Below the pieces are notes generated by a model. It was given only the letters and a program-made list of their open reading frames with translations. It was not told the DNA's origin and did no database searches. From a virus, in the IMG/VR virus record IMGVR_UViG_3300046525_000127, positions 1-51,471 of that record: a stretch of 51,471 nucleotides of DNA. The stretch is one strand, 5' to 3'. Positions 1 through 51,471 of the stretch are shown in pieces. The translations under genes and the position numbers were made by a program. Each line of letters starts with the position of its first letter. Position 1 is the first letter of the stretch.

Positions 1-947
1 GGGACTTTAAAGCTGAGGTTTCAGGTAAATCAAAGGTCTCTCATCACTTAAAACAAGTGTGTGATGAATGGTTTGAATTAATGAGTCCGCAGTGGTCAAG
101 TGAGAAATATATCAGCACGGTTAAATACCGTTTGGACTACATCACTGAAGATTTTTTAGAGCTGCCTTTAGATGAAATCACACGTTTTCAGGTTTCATCC
201 AAAGTAAAAGAAATTGTGGCCAAAGGAACACTCGAAACGGCCACACGTTGTCTACGTTTACTCAATGCAGTTTTTAACTTTGCGATCGCATCAGGATATA
301 CAGAAAAGAATCCTTGTATCTTAGTCGGCGAGCTTATACCTGAGCATGAGGTTCAAAGTTATCCCTGTTTACCTGCAAGTGAAATGCCTGAGTTCTTTAG
401 ACGTTTAGAACAATGTAATGCGTTCCCGATTACTAAAGTGGTTTTAAAACTGGCTTGCTTTACTGGCACTCGAATCAGTGAGCTTTTAAAAGCGAGATGG
501 GATTCAGGTGAAATTGATTTTGAAAATAAAGTGTGGCTAATTCCAGCATTTCGTATGAAACGACGAAAGGAGTTAATGGTTCCTTTATCACCTCAAGTCT
601 ATGATCTATTTATGGCTCTGTTTCACACCCGGAGTGATGACGGCTTTATCTTCAAACATACGCGTGAACCTTGGAAGCACATGACTTCCGAAACGCCTTT
701 GGCCGTCATAAAAAGAAACGGTTATGCAAATGAGATGGTTACACATGGATTTAGGACGCTATTTTCTACTCATGCAAATGAAAGTAAGCTGTTTAGAGCT
801 GAAGTGATTGATTATCAAATTGCACATGTAAACAAAACGACAAAAGTAGATAAAACGAGCAAAATTTATAACAGAGCTGAATACTGGCCAGAGCGTGTTG
901 AATTAATGAACTGGTATAGCAATGAAGTTGAAAAGTGGATTGTCTAA
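1..947 (+). CDS. int: Prophage tyrosine integrase (P4-type), 5' end outside the window
   Basis: Site-specific recombinase that would integrate and excise the prophage. The reading frame is open back to base 3, so the start and the N-terminal arm-binding domain lie outside the window. The visible part has the core-binding domain and the catalytic domain: first Arg in TGTRISELLKARW, the H-x-x-R box in THGFRTLFS, and the Tyr nucleophile in IYNRAEYW. It is clearly related to the second integrase at 38223-39356 but has about five extra residues before the tyrosine (HVNKTTKVDKTSKIY). It faces into the prophage, as expected when attL lies just upstream. Confidence 0.93.
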   Translation, partial: DFKAEVSGKSKVSHHLKQVCDEWFELMSPQWSSEKYISTVKYRLDYITEDFLELPLDEITRFQVSSKVKEIVAKGTLETATRCLRLLNAVFNFAIASGYTEKNPCILVGELIPEHEVQSYPCLPASEMPEFFRRLEQCNAFPITKVVLKLACFTGTRISELLKARWDSGEIDFENKVWLIPAFRMKRRKELMVPLSPQVYDLFMALFHTRSDDGFIFKHTREPWKHMTSETPLAVIKRNGYANEMVTHGFRTLFSTHANESKLFRAEVIDYQIAHVNKTTKVDKTSKIYNRAEYWPERVELMNWYSNEVEKWIV

Positions 948-962
948 CAATTTAAAGAAAGT

Positions 963-992
963 AAAAAAGGCGCTTTAAGCGCCTATTTCTTT
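963..992. terminator. Bidirectional terminator between integrase and excisionase-like gene
   Basis: Perfect palindrome GGCGCTTTAAGCGCC at 969-983, followed by a T-rich tract on the plus strand and preceded by an A6 run that gives a T6 tract on the minus strand. It can end both the integrase transcript and the converging leftward early operon. The stop codon of the leftward gene lies inside the stem. Confidence 0.8.
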
Positions 993-1163
993 TTTGATCT
1001 TATTTAAGGACGTTTCGGTCCATCCTTTATACTTATCTGATGATCGATCAGGTGGGTATTTTTCCAAATAGTGTTTTTTAAATGTATTGACTGCCATACC
1101 TAACTCAGCAGCCACTTGTCTCATTGAGTACCATTTTACGATCGTAGATGAAGTTTCTTTCAT
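975..1163 (-). CDS. Small helix-turn-helix protein, excisionase (AlpA/Cox)-like
   Basis: 62 residues with a MerR/AlpA-like winged-helix pattern (YSMRQVAAELGMAVNTFKKH) and a basic C-terminus. Such proteins next to a P4-type integrase commonly act as recombination directionality factors and regulators of int. It is the last gene of the leftward early operon and converges on the integrase. Assignment rests on size, fold pattern and position; it could also be a plain transcription regulator. Confidence 0.6.
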   Translation of the reverse strand: MKETSSTIVKWYSMRQVAAELGMAVNTFKKHYLEKYPPDRSSDKYKGWTETSLNKIKKEIGA

Positions 1164-1177
1164 TATAGTTTCCCTCT

Positions 1178-1261
1178 TTACTTAACTGTTTCAGTCAAAA
1201 AATAGACAGCACCACAAAAGCTTGAAGTGCTTAATAAAATTGTTACTTCGGTCATATTCAT
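1178..1261 (-). CDS. Possible 27-residue peptide coupled to the primase gene
   Basis: A short frame starting MNMTEVTILLSTSSFCG whose ATG overlaps the stop codon of the primase-helicase gene (ATGA). It ends 14 bases before the start of the excisionase-like gene, so it fills the gap exactly. The middle is hydrophobic (CGAVYFL). Nothing is known about it; translational coupling is the only support and it could be chance. Confidence 0.3.
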   Translation of the reverse strand: MNMTEVTILLSTSSFCGAVYFLTETVK

Positions 1262-3999
1262 TTTTTTCCACCTGCTGTCTTTGCTTGATAAGGATTGGAG
1301 AAAATCCAGCATTTGACGATACGGTCTTCTTTAATACTTGGTTGATTGCCATAGCCTTGAATAGCTTTACTTTCATCTGCAGGTTGGTGTGATGAACGAA
1401 CTGTTTTGTTTGCCTCAATGAATTTGTAGCGCTTACTTGTTTTTAATAAATTCCGCATTTCATTGATCTCAGGTAGTGCCTGATAATTACGTGCAGCAAC
1501 TTTGTAGACCTCATTCAGATTGATGGCGATCTGCGAATCTGTAGTTGCGTAATGGTTCAATTGGAAGCTGGTACCACGAATACTATTGAGATATTCAAAG
1601 GCATCCCAAAACTGTTGAACAAATGGATGATCTGCTGCAATTTCTTCAATACGTCGCATGGCCATACCCTCTAAATATCTTTTGGCATCACAGATGTCAG
1701 ATAAATCGATTGCATCTTTAAAGACGTGCTCCGCAATGGCATCAATCATGGCTGACACTTGGGCATGACAGAGGGCGATACGGGTATTGGTAATGCCTTT
1801 TTGATGTAGCTCAATTTCAATTTCTTTATGTTTTTCGGTATAAGTTTTGAGGATGCTTTCCTCATTCTTTAAGCAAAAGGTCATGTATTTACATGCATCT
1901 TCCAAACTCATCTGTGTCAGTCGAGTGGCAACGTGCTTTTTCTCTAAGCTGTGATTTTTAGTGTCTACAGAAATATGCAATGTACGAGATAACACTGCTT
2001 CAGATGCTTGAATCGGGGTGTTTTGGCTAATCATCACCGCAGCACGGAAAGGAGGCTCATAGGTTTCGTTGCCTGCGGTTTTTAAGCCTTTAGAGCGAAT
2101 TGCTCGACCGTTATAAGCATCTTTTAATTCGTCCCAACTGAACTTTGCTTTTTGAGATCCAGCCTGGTCGTTACGGTCACCTTCAATCAGGACAATAGGC
2201 ATGTTGGAGGTTTGGGCAAAGTTACGGTAAATCGCCACGTTAGTGGATTTATTCGGATCGAAACCTTCATAGGCTTCACGGCCACTCAACTTCCACAAAA
2301 ATTCAATGATGGTGGATTTACCTGAGCCTGCTTGTCCAACGAACTCAAAGAAGGGATAAGAGGAATTGATAGCGCGGATCTGCTCGGCAAAATATGTACC
2401 TGTCCACCAAGCCAAAAGGATTAATCCTTTCTCACCTTGAAGCGCATAAAAGTCTTTCCACCATGTCGGAGAAAACTCTTGTTTTGCATTTAAATGAATA
2501 ACAGGAGATGCAGCTAAGGTTTTGATTTCCTTATTACCAGTTTTAAAAAAGTCATGCTGATTTTTGTGGATAACTTGACCTTTATGCACAGCAAACTTAT
2601 CAAAAATATAGGCTTCATATTCTTTAGAATAGCCAATAAAGTCGATGGTTTTTACTTCACGTAGACGCTCTGTTTTACGCTTGATGAATGTTTCTAGCTG
2701 ATGGTCGTTACCTGACCAAATGGTTCCCGATAATACGGCTAATACACGTGGTTTAAACTTGCTTCGAGAGGACATTTGCTCGGCGGTAAATGTCGTTTTA
2801 ACTTCACCCCACGGTGACTGAATATGAAAGTAGTACCAGGATTCATCGGTAATTTCATTTCGTTGGAAATAAAGTGGCTCAAGCTGAGCATTGCAAATCT
2901 CTTTTGCTGAAGAGCAGGTCTTTAATGCTTGAATCCGTATTTCTTCTTCAGTCAGAACCGTGCTTTGAGATTCTTCTACATACTGAACAGCCTTGTTATA
3001 TTTTTCATAATCAAGCTCCCACCAGTAGGTACGGAAACGGTGATTAAAAAAGAACTGGCTTAAACTGCTACCGTAAAAGTTGTAGATCAATAGGCCTGTT
3101 TCTTCAGGTGTTTCTGAAATCTGTAACTTTCCGAAGTGCAGATATTTATCCTGATCCTTTTCGGTGAGTTGGCCTCTTTGGTACAAGTCATTCCAGTCGA
3201 CCGATTTACCATTCATTGGCGCAGGCGGTAGGGCAGCAGTAGAAATCCAACCCTCATCCGTTGCACGTTTATGGTGTTTCGCTAGATATTTTTTCCCTGC
3301 AGGATCATTGTCTAAAGCCCAAACTAAACGCGGTCTGCTTTTATTAAGTTCATGGCAGCGGTTCTTAATTTGCTCCAAGAGAACAGCAGGGTAATTCCCA
3401 CTGTTCATATTACTCATACTGATTAATTCGGATTGACTAAGCGCGATCGAATTAAAAATACCTTCAGTAATCCAAATACTGCCTGCATTACACAGCATAT
3501 CTAAATCATGCACTGTCCAAGCAAGGCCAGACCACTTTCCAATGAAGTTAGCCTTCATGCGTTCGAACCGTTCAGGGCGATCGATCAGACGTTCCCAATA
3601 AATGCCTTCAGCCAATTTAAAGCGAACGGTCGCTGTAACGAGATTTCGGTTTTTAGGTGAACGATACAGCTCTTGGGTATACAGTCCCTTGAGCTTTGAG
3701 ATATCAAAACCACGGCCTTCTTTGAGGTAAGCATCTGCTGCTGCATGTGGGTTTGCTGTTGTTTGTGGATGATATTCAGACCAGTCTTTAAAAAGCTCTT
3801 CACAGATCTCTTTGACATGTTCTTCATAACCACATTTATTGATTCGTCCACACTTCACCATGCGTGGGGTGATGGCATGTGTGTAGAGTTCTTTTTCTTT
3901 ACATTTCGGACAGATTCCTTCTCGATACCATTCACCTTTTTTCTTGAAATGGAATAACTGGTTGAGTCGGTCATCTATCCGTTGCTGTAGGTGATACAT
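1258..3999 (-). CDS. Phage primase-helicase (zinc finger, TOPRIM, P-loop ATPase)
   Basis: 913-residue replication protein, probably priming and unwinding the phage origin. A zinc-finger-like segment near residues 30-57 has CPKC followed by CGRINKCGY. A TOPRIM-like domain lies near residues 170-260 (ITEGIFNSIALSQSE, then WALDNDPAGKKYLAKHH). A P-loop ATPase begins near residue 525 (FVGQAGSGKST), with LIEGDRND as a likely Walker B. The layout is like P4 alpha-type primase-helicases rather than the P2 gpA nickase. It is the main gene of the leftward early operon. Its extreme C-terminus (KCWIFSNP) resembles the C-terminus of the Rha protein at 26195-27013 (KCWIFKNP). Confidence 0.85.
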   Translation of the reverse strand: MYHLQQRIDDRLNQLFHFKKKGEWYREGICPKCKEKELYTHAITPRMVKCGRINKCGYEEHVKEICEELFKDWSEYHPQTTANPHAAADAYLKEGRGFDISKLKGLYTQELYRSPKNRNLVTATVRFKLAEGIYWERLIDRPERFERMKANFIGKWSGLAWTVHDLDMLCNAGSIWITEGIFNSIALSQSELISMSNMNSGNYPAVLLEQIKNRCHELNKSRPRLVWALDNDPAGKKYLAKHHKRATDEGWISTAALPPAPMNGKSVDWNDLYQRGQLTEKDQDKYLHFGKLQISETPEETGLLIYNFYGSSLSQFFFNHRFRTYWWELDYEKYNKAVQYVEESQSTVLTEEEIRIQALKTCSSAKEICNAQLEPLYFQRNEITDESWYYFHIQSPWGEVKTTFTAEQMSSRSKFKPRVLAVLSGTIWSGNDHQLETFIKRKTERLREVKTIDFIGYSKEYEAYIFDKFAVHKGQVIHKNQHDFFKTGNKEIKTLAASPVIHLNAKQEFSPTWWKDFYALQGEKGLILLAWWTGTYFAEQIRAINSSYPFFEFVGQAGSGKSTIIEFLWKLSGREAYEGFDPNKSTNVAIYRNFAQTSNMPIVLIEGDRNDQAGSQKAKFSWDELKDAYNGRAIRSKGLKTAGNETYEPPFRAAVMISQNTPIQASEAVLSRTLHISVDTKNHSLEKKHVATRLTQMSLEDACKYMTFCLKNEESILKTYTEKHKEIEIELHQKGITNTRIALCHAQVSAMIDAIAEHVFKDAIDLSDICDAKRYLEGMAMRRIEEIAADHPFVQQFWDAFEYLNSIRGTSFQLNHYATTDSQIAINLNEVYKVAARNYQALPEINEMRNLLKTSKRYKFIEANKTVRSSHQPADESKAIQGYGNQPSIKEDRIVKCWIFSNPYQAKTAGGKK

Positions 4000-4008
4000 A
4001 TCTACGCC

Positions 4009-4407
4009 TTATAAGAGTCTGATTTGTTTAAGCCGATTGCGGTAGACACTGGCCTTGGTCAAATCAATCGTGGATGAGTGGAATAAGGCAGAGATAAAGC
4101 CTTCAACATAGTTTTCTTGTTGTTTGTCGATCACAGTCATCGTTTCTAAACTGGACAGGTGATGTTCTAGTTCTACTTCCCACTGACGTTTGTGTTGTGG
4201 TAACCCGGTTTGAACTTCGATGTTTGGATTGATGCTGTTTTGAATAGGACGAACCATTTCTAAACTTGCTGCAAAGCTGGCAAGGCACTGGTCGTTCTGA
4301 CAGCTCACAATCAGTTCGTGTAAAAGAGGAGAAGGCTTTTTACGACTAGATACATACATACGTCTTCCACAGTGCGGGCAGTAGAAACCAATTGATTTAC
4401 TCATCAT
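4009..4407 (-). CDS. ogr: Ogr/Delta-type zinc-finger late transcription activator
   Basis: 132 residues. The N-terminal zinc finger is typical of P2 Ogr and P4 Delta: CPHCGRRM at residues 10-17, and CQNDQC about 26 residues later. These proteins bind a dyad upstream of late promoters and contact RNA polymerase alpha. It is longer than P2 Ogr (72 residues); the C-terminal half is unrecognised and may hold a second function, as Delta carries two units. A good ribosome site (AGAGGT) precedes the ATG. Its likely targets are the three 27-bp dyads at 22546, 25966 and 34155. Confidence 0.85.
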   Translation of the reverse strand: MMSKSIGFYCPHCGRRMYVSSRKKPSPLLHELIVSCQNDQCLASFAASLEMVRPIQNSINPNIEVQTGLPQHKRQWEVELEHHLSSLETMTVIDKQQENYVEGFISALFHSSTIDLTKASVYRNRLKQIRLL

Positions 4408-4535
4408 TACCTCTGAATTGAATTAAGTAGTTGTTGCTCCCGACACCAAGTACTTAATATTTCTTGCTTTACACAGAATTGTAAAAATCTGTAAACAGAA
4501 CCCCGCAAATCTGTGAGTGGCTCAAAAGGTGTGCC

Positions 4536-4709
4536 TTATGATGATTTTGTTTCTTGAGATGAAGTGTCTAGTTCAGCTTCAACAAGGCTTTTAATCCATT
4601 CGTTCAGTGACATGTTGAGCTTTGCTGCTTCGATACGAGCGAGACGACGATTTTCTGGCGTAGTGCGAAAGCTGATCTGTACTTCTTTTTGAGACTCTTG
4701 AGTAGCCAT
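4536..4709 (-). CDS. Small ribbon-helix-helix (Arc-like) DNA-binding protein
   Basis: 57 residues starting MATQESQKEVQISFRTTPE. The strand VQISFRT followed by NRRLARIEAAKLNMSLNEWIKSLVEAEL is the Arc/MetJ ribbon-helix-helix pattern. It is first in the leftward early operon and divergent from the CI-like repressor at 4816, so it is well placed to act as the opposing early regulator (a Cro/Cox counterpart). The ATG is at 4707-4709. Confidence 0.75.
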   Translation of the reverse strand: MATQESQKEVQISFRTTPENRRLARIEAAKLNMSLNEWIKSLVEAELDTSSQETKSS

Positions 4710-4790
4710 GTTTGTTTCCTTTTGAGTCCACAGTTATTAAACTGTGGTGAATAGAGAACTTTGTTAAAATGGTAAATAAGCAAAGCAATA

Positions 4791-4808
4791 TTATCCCAAT
4801 TGGGATAA
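4791..4808. promoter_or_regulatory. Palindromic operator in the divergent early/repressor control region
   Basis: Perfect 18-bp palindrome TTATCCCAATTGGGATAA just before the repressor start, with a second half-site (TTATCCCAAATGG) at 4822-4834 inside the first codons. It lies between the divergent ribbon-helix-helix gene and repressor gene. Most likely the repressor's own operator; which of the two regulators binds is not shown by the sequence. Confidence 0.7.
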
Positions 4809-4815
4809 TTAATAT

Positions 4816-5172
4816 ATGGATTTATCCCAAATGGTAAATGAGAATAACGATCAAAGAGGCGAACGCCTTCGTCAGGAACGATCACGCTTAGATCTGTCAC
4901 AAAAAGATTTCGCTGCGTTATTTGGTAAGAAAAACATGGCTGTAATGCGCTACGAGAAGGGTGAGCGCGTTATGGGGCAGGAAGACTTAGAAGCACTGCA
5001 TAAAGCGGGTGTGGACGTTTGGTATTTGATTACTGGTGAACGGACTCAGCCTGATTTGCTTTCTGATGAAGCCAAAGAGTTACTGAAATATTGGGATCAG
5101 GTCGATCCTGAACAGCGCCAAACTTTAATGACTTTGGTACGGAATTTTGCGGAGAGTTTCGGGAAAAAATAA
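4816..5172 (+). CDS. CI-like prophage repressor (XRE helix-turn-helix)
   Basis: 118 residues with an XRE-family helix-turn-helix at about residues 15-70 (RLRQERSRLDLSQKDFAALFG, key recognition around KKNMAVMRYEKGER), a short linker and an acidic tail. It lacks the LexA/CI self-cleavage domain, so induction probably does not depend on RecA cleavage and may instead need the antirepressors encoded elsewhere in the prophage. The start has no clear ribosome site and overlaps operator sequence; ATG 4831 is an alternative. Confidence 0.8.
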   Translation: MDLSQMVNENNDQRGERLRQERSRLDLSQKDFAALFGKKNMAVMRYEKGERVMGQEDLEALHKAGVDVWYLITGERTQPDLLSDEAKELLKYWDQVDPEQRQTLMTLVRNFAESFGKK

Positions 5173-5185
5173 CTAGACCTATTTT

Positions 5186-5227
5186 AAAAGGAGATGAATA
5201 AGTTATTCATTCAACTCCTTTTTTATT
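5186..5227 (+). terminator. Terminator after the repressor gene
   Basis: Inverted repeat with arms AAGGAG...TGAATAA and TTATTCA...CTCCTT followed by T6. It separates repressor and rexA-like transcription, so the latter probably has its own promoter in 5225-5300. Confidence 0.75.
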
Positions 5228-5314
5228 GGTAAAAAAGTGTGATTAGTGTGGCAATATAAAATTAACAATGATATATATTTAACAAAGTGAAAATGATATT
5301 AAGAGGGAAACACT

Positions 5315-6262
5315 TTGAAGATTAATTATTACTGTCATTTTATTGAACATAGTGATACTCAAGAGCAATATTTATTTGATATCAAGCCTTTCTTAAAGGC
5401 TTTTACAAATTGGGAAACAAGTATTGAAATCGCTAAGCGATTAACTAGAGATGGGGAACATTTGTATTTATTGCCAGTAGAGGGTAAGAAGAACTATTAT
5501 TTATTTGTTGAAACAAAAGAAAATGATGCTATTCAAAAAATCAAAACATCAGTTGCTTCAATAGATTCTTCACAGATTATTGATGAACTACAAAAAGAAG
5601 ATTCTACGATTGGCTTTGCTTCTTATATTTTCTTTGATGAAAAGAGAAATTTATTTTCTTTCACAAGCCGTCAAAACTCACCTAGAGCAGAAGCTTTTCG
5701 TAACTTTATGAATGATTTATTTGGAAAGTTGGGTTTGGGGCGTTTAGATTTTAAGATTTTCCAATTGAAAGATAATATTCCAAAGACAAGCGTTGCCAAC
5801 TTCCCATTTATTGGTAAGACATCAATCACTGTTAATAAAGATAGTGAACTTTTTGAATATTTAGCAGAGTATTTGATATCAAATTCAGCAGATAGAAATG
5901 CTATTGAAACACTAGAAGTCACAATCAAGCCAGCTTCAAGACAAAATATAAATGACTCTGTTACGCGTGCGATTAACAAGGTTAAGCAACAAGGCTTAGA
6001 AGGTATTCGTTTAAAAGCAAAACGTACTATTGATAATAAAGAACCTTTAAAAGAATATTTTATTAATGAATCTGGAGCAATTTTTGACGAAATTGATTCT
6101 TTAGATACTCATATCATTTATGAATATATGTCTGGGTTCTTAAAAACGAATACTATATTAGAAACTAAGATACAAGAACATGAAGGAAAATATGAATTTT
6201 CTTCGGAAACATTGACTCAGCTTACTGAGTACAACAAACCTGAAAAGTGGAAAGATCGCTAA
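5315..6262 (+). CDS. RexA-like superinfection-exclusion protein
   Basis: 315 residues. By memory comparison it aligns along most of its length with lambda RexA: MKINYYCHF at the start against MKNGFYATY, then IGFASYIFFDE against LGFPSFLFVEG, PFIGKTSITV against HFIGRTTVKV, LEVTIKPASRQNI against LDIVIKPKFKRDI, and GIRLKAKRTID with YFINESGAI against ISLRAKDEAGD with HYLSEKGHL. In lambda, RexA senses foreign phage replication and triggers the RexB channel. The gene follows the repressor as in lambda. The start is TTG 5315 with a good GAGGG site eight bases upstream. No RexB-like membrane protein follows. Similarity was judged by eye, not by search. Confidence 0.7.
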   Translation: MKINYYCHFIEHSDTQEQYLFDIKPFLKAFTNWETSIEIAKRLTRDGEHLYLLPVEGKKNYYLFVETKENDAIQKIKTSVASIDSSQIIDELQKEDSTIGFASYIFFDEKRNLFSFTSRQNSPRAEAFRNFMNDLFGKLGLGRLDFKIFQLKDNIPKTSVANFPFIGKTSITVNKDSELFEYLAEYLISNSADRNAIETLEVTIKPASRQNINDSVTRAINKVKQQGLEGIRLKAKRTIDNKEPLKEYFINESGAIFDEIDSLDTHIIYEYMSGFLKTNTILETKIQEHEGKYEFSSETLTQLTEYNKPEKWKDR

Positions 6263-6267
6263 ATGAA

Positions 6268-6295
6268 AGAAGCCCTCCTAAGAGGGCTTTTTTTA
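6268..6295. terminator. Terminator after the rexA-like gene
   Basis: GCCCTCCTAAGAGGGC followed by T7. It also lies directly behind the stop of the leftward 53-residue gene, so it may serve both strands, though the minus-strand T tract is weaker. Confidence 0.8.
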
Positions 6296-6457
6296 TCACT
6301 CTTTATCTACAGCTTTTTGAATCTGTCGCACCTGTTCTTGAATAATAAATAAAGTTGCAGCCACCGATTCTCCAGTTAAAGAGTCACAGCTTTCCGTTGA
6401 CTCAATGAGTAAAGATAAGTGCTGATCTAATAATGATAATCTTGTTTGAATATCCAT
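6296..6457 (-). CDS. Small hypothetical prophage protein (53 aa)
   Basis: Starts MDIQTRLSLLDQHLSLLIES; mostly helical with no recognisable motif. A strong ribosome site (GAGGGGG) precedes its ATG, which supports it as real. Last gene of the leftward antirepressor operon that starts at 7784. No function proposed. Confidence 0.6.
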   Translation of the reverse strand: MDIQTRLSLLDQHLSLLIESTESCDSLTGESVAATLFIIQEQVRQIQKAVDKE

Positions 6458-6469
6458 GATATTCCCCCT

Positions 6470-6775
6470 CTAACGGTTAAAACCGTTGTTTATCAGGTCG
6501 GACAGTTCATTGAAGAATCGCCAGCTTTTTTCTGTATTTTCTAATATCAAAATGGCCTGCACAGCACAGATAGAAAGGTTGTAGGTGTCATGCTGCTCAT
6601 TGAAATGGTAGTCGATATTTTCACGCAAGCGAGACCAGATAATGTTGGTTTCAACAAATGTTTTGTATGACACGTCCGTGTCGAGTAAGCGGTACAAATG
6701 CTTTGAACTGATGAAGAACTTACGCTTCTTCGTACTTGGCTCTTGTAGGCGCATAACGTGCTTTTCAATACCCAT
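6470..6775 (-). CDS. AntA/AntB-like antirepressor domain protein
   Basis: 101 residues resembling the N-terminal domain of AntA/AntB phage antirepressors: SSKHLYRLLDTDVSYKTFVE, then IIWSRLRENIDYHF, then the helix SICAVQAILILENTEKSWRFF, comparable to the Ant pattern of a tethered W, a Y-x-F segment and the ENNEKGRxxRRYF-like helix. Antirepressors bind and inactivate phage repressors. It lacks a second domain. It overlaps the preceding gene by 11 bases and belongs to the operon headed by a C4 RNA, the classical arrangement for ant genes. Confidence 0.6.
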   Translation of the reverse strand: MGIEKHVMRLQEPSTKKRKFFISSKHLYRLLDTDVSYKTFVETNIIWSRLRENIDYHFNEQHDTYNLSICAVQAILILENTEKSWRFFNELSDLINNGFNR

Positions 6776-7454
6776 GATCAGTCCCTCGTAAAAATTCGGT
6801 TGGTAGTATTTGTTCAGGCGTATGCCATTGCCATCTGTTGATGTTTAGTCGTGTTGGTGCCGAAGCTGCGTAGGTTATTATTTTTCGGGCGATGTTAAGC
6901 CACTGGTGCAGTCGTGGATCGTCATGGGCAATGTCCAGTTTGTACTGGCGAAGCTGTAAATACAGTGAACGATAGTCGCTGTGAAAGACTAATAAATCCT
7001 CCTTTGTTGCAACTGGATGAATAGGCGCGTCGTTGCCTTTAATTGGCTCAGCAGGAGGCGGAGTACTAGCTTTTTTAGCTGGCTGTGATGTGCCAATGCC
7101 AAAGAGTTGCTTTAGTTTTTTATAGTTGATGGTGTAGTAATTCACCCGCATAGACTTAATTTTTGAGAGCTTATTAATCTCAATTAAACCGAGTTCCTTG
7201 AGTTTGGCCACAGCTCTTTTGATGGTCGAAACACTGAACAAACCCAGTGTCGATTGCCATTCTTCAAAGGTGTGAAACCACCATTTACGGTTTAAGTGAA
7301 CAGTGAGGTTTTTCTTTTGTTTGTACTTCCGATTTTCACTAATGAGGAAGTGCAATTTCTGCAAGAACGTGGCTGCTGCAGTCCCCAGCTCTTTAGCGAG
7401 TTGAGGTGATGCAATGAGTGGATATTCTTGGTTTTGAAGGAGGATATTTTTCAT
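6765..7454 (-). CDS. Winged-helix protein of the antirepressor operon
   Basis: 229 residues from ATG 7454, which has GGGGAG seven bases upstream and couples to the preceding stop as TAATG; a longer frame reaches 7487 but is less likely. Residues about 60-115 form a winged-helix pattern (FEEWQSTLGLFSVSTIKRAV, then KLKELGLIEI) seen in phage replication/DnaD-like helix-turn-helix proteins. A proline-rich linker (STPPPAEP) leads to a helical C-terminal part. Probably DNA-binding; replication initiation accessory or regulator. Confidence 0.65.
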   Translation of the reverse strand: MKNILLQNQEYPLIASPQLAKELGTAAATFLQKLHFLISENRKYKQKKNLTVHLNRKWWFHTFEEWQSTLGLFSVSTIKRAVAKLKELGLIEINKLSKIKSMRVNYYTINYKKLKQLFGIGTSQPAKKASTPPPAEPIKGNDAPIHPVATKEDLLVFHSDYRSLYLQLRQYKLDIAHDDPRLHQWLNIARKIITYAASAPTRLNINRWQWHTPEQILPTEFLRGTDHGY

Positions 7455-7630
7455 TATTTTTCTCCCCGATAGGTTTCTGTGAAACAAGCTTTACAATGTG
7501 ATCTCCATTGTGTTTTGCCACGCCAAATACCATTCTTATAGAAGAAGTCTGTGTCGAGAGGGTAGTAGTCGCCACATAAGGTGCAGCGTTTTTCTGTACC
7601 GAGTTCAGTGTTGATATAAATTTTAGGCAT
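7454..7630 (-). CDS. Small four-cysteine zinc-finger protein
   Basis: 58 residues starting MPKIYINTELGTEKR. Two CxxC knuckles (CTLCGDYYP and HCKACF) about 30 residues apart suggest one zinc site of the HNH-associated or treble-clef kind without catalytic residues. Ribosome site GGGGA in front; its stop overlaps the next start (TAATG). Second gene of the operon. A frame at 7393-7575 is a shadow of this one. Confidence 0.7.
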   Translation of the reverse strand: MPKIYINTELGTEKRCTLCGDYYPLDTDFFYKNGIWRGKTQWRSHCKACFTETYRGEK

Positions 7631-7640
7631 ACGATTCCCC

Positions 7641-7784
7641 TTAACGTGTGAAACGTAGGCGAATAAAACTTAAAATTTGTTTATGAATTGGGGGGTGAGC
7701 AAAGTTAGATGCTTGTAAGCGTTGTAGACAGAGGGTGTCGAGGCGTGCAGGTGCTGAATGCACACTTTTATTGTTAGTGTTCAT
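7641..7784 (-). CDS. Short C4-controlled leader protein (47 aa), icd-like position
   Basis: Starts MNTNNKSVHSAPARLDTLC. It is the first frame behind the C4 antisense RNA, and its ribosome site lies in the sequence complementary to the C4 loop, exactly the place of the icd/orfx gene before ant in phages P1 and P7. It is related to the 44-residue protein at 27010-27144 (ARLDTLCLQRLQASNFAHPP against NRLDKICYQRIQSAHFASPS). The downstream zinc-finger gene begins ten bases after its stop. Confidence 0.7.
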   Translation of the reverse strand: MNTNNKSVHSAPARLDTLCLQRLQASNFAHPPIHKQILSFIRLRFTR

Positions 7785-7841
7785 AGTCGTTTCCTTAGTG
7801 ATAAGTTTTAACGCCTACCAACATCCTTTCCACGGAATGGT

Positions 7842-7914
7842 GGCAGACTACACAGGGGTGGAAATACCGCTCACTAAGTTACGGCCAGCGCAAAGCTGCC
7901 CTGCATAGCCTGCC
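7842..7914 (-). ncRNA. C4-type antisense RNA, module 1
   Basis: 73-nt RNA closed by a 16-bp stem (7914-7899 with 7857-7842, a few G-U pairs). Inside are the small hairpin CAGC-TTTGC-GCTG and a second hairpin whose loop exposes CTTAGTGA (plus 7871-7878), followed by single-stranded TTTCCAC. These two elements are complementary to TCACTAAG and GTGGAAA just before the 47-aa start codon (7793-7800 and 7827-7833), and to the same pair upstream (7972-7979 and 7991-7998). This is the P1/P7 C4 architecture: the RNA blocks translation of the leader frame and so of the antirepressor operon. Confidence 0.85.
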
Positions 7915-7935
7915 ATAACGACTGCTAAACAGTAG

Positions 7936-7962
7936 ACAAAAAAAAATGCCGCATTAGCGACT
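7936..7962 (-). terminator. Terminator/attenuator between the upstream targets and C4 RNA 1
   Basis: On the minus strand GTCGC-TAAT-GCGGC is followed by a run of T. It sits between the first target copy and the C4 RNA. The other C4 module has the same hairpin-plus-T element in the same place. Confidence 0.6.
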
Positions 7963-8029
7963 TTGTTTTTCGCTTAGTGATGATAAACAGGTTTCCACGC
8001 CTGATCACAGATTTTGCTGTGATATGGAC

Positions 8030-8057
8030 AATATAATTTAAATATTTTTTTAGTCAA
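8030..8057 (-). promoter_or_regulatory. Promoter of C4 module 1
   Basis: Minus-strand -35 TTGACT (8057-8052) and -10 TATATT (8035-8030) with a 16-bp spacer. A perfect inverted repeat ATCACAG-N6-CTGTGAT follows at about 8004-8023 and would be a hairpin at the 5' end of the transcript or an operator. Confidence 0.65.
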
Positions 8058-8217
8058 CTGTTTTTAACTTTGATCATTCTTTTATAACTCTATTCTTTAT
8101 TCTATTTATATATAGAAGAAAAGTTCTTTTTGATACAATGCTTTGGCTCATTGTGAGCTAATGGATCGGGTCATGTTGGAACGATGCATGGGGGCAAAAT
8201 AAATTAGGTCATTATTG

Positions 8218-9231
8218 ATGGATAATACTGGAAAATTACTACAAGAGGATGATTTAACAACGTTAGCAGATGTCAAATCAAGAGAGTTACTAGACATCTA
8301 TACTGAGGTTAATGAAAAAATTAAATCATATTTAAAAGAAATTGAAACGAATGTTTTTCATGAGATTCGAGAGCTAAGTAAAAGTGAAAATTTTATAAAT
8401 GTAAAAAGATTCAATGAAAGAGAGTTTAGTCAGCATTTAATATTAATACCTATTAACTTTGAAATTTTGATAATAGAAGATTTTTATAAATCTCTATTAG
8501 ATTATTATAATAATTTAAAAAATAAAGTGATGCTGATTGAGGATGTCTCTGATTTGGGATTGTTAAGTATTCAAAATTATATTATCGAATTTATCAATAA
8601 CATGAATGTTATTAAACATACTGGTGTTGCAATACGGAATGCTAATAATTTATACAAAAATGAACTTAATCCAAAACTAAAGGAAGTCGAAGAAAAAATT
8701 AAAGATTTAGAGTCGGTACGACTTGCTTTGGAGATGAGGTCAACAAATCAGATATATAGTAATTTAGCAGAAAAATATGAAGTGGAATCGAAAAATTATT
8801 TTAAATATTTTTATATTTGTCTTGGTATATCTGCTGCACTAACTATCTTTTCAATAGCATATTATGCAAATGAGAAACCAATAAACTGGATTACTTTTGT
8901 ATCTATAAAATTATTGATATTGGCATTAGCAATAACTTTGTGTTCAATCTTTTTAAGACGTGCTTCACATGCCAAAAAATTACAGGATCAGGCGTACCAA
9001 ACTCATGTCGAAATTGATGCATTTCCAATTCATGTACGATCGTTGAAAGAAGAAGACAAGCAGGAATTAATCAAGGAGCTAGCATTGAAATATTTCGGTA
9101 AAGAACTGGATCAAACTCAGAATGATAAAGTTGGAGACTTGATGAAGGATCAGCTTGCTGCTGGGACAGAGTTGATTAAGGCAAGTGCAGAGTTGGTTAA
9201 AGCGAAAGGTGGTTCTACGACACCACCGTAA
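8218..9231 (+). CDS. Two-helix membrane protein with C-terminal YFGK domain, paralog A
   Basis: 337 residues from ATG 8218 (TTG 8215 adjoins it). A long helical, partly coiled-coil N-terminal region (about 1-195) is followed by two membrane helices (around YFYICLGISAALTIFSIAYY and LLILALAITLCSIF) and a conserved C-terminal domain (AYQTHVEIDAFPIHV, ALKYFGKELDQT). It is a paralog of the protein at 9368-10438. Family not recognised. It lies at a cargo site of the prophage, is AT-rich, and is transcribed against the phage operons, which suggests a lysogenic function such as phage exclusion. Confidence 0.75.
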   Translation: MDNTGKLLQEDDLTTLADVKSRELLDIYTEVNEKIKSYLKEIETNVFHEIRELSKSENFINVKRFNEREFSQHLILIPINFEILIIEDFYKSLLDYYNNLKNKVMLIEDVSDLGLLSIQNYIIEFINNMNVIKHTGVAIRNANNLYKNELNPKLKEVEEKIKDLESVRLALEMRSTNQIYSNLAEKYEVESKNYFKYFYICLGISAALTIFSIAYYANEKPINWITFVSIKLLILALAITLCSIFLRRASHAKKLQDQAYQTHVEIDAFPIHVRSLKEEDKQELIKELALKYFGKELDQTQNDKVGDLMKDQLAAGTELIKASAELVKAKGGSTTPP

Positions 9232-9249
9232 TATCAGGTCAAAAAATTT

Positions 9250-9277
9250 AAAGCTCTCCAATGGAGGGCTTTTTTAC
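9250..9277 (+). terminator. Terminator after paralog A
   Basis: AGCTCTCC-AAT-GGAGGGCT followed by T6. Confidence 0.8.
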
Positions 9278-9314
9278 TATAAGAATTGATGAATATTAGT
9301 AGTGTTAAACTTTG

Positions 9315-9342
9315 TTAACTTGTGTAAAATTAAGAATATAAT
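9315..9342 (+). promoter_or_regulatory. Promoter of paralog B operon
   Basis: -35-like TTAACT (9315-9320), 16-bp spacer, consensus -10 TATAAT (9337-9342), 25 bases before the start at 9368. The -35 overlaps a copy of the AAACTTTGTTAA motif that recurs in several control regions of this prophage. Confidence 0.6.
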
Positions 9343-9367
9343 TTGAAATTTACCCTATGGTTTGAAG

Positions 9368-10438
9368 ATGTCTGAAGAAAAAACACAAGATCATAAAGAT
9401 ATTTTAAGAATTGAGGAATTAATTGAGATTTTTAGAAGTATTTCACAAGATAACGAAAGTTATGAAAAACTATTAGAGAAAATTTTTATACCATATTTTA
9501 GTGATCATATAGGTAAATATCACCATAAAATAAATTCAATTTATAAAAAAATAAAAGACTTGAGCAGTGAGTATAAGAAATTAGATCATTATTTAAAAAG
9601 CTATATTATGGGTAAGGTAAATGAAATATATAGTTTTATACCATATGAAGATAGGCGAATAGTTTATGATAATAAATTAGATTATGATAAGGAAATAAAT
9701 TTTCTATTAGATCATGTTTTACATAGGGCTTCTTTGATAGATGATTTTATGGCCTATTTCGCGCGTGAAAAAAAAAGAATGGATAGTATCGTTGATGGAT
9801 TTTTTAGAGAAGAATTAACGAAACTTATAAATGATTTTAAAGAGCAGAAAAGACGTGCTTATGAACTTGTTGGTGAGATTGATAAGTCAAATCAATTTAT
9901 TAAAAATCAAGAAGCTGAATCTGTTTATCTAAATGCAAAAGATATATTTGATGATAAGGCTGTTAAATATCAAAGATTATTTTATGCCTCTTTGGCTGTT
10001 ACTTTTTGTCTGATTTTATTCTATGGAACACCTGATTTTAGCAATAATCAAAAAATAGTTGCATTTGTATTGTACAAGTTGGCTATTTTCGTTGTTGGGG
10101 GTTCATTAATAGCTTATTTTTTAAAGTTATCATCTTTCTATCATCTGAAATCAGAACAAGCATACCAAACTTATTTAGAGTTACAAGCCTTCCCATCCTA
10201 TGTATTAGGACTAGATGAGAAAGATAAATTGAGTTTAAGAAAGGATCTTGCACCGCATTACTTTGGTAAGAACATAAGTGAAACTATGCATGATAGATTA
10301 AGTAATGTATTACAAGATCAAGTTAAAGCATCAACAGATGCAATTAAAACTGCAACAGACTTAATGAAGGTTCCATCTAAAACTCCTCAATCGAGTACTC
10401 CTTCAAGTTCACAACATGGAGAGGATGGGTCCAGATGA
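9368..10438 (+). CDS. Two-helix membrane protein with C-terminal YFGK domain, paralog B
   Basis: 356 residues from ATG 9368. Same plan as paralog A: charged helical N-terminal half, two membrane helices (LFYASLAVTFCLILFYG and LAIFVVGGSLIAYFL) and a C-terminal domain aligning with A (AYQTYLELQAFPSYVLGL, LAPHYFGKNISET, DQVKASTDAIKTATDLMK). The N-terminal halves have diverged strongly, the C-terminal domains much less. A low-complexity Ser/Thr/Pro tail ends the protein. Its stop overlaps the next start (ATGA), so it forms an operon with 10435-11253. Function unknown; defence is an inference. Confidence 0.75.
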   Translation: MSEEKTQDHKDILRIEELIEIFRSISQDNESYEKLLEKIFIPYFSDHIGKYHHKINSIYKKIKDLSSEYKKLDHYLKSYIMGKVNEIYSFIPYEDRRIVYDNKLDYDKEINFLLDHVLHRASLIDDFMAYFAREKKRMDSIVDGFFREELTKLINDFKEQKRRAYELVGEIDKSNQFIKNQEAESVYLNAKDIFDDKAVKYQRLFYASLAVTFCLILFYGTPDFSNNQKIVAFVLYKLAIFVVGGSLIAYFLKLSSFYHLKSEQAYQTYLELQAFPSYVLGLDEKDKLSLRKDLAPHYFGKNISETMHDRLSNVLQDQVKASTDAIKTATDLMKVPSKTPQSSTPSSSQHGEDGSR

Positions 10439-11253
10439 TTAGTTTTTATATTTCTATTTTATTTGTTATTTCCTTTTCTACAATAATTTGGGTTTTTATT
10501 AATGGTGAAACTATTCTTGAGATTAAATTAAAAAATAAACTCGTAAAGCAGAGGAATCAGCCTGTTGATGATGATCTATTTTTGAATGTGAAAAGTGGTA
10601 ATTTTATACCAAAGTATATTCGGGATGATATCAATAGGAGCCATGATAAATACAGATTGTTTTCATATTATTTAATGTTTTATGATATTTTGAATTTTAA
10701 GAACTATAAATATTATTCAAGTTGTAATGAAAATTCTGTTTTATTGGAAATGAAAAATAAAGAGAGCTCTATCTTAAATATAGTAATTATTTTAAGAATT
10801 ATATTTTTTATATTTTTTATATGGTTTTTATCTAAAATTTTAAATTTCCCAGTTGTTTTTGTTGAAGTTAATGAGAAAAGCCAATTATATTATTATATTA
10901 TTTTTTTGTTTTTAATTGTCTGTTTCATGCCTTATAGGTTTCATACGTTAAGTTATTTTTGTGATAAAATTTCAGCTGTTACGGTCTATTGGTTTGTAAG
11001 TATATTTTCTATATTTAATGCTTATTTGATTTATGTTGTTCTCGATGGTGATATTAAAATATATAATGATGTGGTCGTAGATAAAAATTTTTTGGTTTAT
11101 TCTTTTTCAATTATTTTTATAATTATAGGTGCATACATATATGTTGGCTATTTGAAATTTGAATATATGCAAAAATATTTTGAATTATTAAAGGAAAACC
11201 TTATTCATGATGACGGTGGTGAGGATTCTCGGACTAGTTCTGTTTTTAAATAA
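10435..11253 (+). CDS. Polytopic membrane protein, cargo operon
   Basis: 272 residues, very rich in I, F and Y. About five membrane helices: one at the N-terminus (ISFYISILFVISFSTIIWVF), a soluble stretch to about residue 110, then a hydrophobic cluster including ILRIIFFIFFIWFL, YYYIIFLFLIVCFMPY, YWFVSIFSIFNAYLIYVV and FSIIFIIIGAYIYVGYL. Translationally coupled to paralog B. No family recognised. Could be the membrane effector partner of paralog B. Confidence 0.65.
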   Translation: MISFYISILFVISFSTIIWVFINGETILEIKLKNKLVKQRNQPVDDDLFLNVKSGNFIPKYIRDDINRSHDKYRLFSYYLMFYDILNFKNYKYYSSCNENSVLLEMKNKESSILNIVIILRIIFFIFFIWFLSKILNFPVVFVEVNEKSQLYYYIIFLFLIVCFMPYRFHTLSYFCDKISAVTVYWFVSIFSIFNAYLIYVVLDGDIKIYNDVVVDKNFLVYSFSIIFIIIGAYIYVGYLKFEYMQKYFELLKENLIHDDGGEDSRTSSVFK

Positions 11254-11278
11254 TTAATTTATAATAATATTGTTTAAA

Positions 11279-11304
11279 AAGCCCAATCAGTGATTGGGCT
11301 TTTA
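11279..11304. terminator. Bidirectional terminator
   Basis: GCCCAATCAGTGATTGGGC with an A run before and T4 after. It lies between convergent genes ending at 11253 and 11307. Confidence 0.8.
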
Positions 11305-11306
11305 CT

Positions 11307-11738
11307 TTATTTTCTATATTTGAATATCTTACCCACTAGATCTTTTTGATTGAGGTAAAGAATCTCAAAGATATAGATTGGGGATGCGGCAATTACCACA
11401 AGTATGATATAGGCTATATTATTATTGGTTGCATATAACCTAAAACCTTCAGAAAGAATGCTAAGGCTAATGATTAGCCAGAAGTATGTCATCATACTTA
11501 AAAGAAAAATTATCAAATAAGCATAATACTTAATGATTTCTCTATTGATTTTAATTTCATCTTTTAGAGTCTTTCGTACATGAAGTAGGGTCTCAAGATT
11601 TGATTTCCTAATGCACCTACCAACTTTCCCCTTTTTCCCTAAATGGTACTTTATAAAGTTAAAAACTTTAGGGATGCCCATTACAATTAGGCCAGTTGCA
11701 ATACTAACAAACCAATTGTTGTTGATTAATTCGTTCAT
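11307..11738 (-). CDS. Small membrane protein (143 aa)
   Basis: Three hydrophobic segments (WFVSIATGLIVMGIPKVF, YAYLIIFLLSMMTYFWLIIS, IAYIILVVIAASPIYIFEIL) with a basic stretch between the first two. It starts 13 bases behind the stop of the restriction enzyme gene, so the two probably share a transcript. No function recognised. Confidence 0.6.
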   Translation of the reverse strand: MNELINNNWFVSIATGLIVMGIPKVFNFIKYHLGKKGKVGRCIRKSNLETLLHVRKTLKDEIKINREIIKYYAYLIIFLLSMMTYFWLIISLSILSEGFRLYATNNNIAYIILVVIAASPIYIFEILYLNQKDLVGKIFKYRK

Positions 11739-11751
11739 TCAAAACAAGCCC

Positions 11752-13119
11752 TTAAAGTTGATATTCTTTTTGTTCAGGGAACAATAATTCTAAATGTTTT
11801 GGATTAATCTTAAATAATGGTCCTTTTTCTGTAGCATTGCTGACACCATTTTTACGCTTAATCAAATGATCCATCGTGATCACACCATCCTTTAAAAGAG
11901 GCATGAATTGACCCACAAGTGGGTTCTTAGTGTGTATAACAGACTTCAACACAAAATGCTCAACACCATTAATGTCAATCGGTTCAGCTTTAATCCAGAA
12001 TGTCTCTTTATGTTTTTCAATTAAGCGCTGACGTAGGGTAGAACCTTGCCATACTGCTACCTCACCGTCTGTAATATGCTTTTCTACAAGAAGGTCTTTG
12101 TCTTCTAAATACTCAAAAAATAAACCTTGAGAATTTGCTGTTTTGGTACTGATCGAACAATAAAGCTTTAAGTCTGTATCTCGCATATAGCCAAATTTAT
12201 CTACAATTGCACCACTACTTTTTAAAGGGCTTAAATCCCAATTTGCCACTTGCGCAAAAATAGTTGAACGTGTCTTTTGAGCCTTATCCTTTTCTCGAGC
12301 AGATTTAAGCTCGATACCTTTGTAATCAGGATGCTTTGACGAATTTGCCGAAATGCCGAGTGCATGTTCAATGGTCATGCCAATGCCAGTATCGCCTGAC
12401 TTGATCGATTTTAAAGGACCGAGTTTTGCTATTGTTCTTAGCTTATCTAATAACTCAATGGCGATAGCATCTGACTGAGCAGAAAACTTTTGCAGTAATG
12501 CAAGTTGTTGGTTTAGATCGACTTTAGAGATATTGAAAACGTAAAGTAAGCCATCCACTAAAATCAGAGCAAGTGTGTCATTTGGCTGTACATGTGGCTT
12601 AAGTTTATAAACCCAAATACGTGGATCACCTTGTTTCGTTTTAGGTCTGTATAAACTAACTTGCGTATCAATGACTTCGTTCGCTGTGACTAATTTAGCT
12701 GCTTTCTTTTCAATTTGACCTTGAGTTTGCACAGCGTAATCATGATATCCATTGAAATTGAAAAAATCGCGCAGTGGTGCAACTGCATCCATAATTGATT
12801 TATCAATGCCCGTAGCAGTAATGATTAATTCGCTGTGATCTAGTCCTAGTTTTGCTAAAAGCTCACGGTTATGACGAATTAGGTCTTCGTTGATAACTGG
12901 ATAAGAGAGAGTAGGCTGAGATAGGACAATGGGTTGGTCGTCTGAAGCTTCTTCTGCTTTAGATGCATTATCCAGAGCTTGCCAGTTTTTATAACCATGA
13001 TCTTGCGCGATTTTATTTAAAGCCGCTGTATGAGAAATTTTTAACTTATTTTTAAGATCTTTGGCGTCATCTTTTAACCGCGCAATTGAACGGGTCGGGA
13101 ATAATGGTTGTTGCTTCAT
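11752..13119 (-). CDS. Type II restriction endonuclease, MvaI/BcnI-like, with N-terminal extra domain
   Basis: 455 residues. The C-terminal half carries the MvaI/BcnI pattern: GDTGIGMTIEHALGI, then HPDYKGIELKSAR, whose D-x(n)-E-x-K residues are the expected PD-(D/E)XK metal site. MvaI and BcnI cut CC(A/T)GG and CC(C/G)GG. Residues 1-50 (SIARLKDDAKDLKNKLKISH, LNKIAQDHGYKNWQAL) are a small helical module also found in other mobile-element proteins, here fused to the nuclease. Divergent from the methyltransferase. Target not determinable here. Confidence 0.8.
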   Translation of the reverse strand: MKQQPLFPTRSIARLKDDAKDLKNKLKISHTAALNKIAQDHGYKNWQALDNASKAEEASDDQPIVLSQPTLSYPVINEDLIRHNRELLAKLGLDHSELIITATGIDKSIMDAVAPLRDFFNFNGYHDYAVQTQGQIEKKAAKLVTANEVIDTQVSLYRPKTKQGDPRIWVYKLKPHVQPNDTLALILVDGLLYVFNISKVDLNQQLALLQKFSAQSDAIAIELLDKLRTIAKLGPLKSIKSGDTGIGMTIEHALGISANSSKHPDYKGIELKSAREKDKAQKTRSTIFAQVANWDLSPLKSSGAIVDKFGYMRDTDLKLYCSISTKTANSQGLFFEYLEDKDLLVEKHITDGEVAVWQGSTLRQRLIEKHKETFWIKAEPIDINGVEHFVLKSVIHTKNPLVGQFMPLLKDGVITMDHLIKRKNGVSNATEKGPLFKINPKHLELLFPEQKEYQL

Positions 13120-13156
13120 TGAAATTACCTTTTAGTTCATGTTCGGAAATGCTCGA

Positions 13157-13316
13157 CCCGCAACAAAGCTTTCCTGCACAAACAAAAAGTCAGAAATATT
13201 TCAACGAGATAACCAAAAGGGGTTTTTACAGTTGCGGGCTGTAGGCTTACTCAAGAAGCCATTGGCTTATATTTCCACAACTTAACAGAAATATCAACTT
13301 AACAAAGTTTGTTAAG
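13157..13316. promoter_or_regulatory. Control region between restriction and methyltransferase genes
   Basis: The 288-base gap holds two structures. CCCGCAAC (13157-13164) and GTTGCGGG (13231-13238) form an 8-bp stem closing an 82-nt segment in the leader of the restriction gene. CTTAACAAAGTTTGTTAAG (13298-13316) is a perfect palindrome around a central G, placed like an operator between the divergent genes. GGCTT-N7-AAGCC (13248-13264) is a further small hairpin. No separate controller (C) protein gene is present, so control probably acts through these sites or through the methyltransferase. Confidence 0.55.
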
Positions 13317-13407
13317 CGACATTTGATGTCATTCTACGCCTGGTTTTTTTTTTGATTTGTTATTAAAATGCAGAGGCTGTTTTTATCTAAATTTAGGAAA
13401 TACTAAT

Positions 13408-14976
13408 TTGAACCACATTGAGTTATTTGCAGGCTGTGGCGGTTTGTCACTTGGACTAGAGTCTGTTGGATTTAAATTAGTTATGGCAAATGAGCTTTCG
13501 CCAATGGCGGCAGAGACATTTGCCTATAATTTCTTTCATCAAAATTTAGAAGAAACAACACCAGAAGATAAGGTCTTATGGCTCAGTAGTAAGTTCGATA
13601 AAAACAGTATGAAAGCCAGATTAAGAGAGGATCCAAGAGCTTTTCCTGAGTTAAACGAAGGTCATTCAGATTTATCTGAAGAGACAGAGCTTCAAGGCAA
13701 ATTAGTTGTTGGTAATATTATTCAGTTGAATCAGTGGTTAGAAAAACATCCTATACAGGCTAATCAACTTAAAAATGCCTATGGCGAAGAAGGTGGATTA
13801 GATCTGGTATCAGGTGGTCCACCATGTCAGAGCTTCAGTATGGCTGGCTTAAGACAGTTTGATAATAAACGAAATGTTTTACCGTGGGAGTTTGCTAAAT
13901 TTGTGCAAACTACTCAGCCCAAAATAGCACTACTGGAAAACGTTACGGGCATCCTAAGAGCTTTTGATGTTGAAGGTAAGAAATTTTATGCATGGTTTGA
14001 AGTAGCTAAGGCATTCGCACAAATTAATTACATTCCTTTGTGTTTACACATCAATGCAAAATATGCAGGTGTTGCTCAAAACCGCCCGCGCTTTATTTTC
14101 ATTGGGATACGAAAAGACGTTTTTAATAATATTTATCCAAAACTAAGTGCAGATGAACAAGAATTATTCCGACAATCAATTCAGATGACAAAGGATTTGA
14201 GTGAGGAAAAGGAAGTTGAATATAGCGCTCTGCCATATTTTGATGTGTCTTATCCAGAACATAAAGATGCTTTTGAGAAAACATTCTTGAACCCACTCAT
14301 TAAATATAAAAATAATGAATTTTCTGTTAAAGATGCGATAGATGATTTACGCAAGGAAGGTACGGAGAAATCTAAATATATCGAGTTGATCAATAGTACA
14401 TTGATGCCAAATCTAACGTTAAATGGGAAAATGAGAAATCATGACTTAAGAAATAATGGCATCCATGTTCAGCGACGCTTTAGGATTTATCAAATACTTC
14501 AATTATTGGATAGTTCAGTAAAAAAAGAGGCTTTAGATTTACTGAAAGGAAAGATTCCTTCCGTTTCCGATAACACCGCTAAGATACTTTTAAGTTATGA
14601 CTATTTAATTGATTTGAATCAATATGCGAGGTTTTCAAATATTGCGGAACTTATTCAGTATTTTAATGAGCACCAAACAAAGAAACAGACCCAAAAAGCT
14701 TTAATAGCATCTCAGCCTGCACCAGCTGCGCTGTCTATTCCAGATGATGCCTGCCATTACCATCATGATGAATTGAGAACGTTAACGGTGCGTGAAATGG
14801 CTCGTATACAGTCATTTCCAGATCAGTTTGTATTTAGATCAAAGGTTACAACTGGTGGGCAAATGCGTCAGTTTGAAGTTCCTCAGTACACTCAGGTAGG
14901 AAATGCTGTCCCACCATTACTGGGTCAGGCTTTAGGTAATGTTATTAAATCTTTGTTAGATAAATATAAATTATAA
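13408..14976 (+). CDS. DNA (cytosine-5-)-methyltransferase of the restriction-modification system
   Basis: 522 residues from TTG 13408, which has GGAAA in front and puts motif I at the usual distance from the N-terminus; the frame is open to 13357. Motifs in order: I FAGCGGLSLGLE, IV GGPPCQSFS with the catalytic Cys, VI ENV, VIII QNRPRFIFIG, X GNAVPP. Motif IX-like RELTVREMARIQ appears as LRTLTVREMARIQSFP. The long region between motifs VIII and IX is the target recognition domain. It protects DNA from the adjacent nuclease. A 12-codon frame (13368-13406) ends just before the TTG. Confidence 0.92.
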   Translation: MNHIELFAGCGGLSLGLESVGFKLVMANELSPMAAETFAYNFFHQNLEETTPEDKVLWLSSKFDKNSMKARLREDPRAFPELNEGHSDLSEETELQGKLVVGNIIQLNQWLEKHPIQANQLKNAYGEEGGLDLVSGGPPCQSFSMAGLRQFDNKRNVLPWEFAKFVQTTQPKIALLENVTGILRAFDVEGKKFYAWFEVAKAFAQINYIPLCLHINAKYAGVAQNRPRFIFIGIRKDVFNNIYPKLSADEQELFRQSIQMTKDLSEEKEVEYSALPYFDVSYPEHKDAFEKTFLNPLIKYKNNEFSVKDAIDDLRKEGTEKSKYIELINSTLMPNLTLNGKMRNHDLRNNGIHVQRRFRIYQILQLLDSSVKKEALDLLKGKIPSVSDNTAKILLSYDYLIDLNQYARFSNIAELIQYFNEHQTKKQTQKALIASQPAPAALSIPDDACHYHHDELRTLTVREMARIQSFPDQFVFRSKVTTGGQMRQFEVPQYTQVGNAVPPLLGQALGNVIKSLLDKYKL

Positions 14977-14989
14977 TTTTTATGAAAAT

Positions 14990-15022
14990 AAAATACCCCA
15001 GTTTTTATGGGGTATTTTTTTA
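14990..15022 (+). terminator. Terminator after the methyltransferase
   Basis: ATACCCCA-GTTTTTA-TGGGGTAT followed by a T7 run. Confidence 0.85.
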
Positions 15023-15035
15023 AGAGGGAAAGTAA

Positions 15036-15806
15036 GTGAATAGAATTATGTCTACGATAAAAGACTATCAAACTTTGATTCTTGTGGTACCCGCAATTGC
15101 AGGCGGAATTTATCAAATCTATATGATTCTAAGTATTTTAGGGTTTTCATATTTAAGATATTTTTCTGTTGCTCAGGTAATTCCTGATGGACTAATTGCT
15201 TTATTTTTTTTCGGGATGTTGTTTATTATATATAGTTCGATTTCTTACTTATCTAAGGTACTTGTAGTTTCAGGAAATATAAGTGACGAATTTAAAATAA
15301 AAGTTTTACTCCCGGCAATGTGTTTTTTTGTTTTTTCAGCATTATGGTTATTGTGGAGAACAGATATCAGTGAATATTCGAGCATAACAAAGTTTTTTGG
15401 TGATTTATTTATTCTCTTAGCCGTATATTTATCTTTTACTCTCAGTCTTTATTTGTTTATAGAGTTTTTTTATGATGTATTTGCTACAGCGGGAGAGTTA
15501 CAAGATGTTGTAATTTCTACTTTTCGCTATTGTATTTATATTCTTTTATTCATTATTGTATTTATTGATGTGCCAGGCGCATTTAAAGAATTAAATAGTG
15601 AAATTAATGAAAATAGCAATTTATATAATTTTGAGAAACTAGCAACAACAGTACAAAATAAATATAAATTAAATGGGCAGCCTAAGCATGTTTATGCAAA
15701 TAAAGACTATATCTTTTATCCAGTAAATCATAATGAAAAGACTCACTTTATTGCTGTAGATACTAAAGAGTTAACGGCATTTGAGTCTGATGATAAAAAG
15801 GATTAA
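15036..15806 (+). CDS. Membrane protein with C-terminal soluble domain (256 aa)
   Basis: Starts at GTG 15036 with GAGGG upstream (ATG 15048 is possible). About five membrane helices (LILVVPAIAGGIYQIYMIL, LIALFFFGMLFIIYSSISYL, LLPAMCFFVFSALWLLW, LFILLAVYLSFTLSLYLFI, YCIYILLFIIVFIDVPG), then a C-terminal part of about 70 residues (NGQPKHVYANKDYIFYPVN). It is the last cargo gene and its stop overlaps the stop of gene D on the other strand. No family recognised. Confidence 0.6.
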   Translation: MNRIMSTIKDYQTLILVVPAIAGGIYQIYMILSILGFSYLRYFSVAQVIPDGLIALFFFGMLFIIYSSISYLSKVLVVSGNISDEFKIKVLLPAMCFFVFSALWLLWRTDISEYSSITKFFGDLFILLAVYLSFTLSLYLFIEFFYDVFATAGELQDVVISTFRYCIYILLFIIVFIDVPGAFKELNSEINENSNLYNFEKLATTVQNKYKLNGQPKHVYANKDYIFYPVNHNEKTHFIAVDTKELTAFESDDKKD

Positions 15807-16789
15807 ATATTTGCCTCTAAATCTAATTGAGTCGTCAATCCGCCACTTTTAGCAAAGCTATGAGTGGCTTTTTCAACAATCCATTTCAGGTTATCTACCT
15901 CAGTCTTAAAGCCCTCTAATTTGATTGGAGACTCAGTACTGATCTCAGGTAGCCCATAAGCTAAATTGATGCTGAATTTCGCCATTTGGCGCTTAATCTC
16001 AGCCATCTTCGCAGCACTGGCACGTTCTGCTTCAGCTTTGTTGGCAAACGTCCCTTTCAAGTGTTTAACCTTACCTTTATCACCAGTCACTACCTTTTCA
16101 CGTTTGGCTTTGCCAGTGTCCTGATAACTGGCTGATACACCAGTATGGTCAGACTCACGATCCTGTTCGCTGTAACGGAAATGGTCGCCACTGTTTCTAG
16201 TCAAAATGATGGTGGGTAAATCTTTACCTGAAGCGGTTTTTGCACTGCTTGCTGTGAAGATTAAAAGCCGATCTTTTTTCACCGCCATTTCTGCACCATT
16301 TTGTTTGGCCAGCCGTTGAAGTAGGTTGAGATCCGACTCATTGGTTTGGTCAATATGACTTAAAGTAATTGCCTTGAGAGCTGCTGCCATGACCAGCGTC
16401 AGTTTATGGTTTTGCGCGATTTCAGTCGCAATTGCTCCAAAAGTTTTGCGGTGGTATGACTTAGACTTGGCTTCTTTGATATTGCTTTTAAAATTGGCAC
16501 TGGATGCCTTAATGGTGATTTGATCGGGTGTACCAGACCATTCAGTCTCATCGACAATAAAGTCGCCTTTATCGTGTAAACCTTCACCTTTAAAACCCAT
16601 TAGACAATTAAGACGTACACCACGTTTCGGCAGTTGTAATGCACCGTCATGATCATCGAGCACGATACTCAATTCATCTGCTTCATTGGCGCGGTTATCT
16701 GTGACGGTAACACTTAAAATGCGCTTAGAAATAAGCTCATTTAACGGTTTATTGTCAGCACTAATCATACATACAGGCGTTTTAATCAT
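15803..16789 (-). CDS. D: Tail protein gpD (baseplate hub / late control protein)
   Basis: 328 residues resembling P2 gpD: N-terminal DNRANEADELSIVLDDHDG, central YHRKTFGAIATEIAQNH and LTLSHIDQ-like segment TLSHIDQTNESDLNLLQRLA, typical of the late control gene D family (gp27-like hub). It joins the spike to the tail tube. Last gene of the leftward FI-FII-E-T-U-D operon; its start overlaps the stop of U (ATGA). Confidence 0.9.
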   Translation of the reverse strand: MIKTPVCMISADNKPLNELISKRILSVTVTDNRANEADELSIVLDDHDGALQLPKRGVRLNCLMGFKGEGLHDKGDFIVDETEWSGTPDQITIKASSANFKSNIKEAKSKSYHRKTFGAIATEIAQNHKLTLVMAAALKAITLSHIDQTNESDLNLLQRLAKQNGAEMAVKKDRLLIFTASSAKTASGKDLPTIILTRNSGDHFRYSEQDRESDHTGVSASYQDTGKAKREKVVTGDKGKVKHLKGTFANKAEAERASAAKMAEIKRQMAKFSINLAYGLPEISTESPIKLEGFKTEVDNLKWIVEKATHSFAKSGGLTTQLDLEANI

Positions 16790-17211
16790 GCTGAACCTTC
16801 TTGCTGTGGTGCAGATTGCATTTCAATGCGTTCGTCATCAACACGGCTCAACTTGAGGGTGTAATCAACCTTACGCGGGACACCGTTATCCATCAAAATA
16901 GATTTGGTTTCGTCAATGCTGTCGATGACAAAAACACCGTATAAATAACCTGAACCATCCATCAACACATAGCCTTGCCCTGTATCGGCCATGCTCGCCA
17001 ATTCATCCAGCGCAAAGCGTGTACCGAAGCCATATTCTTCATAAATGAGACCAGGCATTGTCACCGTGTCTGAACCTGCACCGGTGAACTGCTTTTTCGC
17101 ACGTCCATTGGCCACGGCATTTTCGGCATAGCTCCATGATCGTTGCCGTTGGATCTCTTGAAAGGCCAATGTACTGGTCTTAAAAATGAATTGTCCTAAA
17201 CTCATCAACAT
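16786..17211 (-). CDS. U: Tail protein gpU
   Basis: 141 residues. FIFKTSTLAFQEIQRQRSWSY and GPGSDTVTMPG-like GAGSDTVTMPGLIYEEYG match the P2 gpU family (tail terminator/completion). Sits between T and D as in P2 and overlaps the start of D. Confidence 0.9.
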   Translation of the reverse strand: MLMSLGQFIFKTSTLAFQEIQRQRSWSYAENAVANGRAKKQFTGAGSDTVTMPGLIYEEYGFGTRFALDELASMADTGQGYVLMDGSGYLYGVFVIDSIDETKSILMDNGVPRKVDYTLKLSRVDDERIEMQSAPQQEGSA

Positions 17212-17221
17212 GATTGTCCCC

Positions 17222-19804
17222 TTAATCGTTGTCGCTATAGCTGCGGACGTTGCTTGGTTGTTGCATGCGCTGCGCCTTTGCCACTTCCATTGCTACCAAT
17301 TGTGCTAATGCATTTTCATCCATACCCGGTGCAGCATAAATATTAAAAATTTGCTGCACTGGAGCTGCTGTTGCAGAGACATTTTTTGTGCTGGATGAAA
17401 TGGGTGGACGTTGGTCAAAACGGAATGCACTGGTATCAAAAAAGCCCAACATCTCCTGCCTGGCTGTTCCGATTGCATTGCTGGCCAGATGGCTATTGTT
17501 TGAGATCCCGTTCGCTAAACCTTGCATGTTGTATGCCCCCAACTGCGTAAAAACACGGGAAGGGGAGTGGATGCCAAAAGCACCTTTTACTGTATTGGTG
17601 ACTTGAGCTGCAGCAGCTTTTGCCCTGCCGATCACACCCGCAATGCCATTACTGATCCCGTTGGCCAGTCCTTGCATGAGCATTTGGCCAAAGCCAGTGA
17701 ATGTACTTGGCAATTGCACACCAAAGTAATTCATCACCGCAGCAAAGGCGCGATAAAACAGTCCGATCGGAGACCAGTTCAAAATGAGTGTGGTAATTTT
17801 TTGAAGGGCAAGCTGAAAGAATAAAACGATCTTTTGCGTGGTCGTCATGCCCGACGTACCAATCGAATTCCAAATGTCCGCAAAGAATTGTTTGATTGAA
17901 CCCCAATTGCGATAAATCAAATAGGCTGCCGTGGCCAAAAGTCCGATCGCTAAAAATAATGGGTTGGCCATCATTAAACGACCGACAAAAAAGATGCCTT
18001 TACCGAGCCACATAAAGGCCGATCCAATCAGCTTGATGATATTAATTAGACCGAAGCCTTTGACTCCCAGTACGCCAAACGTCAGGCGGAGTAAAGCCAT
18101 TGGACCGAGTATGGTCACCAGTGCAAGCGATAGGGCACTAAACGCAGCGAGCAGAATCACGATAATGGCAATGGTCTTCATGATGGCATTCGATAATTGA
18201 GGATTTTCTTTAGACCAGGCTCCCAGTTTTTCAGTCATATCCGTTAAGCCAGTGACGACTTGTTTTAGCTCAGGTGCGATCGCAGCACCGAAGTTCACCA
18301 TGGCACTGGTGAAAGTTCCTGAAGCTGCATCCCATAGATTTTTTAACGTACCGAGCTGCTCATTAACACGTGTCTGTAAGTCGGCTTGAGCATTCATTTT
18401 TGCTAAGGTTTCGTTATAGCCCGCTTTGCCTTTGTCGATCAGTAGGTTTAAGGCTTGGATGGTTTCTGCATCATTGCCGAACATATCCGACAAGATCGGT
18501 AAACGTGCTTCGGTTGAAAGGCCTTTGAGCTTTTCAAGCTGCTTGAACATATTGTCCAGTCCACCGAACTCACCTTTACCATTGGTAAAGTTCATGGCCA
18601 TACCTGAACCTTTCAAGGCCTTTTTAATGCCTTTACTGTCCATCATCGATGCAAAAATCTTACTGTAGGCGTTACCTGCAGATTCACCCGCCATTGCTGC
18701 TTGATCTGCCATGACCAAGAGGGGAGCCATCGCCTGAGCACCTTCTAAGCCCTCGGCTTTAATGGTTTTCATCCCTGCCGATAGTTTGGAAAAACCTTGT
18801 AGCATGTTGGTGGAGTCGACACCCAAGTAATACGATCGCTGAATCGTATCCATTAAACTGAGCATGTCTTTTTCTGAGGTTTTGGTGGCATCCTGCATTT
18901 TTGCTGCAAACTCAGCAGCATCTTCAAAAGGCATTTTAAGTTGTACGGCCAAATAGCCCGCAGCCTGACCTACACCGCCAAGAATGGCTTTATAGCTGAT
19001 ACCTTGCTGGACGAGCTTAGCCATCATTAATTGGAAGTCTGCTGTTGTACCAGGAAGCTGTGTGCCTAACTTATTGGCCAGTTCATTGATGGCTGTAAAT
19101 TCATTGGCCACTTGGCCATTCGATTGCATCATGGAGACTTTTAAAGTCGTCGCTGCATCTTCTGCTTCAGCAAAAGCTTTGATTGGGACACCTAAAGCAC
19201 CCGCACCGACTGCAGCTGCTGCACCTGCACGAACTCCAGTATCAGAGACTTTGCCAATCAAGTCCTGTGCATTTTTATGTTGCCGAACGAGATTGTTGAG
19301 CCGTTTTTGACTGGCCACCTGTTTATCGAGTTGAGTTTTTTTGCGCTGTAAAGCTTGGGTCGCTGTATCCACTTTGGCCTTTAAGTCACGTTCATCACGA
19401 CTCAGCGATTTGGTACTGATACCTGCTTGATTTAAGCCTGTACGAAGCATTTGCAATTGCCGAAGCTGATCTTGCTCTGCCTGTTTTAAATCTTTAACCG
19501 TTTGTTTGGCTTTCTCAAATTCTTTGGTCATTGCCCGAGTCGGTTTGGCAACATTGGCATGCGCTTGGGCAAGTTGGGCAACGGTCTGCTGTGCCGATTC
19601 TAAGTCCTTTTGAGTACCTTTAAGCGCACTGGATAAACGACGGAAAGAGGTAATATCTGATTGAGACTTGCTCAATTTCTTTAATTCTTCACGTTGGGAA
19701 CGCAAGGCATCTGAGGTCTTTTCACTTGAACCCATGATGTCCTTAAGGGGGGCAGTGGCTTTGTCCACCAGTTCTAACATGGCTTTTAGGCTAATTTGAC
19801 TCAT
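17222..19804 (-). CDS. T: Tail tape measure protein gpT
   Basis: 860 residues from ATG 19804 (MSQISLKAMLELVDK), which overlaps the stop of the E' frame as ATGA; an open frame to 19822 is not needed. Long N-terminal coiled coil (about residues 20-190), a central tail tape measure domain (FAEAEDAATTLKVSMMQ onward), two hydrophobic clusters around residues 535-650 and a C-terminal segment with GIHSPSRVF. It sets tail length; 860 residues is close to P2 gpT (815). Confidence 0.93.
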   Translation of the reverse strand: MSQISLKAMLELVDKATAPLKDIMGSSEKTSDALRSQREELKKLSKSQSDITSFRRLSSALKGTQKDLESAQQTVAQLAQAHANVAKPTRAMTKEFEKAKQTVKDLKQAEQDQLRQLQMLRTGLNQAGISTKSLSRDERDLKAKVDTATQALQRKKTQLDKQVASQKRLNNLVRQHKNAQDLIGKVSDTGVRAGAAAAVGAGALGVPIKAFAEAEDAATTLKVSMMQSNGQVANEFTAINELANKLGTQLPGTTADFQLMMAKLVQQGISYKAILGGVGQAAGYLAVQLKMPFEDAAEFAAKMQDATKTSEKDMLSLMDTIQRSYYLGVDSTNMLQGFSKLSAGMKTIKAEGLEGAQAMAPLLVMADQAAMAGESAGNAYSKIFASMMDSKGIKKALKGSGMAMNFTNGKGEFGGLDNMFKQLEKLKGLSTEARLPILSDMFGNDAETIQALNLLIDKGKAGYNETLAKMNAQADLQTRVNEQLGTLKNLWDAASGTFTSAMVNFGAAIAPELKQVVTGLTDMTEKLGAWSKENPQLSNAIMKTIAIIVILLAAFSALSLALVTILGPMALLRLTFGVLGVKGFGLINIIKLIGSAFMWLGKGIFFVGRLMMANPLFLAIGLLATAAYLIYRNWGSIKQFFADIWNSIGTSGMTTTQKIVLFFQLALQKITTLILNWSPIGLFYRAFAAVMNYFGVQLPSTFTGFGQMLMQGLANGISNGIAGVIGRAKAAAAQVTNTVKGAFGIHSPSRVFTQLGAYNMQGLANGISNNSHLASNAIGTARQEMLGFFDTSAFRFDQRPPISSSTKNVSATAAPVQQIFNIYAAPGMDENALAQLVAMEVAKAQRMQQPSNVRSYSDND

Positions 19805-19971
19805 TTGCTCTCTGTTTCCCAACGTGCTCGCGCACGTTCATGCCAATCCATCAATTCATCCAGTTCATAGTCATCACAGACGTCGGGTGTCCAATGGAAC
19901 ACCACGGCTAAATCTGCAATGACTTCATCGGTACTTATTGGAAGTCTTCGTCCTCGGCCTTCACAAAAAAA
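19801..19971 (-). CDS. E': gpE' extension made by -1 ribosomal frameshift in gene E
   Basis: After seven T's in gene E (GGT TTT TTT GTG, plus 19965-19971) the -1 frame stays open for 54 codons and contains ADLAVVFHWTPDVCDDYELD and WHERARARW, the pattern of the P2 E' product. It has no start codon of its own in a useful place, and ends overlapping the T start. In P2 the E+E' fusion is a tail assembly chaperone like lambda G-GT. The slip heptamer T-TTT-TTT/G follows the P2 arrangement. Confidence 0.85.
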   Translation of the reverse strand, partial: FFCEGRGRRLPISTDEVIADLAVVFHWTPDVCDDYELDELMDWHERARARWETESK

Positions 19972-20261
19972 CCGATCACTTCCTTTGACAACTTGGTGAG
20001 ATCCGAAGGTGCCAGTTCATACACGTCATTTTCAGTCATGGTCGGTGTGGTAATACGTGGAGCCAGTTTCGCCAAAGTGTCGACGTCGAGTTGCAACACG
20101 TTCACCAATGTGAGTCCACGTAGGGCACGGGTTTTTGGTTTACGGATCACGATTTCGGTAACGGTCTGTTCACCGCGCTTAAAGCCTTCGTCAAAAGTGA
20201 TGGTGCGGAGGTTAGGGTCTTGAATCGTGTCTTGGTTTTGTTGCTGTGCTTCAGGGGTCAT
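19935..20261 (-). CDS. E: Tail assembly protein gpE
   Basis: 108 residues, P2 gpE-like: GLTLVNVLQLDVDTLAKLAPRI and an acidic C-terminus. The unshifted product ends at FFVKAEDEDFQ; the slippery run lies 11 codons before the stop. Belongs to the leftward tail operon between FII and T. Confidence 0.88.
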   Translation of the reverse strand: MTPEAQQQNQDTIQDPNLRTITFDEGFKRGEQTVTEIVIRKPKTRALRGLTLVNVLQLDVDTLAKLAPRITTPTMTENDVYELAPSDLTKLSKEVIGFFVKAEDEDFQ

Positions 20262-20304
20262 GTCATATGCTCATTAGAAATATGGGGAGAGGGAATGCCT
20301 GGTC

Positions 20305-20811
20305 TTATAGACCAAGCAATTCTTTAATGTTTTTGGCTACATCCGTTTCACCGAAACGTTCTGTACCATTAATGAAATCCAGTTCGACTTCGACCACACC
20401 ATCCACTTCCATGCGGTAATAGGTATAGTTGTAAGACATTTTGATTTCTGTCTTTTCGCCATTTTTAGAATCACCAGGGTCAAGTTCAATCGCTTGGCCA
20501 CGGGTATAAATTTCTACAATTTGCGATGTGCAATTGTCCTGACGTTCATACATTCCAACAAAACGGACAGGCAGATCCGATGTGCCACAGACACCTAACT
20601 GGCGGTACTGTTTCACATCAAAGCCTGCATAAACCACTTCACCTTCAAGCTTTTCATAGCCCATTGACAGTGACACATCACCAATCATGCCCGCGCCACG
20701 AAAGTCCTCGGTTTTCTTGGTGATTTTGGGAATGGTGACGCTTTCTGCGACACCTGCCCATGAATGTGTATCTACGAACACATTAAAATTTTTCAAAGTA
20801 CGTGGAAGCAT
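20305..20811 (-). CDS. FII: Major tail tube protein gpFII
   Basis: 168 residues, beginning MLPRTLKNFNVFVDTHSWAG as in P2 FII, with YAGFDVKQYRQLGVCGTSDL and SYNYTYYRMEVDG conserved. Forms the inner tube of the contractile tail. Complete and close to the P2 length (172). Confidence 0.93.
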   Translation of the reverse strand: MLPRTLKNFNVFVDTHSWAGVAESVTIPKITKKTEDFRGAGMIGDVSLSMGYEKLEGEVVYAGFDVKQYRQLGVCGTSDLPVRFVGMYERQDNCTSQIVEIYTRGQAIELDPGDSKNGEKTEIKMSYNYTYYRMEVDGVVEVELDFINGTERFGETDVAKNIKELLGL

Positions 20812-20830
20812 TGCATCCAGCTCCTATACG

Positions 20831-21439
20831 TTATGCCGCGTTATTGATGAGTTGATCAAAGTTGACCAAATAACGGTCGGTAATGCGTTGATTGAGACCT
20901 AAGTTTTCAAGTGTTGGCACTGGAGTGAAGTCGTAGTCAATCCACATCTCACCTTGAGATAAGCCTTCAATGGTGTTTTGAGCAGGGTCATACCAAACCG
21001 AGGCTCCAATCAGGCGCTTGGCTGTGACATGCTCGGTCAATTTGGCATTGATCGAATCAATAATGTCTTTGGCCAAGAAGGGCGTAAGGGGTTGGTCGAC
21101 AAATGGAAAACAGCCATTGATGATGGTGTCTAACAAGAACTGTGCAGTTCGGGTTGCAACTTCAAAAGCAAAGCGTGGATCGTCAGAACAATTGCGGTTA
21201 CCCCAAAAACGAGCACCATCATGCAAAATCATAGTGGTGATATCTTTGCTGTTGAGATAACCTGCATCGGTATCAGGATCTTCAAGATCCCATGTAATCG
21301 GCTGACTAATGCCAGTCGGACCGACGACTGGAATATTTGAAAGCGATTTATGCCAACCGACTTTTTTGTCAGTTTCAGCACGTAGCGCTGCAGCAACAAC
21401 GGCAGCGGTGAGAATGCCTGGTCCGTATTTAAGAGCCAT
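20831..21439 (-). CDS. FI: Tail sheath, C-terminal part (second frame of a split FI gene)
   Basis: 202 residues. Matches the C-terminal half of P2 FI: KKVGWHKSLSNIPVVGPTGIS, FWGNRNCSDDPRFAFE, YDFTPVPTLENLGLNQRITD. It begins in the same reading frame as the N-terminal part, two codons behind its single TAA. ATG 21439 has GGGG nine bases upstream, so translation could restart here. Residues about 6-25 (GPGILTAAVVAAALRAETD) correspond to the P2 segment just before the GWHKTLSN motif. Confidence 0.85.
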   Translation of the reverse strand: MALKYGPGILTAAVVAAALRAETDKKVGWHKSLSNIPVVGPTGISQPITWDLEDPDTDAGYLNSKDITTMILHDGARFWGNRNCSDDPRFAFEVATRTAQFLLDTIINGCFPFVDQPLTPFLAKDIIDSINAKLTEHVTAKRLIGASVWYDPAQNTIEGLSQGEMWIDYDFTPVPTLENLGLNQRITDRYLVNFDQLINNAA

Positions 21440-21442
21440 AAT

Positions 21443-22474
21443 TTAAAACCCCATAAAATTAGTTTCGCCAAGTGAAACAAGCTCGGCAGGGCTGGCGAGT
21501 GGGTCACCATTTTCATTGCTTAATAAATGGAAGATGTCGCGCTCTTCTTGATTGTTTTGCTTCAAGACAATCCGAACAGGGGCTGAAAAGCTTTTGCCAT
21601 CCCCACCCGCAACATAATTGGAATTGATTTGGAAATGGCCGAGACCACCGCCACTACCTACAACAGTGATTGCTGGCCAACGGTCTGCTAGGATTTTTCG
21701 GATTAAATCCCCAAAAACAGCACGTGCATCGGGTTGTTCAACCGTTCCAATCACAATATTGCTTTCGATCTTATTGCCTAAGAAATACAGGTCATAGGTC
21801 AAAGTACCGTCATTGATGATGACTAATTGATCGACAAAGATTTTGGTCGGGACTAAAGCCGTATCAACAACTTCACCCAACAACACATTGCCACTCGTCC
21901 ATTCAGGCCAGATCAATTCAATTTCTCGAAATGCCAACATGTTTCGGAAATTCACCACCTCTTCAGGATCTTCAAAGACAAAACCATCAGCATCACGCGG
22001 GGTAATGTAAGAGTAGGCACGTAACTTTTTACAGATTGCACCTAAGGCGTTTGCAACATCGATGGTTTCAGTATCAGGCACACAAATAATCTTAGGGGTA
22101 ATGCCTAATTGTGATTTAACGGTGAGTAAGGCTTGTAAGCCAGTACGTTGGCCATTGGGTTTGGTCGTGCCAATCACAAGTGATTGTTCAAATTCACCAT
22201 CTCCATATGGGTCAGCAATACGAATCACGACTAAGGTTGGAGAGGTTATTGCGCTAATGATTTCTAGGTTTTTACGTAAATTTCCCATTGCACCGGCTTT
22301 GGGTAAAACACGATTGACCGAGGTAACCAGTACAGGGGTATTCAGCGGAAATGCGTCTTGATCTGCATCATCAGCATAGGCAACCATCGCCATAATATTG
22401 GTATCAGAATTGCGAATTGGAATTTTTCCAGCAGCGGATTCTCGCGCTGTAATACCGTGGTGAAACTCTGTCAT
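21443..22474 (-). CDS. FI: Tail sheath, N-terminal part with an inserted domain
   Basis: 343 residues. The first 195 or so match the N-terminal half of P2 FI (MTEFHHGITARES, PLNTPVLVTSVNRVL, LRAYSYIT, REIELIWPEW). After WPEWTSGN comes about 150 residues absent from P2 FI (for example KIFVDQLVIINDGTLTYDLY and GLGHFQINSNYVAGGDGK), ending GETNFMGF and TAA. The rest of the sheath follows in frame at 21439. Either a nonsense mutation, stop read-through, or a two-chain sheath. Confidence 0.85.
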   Translation of the reverse strand: MTEFHHGITARESAAGKIPIRNSDTNIMAMVAYADDADQDAFPLNTPVLVTSVNRVLPKAGAMGNLRKNLEIISAITSPTLVVIRIADPYGDGEFEQSLVIGTTKPNGQRTGLQALLTVKSQLGITPKIICVPDTETIDVANALGAICKKLRAYSYITPRDADGFVFEDPEEVVNFRNMLAFREIELIWPEWTSGNVLLGEVVDTALVPTKIFVDQLVIINDGTLTYDLYFLGNKIESNIVIGTVEQPDARAVFGDLIRKILADRWPAITVVGSGGGLGHFQINSNYVAGGDGKSFSAPVRIVLKQNNQEERDIFHLLSNENGDPLASPAELVSLGETNFMGF

Positions 22475-22545
22475 GATGACTCCATAAAAGTTGAATTACT
22501 TTTGAAATCATCATGAATTGAAGGGCTGTGTTTTTCTATGAAGGC

Positions 22546-22572
22546 AATCCTGAATAAGCTTTAATCAGGATT
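22546..22572. promoter_or_regulatory. 27-bp dyad, candidate Ogr site of the FI (tail) operon
   Basis: Near-perfect palindrome with arms AATCCTGA and TCAGGATT and inner TAA/TTA, centred about 85 bases upstream of the sheath start. Same sequence family as 25966-25992 and 34155-34181. It is at the position of the P2 PF promoter. It also resembles a hairpin with T's on the plus strand, but no plus-strand gene ends here. Confidence 0.65.
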
Positions 22573-22591
22573 TTATAAAACTGCGGATAAT

Positions 22592-23575
22592 TTAGATTCG
22601 GATGATAAACATCACCGCCACGTTTCTTGCTCGAACTGACATTGTGGACTGTATTGCTGTTACAGAATCGACGGCTTGAGCTGCTGAAGAGAGCAGTATG
22701 ACCTTGCTTGCATCAATCGTGGTTGCCTCACCATTTAAGGCATTACGCATGGTCTCCGTAGAGTTATCGGTATTATTGTATAGATTAACTAAACGACCAT
22801 CGGTCAATGTTGGGTCACCCATACATACCGACGACGCTTTCTGAGAACTACCAAATACACGACCGACATCAATCCCACGTCCATGATCCCATCCTCGTGG
22901 AACCTCAGCACGAAAATCAGGGACATTGAAGGTGGTACTCCCATCACCATCACCGAACGAAGTACCAATCACATCAAACAGCGCTTTATATTCAGTTCGT
23001 GAATAGGCAGCACCATTGCACTCAAGTGCATAAGCGGGGGGAACTGGATTTGACCATATTTCAATGGTGCCTGATTTCGCTAAAAGTGGAGTGAAATAGG
23101 CGCGGAGTTCATCGAGCTGCTGTTGTACCCAAGTTTGAGTGGCGGTGTTGATATTCGGGTCGATACTCAAATTGATTTGATTTGTTGCCACACCTTTAAT
23201 ATCAATGGATATGGTCAGTTCTCCACCTGCACCATCTTCAAAAAGAGACTTATAGCCACCGTGATAATTGCCAATATAAACCAACTGGCCAGTCTCATCC
23301 GTAAGGCCAATTTCATGAATATTAAAGCCACCAATGTTTGCACCCACGGTTGCTTGGATACGAACAACATCCTCGATCACTTCTAGGTGCTGGATTAAAA
23401 CACTGGCTTTTTGATTGACCAAGTGCGTACGGTCAATTGCAGTCAATGGGTCATAAGGGACACCATTGGCATCGCCAATCACTAGGTTTTTTAAATTAAG
23501 CGGTGCAGACTCATGCGCTTGGGCAATGAGATCTGAGCCATAAGTGGTCAAGGTCAAATAATATTTAGAGGGCAT
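22592..23575 (-). CDS. Tail fibre protein (gpH-like) with tail-collar domain
   Basis: 327 residues. N-terminal P2 gpH-type fibre attachment domain (YYLTLTTYGSDLIAQA, LKNLVIGDANG, RIQATVGANIGGFNIHEIGL), then a phage tail-collar domain (GTIEIWSNPVPPAYALECNG, YKALFDVIGTSFGDGDGSTTFNVPD, RGWDHGRGID). This is much shorter than P2 gpH (669), and no G-type fibre chaperone gene follows. It determines host receptor binding. Confidence 0.88.
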   Translation of the reverse strand: MPSKYYLTLTTYGSDLIAQAHESAPLNLKNLVIGDANGVPYDPLTAIDRTHLVNQKASVLIQHLEVIEDVVRIQATVGANIGGFNIHEIGLTDETGQLVYIGNYHGGYKSLFEDGAGGELTISIDIKGVATNQINLSIDPNINTATQTWVQQQLDELRAYFTPLLAKSGTIEIWSNPVPPAYALECNGAAYSRTEYKALFDVIGTSFGDGDGSTTFNVPDFRAEVPRGWDHGRGIDVGRVFGSSQKASSVCMGDPTLTDGRLVNLYNNTDNSTETMRNALNGEATTIDASKVILLSSAAQAVDSVTAIQSTMSVRARNVAVMFIIRI

Positions 23576-23583
23576 ACATTTTC

Positions 23584-24108
23584 CTAGATTGCTTCCATAT
23601 AAACCGTTTCACCCGTGACACATGCTCCACCCAGCCATAAGTAACCTTCGGATTGAACATGGGCAGAAATGGAATAGTTATCCCGCGCTGATTTGGTTGC
23701 TTCAATTGCGGTTTGAACTTGTAAAAGTTGATCAATACTGAGTAGGTGGAGTGGGTCGATAATCACCACGAATGAAAAAGGTTGGTGCTTGGGGGTAAAT
23801 TCGTACCATGCTTTGATTTGGAAAAACGTGACTACGGTACCGAGTAGGCTTTCAATTGATGATCGTGTTCCGCGCTGCGCATTAAAGGATTGGCTTTGTT
23901 GGATCGCATTTCGCTTTTCTTGCTCACTCCATTCAGGTAACCAATATTCGACGCGGTGTTGCCATGCAAGCCACGGTAAATGAGCAACAGGACAACGATC
24001 AATACGATGTAAATCGACAAAAGGCACTGAAAGGTTGGAAATCTTTTCACCAAGCTGCTCTATGTTTTTTTCAAGTTTGGTTGCGTTGGGAGGCAATAAT
24101 TTAGACAT
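23584..24108 (-). CDS. I: Baseplate protein gpI
   Basis: 174 residues from ATG 24108 (MSKLLPPNATKLEK), with GGAG nine bases upstream; the frame is open to 24123. HRIDRCPVAHLPWLAWQHRV and EWSEQEKRNAIQQS match P2 gpI. Overlaps the end of J. Confidence 0.9.
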   Translation of the reverse strand: MSKLLPPNATKLEKNIEQLGEKISNLSVPFVDLHRIDRCPVAHLPWLAWQHRVEYWLPEWSEQEKRNAIQQSQSFNAQRGTRSSIESLLGTVVTFFQIKAWYEFTPKHQPFSFVVIIDPLHLLSIDQLLQVQTAIEATKSARDNYSISAHVQSEGYLWLGGACVTGETVYMEAI

Positions 24109-25000
24109 CGCGGAACTCCACAATGTTGATCGTTACGCCTGTGCATTTTGAATATTTATTCTTCGGCAAAATAAGATCCGCAGCGGGACTATTCAGTATG
24201 ACGTTTTGAACCCCGCCTTGATGCAAGGCATGGAACAGTCCGCTGCGGGCAACGTCATAGCCAAGTGAAGAAATCTTTTCGATATAGGCTTGAGCATCCG
24301 CTTCGGCAGCTGCTTTGACCACGGCAGAATCAGGACCAGGGAAAAGCACTAATGTGGCGTTCAATTGCCACTCTTGAGAAGTCGCAGCTTTGACATGCAC
24401 TTCGTCTGTAAACGGACGACGCGTATCAGGATCAAGCGATTGATCGACTGCATCCAGTAAAGTCTGGGGTGCATTCTCATCAATATGGCTTTGAACCCAA
24501 ATATTGACATGACCTTCTTGTGGCGTTTCGACGGAGATATCTTTGACATGACCATGCGCACTCAGTCCCCAAAACTGATATGCACCCACTGAGCCAGCAG
24601 ACATACTTTCAGGCTGTAAATGTGTACGACGACGTAAATCCTCGTCAGATTCCATCACTGCATCAATAGGCGGATTTGCATTGGGTTGCGCAGGGATAAT
24701 TGTTTTTCGATAGACATCTCGGTTCGCAGCTAAATGGTCTAAATCCGATCCTTTTGCGTAGGCCAGCATGAGCGCTTTGGATTTAGCATTGATTTGGCCT
24801 GTTTTAAGTAAAAGACGATAGGCGAATGTTTCGAGTACTTTAACAATTGGCTCACTTTCAAAATTAAGTGCCTCGACAAGCTCAGGATCACGCGCCAAAA
24901 TATCATTTTTACACTGCTGAAGTTCGTCCTCAAAATCGAGCTGCTCGAGGACGTTTGGAAAAGGGAGTGACGAAAGATCGACGCGATTGAGAGAACTCAT
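24101..25000 (-). CDS. J: Baseplate wedge protein gpJ
   Basis: 299 residues, P2 gpJ family: VDLSSLPFPNVLEQLDFED at the N-terminus, AYAKGSDLDHLAA in the middle, LGYDVARSGLFHALHQGGVQ near the end. Length equals P2 gpJ (302). Overlaps W by four bases (ATGA). Confidence 0.92.
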   Translation of the reverse strand: MSSLNRVDLSSLPFPNVLEQLDFEDELQQCKNDILARDPELVEALNFESEPIVKVLETFAYRLLLKTGQINAKSKALMLAYAKGSDLDHLAANRDVYRKTIIPAQPNANPPIDAVMESDEDLRRRTHLQPESMSAGSVGAYQFWGLSAHGHVKDISVETPQEGHVNIWVQSHIDENAPQTLLDAVDQSLDPDTRRPFTDEVHVKAATSQEWQLNATLVLFPGPDSAVVKAAAEADAQAYIEKISSLGYDVARSGLFHALHQGGVQNVILNSPAADLILPKNKYSKCTGVTINIVEFRDV

Positions 25001-25365
25001 GCAGCAGCTCCAATAGTAAAGGCCTGAGAAAATGCTTGTTCACGGTATTGGCTGATGTAATTTCCAATGATGGTAATGTCCCAAGCACTAGCCTGATCAG
25101 TACTTGAAACTTGAACTTGCTTAATTTTGATACGCGGTTCAAAACGAACGACCGCTGTTGCTGAAGCATTCATGATTTTAAGTTTGGTAAAGTCATTGCA
25201 GGGTTGGTCAATCAGGTCAGGTACCAGTGAGCCATAGTTTCGACGGCATAAACGCGTACCAATCAAGGTGGTTAAAAGATCATGCAAAGATTGCTGTAAA
25301 TGAGCAGGGAGCTGGCCATCATCCGAAATCGCTCTGCCTGTATGACGAGACATACCTTTAACCAT
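24997..25365 (-). CDS. W: Baseplate wedge protein gpW (gp25-like)
   Basis: 122 residues with the gp25/W fold signature: LQQSLHDLLTTLIGTRLCRR, NYGSLVPDLID and FEPRIKIKQVQV. GGAGG lies upstream. Overlaps V by a few bases. Confidence 0.9.
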   Translation of the reverse strand: MVKGMSRHTGRAISDDGQLPAHLQQSLHDLLTTLIGTRLCRRNYGSLVPDLIDQPCNDFTKLKIMNASATAVVRFEPRIKIKQVQVSSTDQASAWDITIIGNYISQYREQAFSQAFTIGAAA

Positions 25366-25903
25366 TGGACTCGCCTCCAGTTGGGATTGGTTTGGCCGTT
25401 TGACCAGTTCCGTTCATGACGTTGCCATGAGGGTGATTGATCAAACTCACTTTTTTGGCGATAACGTCGACAGCCGATGAAATTGTTTCTTCTGCATGCA
25501 CCGTTCCAGTAAAGACTATTTCAGGCACATCAAAAATGCATTTGTTGAGTTTGAAAACTGCTTCGCCTGAAGTGATATTGACTTTAAAAAAAGACTCACC
25601 GATTTGTACAAATAACTCATTTGGATCTGTACTCGGAGGAGGGAATGTTTCAGAAAAAAGGCTGATTTGTGGTACCGCACTGGTAAGCTCACCGCCTTGT
25701 GCTGATACTGAAAATTGCTCTCCTAACGATGGGCATCGCCAAATTTTGACGATGCCTGCAGCCATCGTTGGAATGGGAATCCAATCCGTTTCATTTTCAT
25801 CAATTTTTAAGCGCATTTTCCATGCAGATGCATCGACGGCAATGACTGTACCGATGCAAGCGAGATTCTGAAACTGGCGTAAAAGTTGATTATTCATGCT
25901 CAT
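25358..25903 (-). CDS. V: Baseplate spike protein gpV
   Basis: 181 residues, P2 gpV-type membrane-piercing spike: N-terminal OB-fold (LACIGTVIAVDASAWKMRLKI, IWRCPSLGEQFSV) and a C-terminal beta-helical tip ending with HPHGNVMNGTGQTAKPIPTG; the H-x-H near the tip is typical for iron binding in P2-type spikes. First gene of the V-W-J-I-H operon. Confidence 0.9.
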   Translation of the reverse strand: MSMNNQLLRQFQNLACIGTVIAVDASAWKMRLKIDENETDWIPIPTMAAGIVKIWRCPSLGEQFSVSAQGGELTSAVPQISLFSETFPPPSTDPNELFVQIGESFFKVNITSGEAVFKLNKCIFDVPEIVFTGTVHAEETISSAVDVIAKKVSLINHPHGNVMNGTGQTAKPIPTGGESNG

Positions 25904-25914
25904 ATAAACGTAAA

Positions 25915-25940
25915 TTGCCCATGACCGAAATCATGGGCAA
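25915..25940. repeat. Perfect 10-bp inverted repeat in the V leader
   Basis: TTGCCCATGA-N6-TCATGGGCAA, 12 bases upstream of the V start and between it and the Ogr-like dyad. It could be a leader hairpin, a terminator of weak type, or an operator. Confidence 0.7.
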
Positions 25941-25965
25941 TTTAGTTTTAAAGTGCGAGGATCTA

Positions 25966-25992
25966 TATCCTGTTTAACGTTTATTCAGGATT
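25966..25992. promoter_or_regulatory. 27-bp dyad, candidate Ogr site of the V operon
   Basis: ATCCTG and TCAGGAT arms with TAA/TTA inside, in the same spacing as the copies at 22546 and 34155. Centred about 76 bases upstream of V, where P2 has PV. Confidence 0.65.
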
Positions 25993-25994
25993 TT

Positions 25995-26198
25995 TTATTT
26001 GTACGCTGTATTTTGTAGGACTTGTTTGAGTCTACATTCAGCCTGTGAGAGCACGCAGATTAAATCTTCTTTTGATAGGTCATTACAATTGTCGTTTGAA
26101 TCTGATAATCCCATACTTGCCATCATGTTTAATGTGGCTCGAACTTCATTAATCACCTGATAGTTTTCTTCGGAAAGCTGATAAATGATATTTCTCAT
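25995..26198 (-). CDS. Small hypothetical protein behind Rha (67 aa)
   Basis: Starts MRNIIYQLSEENYQVINEVR; two predicted helices with LSQAECRLKQVLQN at the end. Its ATG overlaps the Rha stop (ATGA), so it is translated with Rha. No known motif. Confidence 0.6.
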   Translation of the reverse strand: MRNIIYQLSEENYQVINEVRATLNMMASMGLSDSNDNCNDLSKEDLICVLSQAECRLKQVLQNTAYK

Positions 26199-27013
26199 AA
26201 TTCAGCCTCCACATCTGTATTTGTTACAGCCGTTTTCGGATTTTTAAAAATCCAGCATTTATACACTTGGTGATCTATAGCACTTCGATAAGGCAAATTT
26301 CGATTTAGATATTGAGGAAATGGGGCATTGCTACTGGCTAAATCAGTCAGCATGTTTTGTCGTAATGGTAAGTTTGGGATGGTGTTGTAAATTTGAGTCA
26401 GATTCAGTGCCAAAATATTGGACTGGCTTGAATGATTAAACTTTTGAATATCTGTTTCAAATAAGGCATTCCAAAATTCATTTAAGCGCTGTTGAGCTTG
26501 TTCTATTTGAGGTAAGGCACGGTCTAGGACAAGACAATGAACAGAGAATGAATGTTCGTAAAGTTTGCCATTTTTAAACCAATGGACTTGAGCGATGTCG
26601 TTTTCTATTTGGCTGACAGTTAGTTGCTGACTGCCTGATTTGAGTTGTACCAGTGAACCCGCTGTCAGTTGTGGGATTTGTAATAACTGGTTTTGCAGTA
26701 ATTCAGACATTTGATTAAAAGCAAAAATGTAAGCTTCTTTGATTCGAGCTGCTTTTGTGCCAGTAAAACCCATAACTAAAAACATCCAACCATCTTTCGT
26801 CATTTCATACATTGGTAATGTTCGGCCAGTGGCGTCTTGATATTCACTCAGCTCAAAATTGAGCTGAGTGAATTCGGAGGAACAGTCTAAATATTCAATG
26901 GCACGTAAAATATTGGTATGTCTTTTATCAAAAAACTCAGCAACTTTTAAGCTATTGGTTTTGATTTGCTGATCTTGAATAAATACTGCGGTATTGAGGT
27001 CAAAAGAATTCAT
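26195..27013 (-). CDS. Rha-family phage regulatory protein (antirepressor-type)
   Basis: 272 residues. The N-terminal Rha domain is clear (VFIQDQQIKTNSLKVAEFFD, KRHTNILRAIEYLD, YEMTKDGWMFLVMGFTG, KEAYIFAFNQM). Rha and KilA-N/Ant domains are exchangeable modules of phage antirepressors. The C-terminal half is unrecognised except for KCWIFKNP, shared with the end of the primase. It is coupled by ATGA to the 44-residue leader frame and stands under control of a C4 RNA, which supports an antirepressor role. Confidence 0.82.
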   Translation of the reverse strand: MNSFDLNTAVFIQDQQIKTNSLKVAEFFDKRHTNILRAIEYLDCSSEFTQLNFELSEYQDATGRTLPMYEMTKDGWMFLVMGFTGTKAARIKEAYIFAFNQMSELLQNQLLQIPQLTAGSLVQLKSGSQQLTVSQIENDIAQVHWFKNGKLYEHSFSVHCLVLDRALPQIEQAQQRLNEFWNALFETDIQKFNHSSQSNILALNLTQIYNTIPNLPLRQNMLTDLASSNAPFPQYLNRNLPYRSAIDHQVYKCWIFKNPKTAVTNTDVEAEL

Positions 27014-27144
27014 TTTGCACCTCCAACATTTTTAAGAAGGGTGATGAGTTTTATTTTTAGAGAAGGGGAAGCAAAGTGTGCTGACTGGATGCGTTGATAG
27101 CAGATTTTATCGAGACGGTTTTGTGCCGTTAAATTTTTATTCAT
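27010..27144 (-). CDS. Short C4-controlled leader protein (44 aa), icd-like
   Basis: Starts MNKNLTAQNRLDKIC. Its ribosome site (AGGTG) lies in the sequence complementary to the C4 loop, and its end contains the GGAGGTG site of the Rha gene and overlaps its ATG. So blocking this frame also blocks Rha, as icd does for ant in P1. Related to the 47-residue protein at 7641-7784. Confidence 0.72.
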   Translation of the reverse strand: MNKNLTAQNRLDKICYQRIQSAHFASPSLKIKLITLLKNVGGAK

Positions 27145-27198
27145 GTTGATTCACCTGTGTATTTGGTTTTTCTGCCCTCCTAGCGACCAAACTAGGGT

Positions 27199-27273
27199 GG
27201 CAGATCGAACGGGGTTGGTCGACCGTAAAACACAGGCAAAACGGCAGGCTTACGCCTCCCCATCCGATCTACC
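27199..27273 (-). ncRNA. C4-type antisense RNA, module 2
   Basis: 75 nt. GGTAGATCG (27273-27265) pairs with CGATCTGCC (27207-27199). Inside are a GGGG/CCCC stem, the hairpin AGGC-GTAA-GCCT, and a hairpin CCGT...ACGG whose loop exposes CCTGTGT, followed by unpaired CGACCAA. These match ACACAGG at the ribosome site of the 44-aa frame (plus 27154-27160) and TTGGTCG at 27184-27190. TTGGTCG also recurs upstream (27348-27354). The fold plan equals module 1 but the pairing sequences are entirely different. Confidence 0.85.
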
Positions 27274-27300
27274 AAAACGCGGGTACACCGAATTATAGAC

Positions 27301-27322
27301 AAAAAAAATCCGCAAGTAGCGG
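27301..27322 (-). terminator. Terminator/attenuator upstream of C4 RNA 2
   Basis: Minus strand CCGC-TACTT-GCGG followed by AT8. It lies between the first target copy and the C4 RNA, as in module 1. Confidence 0.65.
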
Positions 27323-27382
27323 TTGTCTACCATGTATTTTCAACGAGCGACCAAACTCGACCACCAGATGGATGGTCTCATC

Positions 27383-27434
27383 AAGTTAACTTTGTTGAGT
27401 TGGGTTGTCAAGTATGTAGTTAATTTGATATAAA
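27383..27434. promoter_or_regulatory. Overlapping divergent promoters of C4 module 2 and the nuclease gene
   Basis: Minus strand: -35 TTGACA (27411-27406), 17-bp spacer, -10 TAACTT (27388-27383), driving the C4-rha transcript. Plus strand: -35 TTGTCA (27405-27410), 18-bp spacer, -10 TATAAA (27429-27434), driving 27473. The two -35 elements occupy the same bases, so the polymerases exclude each other. Confidence 0.65.
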
Positions 27435-27472
27435 AATAATAAATTATATTCAATAACTTAAAGAGAATTTAA

Positions 27473-28927
27473 ATGAGGGTTTCAGAAATATTTAATTTGG
27501 GATTAACTCAAGCTTATTTAGATTTTGTTGATATTGATTTAGATACAGATATAGAGGTTTTTGTTGATCCAACAGCCCTGAGAAGTTTAGAGTCGCCATG
27601 GGGGCACGTTTGTGCAAGCCTAGTACAACAGTATTTTGAGACGGTATTGGAATATATCGGCAATAATCAGCATTCTCAGGCTAAAGAGTTACTTAGTAAT
27701 TTAAAAGAGAGAAATGAATTTCATATTGGATATTCTTCAGGTCCTTCAAGAGGATCGGCTTTCGGAAACATTTCTGCTGATTTAGTTTGGAATGCTCTAT
27801 GTAATAGCAGAGCAGCTCAAACAGGTCTTTTACAAGATATTGAGGATACATGTCTATTAATTGATGGTATTGGTAAAGATATGATATCCGATGCTGTTTG
27901 CAATATTATTAGAGAGCCATTAATAGAGTATACTATTGATATGTGTAACTATTATAATATCCCTCTAACACATAATGTTGACTCAGGACCAATTTGGAAT
28001 CAACAAACAAAAAATTGGGAAAATAGATTTGTTTCACTGCCGATGGTTAATGGACGAATTTTTTTATTAATTCCAAGAAGTATTGTAAGACGTAAAATTA
28101 CATATGATTTTAGCGATTATTATCGTAATTATATCTTGGAAGAAATACGTGCAGAACACATTAGAAATCGATCTTCCCTTGTTTATTATCTTAAGAAAAA
28201 TGGTGCCCCAAGAGTAGATATTAAAGATTTACGTGAAATATATGGTAATACTAAACAATCGGGAATAGATCAAACAATCGGACGTGAACATGTTTGGAGT
28301 AAATATAAGAGTGAAAAAGAGGCTCTTCCTAAATATCCACTTTCTCATGAGGAAATATTGGAAATTCAGAATTTACCGGCAATTGATTGGGATCAACTAA
28401 TTCAAGAGTTAGATAGTATACCTAAAGGTACTGATCATGCTACAACATATGAAAAGCATATAGAAAAGATATTAACTGCATTATTTTATCCGAATTTGAA
28501 CTATCCTAAAAAGCAAGCAGAAATTCATAATCGAAGAAAGCGTATTGATATTCAATATATTAATGAAGCTAAAAATGGATTTTTTAAATGGCTAAGTTTG
28601 CATTATCCTTCAGCATATATCTTCATTGAATGTAAAAACTATACTAATGAAATTAGAAATCCTGAAGTTGACCAATTATCTGGAAGATTTTCACCAGGTA
28701 GGGGGCAAGTAGGCCTTTTAGTCTTTAGAGAGTCAGATAATCAGGATTTACTTGATCAGAGATGCATAGATACAGCAAGAGATAATCGGGGTTACATTAT
28801 CTCTTTATCTGATGAGGATATTAAAAGAATGATTACGGATTTTAAGAATTCATCTCCATATAATCATGGAATAGAAAGAAATAATTATCCGTTGTTGAGG
28901 CAGAAATTTAGCAATTTAGTTAATTGA
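27473..28927 (+). CDS. Probable PD-(D/E)XK nuclease, single-gene cargo (484 aa)
   Basis: N-terminal two thirds unrecognised (starts MRVSEIFNLGLTQAYLDFVD). The C-terminal part has a restriction-endonuclease-like core: an acidic residue in TTYEKHIEKILTALF, RRKRIDIQYIN with the metal-binding Asp, then YIFIECKNYT with the E-x-K pair, then VDQLSGRF. It is transcribed against the late genes from its own promoter, is AT-rich, and sits where P2-like phages carry accessory genes. A lysogen-expressed defence nuclease is the most likely role; the trigger and target are unknown. Confidence 0.72.
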   Translation: MRVSEIFNLGLTQAYLDFVDIDLDTDIEVFVDPTALRSLESPWGHVCASLVQQYFETVLEYIGNNQHSQAKELLSNLKERNEFHIGYSSGPSRGSAFGNISADLVWNALCNSRAAQTGLLQDIEDTCLLIDGIGKDMISDAVCNIIREPLIEYTIDMCNYYNIPLTHNVDSGPIWNQQTKNWENRFVSLPMVNGRIFLLIPRSIVRRKITYDFSDYYRNYILEEIRAEHIRNRSSLVYYLKKNGAPRVDIKDLREIYGNTKQSGIDQTIGREHVWSKYKSEKEALPKYPLSHEEILEIQNLPAIDWDQLIQELDSIPKGTDHATTYEKHIEKILTALFYPNLNYPKKQAEIHNRRKRIDIQYINEAKNGFFKWLSLHYPSAYIFIECKNYTNEIRNPEVDQLSGRFSPGRGQVGLLVFRESDNQDLLDQRCIDTARDNRGYIISLSDEDIKRMITDFKNSSPYNHGIERNNYPLLRQKFSNLVN

Positions 28928-29363
28928 TTTGAATTAAAAATTGCTGAAGTTCATTGATAATCCAATTTTCATCATCTTTGCTAAAACCCACTAGTTCCCG
29001 AATTGGGTATTGAGTGGGTTTTGCATATCTATATGGCTTAATATTTTCCCCCTCTTGGTGAACTTTGGCCACAAATGCGGTACGGCCACCAAAGCCAACG
29101 GCAGCATGGTCAGATGAATATTCCGTTTTAAGTTGCTTTCCAATGTTTTGAAATAGCGCACCTTGACGCTTAATCCGACCGATCTGATTGCGCTTGCGTG
29201 GAATAAATCGATAGCCATCAGGATCACGCTGCTGCTTGATTCGATCACGATGTCGAACTCTTAAACCTTGAGCCAGTCTACGCATTAACTCTAGTCGTTG
29301 TCCTGGTTCTAAACGCAGGGCAATTTGGTCAAGCCAATGGTTTAATCCAACGATCGCATCCAC
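28920..29363 (-). CDS. S: Tail completion protein gpS
   Basis: 147 residues, P2 gpS family (LEPGQRLELMRRLAQGLRVRHRDRI, RQGALFQNIGKQLK). Overlaps the end of the nuclease gene on the other strand by eight bases. Forms the R-S pair needed for tail completion and head joining. Confidence 0.88.
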   Translation of the reverse strand: MDAIVGLNHWLDQIALRLEPGQRLELMRRLAQGLRVRHRDRIKQQRDPDGYRFIPRKRNQIGRIKRQGALFQNIGKQLKTEYSSDHAAVGFGGRTAFVAKVHQEGENIKPYRYAKPTQYPIRELVGFSKDDENWIINELQQFLIQIN

Positions 29364-29759
29364 TTATTCAGTTCCTACTGGGACAAATTTATCATGGTCA
29401 TCACTCCAGACCATTTCGGGGCAAACATGGTACCCATTTTCACCCGAAACAATTTTGTCTCGTTGTGGGAAGTCAATTTCAAGGTCAAAGGTATTAGTAT
29501 CAATAATTTCACTGCTAAACGAAATTTGAATGTCCTTTTTGGCCGCATCCAAATGCAGATTTTTAGACTGCAGCCAATGACGTACTAGCATCAGGACTTG
29601 AACTGGATCACTGCGATAATCCAATAATAAAATCCGTACTGTATATTCCATATAGCCTTGAGCTTGGTTGCCATTTACGATGAGTAAATGGCATTTGTCT
29701 TGGCTCATTTCAGGCAGTTTTTCTGCAAGAAACGATTTCAAGGGAATTAAAGCTTTCAT
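29364..29759 (-). CDS. R: Tail completion protein gpR
   Basis: 131 residues, P2 gpR-like (FLAEKLPEMSQDKCHLLI, YTVRILLLDYRSDP, DLEIDFPQRDKIV). Stop and the next start adjoin. Follows the endolysin gene. Confidence 0.87.
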   Translation of the reverse strand: MKALIPLKSFLAEKLPEMSQDKCHLLIVNGNQAQGYMEYTVRILLLDYRSDPVQVLMLVRHWLQSKNLHLDAAKKDIQISFSSEIIDTNTFDLEIDFPQRDKIVSGENGYHVCPEMVWSDDHDKFVPVGTE

Positions 29760-29762
29760 ACT

Positions 29763-30284
29763 TTAATTGTCCAATGCCGCATAAAGAAGCTGATCAGCGG
29801 TGCGATTTGTCCAGCCTTTGCCATAGCGATGCCAAGTGCTTAAACTGGTGTAGTGCTTGAGTTTTGAAGCATTGAATTTCATCAAAACATCATTGAGATC
29901 TGCTTTTTTGATGGCTTTAATGGTCATCGGACCAATGATCCCATCTTCGGCCACATTGACCGCTTTTTGCAGTTTACGCTTGGCCGTTCCCATGCCTGCA
30001 TTCACGGCAAAGTCCCAAACCTGAAACACAATTGCAGAATGAAGGTCATCGGCATTAATGCGATCCCACCAATCACGCTTATAAATGGCTTTGGCCTGAT
30101 CTAGGGTTAAGTTTCGGATGTCTAAATCAGGATAAGTCATGGCTGAAATGCCGTACTTAGTCCCTTTACATTGACCTTTACCAATTACACCCGTTGTCCA
30201 GTTACCGCGATCTTTGGGATCGTCTGTAAATTTACCTTCATGGCCAATCAAGCGATCGAATGCTGTATCAAAAGTAAGACTCAT
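29763..30284 (-). CDS. Endolysin (GH108-type lysozyme with peptidoglycan-binding domain)
   Basis: 173 residues. N-terminal GH108 domain with the catalytic Glu in LIGHEGKFTDDPKDRGNWT, then YKRDWWDRINADDL, and a C-terminal peptidoglycan-binding part (AVNVAEDGIIGPMTIKAI). No signal peptide, so it needs the holin encoded just upstream to cross the membrane. No spanin pair was recognised nearby. Confidence 0.9.
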   Translation of the reverse strand: MSLTFDTAFDRLIGHEGKFTDDPKDRGNWTTGVIGKGQCKGTKYGISAMTYPDLDIRNLTLDQAKAIYKRDWWDRINADDLHSAIVFQVWDFAVNAGMGTAKRKLQKAVNVAEDGIIGPMTIKAIKKADLNDVLMKFNASKLKHYTSLSTWHRYGKGWTNRTADQLLYAALDN

Positions 30285-30296
30285 ATTTTGAGATCC

Positions 30297-30668
30297 TTAT
30301 TTGAAGAGTGCTGAAAAGGCTGCTTTCACTTCAGCGATAATTTCACTGACTGTTTTGCCTTTCCATAACTGTAAAGATTGATACCAAATGCCTATCATCA
30401 ACATGCCAAATACCGCAAAAATCAGCATGACAAAGCCTTGCGATATCAGCGAGTAAGAGGTGAGTTGGTAATATTCAATAAACGCTGAGCCACCGTACAA
30501 GCTAATGGCCACACTGATAGTGAATTTTAAAATCACGCCTACGTTGATCTTAATTCGACCTTCTGTATCGATGTCCCCACTTAAAATCAGTGCCAAAATT
30601 GCACCTAAAATGGCTGCAGCAATTTTTAGTAACCACGGTAATCCTTTAATTGAAATCGGATCATTCAT
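30297..30668 (-). CDS. Holin-like membrane protein
   Basis: 123 residues from ATG 30668, which has a strong GAAGGGG site; the frame is open to 30704. Three hydrophobic segments (LPWLLKIAAAILGAILALIL, NVGVILKFTISVAISLYGGS, GFVMLIFAVFGMLMIGIWY) and a short C-terminal amphipathic helix fit a holin. It lies directly before the endolysin. Confidence 0.8.
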   Translation of the reverse strand: MNDPISIKGLPWLLKIAAAILGAILALILSGDIDTEGRIKINVGVILKFTISVAISLYGGSAFIEYYQLTSYSLISQGFVMLIFAVFGMLMIGIWYQSLQLWKGKTVSEIIAEVKAAFSALFK

Positions 30669-30707
30669 TGATTTCCCCTTCGGGGCTGTTATGCGCTCTA
30701 ACATAAC

Positions 30708-30911
30708 TTAATCCCATAATTTAAGTGTTTGGGTGGTAGATGTTGTTATCGCTTCAGGTAAAACCACAGCTTGGTGCTCAACCAAAATGACGCTTTCAAG
30801 TGCGGGATTTAATTCAATCAAGTCTGCTAAAACCTGAACCGGGTTATTCGGAAAATAACGGGTAGCAATCGAATCAAGCGTGTCCCCTTGGATGGCATAA
30901 ACCGTATTCAT
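30708..30911 (-). CDS. X: Tail protein gpX (LysM-like)
   Basis: 67 residues, equal in length to P2 gpX. AIQGDTLDSIATRYFPNNP is a LysM-like start and LIELNPALES follows as in P2. Overlaps L by ATGA. Confidence 0.9.
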   Translation of the reverse strand: MNTVYAIQGDTLDSIATRYFPNNPVQVLADLIELNPALESVILVEHQAVVLPEAITTSTTQTLKLWD

Positions 30912-31306
30912 ACCAGTTTGATCCGATTGCGTTTTTGATTGGTTAAGTCGGCGATCGTGTGATTGACCACTCGACGCAATGACTGCGTTTTTGCCTGTTG
31001 GTTTTCACCGCGCGATTGACCTGTCGTAGTGGTATCAAAATCCAAATTGTCTTCACAAATCATTGCTGCTGCTTCATAGCAAACAGCACGTTTGTATTTG
31101 CGGATCTGCGCTTCAGTCTCAATTTTTAGCAACAGGACTTGATCATTGATCATGTCCATTGCCAGTGTGATTTTTTCAGCAAGCAGATCCTGACCTTTGG
31201 ACTTGTCTAAACGAACCGTTGCGAGCAAGTCTGTGATACTGACGTTTGGACGGTCAGCTTCAGGGTTTTGCACCACCTGTTCAGAAACGGATTCATTTAG
31301 CAGCAT
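30908..31306 (-). CDS. L: Head completion protein gpL
   Basis: 132 residues, P2 gpL family (VSITDLLATVRLDKSKGQDL, YKRAVCYEAAAMICEDNL, LRRVVNHTIADLTN). Closes the filled head. Confidence 0.88.
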   Translation of the reverse strand: MLLNESVSEQVVQNPEADRPNVSITDLLATVRLDKSKGQDLLAEKITLAMDMINDQVLLLKIETEAQIRKYKRAVCYEAAAMICEDNLDFDTTTTGQSRGENQQAKTQSLRRVVNHTIADLTNQKRNRIKLV

Positions 31307-31311
31307 GATCC

Positions 31312-32139
31312 TTACTCCGTAGGCTTAGAGTCGGTGGACGCAGGATCAGACTCAGCAGCTGTCGAAACAGTCGTTGAATCTGCCTGCGAGCCGACAGTGG
31401 CGTCGGGAGACGACTCGGTTGATTGCTTGTTCAACAGTTTTTCTAGTGCTGTAACTTCTTTTTTACAGCCGACTTTACTGTTGAGTCGCAATGCATTTTT
31501 ATAAGCGTTTAGGGCTTCTACTGGTTGAGCTTCTTTGAGAGCATCACCTAATGAGCGGAAAATTTTGGCGCGAACTTGATCGACCATCTGTTCTCCGACG
31601 CCAAGATCAATGATTCGCTGAATCACTTCCGCATTTTCAATGGCGAGGTCAATATCGTCATTAAAATCACTAGCACATTGCTCAGTAACAAATTCTGCAA
31701 TTCCACGGCTATGTCCTTCAGGCATCACCATGTCATTTAACAAAGCATACTCAGCAATACGGACAGCTAATTCATATAGACCCGCATCGACTGCCCAAAT
31801 CATTAAGGTCACCAAAGTGGTGTTTTGATCCGAAGGTGAAATAGCGAGGCAACCGTCGATATAGCCGAAATATTCAGGTAACCATTGCTTTTTGAGCTCG
31901 ATTTTATCCTGAACCGATTTATTGTCTTTCAACTGATTCAAATGATTGAATAAGCGAAGCTCAATATTAGCTGTCGGTGTTGTTGCGTCTGTATCCGCTT
32001 GAACAGCAGCTTTTTCAGGATCAACTTCTAATCCTTTTGCCACTCGCTTTTTTAGCAAGCGTGGATCAGCGCTGAGTGCCATTCTCAAACGCTTTTCAGC
32101 TAATTTTTTTTCACGATCTTGACGCATTGAATTTGACAT
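31312..32139 (-). CDS. M: Terminase endonuclease subunit gpM
   Basis: 275 residues. LKDNKSVQDKIELKKQWLPEYFGYIDG and DQNTTLVTLMIWAVDAGLYELAVRIAEYA are typical of P2 gpM, which cuts cos together with gpP. The C-terminus has a Ser/Thr/Asp-rich low-complexity tail. Start overlaps the N stop (TAATG). Confidence 0.9.
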   Translation of the reverse strand: MSNSMRQDREKKLAEKRLRMALSADPRLLKKRVAKGLEVDPEKAAVQADTDATTPTANIELRLFNHLNQLKDNKSVQDKIELKKQWLPEYFGYIDGCLAISPSDQNTTLVTLMIWAVDAGLYELAVRIAEYALLNDMVMPEGHSRGIAEFVTEQCASDFNDDIDLAIENAEVIQRIIDLGVGEQMVDQVRAKIFRSLGDALKEAQPVEALNAYKNALRLNSKVGCKKEVTALEKLLNKQSTESSPDATVGSQADSTTVSTAAESDPASTDSKPTE

Positions 32140-33167
32140 TAGGCTGTTACCTCAATGTTTTCGATGAGGACGCATTTCGTGTAGTCTTCGACCACAAAGT
32201 CTTCATTCACAGATTGAAAGTCAACCGCGCGATCCCATTCAGGTTGCTCGACGATAGAACGATTCAAGGTGCCTGACTGCAGGTAGATCGAAAGGTTATC
32301 AGGCGTAGTAATCAAAATCGTTTTTGCAGGGAATTTCGGAACGTGCATAGCGGGCAAGGTGCCGAGTTGCTTGTTGGCATAAATGGTTCGTGCAGCCAGC
32401 TGCTCGGTTGGATCTTGAATGGTATTTAACAGAGGTAGATATTTGTCACTCAAAATGCCACGGCCACAAATGGCAATCAGACCACTTTCACGGTGCTGTT
32501 CAGCAATATATTCTTCAACGGCAAACTCCACCAAGCCATCGACAGTTTTGAACTCATGCGTTGCACCGATCGCAGTGACCATTTTGCCCGTACCATCGTC
32601 CTTACCTTCATAATGTTGCTCAGGGGCAAGGTCACGAATTTTTTGTAGCCAACCTTTTTTCACGTCTTGCAACATTGGATTGGCTACGCGGTCTGATGTT
32701 GGCGCACGAAACAAACCATTAAAACCAATACATAGTTTGTCCAATGCAATCGCTTTAATCACCATTGCCTGCAGCTTTGATTTAAAGTCAGGATGATGCT
32801 TCCACGCATTTAACAATGACCAGTAATAAGCCACGTCATAGTTGGTTTGGGTACAGTCATACTCATCCAGTAAATCTAGATTTCCAACTGGAACAGGAGT
32901 ACGCGCTTTGACACGTGTGTCCGTGGTACCTGCGACGGTTGTACCTACTTGTAAACCGATTTTTTCCCCTTTGGCATTATCAACAGGGAAAACATTGATC
33001 ATTTTTAAGAAGTCTGCCGACTCTTGATAAGCAGCAATAATTTTTTGTTCAGGAACGGGCTGAACCGCAAAGGTATGACGTGCATCTTCAACATTATTGG
33101 CACGTGCAATGTCTGCGATATAAGAGGAAAGTTTTGTCCGTGCAACTGGACTGAGAACGACTGCCAT
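32139..33167 (-). CDS. N: Major capsid protein precursor gpN
   Basis: 342 residues, P2 gpN family: LSPVARTKLSSYIADIARAN, FLKMINVFPVDNAKGEKIG, KHHPDFKSKL and PNP-like C-terminal EWDRAVDFQSVNEDFVVEDY. In P2 the first 31 residues are removed by gpO. Complete. Confidence 0.94.
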   Translation of the reverse strand: MAVVLSPVARTKLSSYIADIARANNVEDARHTFAVQPVPEQKIIAAYQESADFLKMINVFPVDNAKGEKIGLQVGTTVAGTTDTRVKARTPVPVGNLDLLDEYDCTQTNYDVAYYWSLLNAWKHHPDFKSKLQAMVIKAIALDKLCIGFNGLFRAPTSDRVANPMLQDVKKGWLQKIRDLAPEQHYEGKDDGTGKMVTAIGATHEFKTVDGLVEFAVEEYIAEQHRESGLIAICGRGILSDKYLPLLNTIQDPTEQLAARTIYANKQLGTLPAMHVPKFPAKTILITTPDNLSIYLQSGTLNRSIVEQPEWDRAVDFQSVNEDFVVEDYTKCVLIENIEVTA

Positions 33168-33193
33168 AATTGATTATTTCCTAAATGATTGAA

Positions 33194-34099
33194 TTAGTAT
33201 GCAACTTGGTCGGTATCACCACCGCTTGCAGCGGGAGGCAGGTTCACAGCAGTGGTTGAGAGCTGATTAATCTGCGTTTGCATACCTTGAAGCGACTGAA
33301 GAATCGGTCCTAATGCTTGGGTGAGTTGGTCTTGTACGGTATTTGCACCAGGCACAGGTTGTTCAACTGGAGTAACTGGCGTAGTGGATTGTTGAACGGG
33401 TGCAGCAGCAGGTGGGGCCGATAATTTGCTGAATTTTTCATTCAGCTCTTTAATACCGTTTAAAGCAGCCACTACACCTTGAGTCATTACCGCTTGGAAT
33501 TCATCAGGCTGAGCCGAGGCTTTCGGTTGACCCATTGAAAGCAAACTTTTGATATTTTCGAGTAGGCCTTTCGGATCATTTGGAACTGAATTGTCTTGAT
33601 CAGTTGAAGCTGTCAGGGACATAAAAATCTCCGCGTTGGGTTGAGTGCATAAGGCAAATTGATTCGCTGAAAATTTAATGGGTTCTGTGCCAAGCGAAGC
33701 AGGGGTATCCGTCAAACCAAGACCGACTTGATAGGCAATGCCTGTCCCCGCAAAGTTGCGATAGAATTCAATCGATGGATAAATTTTCTGACCTTTTTTA
33801 TTCATGGCCACAAAGTTCGGCAGCGCTGAAAGGGTGTTATAGAGCACCCATTTGCCATCCTCTTGTACGGCTTCAACTTTGACGATGTCGCCATAGGCAT
33901 TGAAAGGTGGTTCTGGTGACCATCCTGAAAAATGCTCAAGGTTGATTCGAGCGCCATATTTTTCCAGACTGTAACTTGCACCCATCTGCTGAATTTCTTG
34001 TCCAGTGAGTTCTCGCCCATCGACTGTTTGACCTTCACGAGCTACACGAAAGCGTTTTTCTACACGTCCTTCACCTGCAAGTCCCATATAAATTTCCAT
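33194..34099 (-). CDS. O: Capsid scaffolding protein/protease gpO
   Basis: 301 residues. The protease part (YGARINLEHFSGWSPEPPFN with the catalytic His, then KIYPSIEFYRNFAGTG with the Ser region) is followed by a Pro/Thr/Gln-rich and helical scaffold part. ATG 34099 is taken; ATG 34087 with GGAAA upstream is a good alternative. First gene of the leftward O-N-M-L operon. Confidence 0.9.
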   Translation of the reverse strand: MEIYMGLAGEGRVEKRFRVAREGQTVDGRELTGQEIQQMGASYSLEKYGARINLEHFSGWSPEPPFNAYGDIVKVEAVQEDGKWVLYNTLSALPNFVAMNKKGQKIYPSIEFYRNFAGTGIAYQVGLGLTDTPASLGTEPIKFSANQFALCTQPNAEIFMSLTASTDQDNSVPNDPKGLLENIKSLLSMGQPKASAQPDEFQAVMTQGVVAALNGIKELNEKFSKLSAPPAAAPVQQSTTPVTPVEQPVPGANTVQDQLTQALGPILQSLQGMQTQINQLSTTAVNLPPAASGGDTDQVAY

Positions 34100-34154
34100 C
34101 TATGTTTCTGATAGATGCAGTCTGCTGACTAATAAACTTGCTCGCAATTAGTCC

Positions 34155-34181
34155 AATCCTGAATAAGCCTTAATCAGGATT
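34155..34181. promoter_or_regulatory. 27-bp dyad, candidate Ogr site between divergent O and P
   Basis: AATCCTGA and TCAGGATT arms with TAA/TTA inside, differing from the copy at 22546 by one central base. Centred about 69 bases upstream of O and 57 bases upstream of P, the place of the divergent P2 promoters PO and PP. Confidence 0.68.
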
Positions 34182-34224
34182 TTTTGATTCATAGCTTTTG
34201 TGGTCGAAAGGCTACATTAGGCAC

Positions 34225-36006
34225 ATGAATACGACCTCACCCATTACTTTTGATCAATTAAATCCTCGGCAACATGGACGAATCCTGTTTGCTATGGGGA
34301 TGTCTGTATCTGAAATTTCAAAGCAACTTGAGGAGAATCGCTCGACCGTTGAAAGTTGGAAACAGCGCGACGGTTGGGAAAAGGCGGACTTATTTGATGA
34401 TGTGACTTTAGGCCTAAAAGTTCGCTATATGGCTTTGACTTTCATGGATGGTAAGAGCAATGCGAATTACAAAGAAATGGATTTTATTGGTAGTCAGTTT
34501 GAACGTTGGGCGAGAATAGAGCGCTATCGTGAGGGTGGTAATCAATCCGATCTCAATCCAAAACTAGAAAACCGTAACGATAAACCGAAAAAACGAAAAC
34601 TTAAAAATCAGCTCACCGATGATGATCTCAAGCTGCTCGAGCAAGCCTTTGAGGATTTCTTATTTCTTTATCAACAAGAGTGGATGCAGGCGATTGAGGA
34701 AAGTGACATCTTCATATTGCTTAAATCGCGTCAGATTGGTGCGACCCATATTATTGCGCTTTGGGCTTTAATTGACTTGCTCAAAACTGGCAAGAATAAA
34801 ATTTTCATGTCGGCATCAAAGGCGCAGGCCTACCAGTTCATTGAATACATTAAAGCCTTTGTACTTGAAGTTTGTGGGATTGAATTGACTGGTGATCCAA
34901 TCGTGATTAACGGTCCAGTGAAACAAGCAACGGTTTACTATTTGGGAACCAATGCACTGACTGCGCAAGGCCGTCACGGTGATGTAATCATGGACGAATT
35001 CTTTTGGATTCGTAAATTTTTACAGTTCAAAAAAGTGGCCAGCGCGATGGCGTCGCAGAAAATGTATAAAGAAATTTATATGTCCACGCCATCCAGTATT
35101 TTGCATGAAGCCTATAAATTCTGGACAGGTACGGATAGCGGTAGAAAGCTGCCTATTGAAATTGATGTCAGTAAAGCTGCACTCAAAATGCCAGTGAAAT
35201 GTGCGGACGGAAAGACCCGCCAAATTGTGACGTTGTCGGATGCTGAAGACAAAGGCTGTGATTTGTTTGATCGCCAAAAGCTACTTAATCAATATGGTGA
35301 TGATGAATTTTCAAATCTATATGACTGCGAGTTTATCGATGATTCGGGCTCTTATTTTCCTCTCAAAATCATCACGCCAAATATGGTGGATTCATGGCAA
35401 GTGTGGAAAGACTTTAAGCCGAATGAAACTCCACATTATCAAGGAGAGGTTTGGTTAGGCTATGACCCATCTTTTACAGGGGACAATGCAGCATTAGCCG
35501 TGATTGCTCCTCCACGTACTCCGCTTGAACCCTATCGAATCTTAGAGGTGAAACAGTTCAAAGGCCTAAGTGCTCAAGAACAAGCGCTGTATATCAAAAA
35601 AGTTTGTGGGCGCTATAACGTCACGTTTATCGGTATTGATAACACAGGTAATGGTATTGCCGTGGCTGAGCACGTGGCTAAGTTTTTCCCTGCACTAACC
35701 CGCTTGAACTATAACCCCGAACTCAAAATCCGCATGGGACTTCGGGCGAAAGAGCTGTTTCAAAAAAGACGTTTGCATTTTGATGCTGGTCTCACCACGG
35801 TGGCCAAAGCATTCCTTTCAGTCAAAAAAGCATTAACAAGCGGTGGTGGCAACAAAACATTGATCACGACCCGGTCAGCAGAAAACGGTCATGGTGATAT
35901 GGCTTGGGCAATCATGAATGGATTAGAAAACGCTCCAATTGTCGACACTATTGACCCATCACAACAAGGCGTACAACGTAGCCGAATTCGAGTATTCAAA
36001 TCATGA
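34225..36006 (+). CDS. P: Terminase ATPase subunit gpP
   Basis: 593 residues from ATG 34225 (MNTTSPITFDQLNPRQ); the open frame to 34198 adds residues not seen in the family. N-terminal helix-turn-helix (MSVSEISKQLEENRSTVESWKQRDGWE), a Walker-like ATPase motif (LLKSRQIGATHIIALW), Walker B VIMDEFFW, and a C-terminal nuclease domain with WLGYDPSF and IGIDNTG. Packages DNA into heads. Confidence 0.94.
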   Translation: MNTTSPITFDQLNPRQHGRILFAMGMSVSEISKQLEENRSTVESWKQRDGWEKADLFDDVTLGLKVRYMALTFMDGKSNANYKEMDFIGSQFERWARIERYREGGNQSDLNPKLENRNDKPKKRKLKNQLTDDDLKLLEQAFEDFLFLYQQEWMQAIEESDIFILLKSRQIGATHIIALWALIDLLKTGKNKIFMSASKAQAYQFIEYIKAFVLEVCGIELTGDPIVINGPVKQATVYYLGTNALTAQGRHGDVIMDEFFWIRKFLQFKKVASAMASQKMYKEIYMSTPSSILHEAYKFWTGTDSGRKLPIEIDVSKAALKMPVKCADGKTRQIVTLSDAEDKGCDLFDRQKLLNQYGDDEFSNLYDCEFIDDSGSYFPLKIITPNMVDSWQVWKDFKPNETPHYQGEVWLGYDPSFTGDNAALAVIAPPRTPLEPYRILEVKQFKGLSAQEQALYIKKVCGRYNVTFIGIDNTGNGIAVAEHVAKFFPALTRLNYNPELKIRMGLRAKELFQKRRLHFDAGLTTVAKAFLSVKKALTSGGGNKTLITTRSAENGHGDMAWAIMNGLENAPIVDTIDPSQQGVQRSRIRVFKS

Positions 36007-37064
36007 ACTTAAAAAGTTTAGTCCCTAAAGCTTTACAACGATTCAGCTCACCTGCAGCTGCTCCAATTGAAGCCCCAAGTAAAAAATCCATCGTCTGTAG
36101 CAACTTTGGCCAGCCTGAACCTGTTCTAGATGGCCATACCTTGTTTGAGTACGGTTATTGCCCGAAATGGCAGGACTGGTATGAATTGCCTTATGACATG
36201 CTGGCTACTGCAAAACTGTTCAGAGCCACCAGTCATCACACCAGTGCCTTGATTGTGAAACGCAATATTCTAACCAGTGATTTTATTCCTCATCCATTGT
36301 TAAGTCGGCATGATTTCAATGCTTTGGCACTAAACCTTTTAACCTTTGCAAATTGTTATGCGAATATCAAAAGAAATCGCTTTGGTGGGATTGTTGGACT
36401 CGGATCTCGTCCTGCCTTAAATATGCGTAGAGGTTTGGACTTATCCAGTTATTACCAATTGAATTATGATCAAACCCACAATCATGTATTTCAGCCACAA
36501 GACATGATTCACTTATTTGAATCAGACATTGGGCAGGAGGTATATGGCATCCCGAATTATCTGAGTAGCATTAATGCGATTCTTCTCAATGAATCCGCGA
36601 CGTTGTTCCGTCGACGTTATTATAGAAATGGTGCACATGCAGGATTCATTCTTCATATCACAGATGCTATGCATACTCAGGCAGATGTCACTGAGCTTGA
36701 GGATGCGCTAGAGAATTCAAAAGGAGCGGGGAACTTTAAAAACCTATTGCTCTATACACCAGGGGGAAAAGAAAAAGGAGTGAATGTCATTCCACTGGCA
36801 GAGGTCGCGGCTAAAGATGAGTTTTATAATATTAAAATTGCCAGTCGAGATGACCAATTAGCAGGGCATCGTATCCCACCTCAATTGATTGGCGTGGTAC
36901 CACAAAATGCTGGTGGCTTTGGTGATGTTGAAAAGGCTGCAAAAGTCTTTTACTACAATGAGATTATTTACTATCAAAACCTATTGAAACAGATCAATGA
37001 AAGACTGGGCTATGAAGTGATTAAGTTCAAACAGTACGAGCTTTTATCTACAAACGTGACGTGA
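36003..37064 (+). CDS. Q: Portal protein gpQ
   Basis: 353 residues, P2 gpQ family (PKWQDWYELPYDMLATAKLF, FQPQDMIHLFESDIGQEVYG, DQLAGHRIPPQLIGVVPQNA). Overlaps P by four bases (ATGA). Last structural gene before cos. Confidence 0.94.
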   Translation: MNLKSLVPKALQRFSSPAAAPIEAPSKKSIVCSNFGQPEPVLDGHTLFEYGYCPKWQDWYELPYDMLATAKLFRATSHHTSALIVKRNILTSDFIPHPLLSRHDFNALALNLLTFANCYANIKRNRFGGIVGLGSRPALNMRRGLDLSSYYQLNYDQTHNHVFQPQDMIHLFESDIGQEVYGIPNYLSSINAILLNESATLFRRRYYRNGAHAGFILHITDAMHTQADVTELEDALENSKGAGNFKNLLLYTPGGKEKGVNVIPLAEVAAKDEFYNIKIASRDDQLAGHRIPPQLIGVVPQNAGGFGDVEKAAKVFYYNEIIYYQNLLKQINERLGYEVIKFKQYELLSTNVT

Positions 37065-37138
37065 ATAGTCATCCATATTTTACTAAATAACGCACGAAAA
37101 CAATGTGGTAATAATTTTTTAATTCAATTATTTATATA

Positions 37139-37169
37139 TAAGCTGGCTATCAAAGGTCAGCTTTTTTTA
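37139..37169 (+). terminator. Terminator after Q
   Basis: AAGCTG...CAGCTT stem followed by T7. Confidence 0.75.
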
Positions 37170-37320
37170 TGCCTGAAATTTGAATGGTATATCCCTGCTG
37201 TATTGGAAGACTATGATCAACTGCGATAGTAGGCAGTGGGCATCTTCTTATATTTACCCAACATCAAATTATCAAAACACTGCAGCCAAGAATTTCACCT
37301 TTGCCCCATGATCAAACGCA

Positions 37321-37345
37321 ATCTCCTCTCCCGCCTGCGCGGTTC
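37321..37345. other. Candidate cos site
   Basis: A short GC-rich block in AT-rich surroundings, downstream of Q where P2 has cos. Read on the minus strand it contains GCGCAGGCGGGAGAGG, similar to the P2 cohesive end GGCGAGGCGGGGAAAG (from memory). Cut positions cannot be fixed by eye. Confidence 0.45.
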
Positions 37346-37509
37346 CTAAATATCGCGTTTTTGATGCAACAGCATAGAAACCCTAGACCCTATGATTTAA
37401 AGGGCTTAGACGCGATCCTATGCCTATCCAGTGACGCAATTTGATGCGTATAGATGCGTATTACTTTATTTAAATCTTTTTCTATTTTAAAAGTCGAAGT
37501 AAAAATGGG

Positions 37510-37782
37510 GTTACAAAAGTTACGTCCATAAAAAACAATATATAAGCGCATGAATAATAAAAGAAAAAGTTGTAACCTTTATGGGGTTACATGAGGTTAC
37601 AGGAATTGGGTTAAATCTAATAAATACATTAAAAACAAATAGATATGAGGTTACATTTGTAACTTTTTTAAATGGTTACATGTAACTTAAAAGTAACCTA
37701 AATGTTACCTTTATAAAATGAAGATTTAATTATTAAAAACATATAGTTAATACCTATTCTTGAAATCTGTAACTTTTGTAAC
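37510..37782. repeat. GTTAC/GTAAC repeat cluster (iteron-like)
   Basis: Thirteen copies of GTTAC or its complement in 273 bases (37510, 37520, 37572, 37586, 37596, 37650, 37659, 37675, 37682, 37693, 37704, 37769, 37778), several extended to GGTTACA, and a perfect palindrome GTTACATGTAAC at 37675-37686. One more lies at 37957. Surroundings are very AT-rich and gene-free (37065-38020). It may be the replication origin for the P4-alpha-like primase or integrase/excisionase arm sites. Confidence 0.75.
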
Positions 37783-38020
37783 CTCTTTTTTTTACGACCT
37801 AAATTTTTGAACCAAGCTTGAATTAGAAGAAAGTTTATTCTCAGATTCTGAGTGTTATACGCATTCTCTTGATGCAACTTTGCTTAATATTTATGAGACT
37901 GAGTTATGGAGAGAAACAGGGAATTGAACTGAAAATATTTTTAGGGTGACACAGATGTTACACGTGGCACTTTTAATTGTAATTATATTAATAAATTACA
38001 TGTATTTATGATCTTCATTT

Positions 38021-38040
38021 GTCTCCCGCCACCTCCACCA
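38021..38040 (+). other. attR: copy of the 3' end of a tmRNA (ssrA) or tRNA gene
   Basis: The 20 bases end with TCCCGCCACCTCCACCA, i.e. the 3' half of a T arm, an acceptor strand with the U of a G3-U pair, and CCA. This closely resembles the E. coli tmRNA end (TCCCGCCAGCTCCACCA). The 5' part of the RNA gene is absent here, so this is the right-hand duplicate; the intact gene should lie left of the first integrase, outside the window. Confidence 0.7.
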
Positions 38041-38071
38041 AAATTCTTTCCGAAGTAATCCATCGGAATTT

Positions 38072-38108
38072 AAAAAAGCCTTTAAACTCAATGTTTAAGG
38101 GCTTTTTT
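38072..38108 (+). terminator. Terminator following the att copy
   Basis: AAGCC-TTTAAAC and GTTTAAG-GGCTT arms followed by T6; probably the original terminator of the RNA gene whose end forms the att site. Confidence 0.7.
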
Positions 38109-38165
38109 ATTGGCTCTATTGTCCGATACTGTCCTAAGCGATTTGACCCTATTTTTGCTTTGTGT

Positions 38166-38190
38166 GGGTAAAAATTGGCAAAATTTACCC
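38166..38190. promoter_or_regulatory. Inverted repeat upstream of the second integrase
   Basis: GGGTAAA-N11-TTTACCC, about 33 bases before ATG 38223; possible operator for integrase autoregulation or excisionase binding. Confidence 0.45.
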
Positions 38191-38222
38191 AGAAATTAAC
38201 ACAACAAATTCTGGTTAAAGAT

Positions 38223-39356
38223 ATGTCACTCACAGATGCAGAATGTAGAAAAGCTCAACCGAAAGACAAGCAATATCGTCTATCAGATTCACATGGTTTA
38301 TCGCTGATTATTACGACTAAAGGTCAGAGGTATTGGAATGTCCGCTATACAGTTCATGGACAGCGTCAATCTGAGTCACTAGGACCATACCCAGAACTTA
38401 GTTTGAAAAAAGCTAGAGAAATGGCTTATGAACTTAAGTATAAACATTCAAAATCAGTACTTCATGAGGACATAAAGCCTTTCTTTAAAGAAGTAGCTGA
38501 AGATTGGTTTGAGAATCAGAAAGAAACGTGGTCCCCGAAGCATATTAGCAATGTCAGAGCATCTCTAGATGAATTGTATCTTTCATTAGAAAATAAGCGT
38601 ATTAATCAGATTCAAGCACCTGAAATTTTGCAGATAATAAAAAAGATTGAGGCGAGAGGCTCACTTGAAGTGGCAAAACGGACTTTATCCCGCTGTGGCA
38701 TGGTCATGAAGTACGCTATTGCACACGGCTATCGCTACGATAATCCTGCAGGTGATTTGGTCTATGCTCTAAAAAATAAGCGTGTGAAAAATTTAGCATC
38801 ATTACCTGCTTCAGATATGCCCGAATTTCTAAGAAAAGTCAGAGCTTATCCAAGTGATGCTCAGACACATCATGCCATCATTTTAATTATGCTTACTGGT
38901 GTTCGGGTCAGTGAGTTACTACAAGCACGTTGGGGGGAATTCGATATGGAAGGGCGTAAGTGGGATATTCCTGAAGAACGTATGAAGAATCGTCTTCCGC
39001 ATCGTGTGCCGTTGACGGACATGATGGTTGAGGAACTGAAAGCTTTAAGACTTACCCATAATCAGGAACTGCTATTTCCACATCGTTTAAATAATAAAGA
39101 ACCGATGCGTAGTGAATCTATTTTGGCAGTCATTAAGCGTTCAGGCTATGCAGGTCGAATGACAACACATGGTTTTAGATCGCTATTCAGTACAGTCGTA
39201 AATGAGTCAAATCTGTTTAATCCAGATGCCATCGAACGTCAGTTGGCTCATGTACCACAGAACCGTATTCGCTCTGCATACAACCGAGCACAATATTGGG
39301 ATGAGCGAGTGAAAATTATGGAATGGTACGGGGAGCAAGTGATGAGTTGGATGTAA
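38223..39356 (+). CDS. int: Second tyrosine integrase (P4-type)
   Basis: 377 residues from ATG 38223 (MSLTDAECRKAQPKDKQYRL), the usual P4-integrase start; a TTG frame begins at 38175. N-terminal DUF4102 arm domain (LSDSHGLSLIITTKGQRYW, LGPYPELSLKKAREMA), core-binding domain, and catalytic residues in TGVRVSELLQARWGE, THGFRSLFST, LAHVPQN and AYNRAQYW. It sits directly behind the att copy, as expected for an element that entered the same RNA gene. Confidence 0.93.
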   Translation: MSLTDAECRKAQPKDKQYRLSDSHGLSLIITTKGQRYWNVRYTVHGQRQSESLGPYPELSLKKAREMAYELKYKHSKSVLHEDIKPFFKEVAEDWFENQKETWSPKHISNVRASLDELYLSLENKRINQIQAPEILQIIKKIEARGSLEVAKRTLSRCGMVMKYAIAHGYRYDNPAGDLVYALKNKRVKNLASLPASDMPEFLRKVRAYPSDAQTHHAIILIMLTGVRVSELLQARWGEFDMEGRKWDIPEERMKNRLPHRVPLTDMMVEELKALRLTHNQELLFPHRLNNKEPMRSESILAVIKRSGYAGRMTTHGFRSLFSTVVNESNLFNPDAIERQLAHVPQNRIRSAYNRAQYWDERVKIMEWYGEQVMSWM

Positions 39357-40147
39357 TAACTGAGAGGAGTTTGAGGAAACGACACTTTCCTTTAATGGTA
39401 GTTTTTATTAGCTTCATCTAAGACGTATTTTAGTCCTTTAATGAATCAGCTTAATGGGACTAAAAATTAATACACAAGTACAAAGATAAACTTTAGTCGA
39501 AAAAGAGAGTTTTCAAAATTCTATATCAATCTAAAATTTTACGACTCACTTTTGGGGATGATGGTCTGAAGGCCATGATTATTTAATACTCTATATTAGT
39601 TCAGATTTGAACAGACATAGTTTTTGAAAAAGAGAAAGTTACCCGTTTGATAAGGGTGTCGAAATCTTAACAATCTCATGTTGACCCCAAATTATTTCAC
39701 CTTCGTTCTGTGAATTTATTCAGTTATCTGCTTTTCAAAGCTTATTTTCCAACATATTTCTCTATTTAGCATCGGTTCATTTTTCGAGCAAATGTAAAGT
39801 TTAATTTTCAGATGATGTTTGCTGATTGAATAGATTCGTTTGAATGTCAGATGGAAAAAAGTACTACGGAATTAAACTCATGAGGTGGTGAAACAGTCTT
39901 AGATATTTTGGTTATGCGAGCGCTTAATGTTTGAGAAAATTGAAGGGGTAGACTGTCGATTAAACTTCTAGGATTAGTTGTTGAAAACTATGAACTCTGG
40001 AATCTTACTTAAAACTTTGCTGATTAATAATTTTAGATGATATAATTTTTATGTTAAAAAAATGTGATTAATAGGTATTTTAAAAATTGAATTTTAATTT
40101 TATATATAATAAATTCAATAGATTGATGGATATATTGTTTTATTTTT
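39357..40147. other. Gene-free AT-rich stretch of the second element
   Basis: 791 bases without a convincing reading frame, RNA gene or att copy. A small inverted repeat GGAAA-N6-TTTCC at about 39375-39390 behind the integrase could be a weak terminator. The promoter of the 770-residue gene should lie near the right end. I see nothing else. Confidence 0.5.
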
Positions 40148-42460
40148 ATGGAAAATGAAAAACTTTTTGAGTTGTTAAGGTTGAGAGTTCCACACTCATA
40201 TGCGTCGTTGTCATCTGGAGAACATGGAAGGAACACTTTTTTTAAAGAGTCTGTTGATGTGCTGGAAAACTTGACCAACTTTTTTGAGGACGTTAATAGC
40301 CACAGAAATCCTGTACTTGAGAAGTTTTTAAAGACGAGTAATGGGGGGCATGAGTTTGATCAAGATACATATTTGTATTTTAGTAAGTTGATATCTAACA
40401 CAACTATTTTACCCGACTGTGGATATAAGTTTAGACAATGGACGACCTCTACTGAACTGATGGAACGTGTTAGAAATATACAGAATGCAACTGAGTATTT
40501 TTTACACTTGGACGAGAATGATCCCTATGCACATTTATCCCCAAATGTGCAAAAACTTTTCCGTGGATGGGGTGATACAACATTCCCCTCGAGCCAAATA
40601 GAAGTTTTAAAAGAATGGATTAAGGATAATCAGAACAGTATTCTTTGGAATTTGCATAATGACAAAAGGACGAATTATTCTGAGCATAATAAAATATGTA
40701 CGGAGTTTGATTTTCTTATTTCACAAAATTTGGAAGTGAATGTTCTGTGTTTGGATATAAATCTAAAAAATTCATTTAACAGTCCAGAACATGAATTTAT
40801 CCGAATTAATTTAGACTACATAACCAAAATTCAGATGTACTTAAATCGGTTTCCTGATTTTTTGAATGGATTTTTTAAGTGGGAAAGTGATCATCAGTAT
40901 GGCTTGAATTTGCATTGTATTTTATTTTTTAAGGGTAAAAAAAAGCTTAGCTCGAAAAAAGTGATTGAAAAGCTCACCGATAATATCAGTCGAGACAAGT
41001 TTGATTCAGGCGTCGCTATAACCAATTGGCTAAACCTGTCAAAGCAAATTACCAAGCACGATTTTACAAAAATTTCATATCACCAAACAGAGCTTATACA
41101 CCAGTTTAAGTATTGGATTTTGGGTTACTATGCGTATATCGACCACATCATAAAGCTGGATTACCGAAATAATAGAGGAGATTTATTCCTCCTTAATGGG
41201 GACTTTTTAAGGCTTGATGAATTTGTATATTATGACCCGTTGCTAGCATATCAGCGCAATATTGAGCAGTGGAAAAAACGAATTGAAGGCAAAAATCCAG
41301 AAAAAATTTGGCAATATCACAACTTACCAACAGCTGCTGTTGAACGGATTGAGATAGCACAGTTGATGTATGAAGAATATGCCTGCATTGACAATAACTT
41401 TAAAGGATTAGCTGAAGTCGGTGTGCGATTAGAAATTTTTATTGAAAATGTATTGGTTTCGTTTGGTAGATTTTTTGATTTCCCTAGGCAGTTTAGTGAG
41501 TCAAATTCATTAACCGAAGATGAATGGGCAAGTTCGATTACTCCATGCTGTCAGCAATATTTCAGTTTGATTGATGAATTTGAGGCAGTACAACAACTCT
41601 TAGATTACAGTCAAAATTCTGCTTTAAGTCCTAATATCAACTTAGATCATTTTGGCATAAAAAGTTTCTTTCTAAAGAACAAAATGGACGATAAGTTCAA
41701 TCTGGATCTAAACAAAATTTTTGAGTTGAATAAGGCAATTGCTACTTTAAGAGATAGATATATTGAAAATTCAGTTCATCATGGAAGACTAAAAAACAGA
41801 ATTAGTTCCAAATATCTAGAGATGAATAAAAGAACGGCAATTGAGTCACAATATAAAACTTGTGCTAGACGTTATGCGACAGCTATCGATTATCTAAATG
41901 CTATTTTAGTTCAAGATGTGGTGGTCTATAGAATCCAATTTAGATTAGATGTAAAAGCATGGGGGGCTATCTCACAAGAAGAATTTTCTAAACTTTTCAC
42001 AAGTTTCATCCGTTTTGGTAAAAGAGCCCGACCGCTATCAAAATGTGTAGGTTATCTGGGATGTTGGAGCTTTAATATCCAGAATAAAAGTATTGCTGAT
42101 GTTTTGTTTTTCTTTCCTCGAACTAAGCTTACGAATATCGATGGCACTGCAACTTCAATAATTGATTATTGGCATAAGTTCTTAACAACTCATTTTGAGG
42201 GTAAGTCAAAAAAAGATCCTCAGAATGTGTATAGCGATACGGAATCTATAGCTGTATTTTCATCACAACGAGAATTTAACTCAAAATTCGTAGTATTTGA
42301 TCTTAGAGACAGAAAAAAGCAAAATTTGTTCAAACAAACAGTCATCAAATATTTAGCCTACAATGAGATTTTCCAACCCAAACCAGCAGTCCCAATCAGG
42401 AAGGTATTGATCAAGGGTTCAACTGCTAATGTTGAAAAAGGTAATAACCCCAAAAATTAA
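40148..42460 (+). CDS. Large YagK/YfjJ (inovirus Gp2)-related protein (770 aa)
   Basis: Two regions resemble the Gp2-like core found in the smaller neighbours: about 200-270 (LEVNVLCLDINLK, INLDYITKIQMYLNRFPDFL, YGLNLHCILFFKGKK) and about 600-690 (VVVYRIQFRLDVK, FIRFGKRARPLSKCVGYLGCW). The central part is unrecognised. The H-x-H pair of replication-type HUH proteins is not preserved (NLHC in the first copy, none in the second). Function unknown; assignment is by pattern, not search. Confidence 0.5.
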   Translation: MENEKLFELLRLRVPHSYASLSSGEHGRNTFFKESVDVLENLTNFFEDVNSHRNPVLEKFLKTSNGGHEFDQDTYLYFSKLISNTTILPDCGYKFRQWTTSTELMERVRNIQNATEYFLHLDENDPYAHLSPNVQKLFRGWGDTTFPSSQIEVLKEWIKDNQNSILWNLHNDKRTNYSEHNKICTEFDFLISQNLEVNVLCLDINLKNSFNSPEHEFIRINLDYITKIQMYLNRFPDFLNGFFKWESDHQYGLNLHCILFFKGKKKLSSKKVIEKLTDNISRDKFDSGVAITNWLNLSKQITKHDFTKISYHQTELIHQFKYWILGYYAYIDHIIKLDYRNNRGDLFLLNGDFLRLDEFVYYDPLLAYQRNIEQWKKRIEGKNPEKIWQYHNLPTAAVERIEIAQLMYEEYACIDNNFKGLAEVGVRLEIFIENVLVSFGRFFDFPRQFSESNSLTEDEWASSITPCCQQYFSLIDEFEAVQQLLDYSQNSALSPNINLDHFGIKSFFLKNKMDDKFNLDLNKIFELNKAIATLRDRYIENSVHHGRLKNRISSKYLEMNKRTAIESQYKTCARRYATAIDYLNAILVQDVVVYRIQFRLDVKAWGAISQEEFSKLFTSFIRFGKRARPLSKCVGYLGCWSFNIQNKSIADVLFFFPRTKLTNIDGTATSIIDYWHKFLTTHFEGKSKKDPQNVYSDTESIAVFSSQREFNSKFVVFDLRDRKKQNLFKQTVIKYLAYNEIFQPKPAVPIRKVLIKGSTANVEKGNNPKN

Positions 42461-42495
42461 CTTTAGCTTCACTCTGTTAGGTTAATTCATGTGTT

Positions 42496-42547
42496 CTAAG
42501 CTCAGTCGGTCTAATCGATTCACTGTTAAGTCGTAGATGGAGCTTAG
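42496..42547. repeat. Inverted repeat between Gp2-like genes
   Basis: CTAAGCTC and GAGCTTAG separated by 36 bases, behind the 770-residue gene; weak terminator or leader structure. Confidence 0.35.
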
Positions 42548-42696
42548 CGGGTTATTAAAGTTATTATATTTAATATTAATTATATACCTATCAATATCTT
42601 ATTATCGATTGATTCTTTACTCATATATATGGGTAAACAAGTAAAAGATTACAGACATGGTTGTGATATGAATCTTAACATGATGAGTATTACAAC

Positions 42697-43638
42697 ATGA
42701 ATTTGACTACACCGGTTTGGAATGAATCTAATCTTTGTATTGCGATTGAAGACTTTGTTTATAGCGTTTGTTTTGAACAGATGAGTGAACAACAGTTCAA
42801 ACAGTCACTCAGTACATTATATGAAGCCTTTCAGTACTTCTATTCAGCACAGTTTCACTACGCTGAATCCATCCAATATTTTATTCAGTGTAAGTATTGG
42901 ATTGATCATTTTCTGAATGGGCAACATGCTTTACACATCCTAAGTTTTAATGCTCAGCAAGTTCAAACCCTATGCTGTGTACTCTATCAATATCAAAATG
43001 ATTATTGGAATGAGCATGCTCGTTTTATCCAACAAGAACAGCAGAATCGAAATTCACTATATCAGTATCTGACTAAACTCATTACACACTATTCTGAGCT
43101 GTTATTTGTACGTGTCGATTTGGGTTATCTCGAAGAACAACAGGTCTATATAGGTATTCAAGATGTTCAACAGCATATGAATATTTTAAGAAGTCGTATC
43201 GCCAATCAAGATGGATGTTTCATGGGGTTACAGGGCTATGCATGGGCATTAGAGCAGGGGGTAGATAAAGGCTATCATTGCCACTTATTGCTAATTTATG
43301 ATCCATCCAAACGTCAGAATGACTGGTATCTCGCTGATCAGGTTTGGCAAATGTGGAACAGTATTACGGGTAATATCGGCGTGCACTTTAATTGTAATAC
43401 TACGGAGCATAAGCAGAAGTTTAAGGAACTTAATCGATTAGGTGTAGGACATATCCAGTGCAATGTTGCAATGGAAATCAGTAATGCTTTGAATACTGCT
43501 ATGTATCTGGTCAACCCTGAAAAATATGCACAACACTTACGAGTTAAGATACCGTATATGCGTAGTTTTGGTACAGGTCAATTTGAAGTGCATTGGCGTA
43601 GAGGTATTGCACAAACCTTGCAGCGATGTGGATTCTAG
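42697..43638 (+). CDS. YagK/YfjJ domain (inovirus Gp2-type) protein
   Basis: 313 residues. The C-terminal domain is clear: LLFVRVDLGYL, VQQHMNILRSRI, GYAWALEQGVDKGYHCHLLLIYDP with an intact H-x-H, then WYLADQVWQMWNSITGN and a C-terminal MYLVNPEKYAQHLRVK. Such proteins occur in P4-like satellites and integrated filamentous phage remnants, where a role in replication is suspected. The N-terminal 110 residues are helical. Confidence 0.78.
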   Translation: MNLTTPVWNESNLCIAIEDFVYSVCFEQMSEQQFKQSLSTLYEAFQYFYSAQFHYAESIQYFIQCKYWIDHFLNGQHALHILSFNAQQVQTLCCVLYQYQNDYWNEHARFIQQEQQNRNSLYQYLTKLITHYSELLFVRVDLGYLEEQQVYIGIQDVQQHMNILRSRIANQDGCFMGLQGYAWALEQGVDKGYHCHLLLIYDPSKRQNDWYLADQVWQMWNSITGNIGVHFNCNTTEHKQKFKELNRLGVGHIQCNVAMEISNALNTAMYLVNPEKYAQHLRVKIPYMRSFGTGQFEVHWRRGIAQTLQRCGF

Positions 43639-43708
43639 ATCAATCCACCATTAAAAAGTTACAGCACTCCTAAGTCTATGAAATAAATAGCTTAGGATGT
43701 GTTTTACC

Positions 43709-44575
43709 ATGACGACTTACAACGAATCACAAACATTTTGTGAAATTGAAAACTTTGTTCAAGCAATCTTAGCCAATCAAATCAGTGTTGAACAATTCAA
43801 ACAGCAGATCATTCCCTTGATTAAGAAATCTAGACGATTTTTTGTAGATGGGAATAATTACATCGCTGCCATTATTGTGTTTAAACATCTTGAGCAGATT
43901 ATCTTTAAAGCGAATGCCTTTAGGTTTTATGATTCTATTCAAGACTTACCTGATCATGTGGTGGAAGGTTTTATAAAATATGTACACGATCAAGTTGGGT
44001 TGATTGAAGCGGATTATCAATATGATCAGAACGAGTATAAGAAACAGGTGAAAAAGGCTGAACGCTTCTTATCAGAATGTATACAGCAGCAGGATCAATT
44101 GACCATCTTTCCAATTTATTTAGGCATTAAACCTGAAGCGCTATCAGTGATTCGCTTATATGATCTAGATCTTTACTTAAGTACTTTTCTAAAGTTAATT
44201 CGCTCCAGAGATACTGAGCTGTTTCGTTCCATTCATTCGGTGATTTGGCAGATTAAACATGATCCAGAGCAGGGCTACTATGTTCAGTTATTCTGTGTCT
44301 ATGCTGGACAGGCACAAGCTGTAACTCTAACGGATCATGCGCGTAGAATCGGTGAGCAATGGTTGGATATAACCAATGGTTATGGAGCCGTTTCATTTGA
44401 AGAGCATGACTTGAAAGGTATATCGGTAAACTGTTTGGATGACAAGCAGATTCAACGTGCTTTGCAAGCGGTAAAAACCCGTTTAAACAACCATGCTAGA
44501 AATCATTACTTAAGATTGGCAAGACATCGTAGAAAGACCTTCGATTGTCAGCGGATAGGTCTGAGTTTGGTTTAA
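43709..44575 (+). CDS. Diverged paralog of the YagK/YfjJ protein
   Basis: 288 residues from ATG 43709, whose start aligns with its neighbour (MTTYNESQTFCEIENFV against MNLTTPVWNESNLCIAIEDFV). The domain pattern remains (IFPIYLGIKPEALSVI, VIWQIKHDPEQGYYVQLFCVYAG) but the H-x-H is replaced by Y-x-Q, so any catalytic function is probably lost. Last gene of the second element before host DNA. Confidence 0.65.
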   Translation: MTTYNESQTFCEIENFVQAILANQISVEQFKQQIIPLIKKSRRFFVDGNNYIAAIIVFKHLEQIIFKANAFRFYDSIQDLPDHVVEGFIKYVHDQVGLIEADYQYDQNEYKKQVKKAERFLSECIQQQDQLTIFPIYLGIKPEALSVIRLYDLDLYLSTFLKLIRSRDTELFRSIHSVIWQIKHDPEQGYYVQLFCVYAGQAQAVTLTDHARRIGEQWLDITNGYGAVSFEEHDLKGISVNCLDDKQIQRALQAVKTRLNNHARNHYLRLARHRRKTFDCQRIGLSLV

Positions 44576-44602
44576 ATGGATGCTCTTTGCTCTGAGTGAT
44601 CA

Positions 44603-45514
44603 TTATTTATCTTTCATGATTTCGTCACCAATCCAGTTTAAAAAATGATTCACTTTGAGAATGTTCTCATGGGTACGTGGATAAACTAAGTGGTGTGCAG
44701 ATATGGGTACGGATAAGTCATCAGCAAAGACTTTCACAAGTTTTCCTGAATCTAGATAATTTTGGGTAAGTAAATTGCTTTCTAGGACAAATCCAAGCCC
44801 ATGAGTTGCAGCTTCAAGTGACATATATGAGCGATCAAAACTAAAAGTATAAGGAAATTCAGGAATGCTTAACCCTTGATGTGCAAACCATTGGGGCCAT
44901 GTCACGAGTGTGGACTTTGATAAAATTAATTCTTTTTTTAGTAAATCTTTAGGCTTAGAAACAGGACTGCGCTCAAGTAATTTGGGGGAGGCAAGAACTT
45001 CTAATTTTTCACTTCGAACCGTTCTAATTTCGACGCCTGTCCAATTCGGAATACCATGACGAATATCAATATCAATTTTATCTCGTGTGAAATGAAGGTT
45101 TTCATAAGAGCAAGATAAATTCACCTGAATGAGAGGATATTGTTCTTTAAATGATTCCAATCTTGGCAATAACCACAGAAGTCCAAAGCTAGGTGAAGAA
45201 TGGATATATAAACTATCTTTTGGGCTTTTATCTGATGCTTGTTCAGTCGCTAACATCAAATTATGCAAGATAGTCGTTACATCTTGATAATAACGTTCAC
45301 CAGAAGGTGTTAAGGTCACTCCGCGTGCGCCCCTTATAAATAAGCTTTGACCAATCATTTCTTCTAGTTTTGCTATTTGATGACTGACAGCAGATGGTGT
45401 GAGGCTCAAAACCTCTGCCGCTTTTGCCACATTTCCTAACCGAGCAGTTTGTTCAAACGCTTGTAAGGTTTTTATTGCAGGCACTTGATTGTAATTTTTT
45501 TCACTATTGTTCAT
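44603..45514 (-). CDS. LysR-family regulator (GcvA-like)
   Basis: 303 residues. N-terminal winged helix-turn-helix (PAIKTLQAFEQTARLGNVAK, LSLTPSAVSHQIAKLEEMIG) and a periplasmic-binding-like effector domain (LASPKLLERSP, AATHGLGFVLESNLL). Divergent from the dehydrogenase operon with 150 bases between, so probably its regulator, responding to the operon's substrate. Confidence 0.92.
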   Translation of the reverse strand: MNNSEKNYNQVPAIKTLQAFEQTARLGNVAKAAEVLSLTPSAVSHQIAKLEEMIGQSLFIRGARGVTLTPSGERYYQDVTTILHNLMLATEQASDKSPKDSLYIHSSPSFGLLWLLPRLESFKEQYPLIQVNLSCSYENLHFTRDKIDIDIRHGIPNWTGVEIRTVRSEKLEVLASPKLLERSPVSKPKDLLKKELILSKSTLVTWPQWFAHQGLSIPEFPYTFSFDRSYMSLEAATHGLGFVLESNLLTQNYLDSGKLVKVFADDLSVPISAHHLVYPRTHENILKVNHFLNWIGDEIMKDK

Positions 45515-45664
45515 TTAAAATTCCATTTTTCTTTCGAATATCAACTAAAAATATCATAGGCATGAATATTATTCATGCCTAGTTGAGTTTAACCTTATTG
45601 CTGCTCACTGTGAAAAAAGAGAATCTAGCGATGAATAAATATGTTGAAGAAAAGAGGAATAGAC

Positions 45665-46414
45665 ATGTTACTACAAGGAAAAGTAGCGTTAATCACAGGT
45701 GCAGCATCTGAACGTGGTATTGGTCGTGCAACAGCAGAAATCTTTGCACAGCAAGGCGCCAAAGTCATTATTGTTGATCTAGATCTTGCGCAAAGCCAGC
45801 ATGCGGCTAAAGCATTGGGCGAAGGTCATTTAGGTCTAGCAGCAAATGTTGCTAATGAAGAACAAGCACACGCTGCTGTGGAACAAGCCCTTCAACACTA
45901 CGGTAAAATTGATATTTTGGTCAATAACGCAGGAATTACCCAACCTGTAAAAACATTAGATATCAAGCGTAATGATTATGACCGTATTTTGGATGTCAGT
46001 CTGCGTGGAACACTCATTATGTCTCAGGCTGTAATTCCCTCAATGAAAGAAAATGGTGGAGGAAGTATTGTGTGCTTATCATCCGTTTCGGCACAACGAG
46101 GTGGTGGTATTTTTGGTGGTCCACACTACAGCGCTGCCAAAGCTGGGGTTTTAGGATTAGGTAAAGCGATGGCACGTGAATTTGGTGCAGATAATATTCG
46201 TGTGAATTCACTTACACCAGGTCTGATTCAAACAGATATTACTGGTGGTCTAATGCGGGATGATCGTCGTCATGACATTCTTGCAGGTATTCCACTTGGT
46301 CGCTTAGGTAAAGCTCAAGATGTTGCAAATGCAGCATTATTCTTAGCCAGTGATCTATCAGCCTATTTAACAGGTGTAACTTTAGATGTAAATGGCGGAA
46401 TGCTGATTCACTAA
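45665..46414 (+). CDS. Short-chain dehydrogenase/reductase
   Basis: 249 residues from ATG 45665, with GAGGA six bases upstream; the frame is open to 45641. Classical SDR: nucleotide-binding TGAASERGIGRATAE, NNAG at LVNNAGITQP, catalytic Ser in LSSVSAQ, YSAAK with Tyr and Lys, and C-terminal GVTLDVNGGM. Probably oxidises a sugar or polyol before the transketolase step. First gene of the host operon. Confidence 0.9.
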   Translation: MLLQGKVALITGAASERGIGRATAEIFAQQGAKVIIVDLDLAQSQHAAKALGEGHLGLAANVANEEQAHAAVEQALQHYGKIDILVNNAGITQPVKTLDIKRNDYDRILDVSLRGTLIMSQAVIPSMKENGGGSIVCLSSVSAQRGGGIFGGPHYSAAKAGVLGLGKAMAREFGADNIRVNSLTPGLIQTDITGGLMRDDRRHDILAGIPLGRLGKAQDVANAALFLASDLSAYLTGVTLDVNGGMLIH

Positions 46415-46494
46415 AACTCAGTATTAGTATTAGAAAATTTAAAATAGAGACATGGCCATGAGAGGATATTGTGGCCAAATGTAAAGGGACTCGC

Positions 46495-47796
46495 ATGATG
46501 GATACCGTATTTTCATCTGATACAGATGCTATTCGTAAATCTGCATATCGAAAAATTGCATTTCGGTTGATGCCATTTTTAATGCTTTGTTATTTTTGTG
46601 CTTACCTAGACCGTGTAAATGTTGGTTTTGCAAAACTTCAAATGATGAGTGATTTACAGTTCAGTGAAGCTGTTTATGGACTTGGCGCAGGTATTTTCTT
46701 TATAGGATATTTCTTATGTGAAGTACCCAGCAATATTGTGCTGCATAAAGTTGGTGCTCGACGTTGGATTGCTCGGATCATGATTACATGGGGTATTTTG
46801 TCAGGCTGTTTTGCATTTGTTGAAACAGAGTGGCAATTCTATACCTTACGCTTCTTACTCGGTGTTGCTGAAGCTGGATTAGCGCCAGGTTTATTACTTT
46901 ATCTTACATATTGGTTCCCATCTTATCGTCGGGCCCGTATGACTGTGCTGTGGTTTATTGCGATCCCAATTTCAGGAATGATTGGTGGACCTCTGTCTGG
47001 CTTAATCATGGATCAAATGAACAATGTGCAAGGATGGCATGGTTGGCAATGGATGTTTGTGCTTGAAGCTATACCTACTGTGGTTGTTGGTTTATTAGTC
47101 CTCGCAGTTCTAAAAGATTCTGTTCAAGATGCACATTGGTTAACAAGTGCTGAAAAGAATTTAGTTCAGCAAGAAATCGCACAAGATAATCAGCAGAAAG
47201 AAGGGCATAGCAGTATTAAAGACTTCATTAGTGATAAACGCTTGTGGTTACTTGCTGGAATCTACTTTTGTGTCGTAATGGGACAATATGCAATTACTTT
47301 CTGGTTGCCGACATTAATTCGTAACTCGGGTATTAGTGATAACTGGCATATTGGCTTGTTGACCAGTCTACCTTATATGTGTGCCATAGTTGTAATGCTG
47401 TTAGCTGGTCGTAGCGGAGATCACTTTAGAGAGCGTCGCTGGCATTTAATTATTCCTATGTGTGCTGGTGCAATTGCACTGACCTTCGCAACATTGTTTG
47501 CGTCAAATCTAACCCTATCACTGATTTGTTTATGTATTGCGGCATCAGGTGTACTCACCGCATCTTCTTTGTTTTGGATGTTGCCAACCAACTTTTTAGG
47601 TGGTGTTTCAGCTGCCGCAGGTATTGCTGGAATCAATAGTTTTGCCAATCTCGCTGGATTTTGTTCTCCGTTTCTCATCGGCTGGATTACGACTAATACA
47701 GGTTCGAATGCCATAGGTATGTTCTTAATCACAGCAGTCTTAGTTGTCGGTGCCAGCCTAGTACTGCGCGTTCCAGCAAAACTGGTTAATCGTTAA
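46495..47796 (+). CDS. MFS transporter, anion:cation symporter-like
   Basis: 433 residues from ATG 46495 (AAGGGA upstream); GTG 46471 is less likely. Twelve membrane helices, with the family signature CYFCAYLDRVNVGFAKLQM in helix 1 and YLTYWFPSYRRARM in the loop after helix 4, typical of the ACS family that imports organic and sugar acids. Substrate unknown. Adjoins the transketolase genes. Confidence 0.88.
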   Translation: MMDTVFSSDTDAIRKSAYRKIAFRLMPFLMLCYFCAYLDRVNVGFAKLQMMSDLQFSEAVYGLGAGIFFIGYFLCEVPSNIVLHKVGARRWIARIMITWGILSGCFAFVETEWQFYTLRFLLGVAEAGLAPGLLLYLTYWFPSYRRARMTVLWFIAIPISGMIGGPLSGLIMDQMNNVQGWHGWQWMFVLEAIPTVVVGLLVLAVLKDSVQDAHWLTSAEKNLVQQEIAQDNQQKEGHSSIKDFISDKRLWLLAGIYFCVVMGQYAITFWLPTLIRNSGISDNWHIGLLTSLPYMCAIVVMLLAGRSGDHFRERRWHLIIPMCAGAIALTFATLFASNLTLSLICLCIAASGVLTASSLFWMLPTNFLGGVSAAAGIAGINSFANLAGFCSPFLIGWITTNTGSNAIGMFLITAVLVVGASLVLRVPAKLVNR

Positions 47797-47811
47797 TAAG
47801 AGAAGTTAATC

Positions 47812-48657
47812 ATGTCAAATATTAATAAAGAAGCTCGTATTGCTGAACTCCAGCAACGTGCATATAACATTCGTCAACATGCGTTACGTATGGGACAAGT
47901 ACAGGGCCAAGGTTATGTTGGACAGGCCTTAGGTGCAGCTGATCTACTTGCAGTTTCTTATTTTCATGCAATGAAATATCAGCCTGACAATCCTGAGTGG
48001 GAAGGAAGAGATCGCTTTTATCTTTCAATAGGTCATTATGCAATTGCTTTATATGCTGCTTTGATCGAAGCAAAAGTTATTCCAATTGAAGAACTAGAAA
48101 CGTATGGTTCTGATGACAGTCGTTTACCTATGTCAGGCATGGCAACTTATACCCCTGGTATGGAAATCACAGGTGGTTCATTGGGTCACGGTTTAGGCAT
48201 TGCGGTAGGTGCTTGCCTCGGATTAAAGCAAAAGAAATCAGAGTCTTTTGTTTATAACTTCCTATCAGATGGTGAACTCAATGAGGGCTCGACATGGGAA
48301 GCCGTCATGTCGGCTTCACATTGGAAGTTAGATAATCTCATTGCAATTATTGATGTGAATAATCAGCAAGCCGATGGGCATTCAAGTGAAATTCTAGCTT
48401 TTGAACCAATTGTAGATCGTTGGCAGTCTTTTGGTTGGTATACCCAACGCGTAGATGGCAACAATATGGAAGCTTTACTTGACGCTTTCGATCAAGCGAA
48501 ATGCCACGAAGGAACATGCCCAAGAGTCATTATTTGCGATACCAAAATGGGTAAAGGTGTTTCATTTTTAGAAAGCCGTGAAAAAACACATTTTATTCGC
48601 GTGGATGAACGCGAATGGGATGAAGCTTTAAACATATTAACCCATTACGGCAAATAA
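47812..48657 (+). CDS. Transketolase, N-terminal subunit
   Basis: 281 residues. Carries the thiamine-diphosphate site: GGSLGHGLGIAVGACLGL and SDGELNEGSTWEAVMSASHW continuing to IIDVNNQQADG (the GDG-x(n)-NN pattern, here with SDG). Split transketolases work as a pair with the C-terminal subunit encoded 13 bases downstream. Transfers two-carbon units between sugar phosphates; the actual substrate is unknown. Confidence 0.9.
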   Translation: MSNINKEARIAELQQRAYNIRQHALRMGQVQGQGYVGQALGAADLLAVSYFHAMKYQPDNPEWEGRDRFYLSIGHYAIALYAALIEAKVIPIEELETYGSDDSRLPMSGMATYTPGMEITGGSLGHGLGIAVGACLGLKQKKSESFVYNFLSDGELNEGSTWEAVMSASHWKLDNLIAIIDVNNQQADGHSSEILAFEPIVDRWQSFGWYTQRVDGNNMEALLDAFDQAKCHEGTCPRVIICDTKMGKGVSFLESREKTHFIRVDEREWDEALNILTHYGK

Positions 48658-48670
48658 GGAGTCTAGATCC

Positions 48671-49675
48671 ATGAGCCAATTAGCGAACTCTCCTAAGAAA
48701 AAATTAAAAACGTCTGCCATGATTGCTTCGATTGCTGCAGAAGGGCAACCAACCAAGTCTGCACCATTTGGGCATGCTTTAAATGCGCTAGCGAAAGAGC
48801 GTGATGATATTGTTGGATTATCAGCAGATCTATCCAAATATACAGATCTACATATTTTCGCGAATCAAAATCCAGATAAGTTCTTTCAAATGGGAATGGC
48901 AGAACAACTCCTAATGAGTGCTGCTGCTGGATTAGCTCGAGAAGGCTTCGTTCCTTTTGCCACGACTTATGCTGTCTTTGCTTCACGCCGAGCTTACGAT
49001 TTTATCTGTATGGCGATTGCCGAAGATAATCTAAATGTGAAAATTGTAGCAGCCCTTCCTGGTTTAACTACAGGATATGGACCAAGTCACCAAGCAACAG
49101 AAGATATTGCCATTTTCCGTGGAATGCCAAACCTAATGATCATTGATCCATGTGATGCATTGGAAATTGAACAGGCTATTCCACAAGTTGCTGCTCATCA
49201 AGGTCCTGTTTATATGCGCTTATTGCGTGGTCAAGTTCCATTGGTACTGGATAAATATAACTACCAATTTAAATTAGGTAAGGCCCAAGTCATTAAGCCA
49301 GGTAAAGATCTCTTGATTATCTCTACTGGATTACTGACCATGCGTGCGCTTGAGGCTGCTGAAGAACTTGAAAAAGAGGGAATTGAGGTTTCAGTTTTAC
49401 ATGTCCCAACCATTAAGCCTCTTGATGAAGAAACGATTTTAGCTGAAGTTGCAAAAGGAGGTCGACCTGTACTTACTGCTGAAAATCATTCTGTGGTTGG
49501 GGGCTTAGGTGAAGCAGTTGGAACCTTGTTATTAAGAAATGGGCAACATCCACGTTTTGACATGATTGGGTTACCCGATGCATTTTTAGATGCAGGTGCA
49601 CTGCCAACACTACATGATCGTTATGGTATTTCTACAGAAGCCGTTAAAGAGAAAATTAAAAATCATTTAACCTAA
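48671..49675 (+). CDS. Transketolase, C-terminal subunit
   Basis: 334 residues. Pyrimidine-binding domain with the catalytic Glu in FFQMGMAEQLLMSAAAGLA and the loop LPGLTTGYGPSHQATEDIA, and the C-terminal transketolase domain (GLLTMRALEAAEELEKEGIE, VTAEN-like VLTAENHSVVGGLGEAVG). GGAGT upstream. Partner of the preceding gene. Confidence 0.92.
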   Translation: MSQLANSPKKKLKTSAMIASIAAEGQPTKSAPFGHALNALAKERDDIVGLSADLSKYTDLHIFANQNPDKFFQMGMAEQLLMSAAAGLAREGFVPFATTYAVFASRRAYDFICMAIAEDNLNVKIVAALPGLTTGYGPSHQATEDIAIFRGMPNLMIIDPCDALEIEQAIPQVAAHQGPVYMRLLRGQVPLVLDKYNYQFKLGKAQVIKPGKDLLIISTGLLTMRALEAAEELEKEGIEVSVLHVPTIKPLDEETILAEVAKGGRPVLTAENHSVVGGLGEAVGTLLLRNGQHPRFDMIGLPDAFLDAGALPTLHDRYGISTEAVKEKIKNHLT

Positions 49676-49835
49676 GAGAATCCAATTCTGTTAGTGAATT
49701 GAGCATGGTATGTGACAGGAGTCCCGCCATGCTGCAATTTTATCACACCACTTTTACTCCATTTAATCATTCAAAATAGCTCATTCAATTAGCTGTTTAG
49801 GGAAACTTATATTCAAAATTTGCAGGGATTGTGCA

Positions 49836-51098
49836 ATGAAAAAAAGTAATTTTTTATGTCTTATTGGTGTACTTATTGGAACAAATACAGTTTGTTTTGC
49901 TGAGAGCTTATTTGATGTGAATCGGACAAATTTAACAGGGGACTGGGGTGGTGAACGAACAGCTCTAGCAGATAAAGGAATCAAATTTGATGGTAGTTCT
50001 AATCTCGATATTGCTTACTTAGCAGATGGTGGATATGCCCCACGACAAGACCCAACATATGTTAGCCAGTTTTCACTGGGTTCAATCTTAGATTTAGAAA
50101 AGTTGTTAAATGTAGACGGGGTGAGTGTTCGAGCATTAGTTATGGCAAGACAAGGACAGAGCGTATCAGTAGAACAGATTTCCGATCCGCAAGCACCACA
50201 ATTGGCCAATGTACAGGCAAACTATGGTCGAGGTAATTCGGGTACAAGGCTTGCAGAACTGTCGATTGAAAAGAATTTTAGGAACGCAGCTACCAGTATT
50301 CGAGTTGGGCGTTTTGCCATGGGAACCTATTTCAATGTGATGTCTTGTGACTTTCAAAATAATTCATTTTGCGGTGCACAAATGGGGAAATGGCAAGGCA
50401 GTAAATGGATTAATGCACCTGTAAGCCAATGGGCTCTAATGTCTAAATATAGTTTTAACCCTGAGGCCTTTATACAATTTGGTGTATTCGAATATAACCC
50501 AAAAAACTTGGAAGAAAGTGAAGGTTGGAATTTTAGTACGAATGATGCAGATGGTGTGAATATTCCGGTTGAATTTGTATGGCAGCCTAAAAAAGGAATA
50601 AATGAATTACCAGGGATATATCGTCTTGGTGGATTTTACAATACAGCTCATGATGTTAAAAATCAGAAGGATATTGTTACTGGAGAGCTGCAAGATCATA
50701 CATATGGTATGTGGGGAGTTGCGGAACAACAATTAACCCAAAAAGACTCAACTCATCAGGGATTGTATGCCTTTATGAACTTTAGCTTTCATGATCAAAC
50801 CACTAACAAAGTTGAAAATATGCAACAAATGGGGTTGAAATATGTTGGACTTTTAAATCATCATCCTAATGATATTGTTGGTTTTGCTGTGAATAGAGTT
50901 GATGTTAGTGATCGTTACAGTCAAATACACCAAGTCCTTAACAAGGAGGCTGAATATAACATTGAGTTGAACTATTCATATTTCCCAATGAAATGGTTGA
51001 TGCTTAGACCTAATATTCAATATGTAATCAATCCTGGAGCAACGAATTATGTTGATAATGCTTTAGTGCTAGGCTTAAGCTCGAAAATTATTTTTTAA
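49836..51098 (+). CDS. OprB-family carbohydrate-selective porin
   Basis: 420 residues. Signal peptide MKKSNFLCLIGVLIGT...VCFA, cut before ESLFD; then the OprB start LTGDWGGERTALADKGIKFD. Ends with KIIF, an aromatic C-terminal residue recognised by the outer-membrane assembly machinery. 160 bases behind the transketolase, with a GCATGG/CCATGC hairpin between, so it may be partly uncoupled. Likely lets the operon's substrate through the outer membrane. Confidence 0.88.
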   Translation: MKKSNFLCLIGVLIGTNTVCFAESLFDVNRTNLTGDWGGERTALADKGIKFDGSSNLDIAYLADGGYAPRQDPTYVSQFSLGSILDLEKLLNVDGVSVRALVMARQGQSVSVEQISDPQAPQLANVQANYGRGNSGTRLAELSIEKNFRNAATSIRVGRFAMGTYFNVMSCDFQNNSFCGAQMGKWQGSKWINAPVSQWALMSKYSFNPEAFIQFGVFEYNPKNLEESEGWNFSTNDADGVNIPVEFVWQPKKGINELPGIYRLGGFYNTAHDVKNQKDIVTGELQDHTYGMWGVAEQQLTQKDSTHQGLYAFMNFSFHDQTTNKVENMQQMGLKYVGLLNHHPNDIVGFAVNRVDVSDRYSQIHQVLNKEAEYNIELNYSYFPMKWLMLRPNIQYVINPGATNYVDNALVLGLSSKIIF

Positions 51099-51225
51099 AA
51101 ATATGTCTACTAAAATTTGAGTTGTGTTTTTAAGCTGTTGATATTAAAATAAATAATATTGTTATAGTTAAAAGAAGGGAATATTTTTATTCCCTTAATT
51201 AATGGAAAATCTTCGTTATCAATAG

Positions 51226-51471
51226 CTAAAAATTATAGGTATAGGTCAATCCGCTGTTGGTGGTGATGGTCACCTCACGCACATTTTCAGCAGCGCAACC
51301 GAGATAGACTTGGGCCACTGAGCCATAGCGCATATTTTGATAATCATAAAAGCCTTTGGTTCTACAATTACCGCGATTGATTGATACCTTGGTCAGGGTG
51401 GTTGGATCATCATTTAGTGACATGATATTGAGTTTATCCACATAGCCTGTCCCGGAATATTGCGAATGATC
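51226..51471 (-). CDS. Hypothetical protein, C-terminal part (start outside the window)
   Basis: Frame open to the window edge. Visible part about 81 residues with GYVDKLNIMSLNDDPTTL, two cysteines (RGNCRTKGF and LGCAAENV) and a beta-rich end TITTNSGLTYTYNF. Possibly a secreted or surface protein; not recognised. Confidence 0.5.
   Translation of the reverse strand, partial: DHSQYSGTGYVDKLNIMSLNDDPTTLTKVSINRGNCRTKGFYDYQNMRYGSVAQVYLGCAAENVREVTITTNSGLTYTYNF

Follow-up and report, generated by a model that had tools for sequence, protein, structure and literature searches.

The window analysed here, a viral record 51,471 bases in length, holds an Acinetobacter P2-like prophage and, beyond it, a second integrase and host genes. 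The prophage has an integrase gene at 57–947. A primase gene lies at 1258–3999, and the tail, baseplate, capsid, terminase and portal genes extend to about 37 kb. A RexA family protein (5315–6262, plus strand; Pfam 225 bits) is encoded directly downstream of a CI-like repressor (4816–5172), which is the arrangement of lambda rexAB. Genes resembling a type II restriction enzyme and a cytosine methyltransferase are found within the prophage at 11752–14976. The tail sheath gene (20831–22474, minus strand) consists of two adjacent ORFs of 343 and 202 residues. The split recurs in the related prophages G041 and G086, with an extra ORF between the halves in G041; in G035 the tail sheath is one gene of 391 residues.

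The whole record was scanned with the Rfam model of the C4 antisense RNA (RF01695; cut-off 45 bits). Two matches were obtained, both above the cut-off, and a third C4 was absent. Module 1 lies at 7836–7920 (minus strand, 61.9 bits) and module 2 at 27193–27279 (minus strand, 63.3 bits, full length). The preliminary description had proposed two C4 modules with different codes in one prophage, and both turned out to be genuine. Module 2 occupies an accessory position between the tail genes S and V, together with a divergent defence candidate. The latter is an ORF of 484 residues (27473–28927, plus strand) which matches the phage defence candidate PDC-M36A (2.5e-48).

In the direction of transcription (minus strand throughout), module 2 contains TTGACA, a palindrome, a1, b1, a hairpin followed by T8, C4, a2, b2, a leader, Rha and a 67-residue protein. 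The candidate −35 element (27406–27411) is the exact consensus hexamer and is located 57 nt before a1, as compared with 60 nt in P1 c4. The −10 element is weak, and for this reason the consensus promoter scan made no call. The operator-like palindrome AACAAAGTTAACTT (27383–27396) occurs once in the window without mismatch, and it is common to module 2 of G001/G041 and to G019_x. Near the CI-like gene, neither a repeat of the palindrome nor a matching set of sites was found, so that regulation of module 2 by this repressor gained no support. The a1 site TTGGTCG (27348–27354), the complement of a', forms the loop of a CGAG...CTCG hairpin (27344–27359), and the wider a1 region pairs with a' at −13.5 kcal/mol. 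The b1 site (GAAAATACATGG, 27330–27341) pairs with b' imperfectly but strongly. GAAAATACATGGTAGAC and b' form a 14-bp duplex that includes wobble pairs and a single bulged base (−13.1 kcal/mol), an energy close to that of b2. The earlier reading of a1 as intact and b1 as degenerate thus holds fully for a1, and for b1 only with respect to the exact 7-mer. Similar imperfect b1 sites were found in A. qingfengensis and in an A. baumannii C4, which argues for a shared form rather than one-off decay. The terminator-like hairpin with its T8 tract (27301–27323, from folding) separates b1 from C4, and it may serve in both modules as an attenuator that sets the C4 level.

The 87-nt C4 of module 2 adopts the C4 structure when folded by itself (−41.6 kcal/mol, z = −5.6), and none of 200 shuffled sequences folded as well. 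By analogy with P1, the mature RNA is predicted to span about 27273–27196 (78 nt). A GG dinucleotide is present at the expected RNase P cleavage site (27273–27272; predicted release of about 77 nt). The small C4 RNA described earlier therefore stands, with its length revised from 75 nt. In the P3 loop, b' (GCCTGTGTTTT, 27227–27237) contains CCTGTGT; a' is CGACCAA (27215–27221). The a2 target TTGGTCG (27184–27190) lies just 3' of C4, and the b2 target ACACAGG (27154–27160) covers the ribosome site of the leader, 9 nt before its ATG. Both complementary pairs reported previously were thereby recovered, including the placement of ACACAGG. The b'–b2 duplex has 11 bp and −14.6 kcal/mol. The leader ORF (27010–27144) encodes 44 residues and holds the position of P1 icd. 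It is overlapped by 4 nt (ATGA) by the Rha gene (26195–27013, 272 residues), which has a 4-nt overlap with the last gene of the unit, the 67-residue protein (25995–26198). These ATGA overlaps suggest translational coupling of the three frames. The 67-residue gene is kept in G038, G039, G041 and G086.

As proposed before, module 2 heads a Rha gene in a layout resembling P1 immI. The protein matches Pfam Phage_pRha (PF09669) with 102.9 bits (cut-off 29.9) and the PHROG Rha/anti-repressor families, and it is these family names that make it a putative antirepressor. Homology with P1 Ant was ruled out at the level of BLASTP, which gave no detectable similarity to Ant1 (best E 0.18). The C-terminal domain of Rha (26195–26540) is homologous to the C-terminal domain of the prophage's primase (1258–1700, minus strand); hhalign gave a probability of 98.7%, and BLASTP an E value of 6e-4 for the pair. 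Since Rha shares this domain with the primase of its own prophage, action on replication is also possible, a hint that the protein may touch the replication machinery or its DNA site.

Module 1 (minus strand) follows the same plan with another code, b' ACTTAGTGA and a' TTTCCAC, which has exact copies at all four sites. A promoter candidate, TTGACT-16-TATATT (8030–8057), agrees with 10 of the 12 consensus positions. It is followed by a1 GTGGAAA (7992–7998), b1 (TCACTAAG, 7973–7980), a terminator-like hairpin with T9 (7938–7961), C4, a2 GTGGAAA (7827–7833) and b2 (TCACTAAG, 7794–7801) at the ribosome site of the leader. The operon comprises this 47-residue leader (7641–7784), a 58-residue protein and a DnaD/O-like replication initiator (6765–7487), which matches phrog_6493 (7.1e-18) and related families. 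The module 1 leader resembles that of module 2 (BLASTP E 3e-9 for the pair), so that the paralogy of the two modules extends from the RNA to the leader. The preliminary description had taken the two C4s to imply two independently held antirepressors. This fails in the window, where module 1 heads a replication operon and only module 2 has an antirepressor-family gene.

For module 2, shuffled b' sequences paired as well with b2 in 12 of 5000 cases and with b1 in 10 of 5000. The pairing of a' alone was not significant, 579 of 5000 shuffles being as good. A stronger test than shuffling came from a comparison of 46 distinct C4/target sets, among which there are 38 b' loop sequences; loops and targets co-vary across these sets. 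Cognate complements of at least 7 nt were present for b'–b2 in 37, for b'–b1 in 40, for a'–a2 in all 46 and for a'–a1 in 45 sets. Among swapped, non-cognate pairs, the frequency was 2–9%.

On the strength of the C4 structure, the complementarity, the co-variation, the gene order and the recurrence described below, we propose with a probability of roughly 0.8 that the prophage holds two separate P1-type C4 switches, each silencing its own operon. A promoter in each module would transcribe the leader region with a1 and b1, and then C4, which would be excised to give a free RNA about 78 nt long. This RNA would engage two targets: its a' would bind a2, and its b' would bind b2, at which the ribosome site of the short leader ORF lies. 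Leader translation would then stop, and the downstream genes would be silenced through lost translational coupling and probably also through Rho-dependent termination, both as in P1. Module 2 would thus silence leader, Rha and the 67-residue protein, an accessory regulatory unit between S and V in which Rha may act as an antirepressor, and module 1 would silence the replication-initiator operon. Given their different codes, the two RNAs are expected to be confined in cells to their own operons, and the two functions could be held and released independently.

A T-tract hairpin between b1 and C4 was found in 38 of 39 C4 loci and in phage P1. This could mean that the modules are mainly transcription attenuators, with C4 targeting the leader upstream of it, and so setting its own level, no less than the gene downstream. 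The retention of 8–11 exact matches in b1 where b2 is lost points in the same direction. Pairing at b2 is weak (−2.7 to −4.9 kcal/mol) in six of nine relatives' module 2-labelled C4s and in G035_1, which seems to be the prophage of record G008 within the genome of its host. These relatives retain a2, a1 and b1 pairing. Blocking of the ribosome site is consequently not universal; in the weak-b2 relatives a2/b1 pairing alone may suffice, or those switches may have changed. Nevertheless, we regard attenuation as the main function as unlikely, given that a ribosome-site b2 is kept in 37 of the 46 sets and that the annotation of the P1 record assigns repression to a2 and b2.

Multiple C4s recur in related phages. 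Among the viral records with a close Rha relative, seven of nine carry two C4s, and the remaining two records are short (29 and 16 kb). Two C4s were also found in the Acinetobacter prophages G034, G035, G036, G037 and G041, and three C4s per prophage in A. populi (G038) and A. qingfengensis (G039); all of these prophages have P2-like portal, terminase, capsid and tail genes. These counts are not all independent, because some viral records are prophages from the genome loci (e.g. G001 and G041). In G034–G039 and G041, a full-length Rha gene of its own lies behind every C4 except that of module 1 in G041, and the Rha copies inside one prophage share 43–53% identity. The notion of independently held antirepressors therefore fits these relatives, in which the two or three C4s have a Rha gene apiece.

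G041 has the layout of the window, with a C4-leader between S and V and a second C4 at the replication operon, and so does G086 over the portion retrieved. G086 keeps the C4 and the leader and lacks Rha, and the 67-residue gene comes directly after the leader; Rha need not be the purpose of the switch. The lack of Rha from the G086 slot could also indicate that only module 1 is a working immunity RNA and that module 2 is a recently acquired cassette or a decaying relic with little role. Its place beside a divergent defence candidate in the accessory S/V slot and the disappearance of b2 pairing in some relatives would suit such a history. This explanation seems quite improbable, however, as all four module 2 sites pair in the window, the leader, Rha and 67-residue frames are intact with their ATGA overlaps, and three prophages whose codes differ all keep the C4-leader in this slot.

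In the window, the cognate b'–b2 duplexes reach −14.6 (module 2) and −10.9 kcal/mol (module 1), as compared with −4.8 and −5.1 kcal/mol for the crossed ones. For a'–a2, the cognate values are −9.9 and −9.1 kcal/mol and the crossed values −3.8 and −3.9 kcal/mol. From these energies the two codes are predicted not to cross-react. In 12 prophages that carry two or three C4s, cognate pairs have a mean combined duplex energy of −21.9 kcal/mol and co-resident non-cognate pairs one of −9.1 kcal/mol; for 25 of the 26 C4s, the cognate target is preferred by a margin above 3 kcal/mol. In type-matched controls, cross-pairing within a prophage (−8.9) showed no extra avoidance relative to that between prophages (−9.2). 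Selection against cross-talk is thus not supported, and the orthogonality follows from two diverged C4 types. Cross-talk in cells that joins the two C4s into one shared repression circuit is very improbable: all C4s share one scaffold and some crossed a'–a2 pairings are strong in relatives (G005, −9.7; G034, −10.1), but the crossed halves are weak in the window (−4.8/−3.8 and −5.1/−3.9), and four changed bases are reported to suffice to stop the cross-action of P1 and P7 (Citron and Schuster 1990, as cited in PMC5320573).

C4 type and Rha lineage are discordant among the relatives; the tree needs four changes, at least three of which are forced by well-supported branches. The portal-adjacent Rha proteins of A. 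populi and A. qingfengensis are sisters, and their C4s differ in both type and code. Judging from these sequences, C4-leader cassettes appear to have been exchanged between Rha lineages, with the A. populi/A. qingfengensis pair as the clearest case. The C4 of G004, initially labelled module 2, is of type A by its code, yet it heads a Rha. The promoters of type B modules are overlapped by a near-palindrome, AGTA(T/A)CTAAG(C/T)TACT, carried by G002, G005, G006, G009, G036, G037 and the A. baumannii C4. The palindrome of module 2 differs from it, so the modules may answer to different repressors. A third C4 type, with a' often TCTGTCAAC or TCTGCTAAC, occurs in pairs in the Acinetobacter elements G053, G119, G120, G136, G048 and G135. 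Its members head unrelated short ORFs, and integrases lie between some pairs.

Most Acinetobacter species genomes (101 of 119) contain C4, with a maximum of 26 per genome, as against 6 of 184 other genomes from the same class, which were counted with stricter filters. Four of 13 named phages have a C4, one apiece, and none was found in the distant primase-bearing P2-like phages Dobby, Smp131, phi3 and ESSI2. A C4 in an Acinetobacter prophage is therefore expected, and the presence of several with separate targets is the notable part. In 39 Acinetobacter genomes with two to six C4s, several pairs lie 13–37 kb apart. That nearby C4s always belong to one prophage was ruled out: among seven spaced pairs examined, only G086 is of the P2-like type, and at least three others have integrases between the C4s.

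Some C4s stand alone. In A. baumannii NZ_CP077849, which has 19 C4s (four clustered at 907459–908042), one at 601488–601574 shares 89% identity with module 2, and its code is almost that of module 2. It heads an ORF of 69 residues, and no match to a gene of the window phage was found within 20 kb. Its predicted pairing with the Rha leader of the window (−16.2 and −9.9 kcal/mol) is as strong as that of the phage's own C4.

The prophages with two or three C4s suggest that phages accumulate independent RNA locks for different genes, one scaffold being reused two or three times per prophage with private codes for different operons. A broader picture, which we offer tentatively and consider somewhat doubtful as a whole, is that Acinetobacter P2-like prophages carry two or three C4 switches in an array, orthogonal to one another, with diversifying codes and exchanged C4-leader cassettes, and that these switches together with trans-silencing chromosomal C4s form an RNA code network of immunity. 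In such a network, code-matched stand-alone chromosomal C4s could silence the same operons in trans. The unexplained C4-like sRNAs of Acinetobacter would gain a testable role, namely silencing of the Rha or replication operons of code-sharing prophages. If the switches work as predicted, separate lytic functions are kept under separate RNA locks, heteroimmunity could be foreseen from short loop sequences, and the 38 different b' loops would provide a natural set for orthogonal translational control.

The C4 immunity of P1 and P7 is a single switch on one antirepressor, and heteroimmunity of these phages via C4 is known. A literature search, with most subscription papers and the original P1 work lying outside it, yielded no prophage with several orthogonal C4s, in agreement with the preliminary description as far as multiple switches in one phage are concerned. 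The abundance of C4s in Acinetobacter is not new. Weiss et al. 2016 (PMC5320573) reports Group 1 C4-like sRNAs of A. baumannii that are numerous per genome, variable in the a' loop, highly expressed and apparently processed. The word prophage has 0 occurrences in that article, and the passages covered here neither pair the C4s with cis targets nor describe a phage with several codes. Weinberg et al. 2010 (PMC2864571) lists the c4 and upstream c4-a1b1 motifs in proteobacteria and phages, with no multi-switch prophage in the passages covered.

The Vibrio phages 10N.222.45.E8_PE002 and 10N.286.54.F9_PE001 have a C4 followed immediately by a Rha-like gene, as in module 2, but they carry one C4 each. 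The closest parallel in layout is P1/P7 immI (c4-icd-ant). It shares with module 2 the a1/b1 sites upstream of C4 and the a2/b2 sites downstream at similar spacing, with a2 just after C4 and b2 at the ribosome site. Also shared are the translated leader, the ATGA overlap of leader and antirepressor (icd/ant1), and the T-tract hairpin before C4. In contrast, P1 immI heads ant, whereas the Rha of the window is not detectably Ant1-like and module 1 heads replication genes. P1 has one C4, while the prophage of the window has two with different codes, and it is this combination of several C4s with separate codes and targets in one prophage that stands out here.
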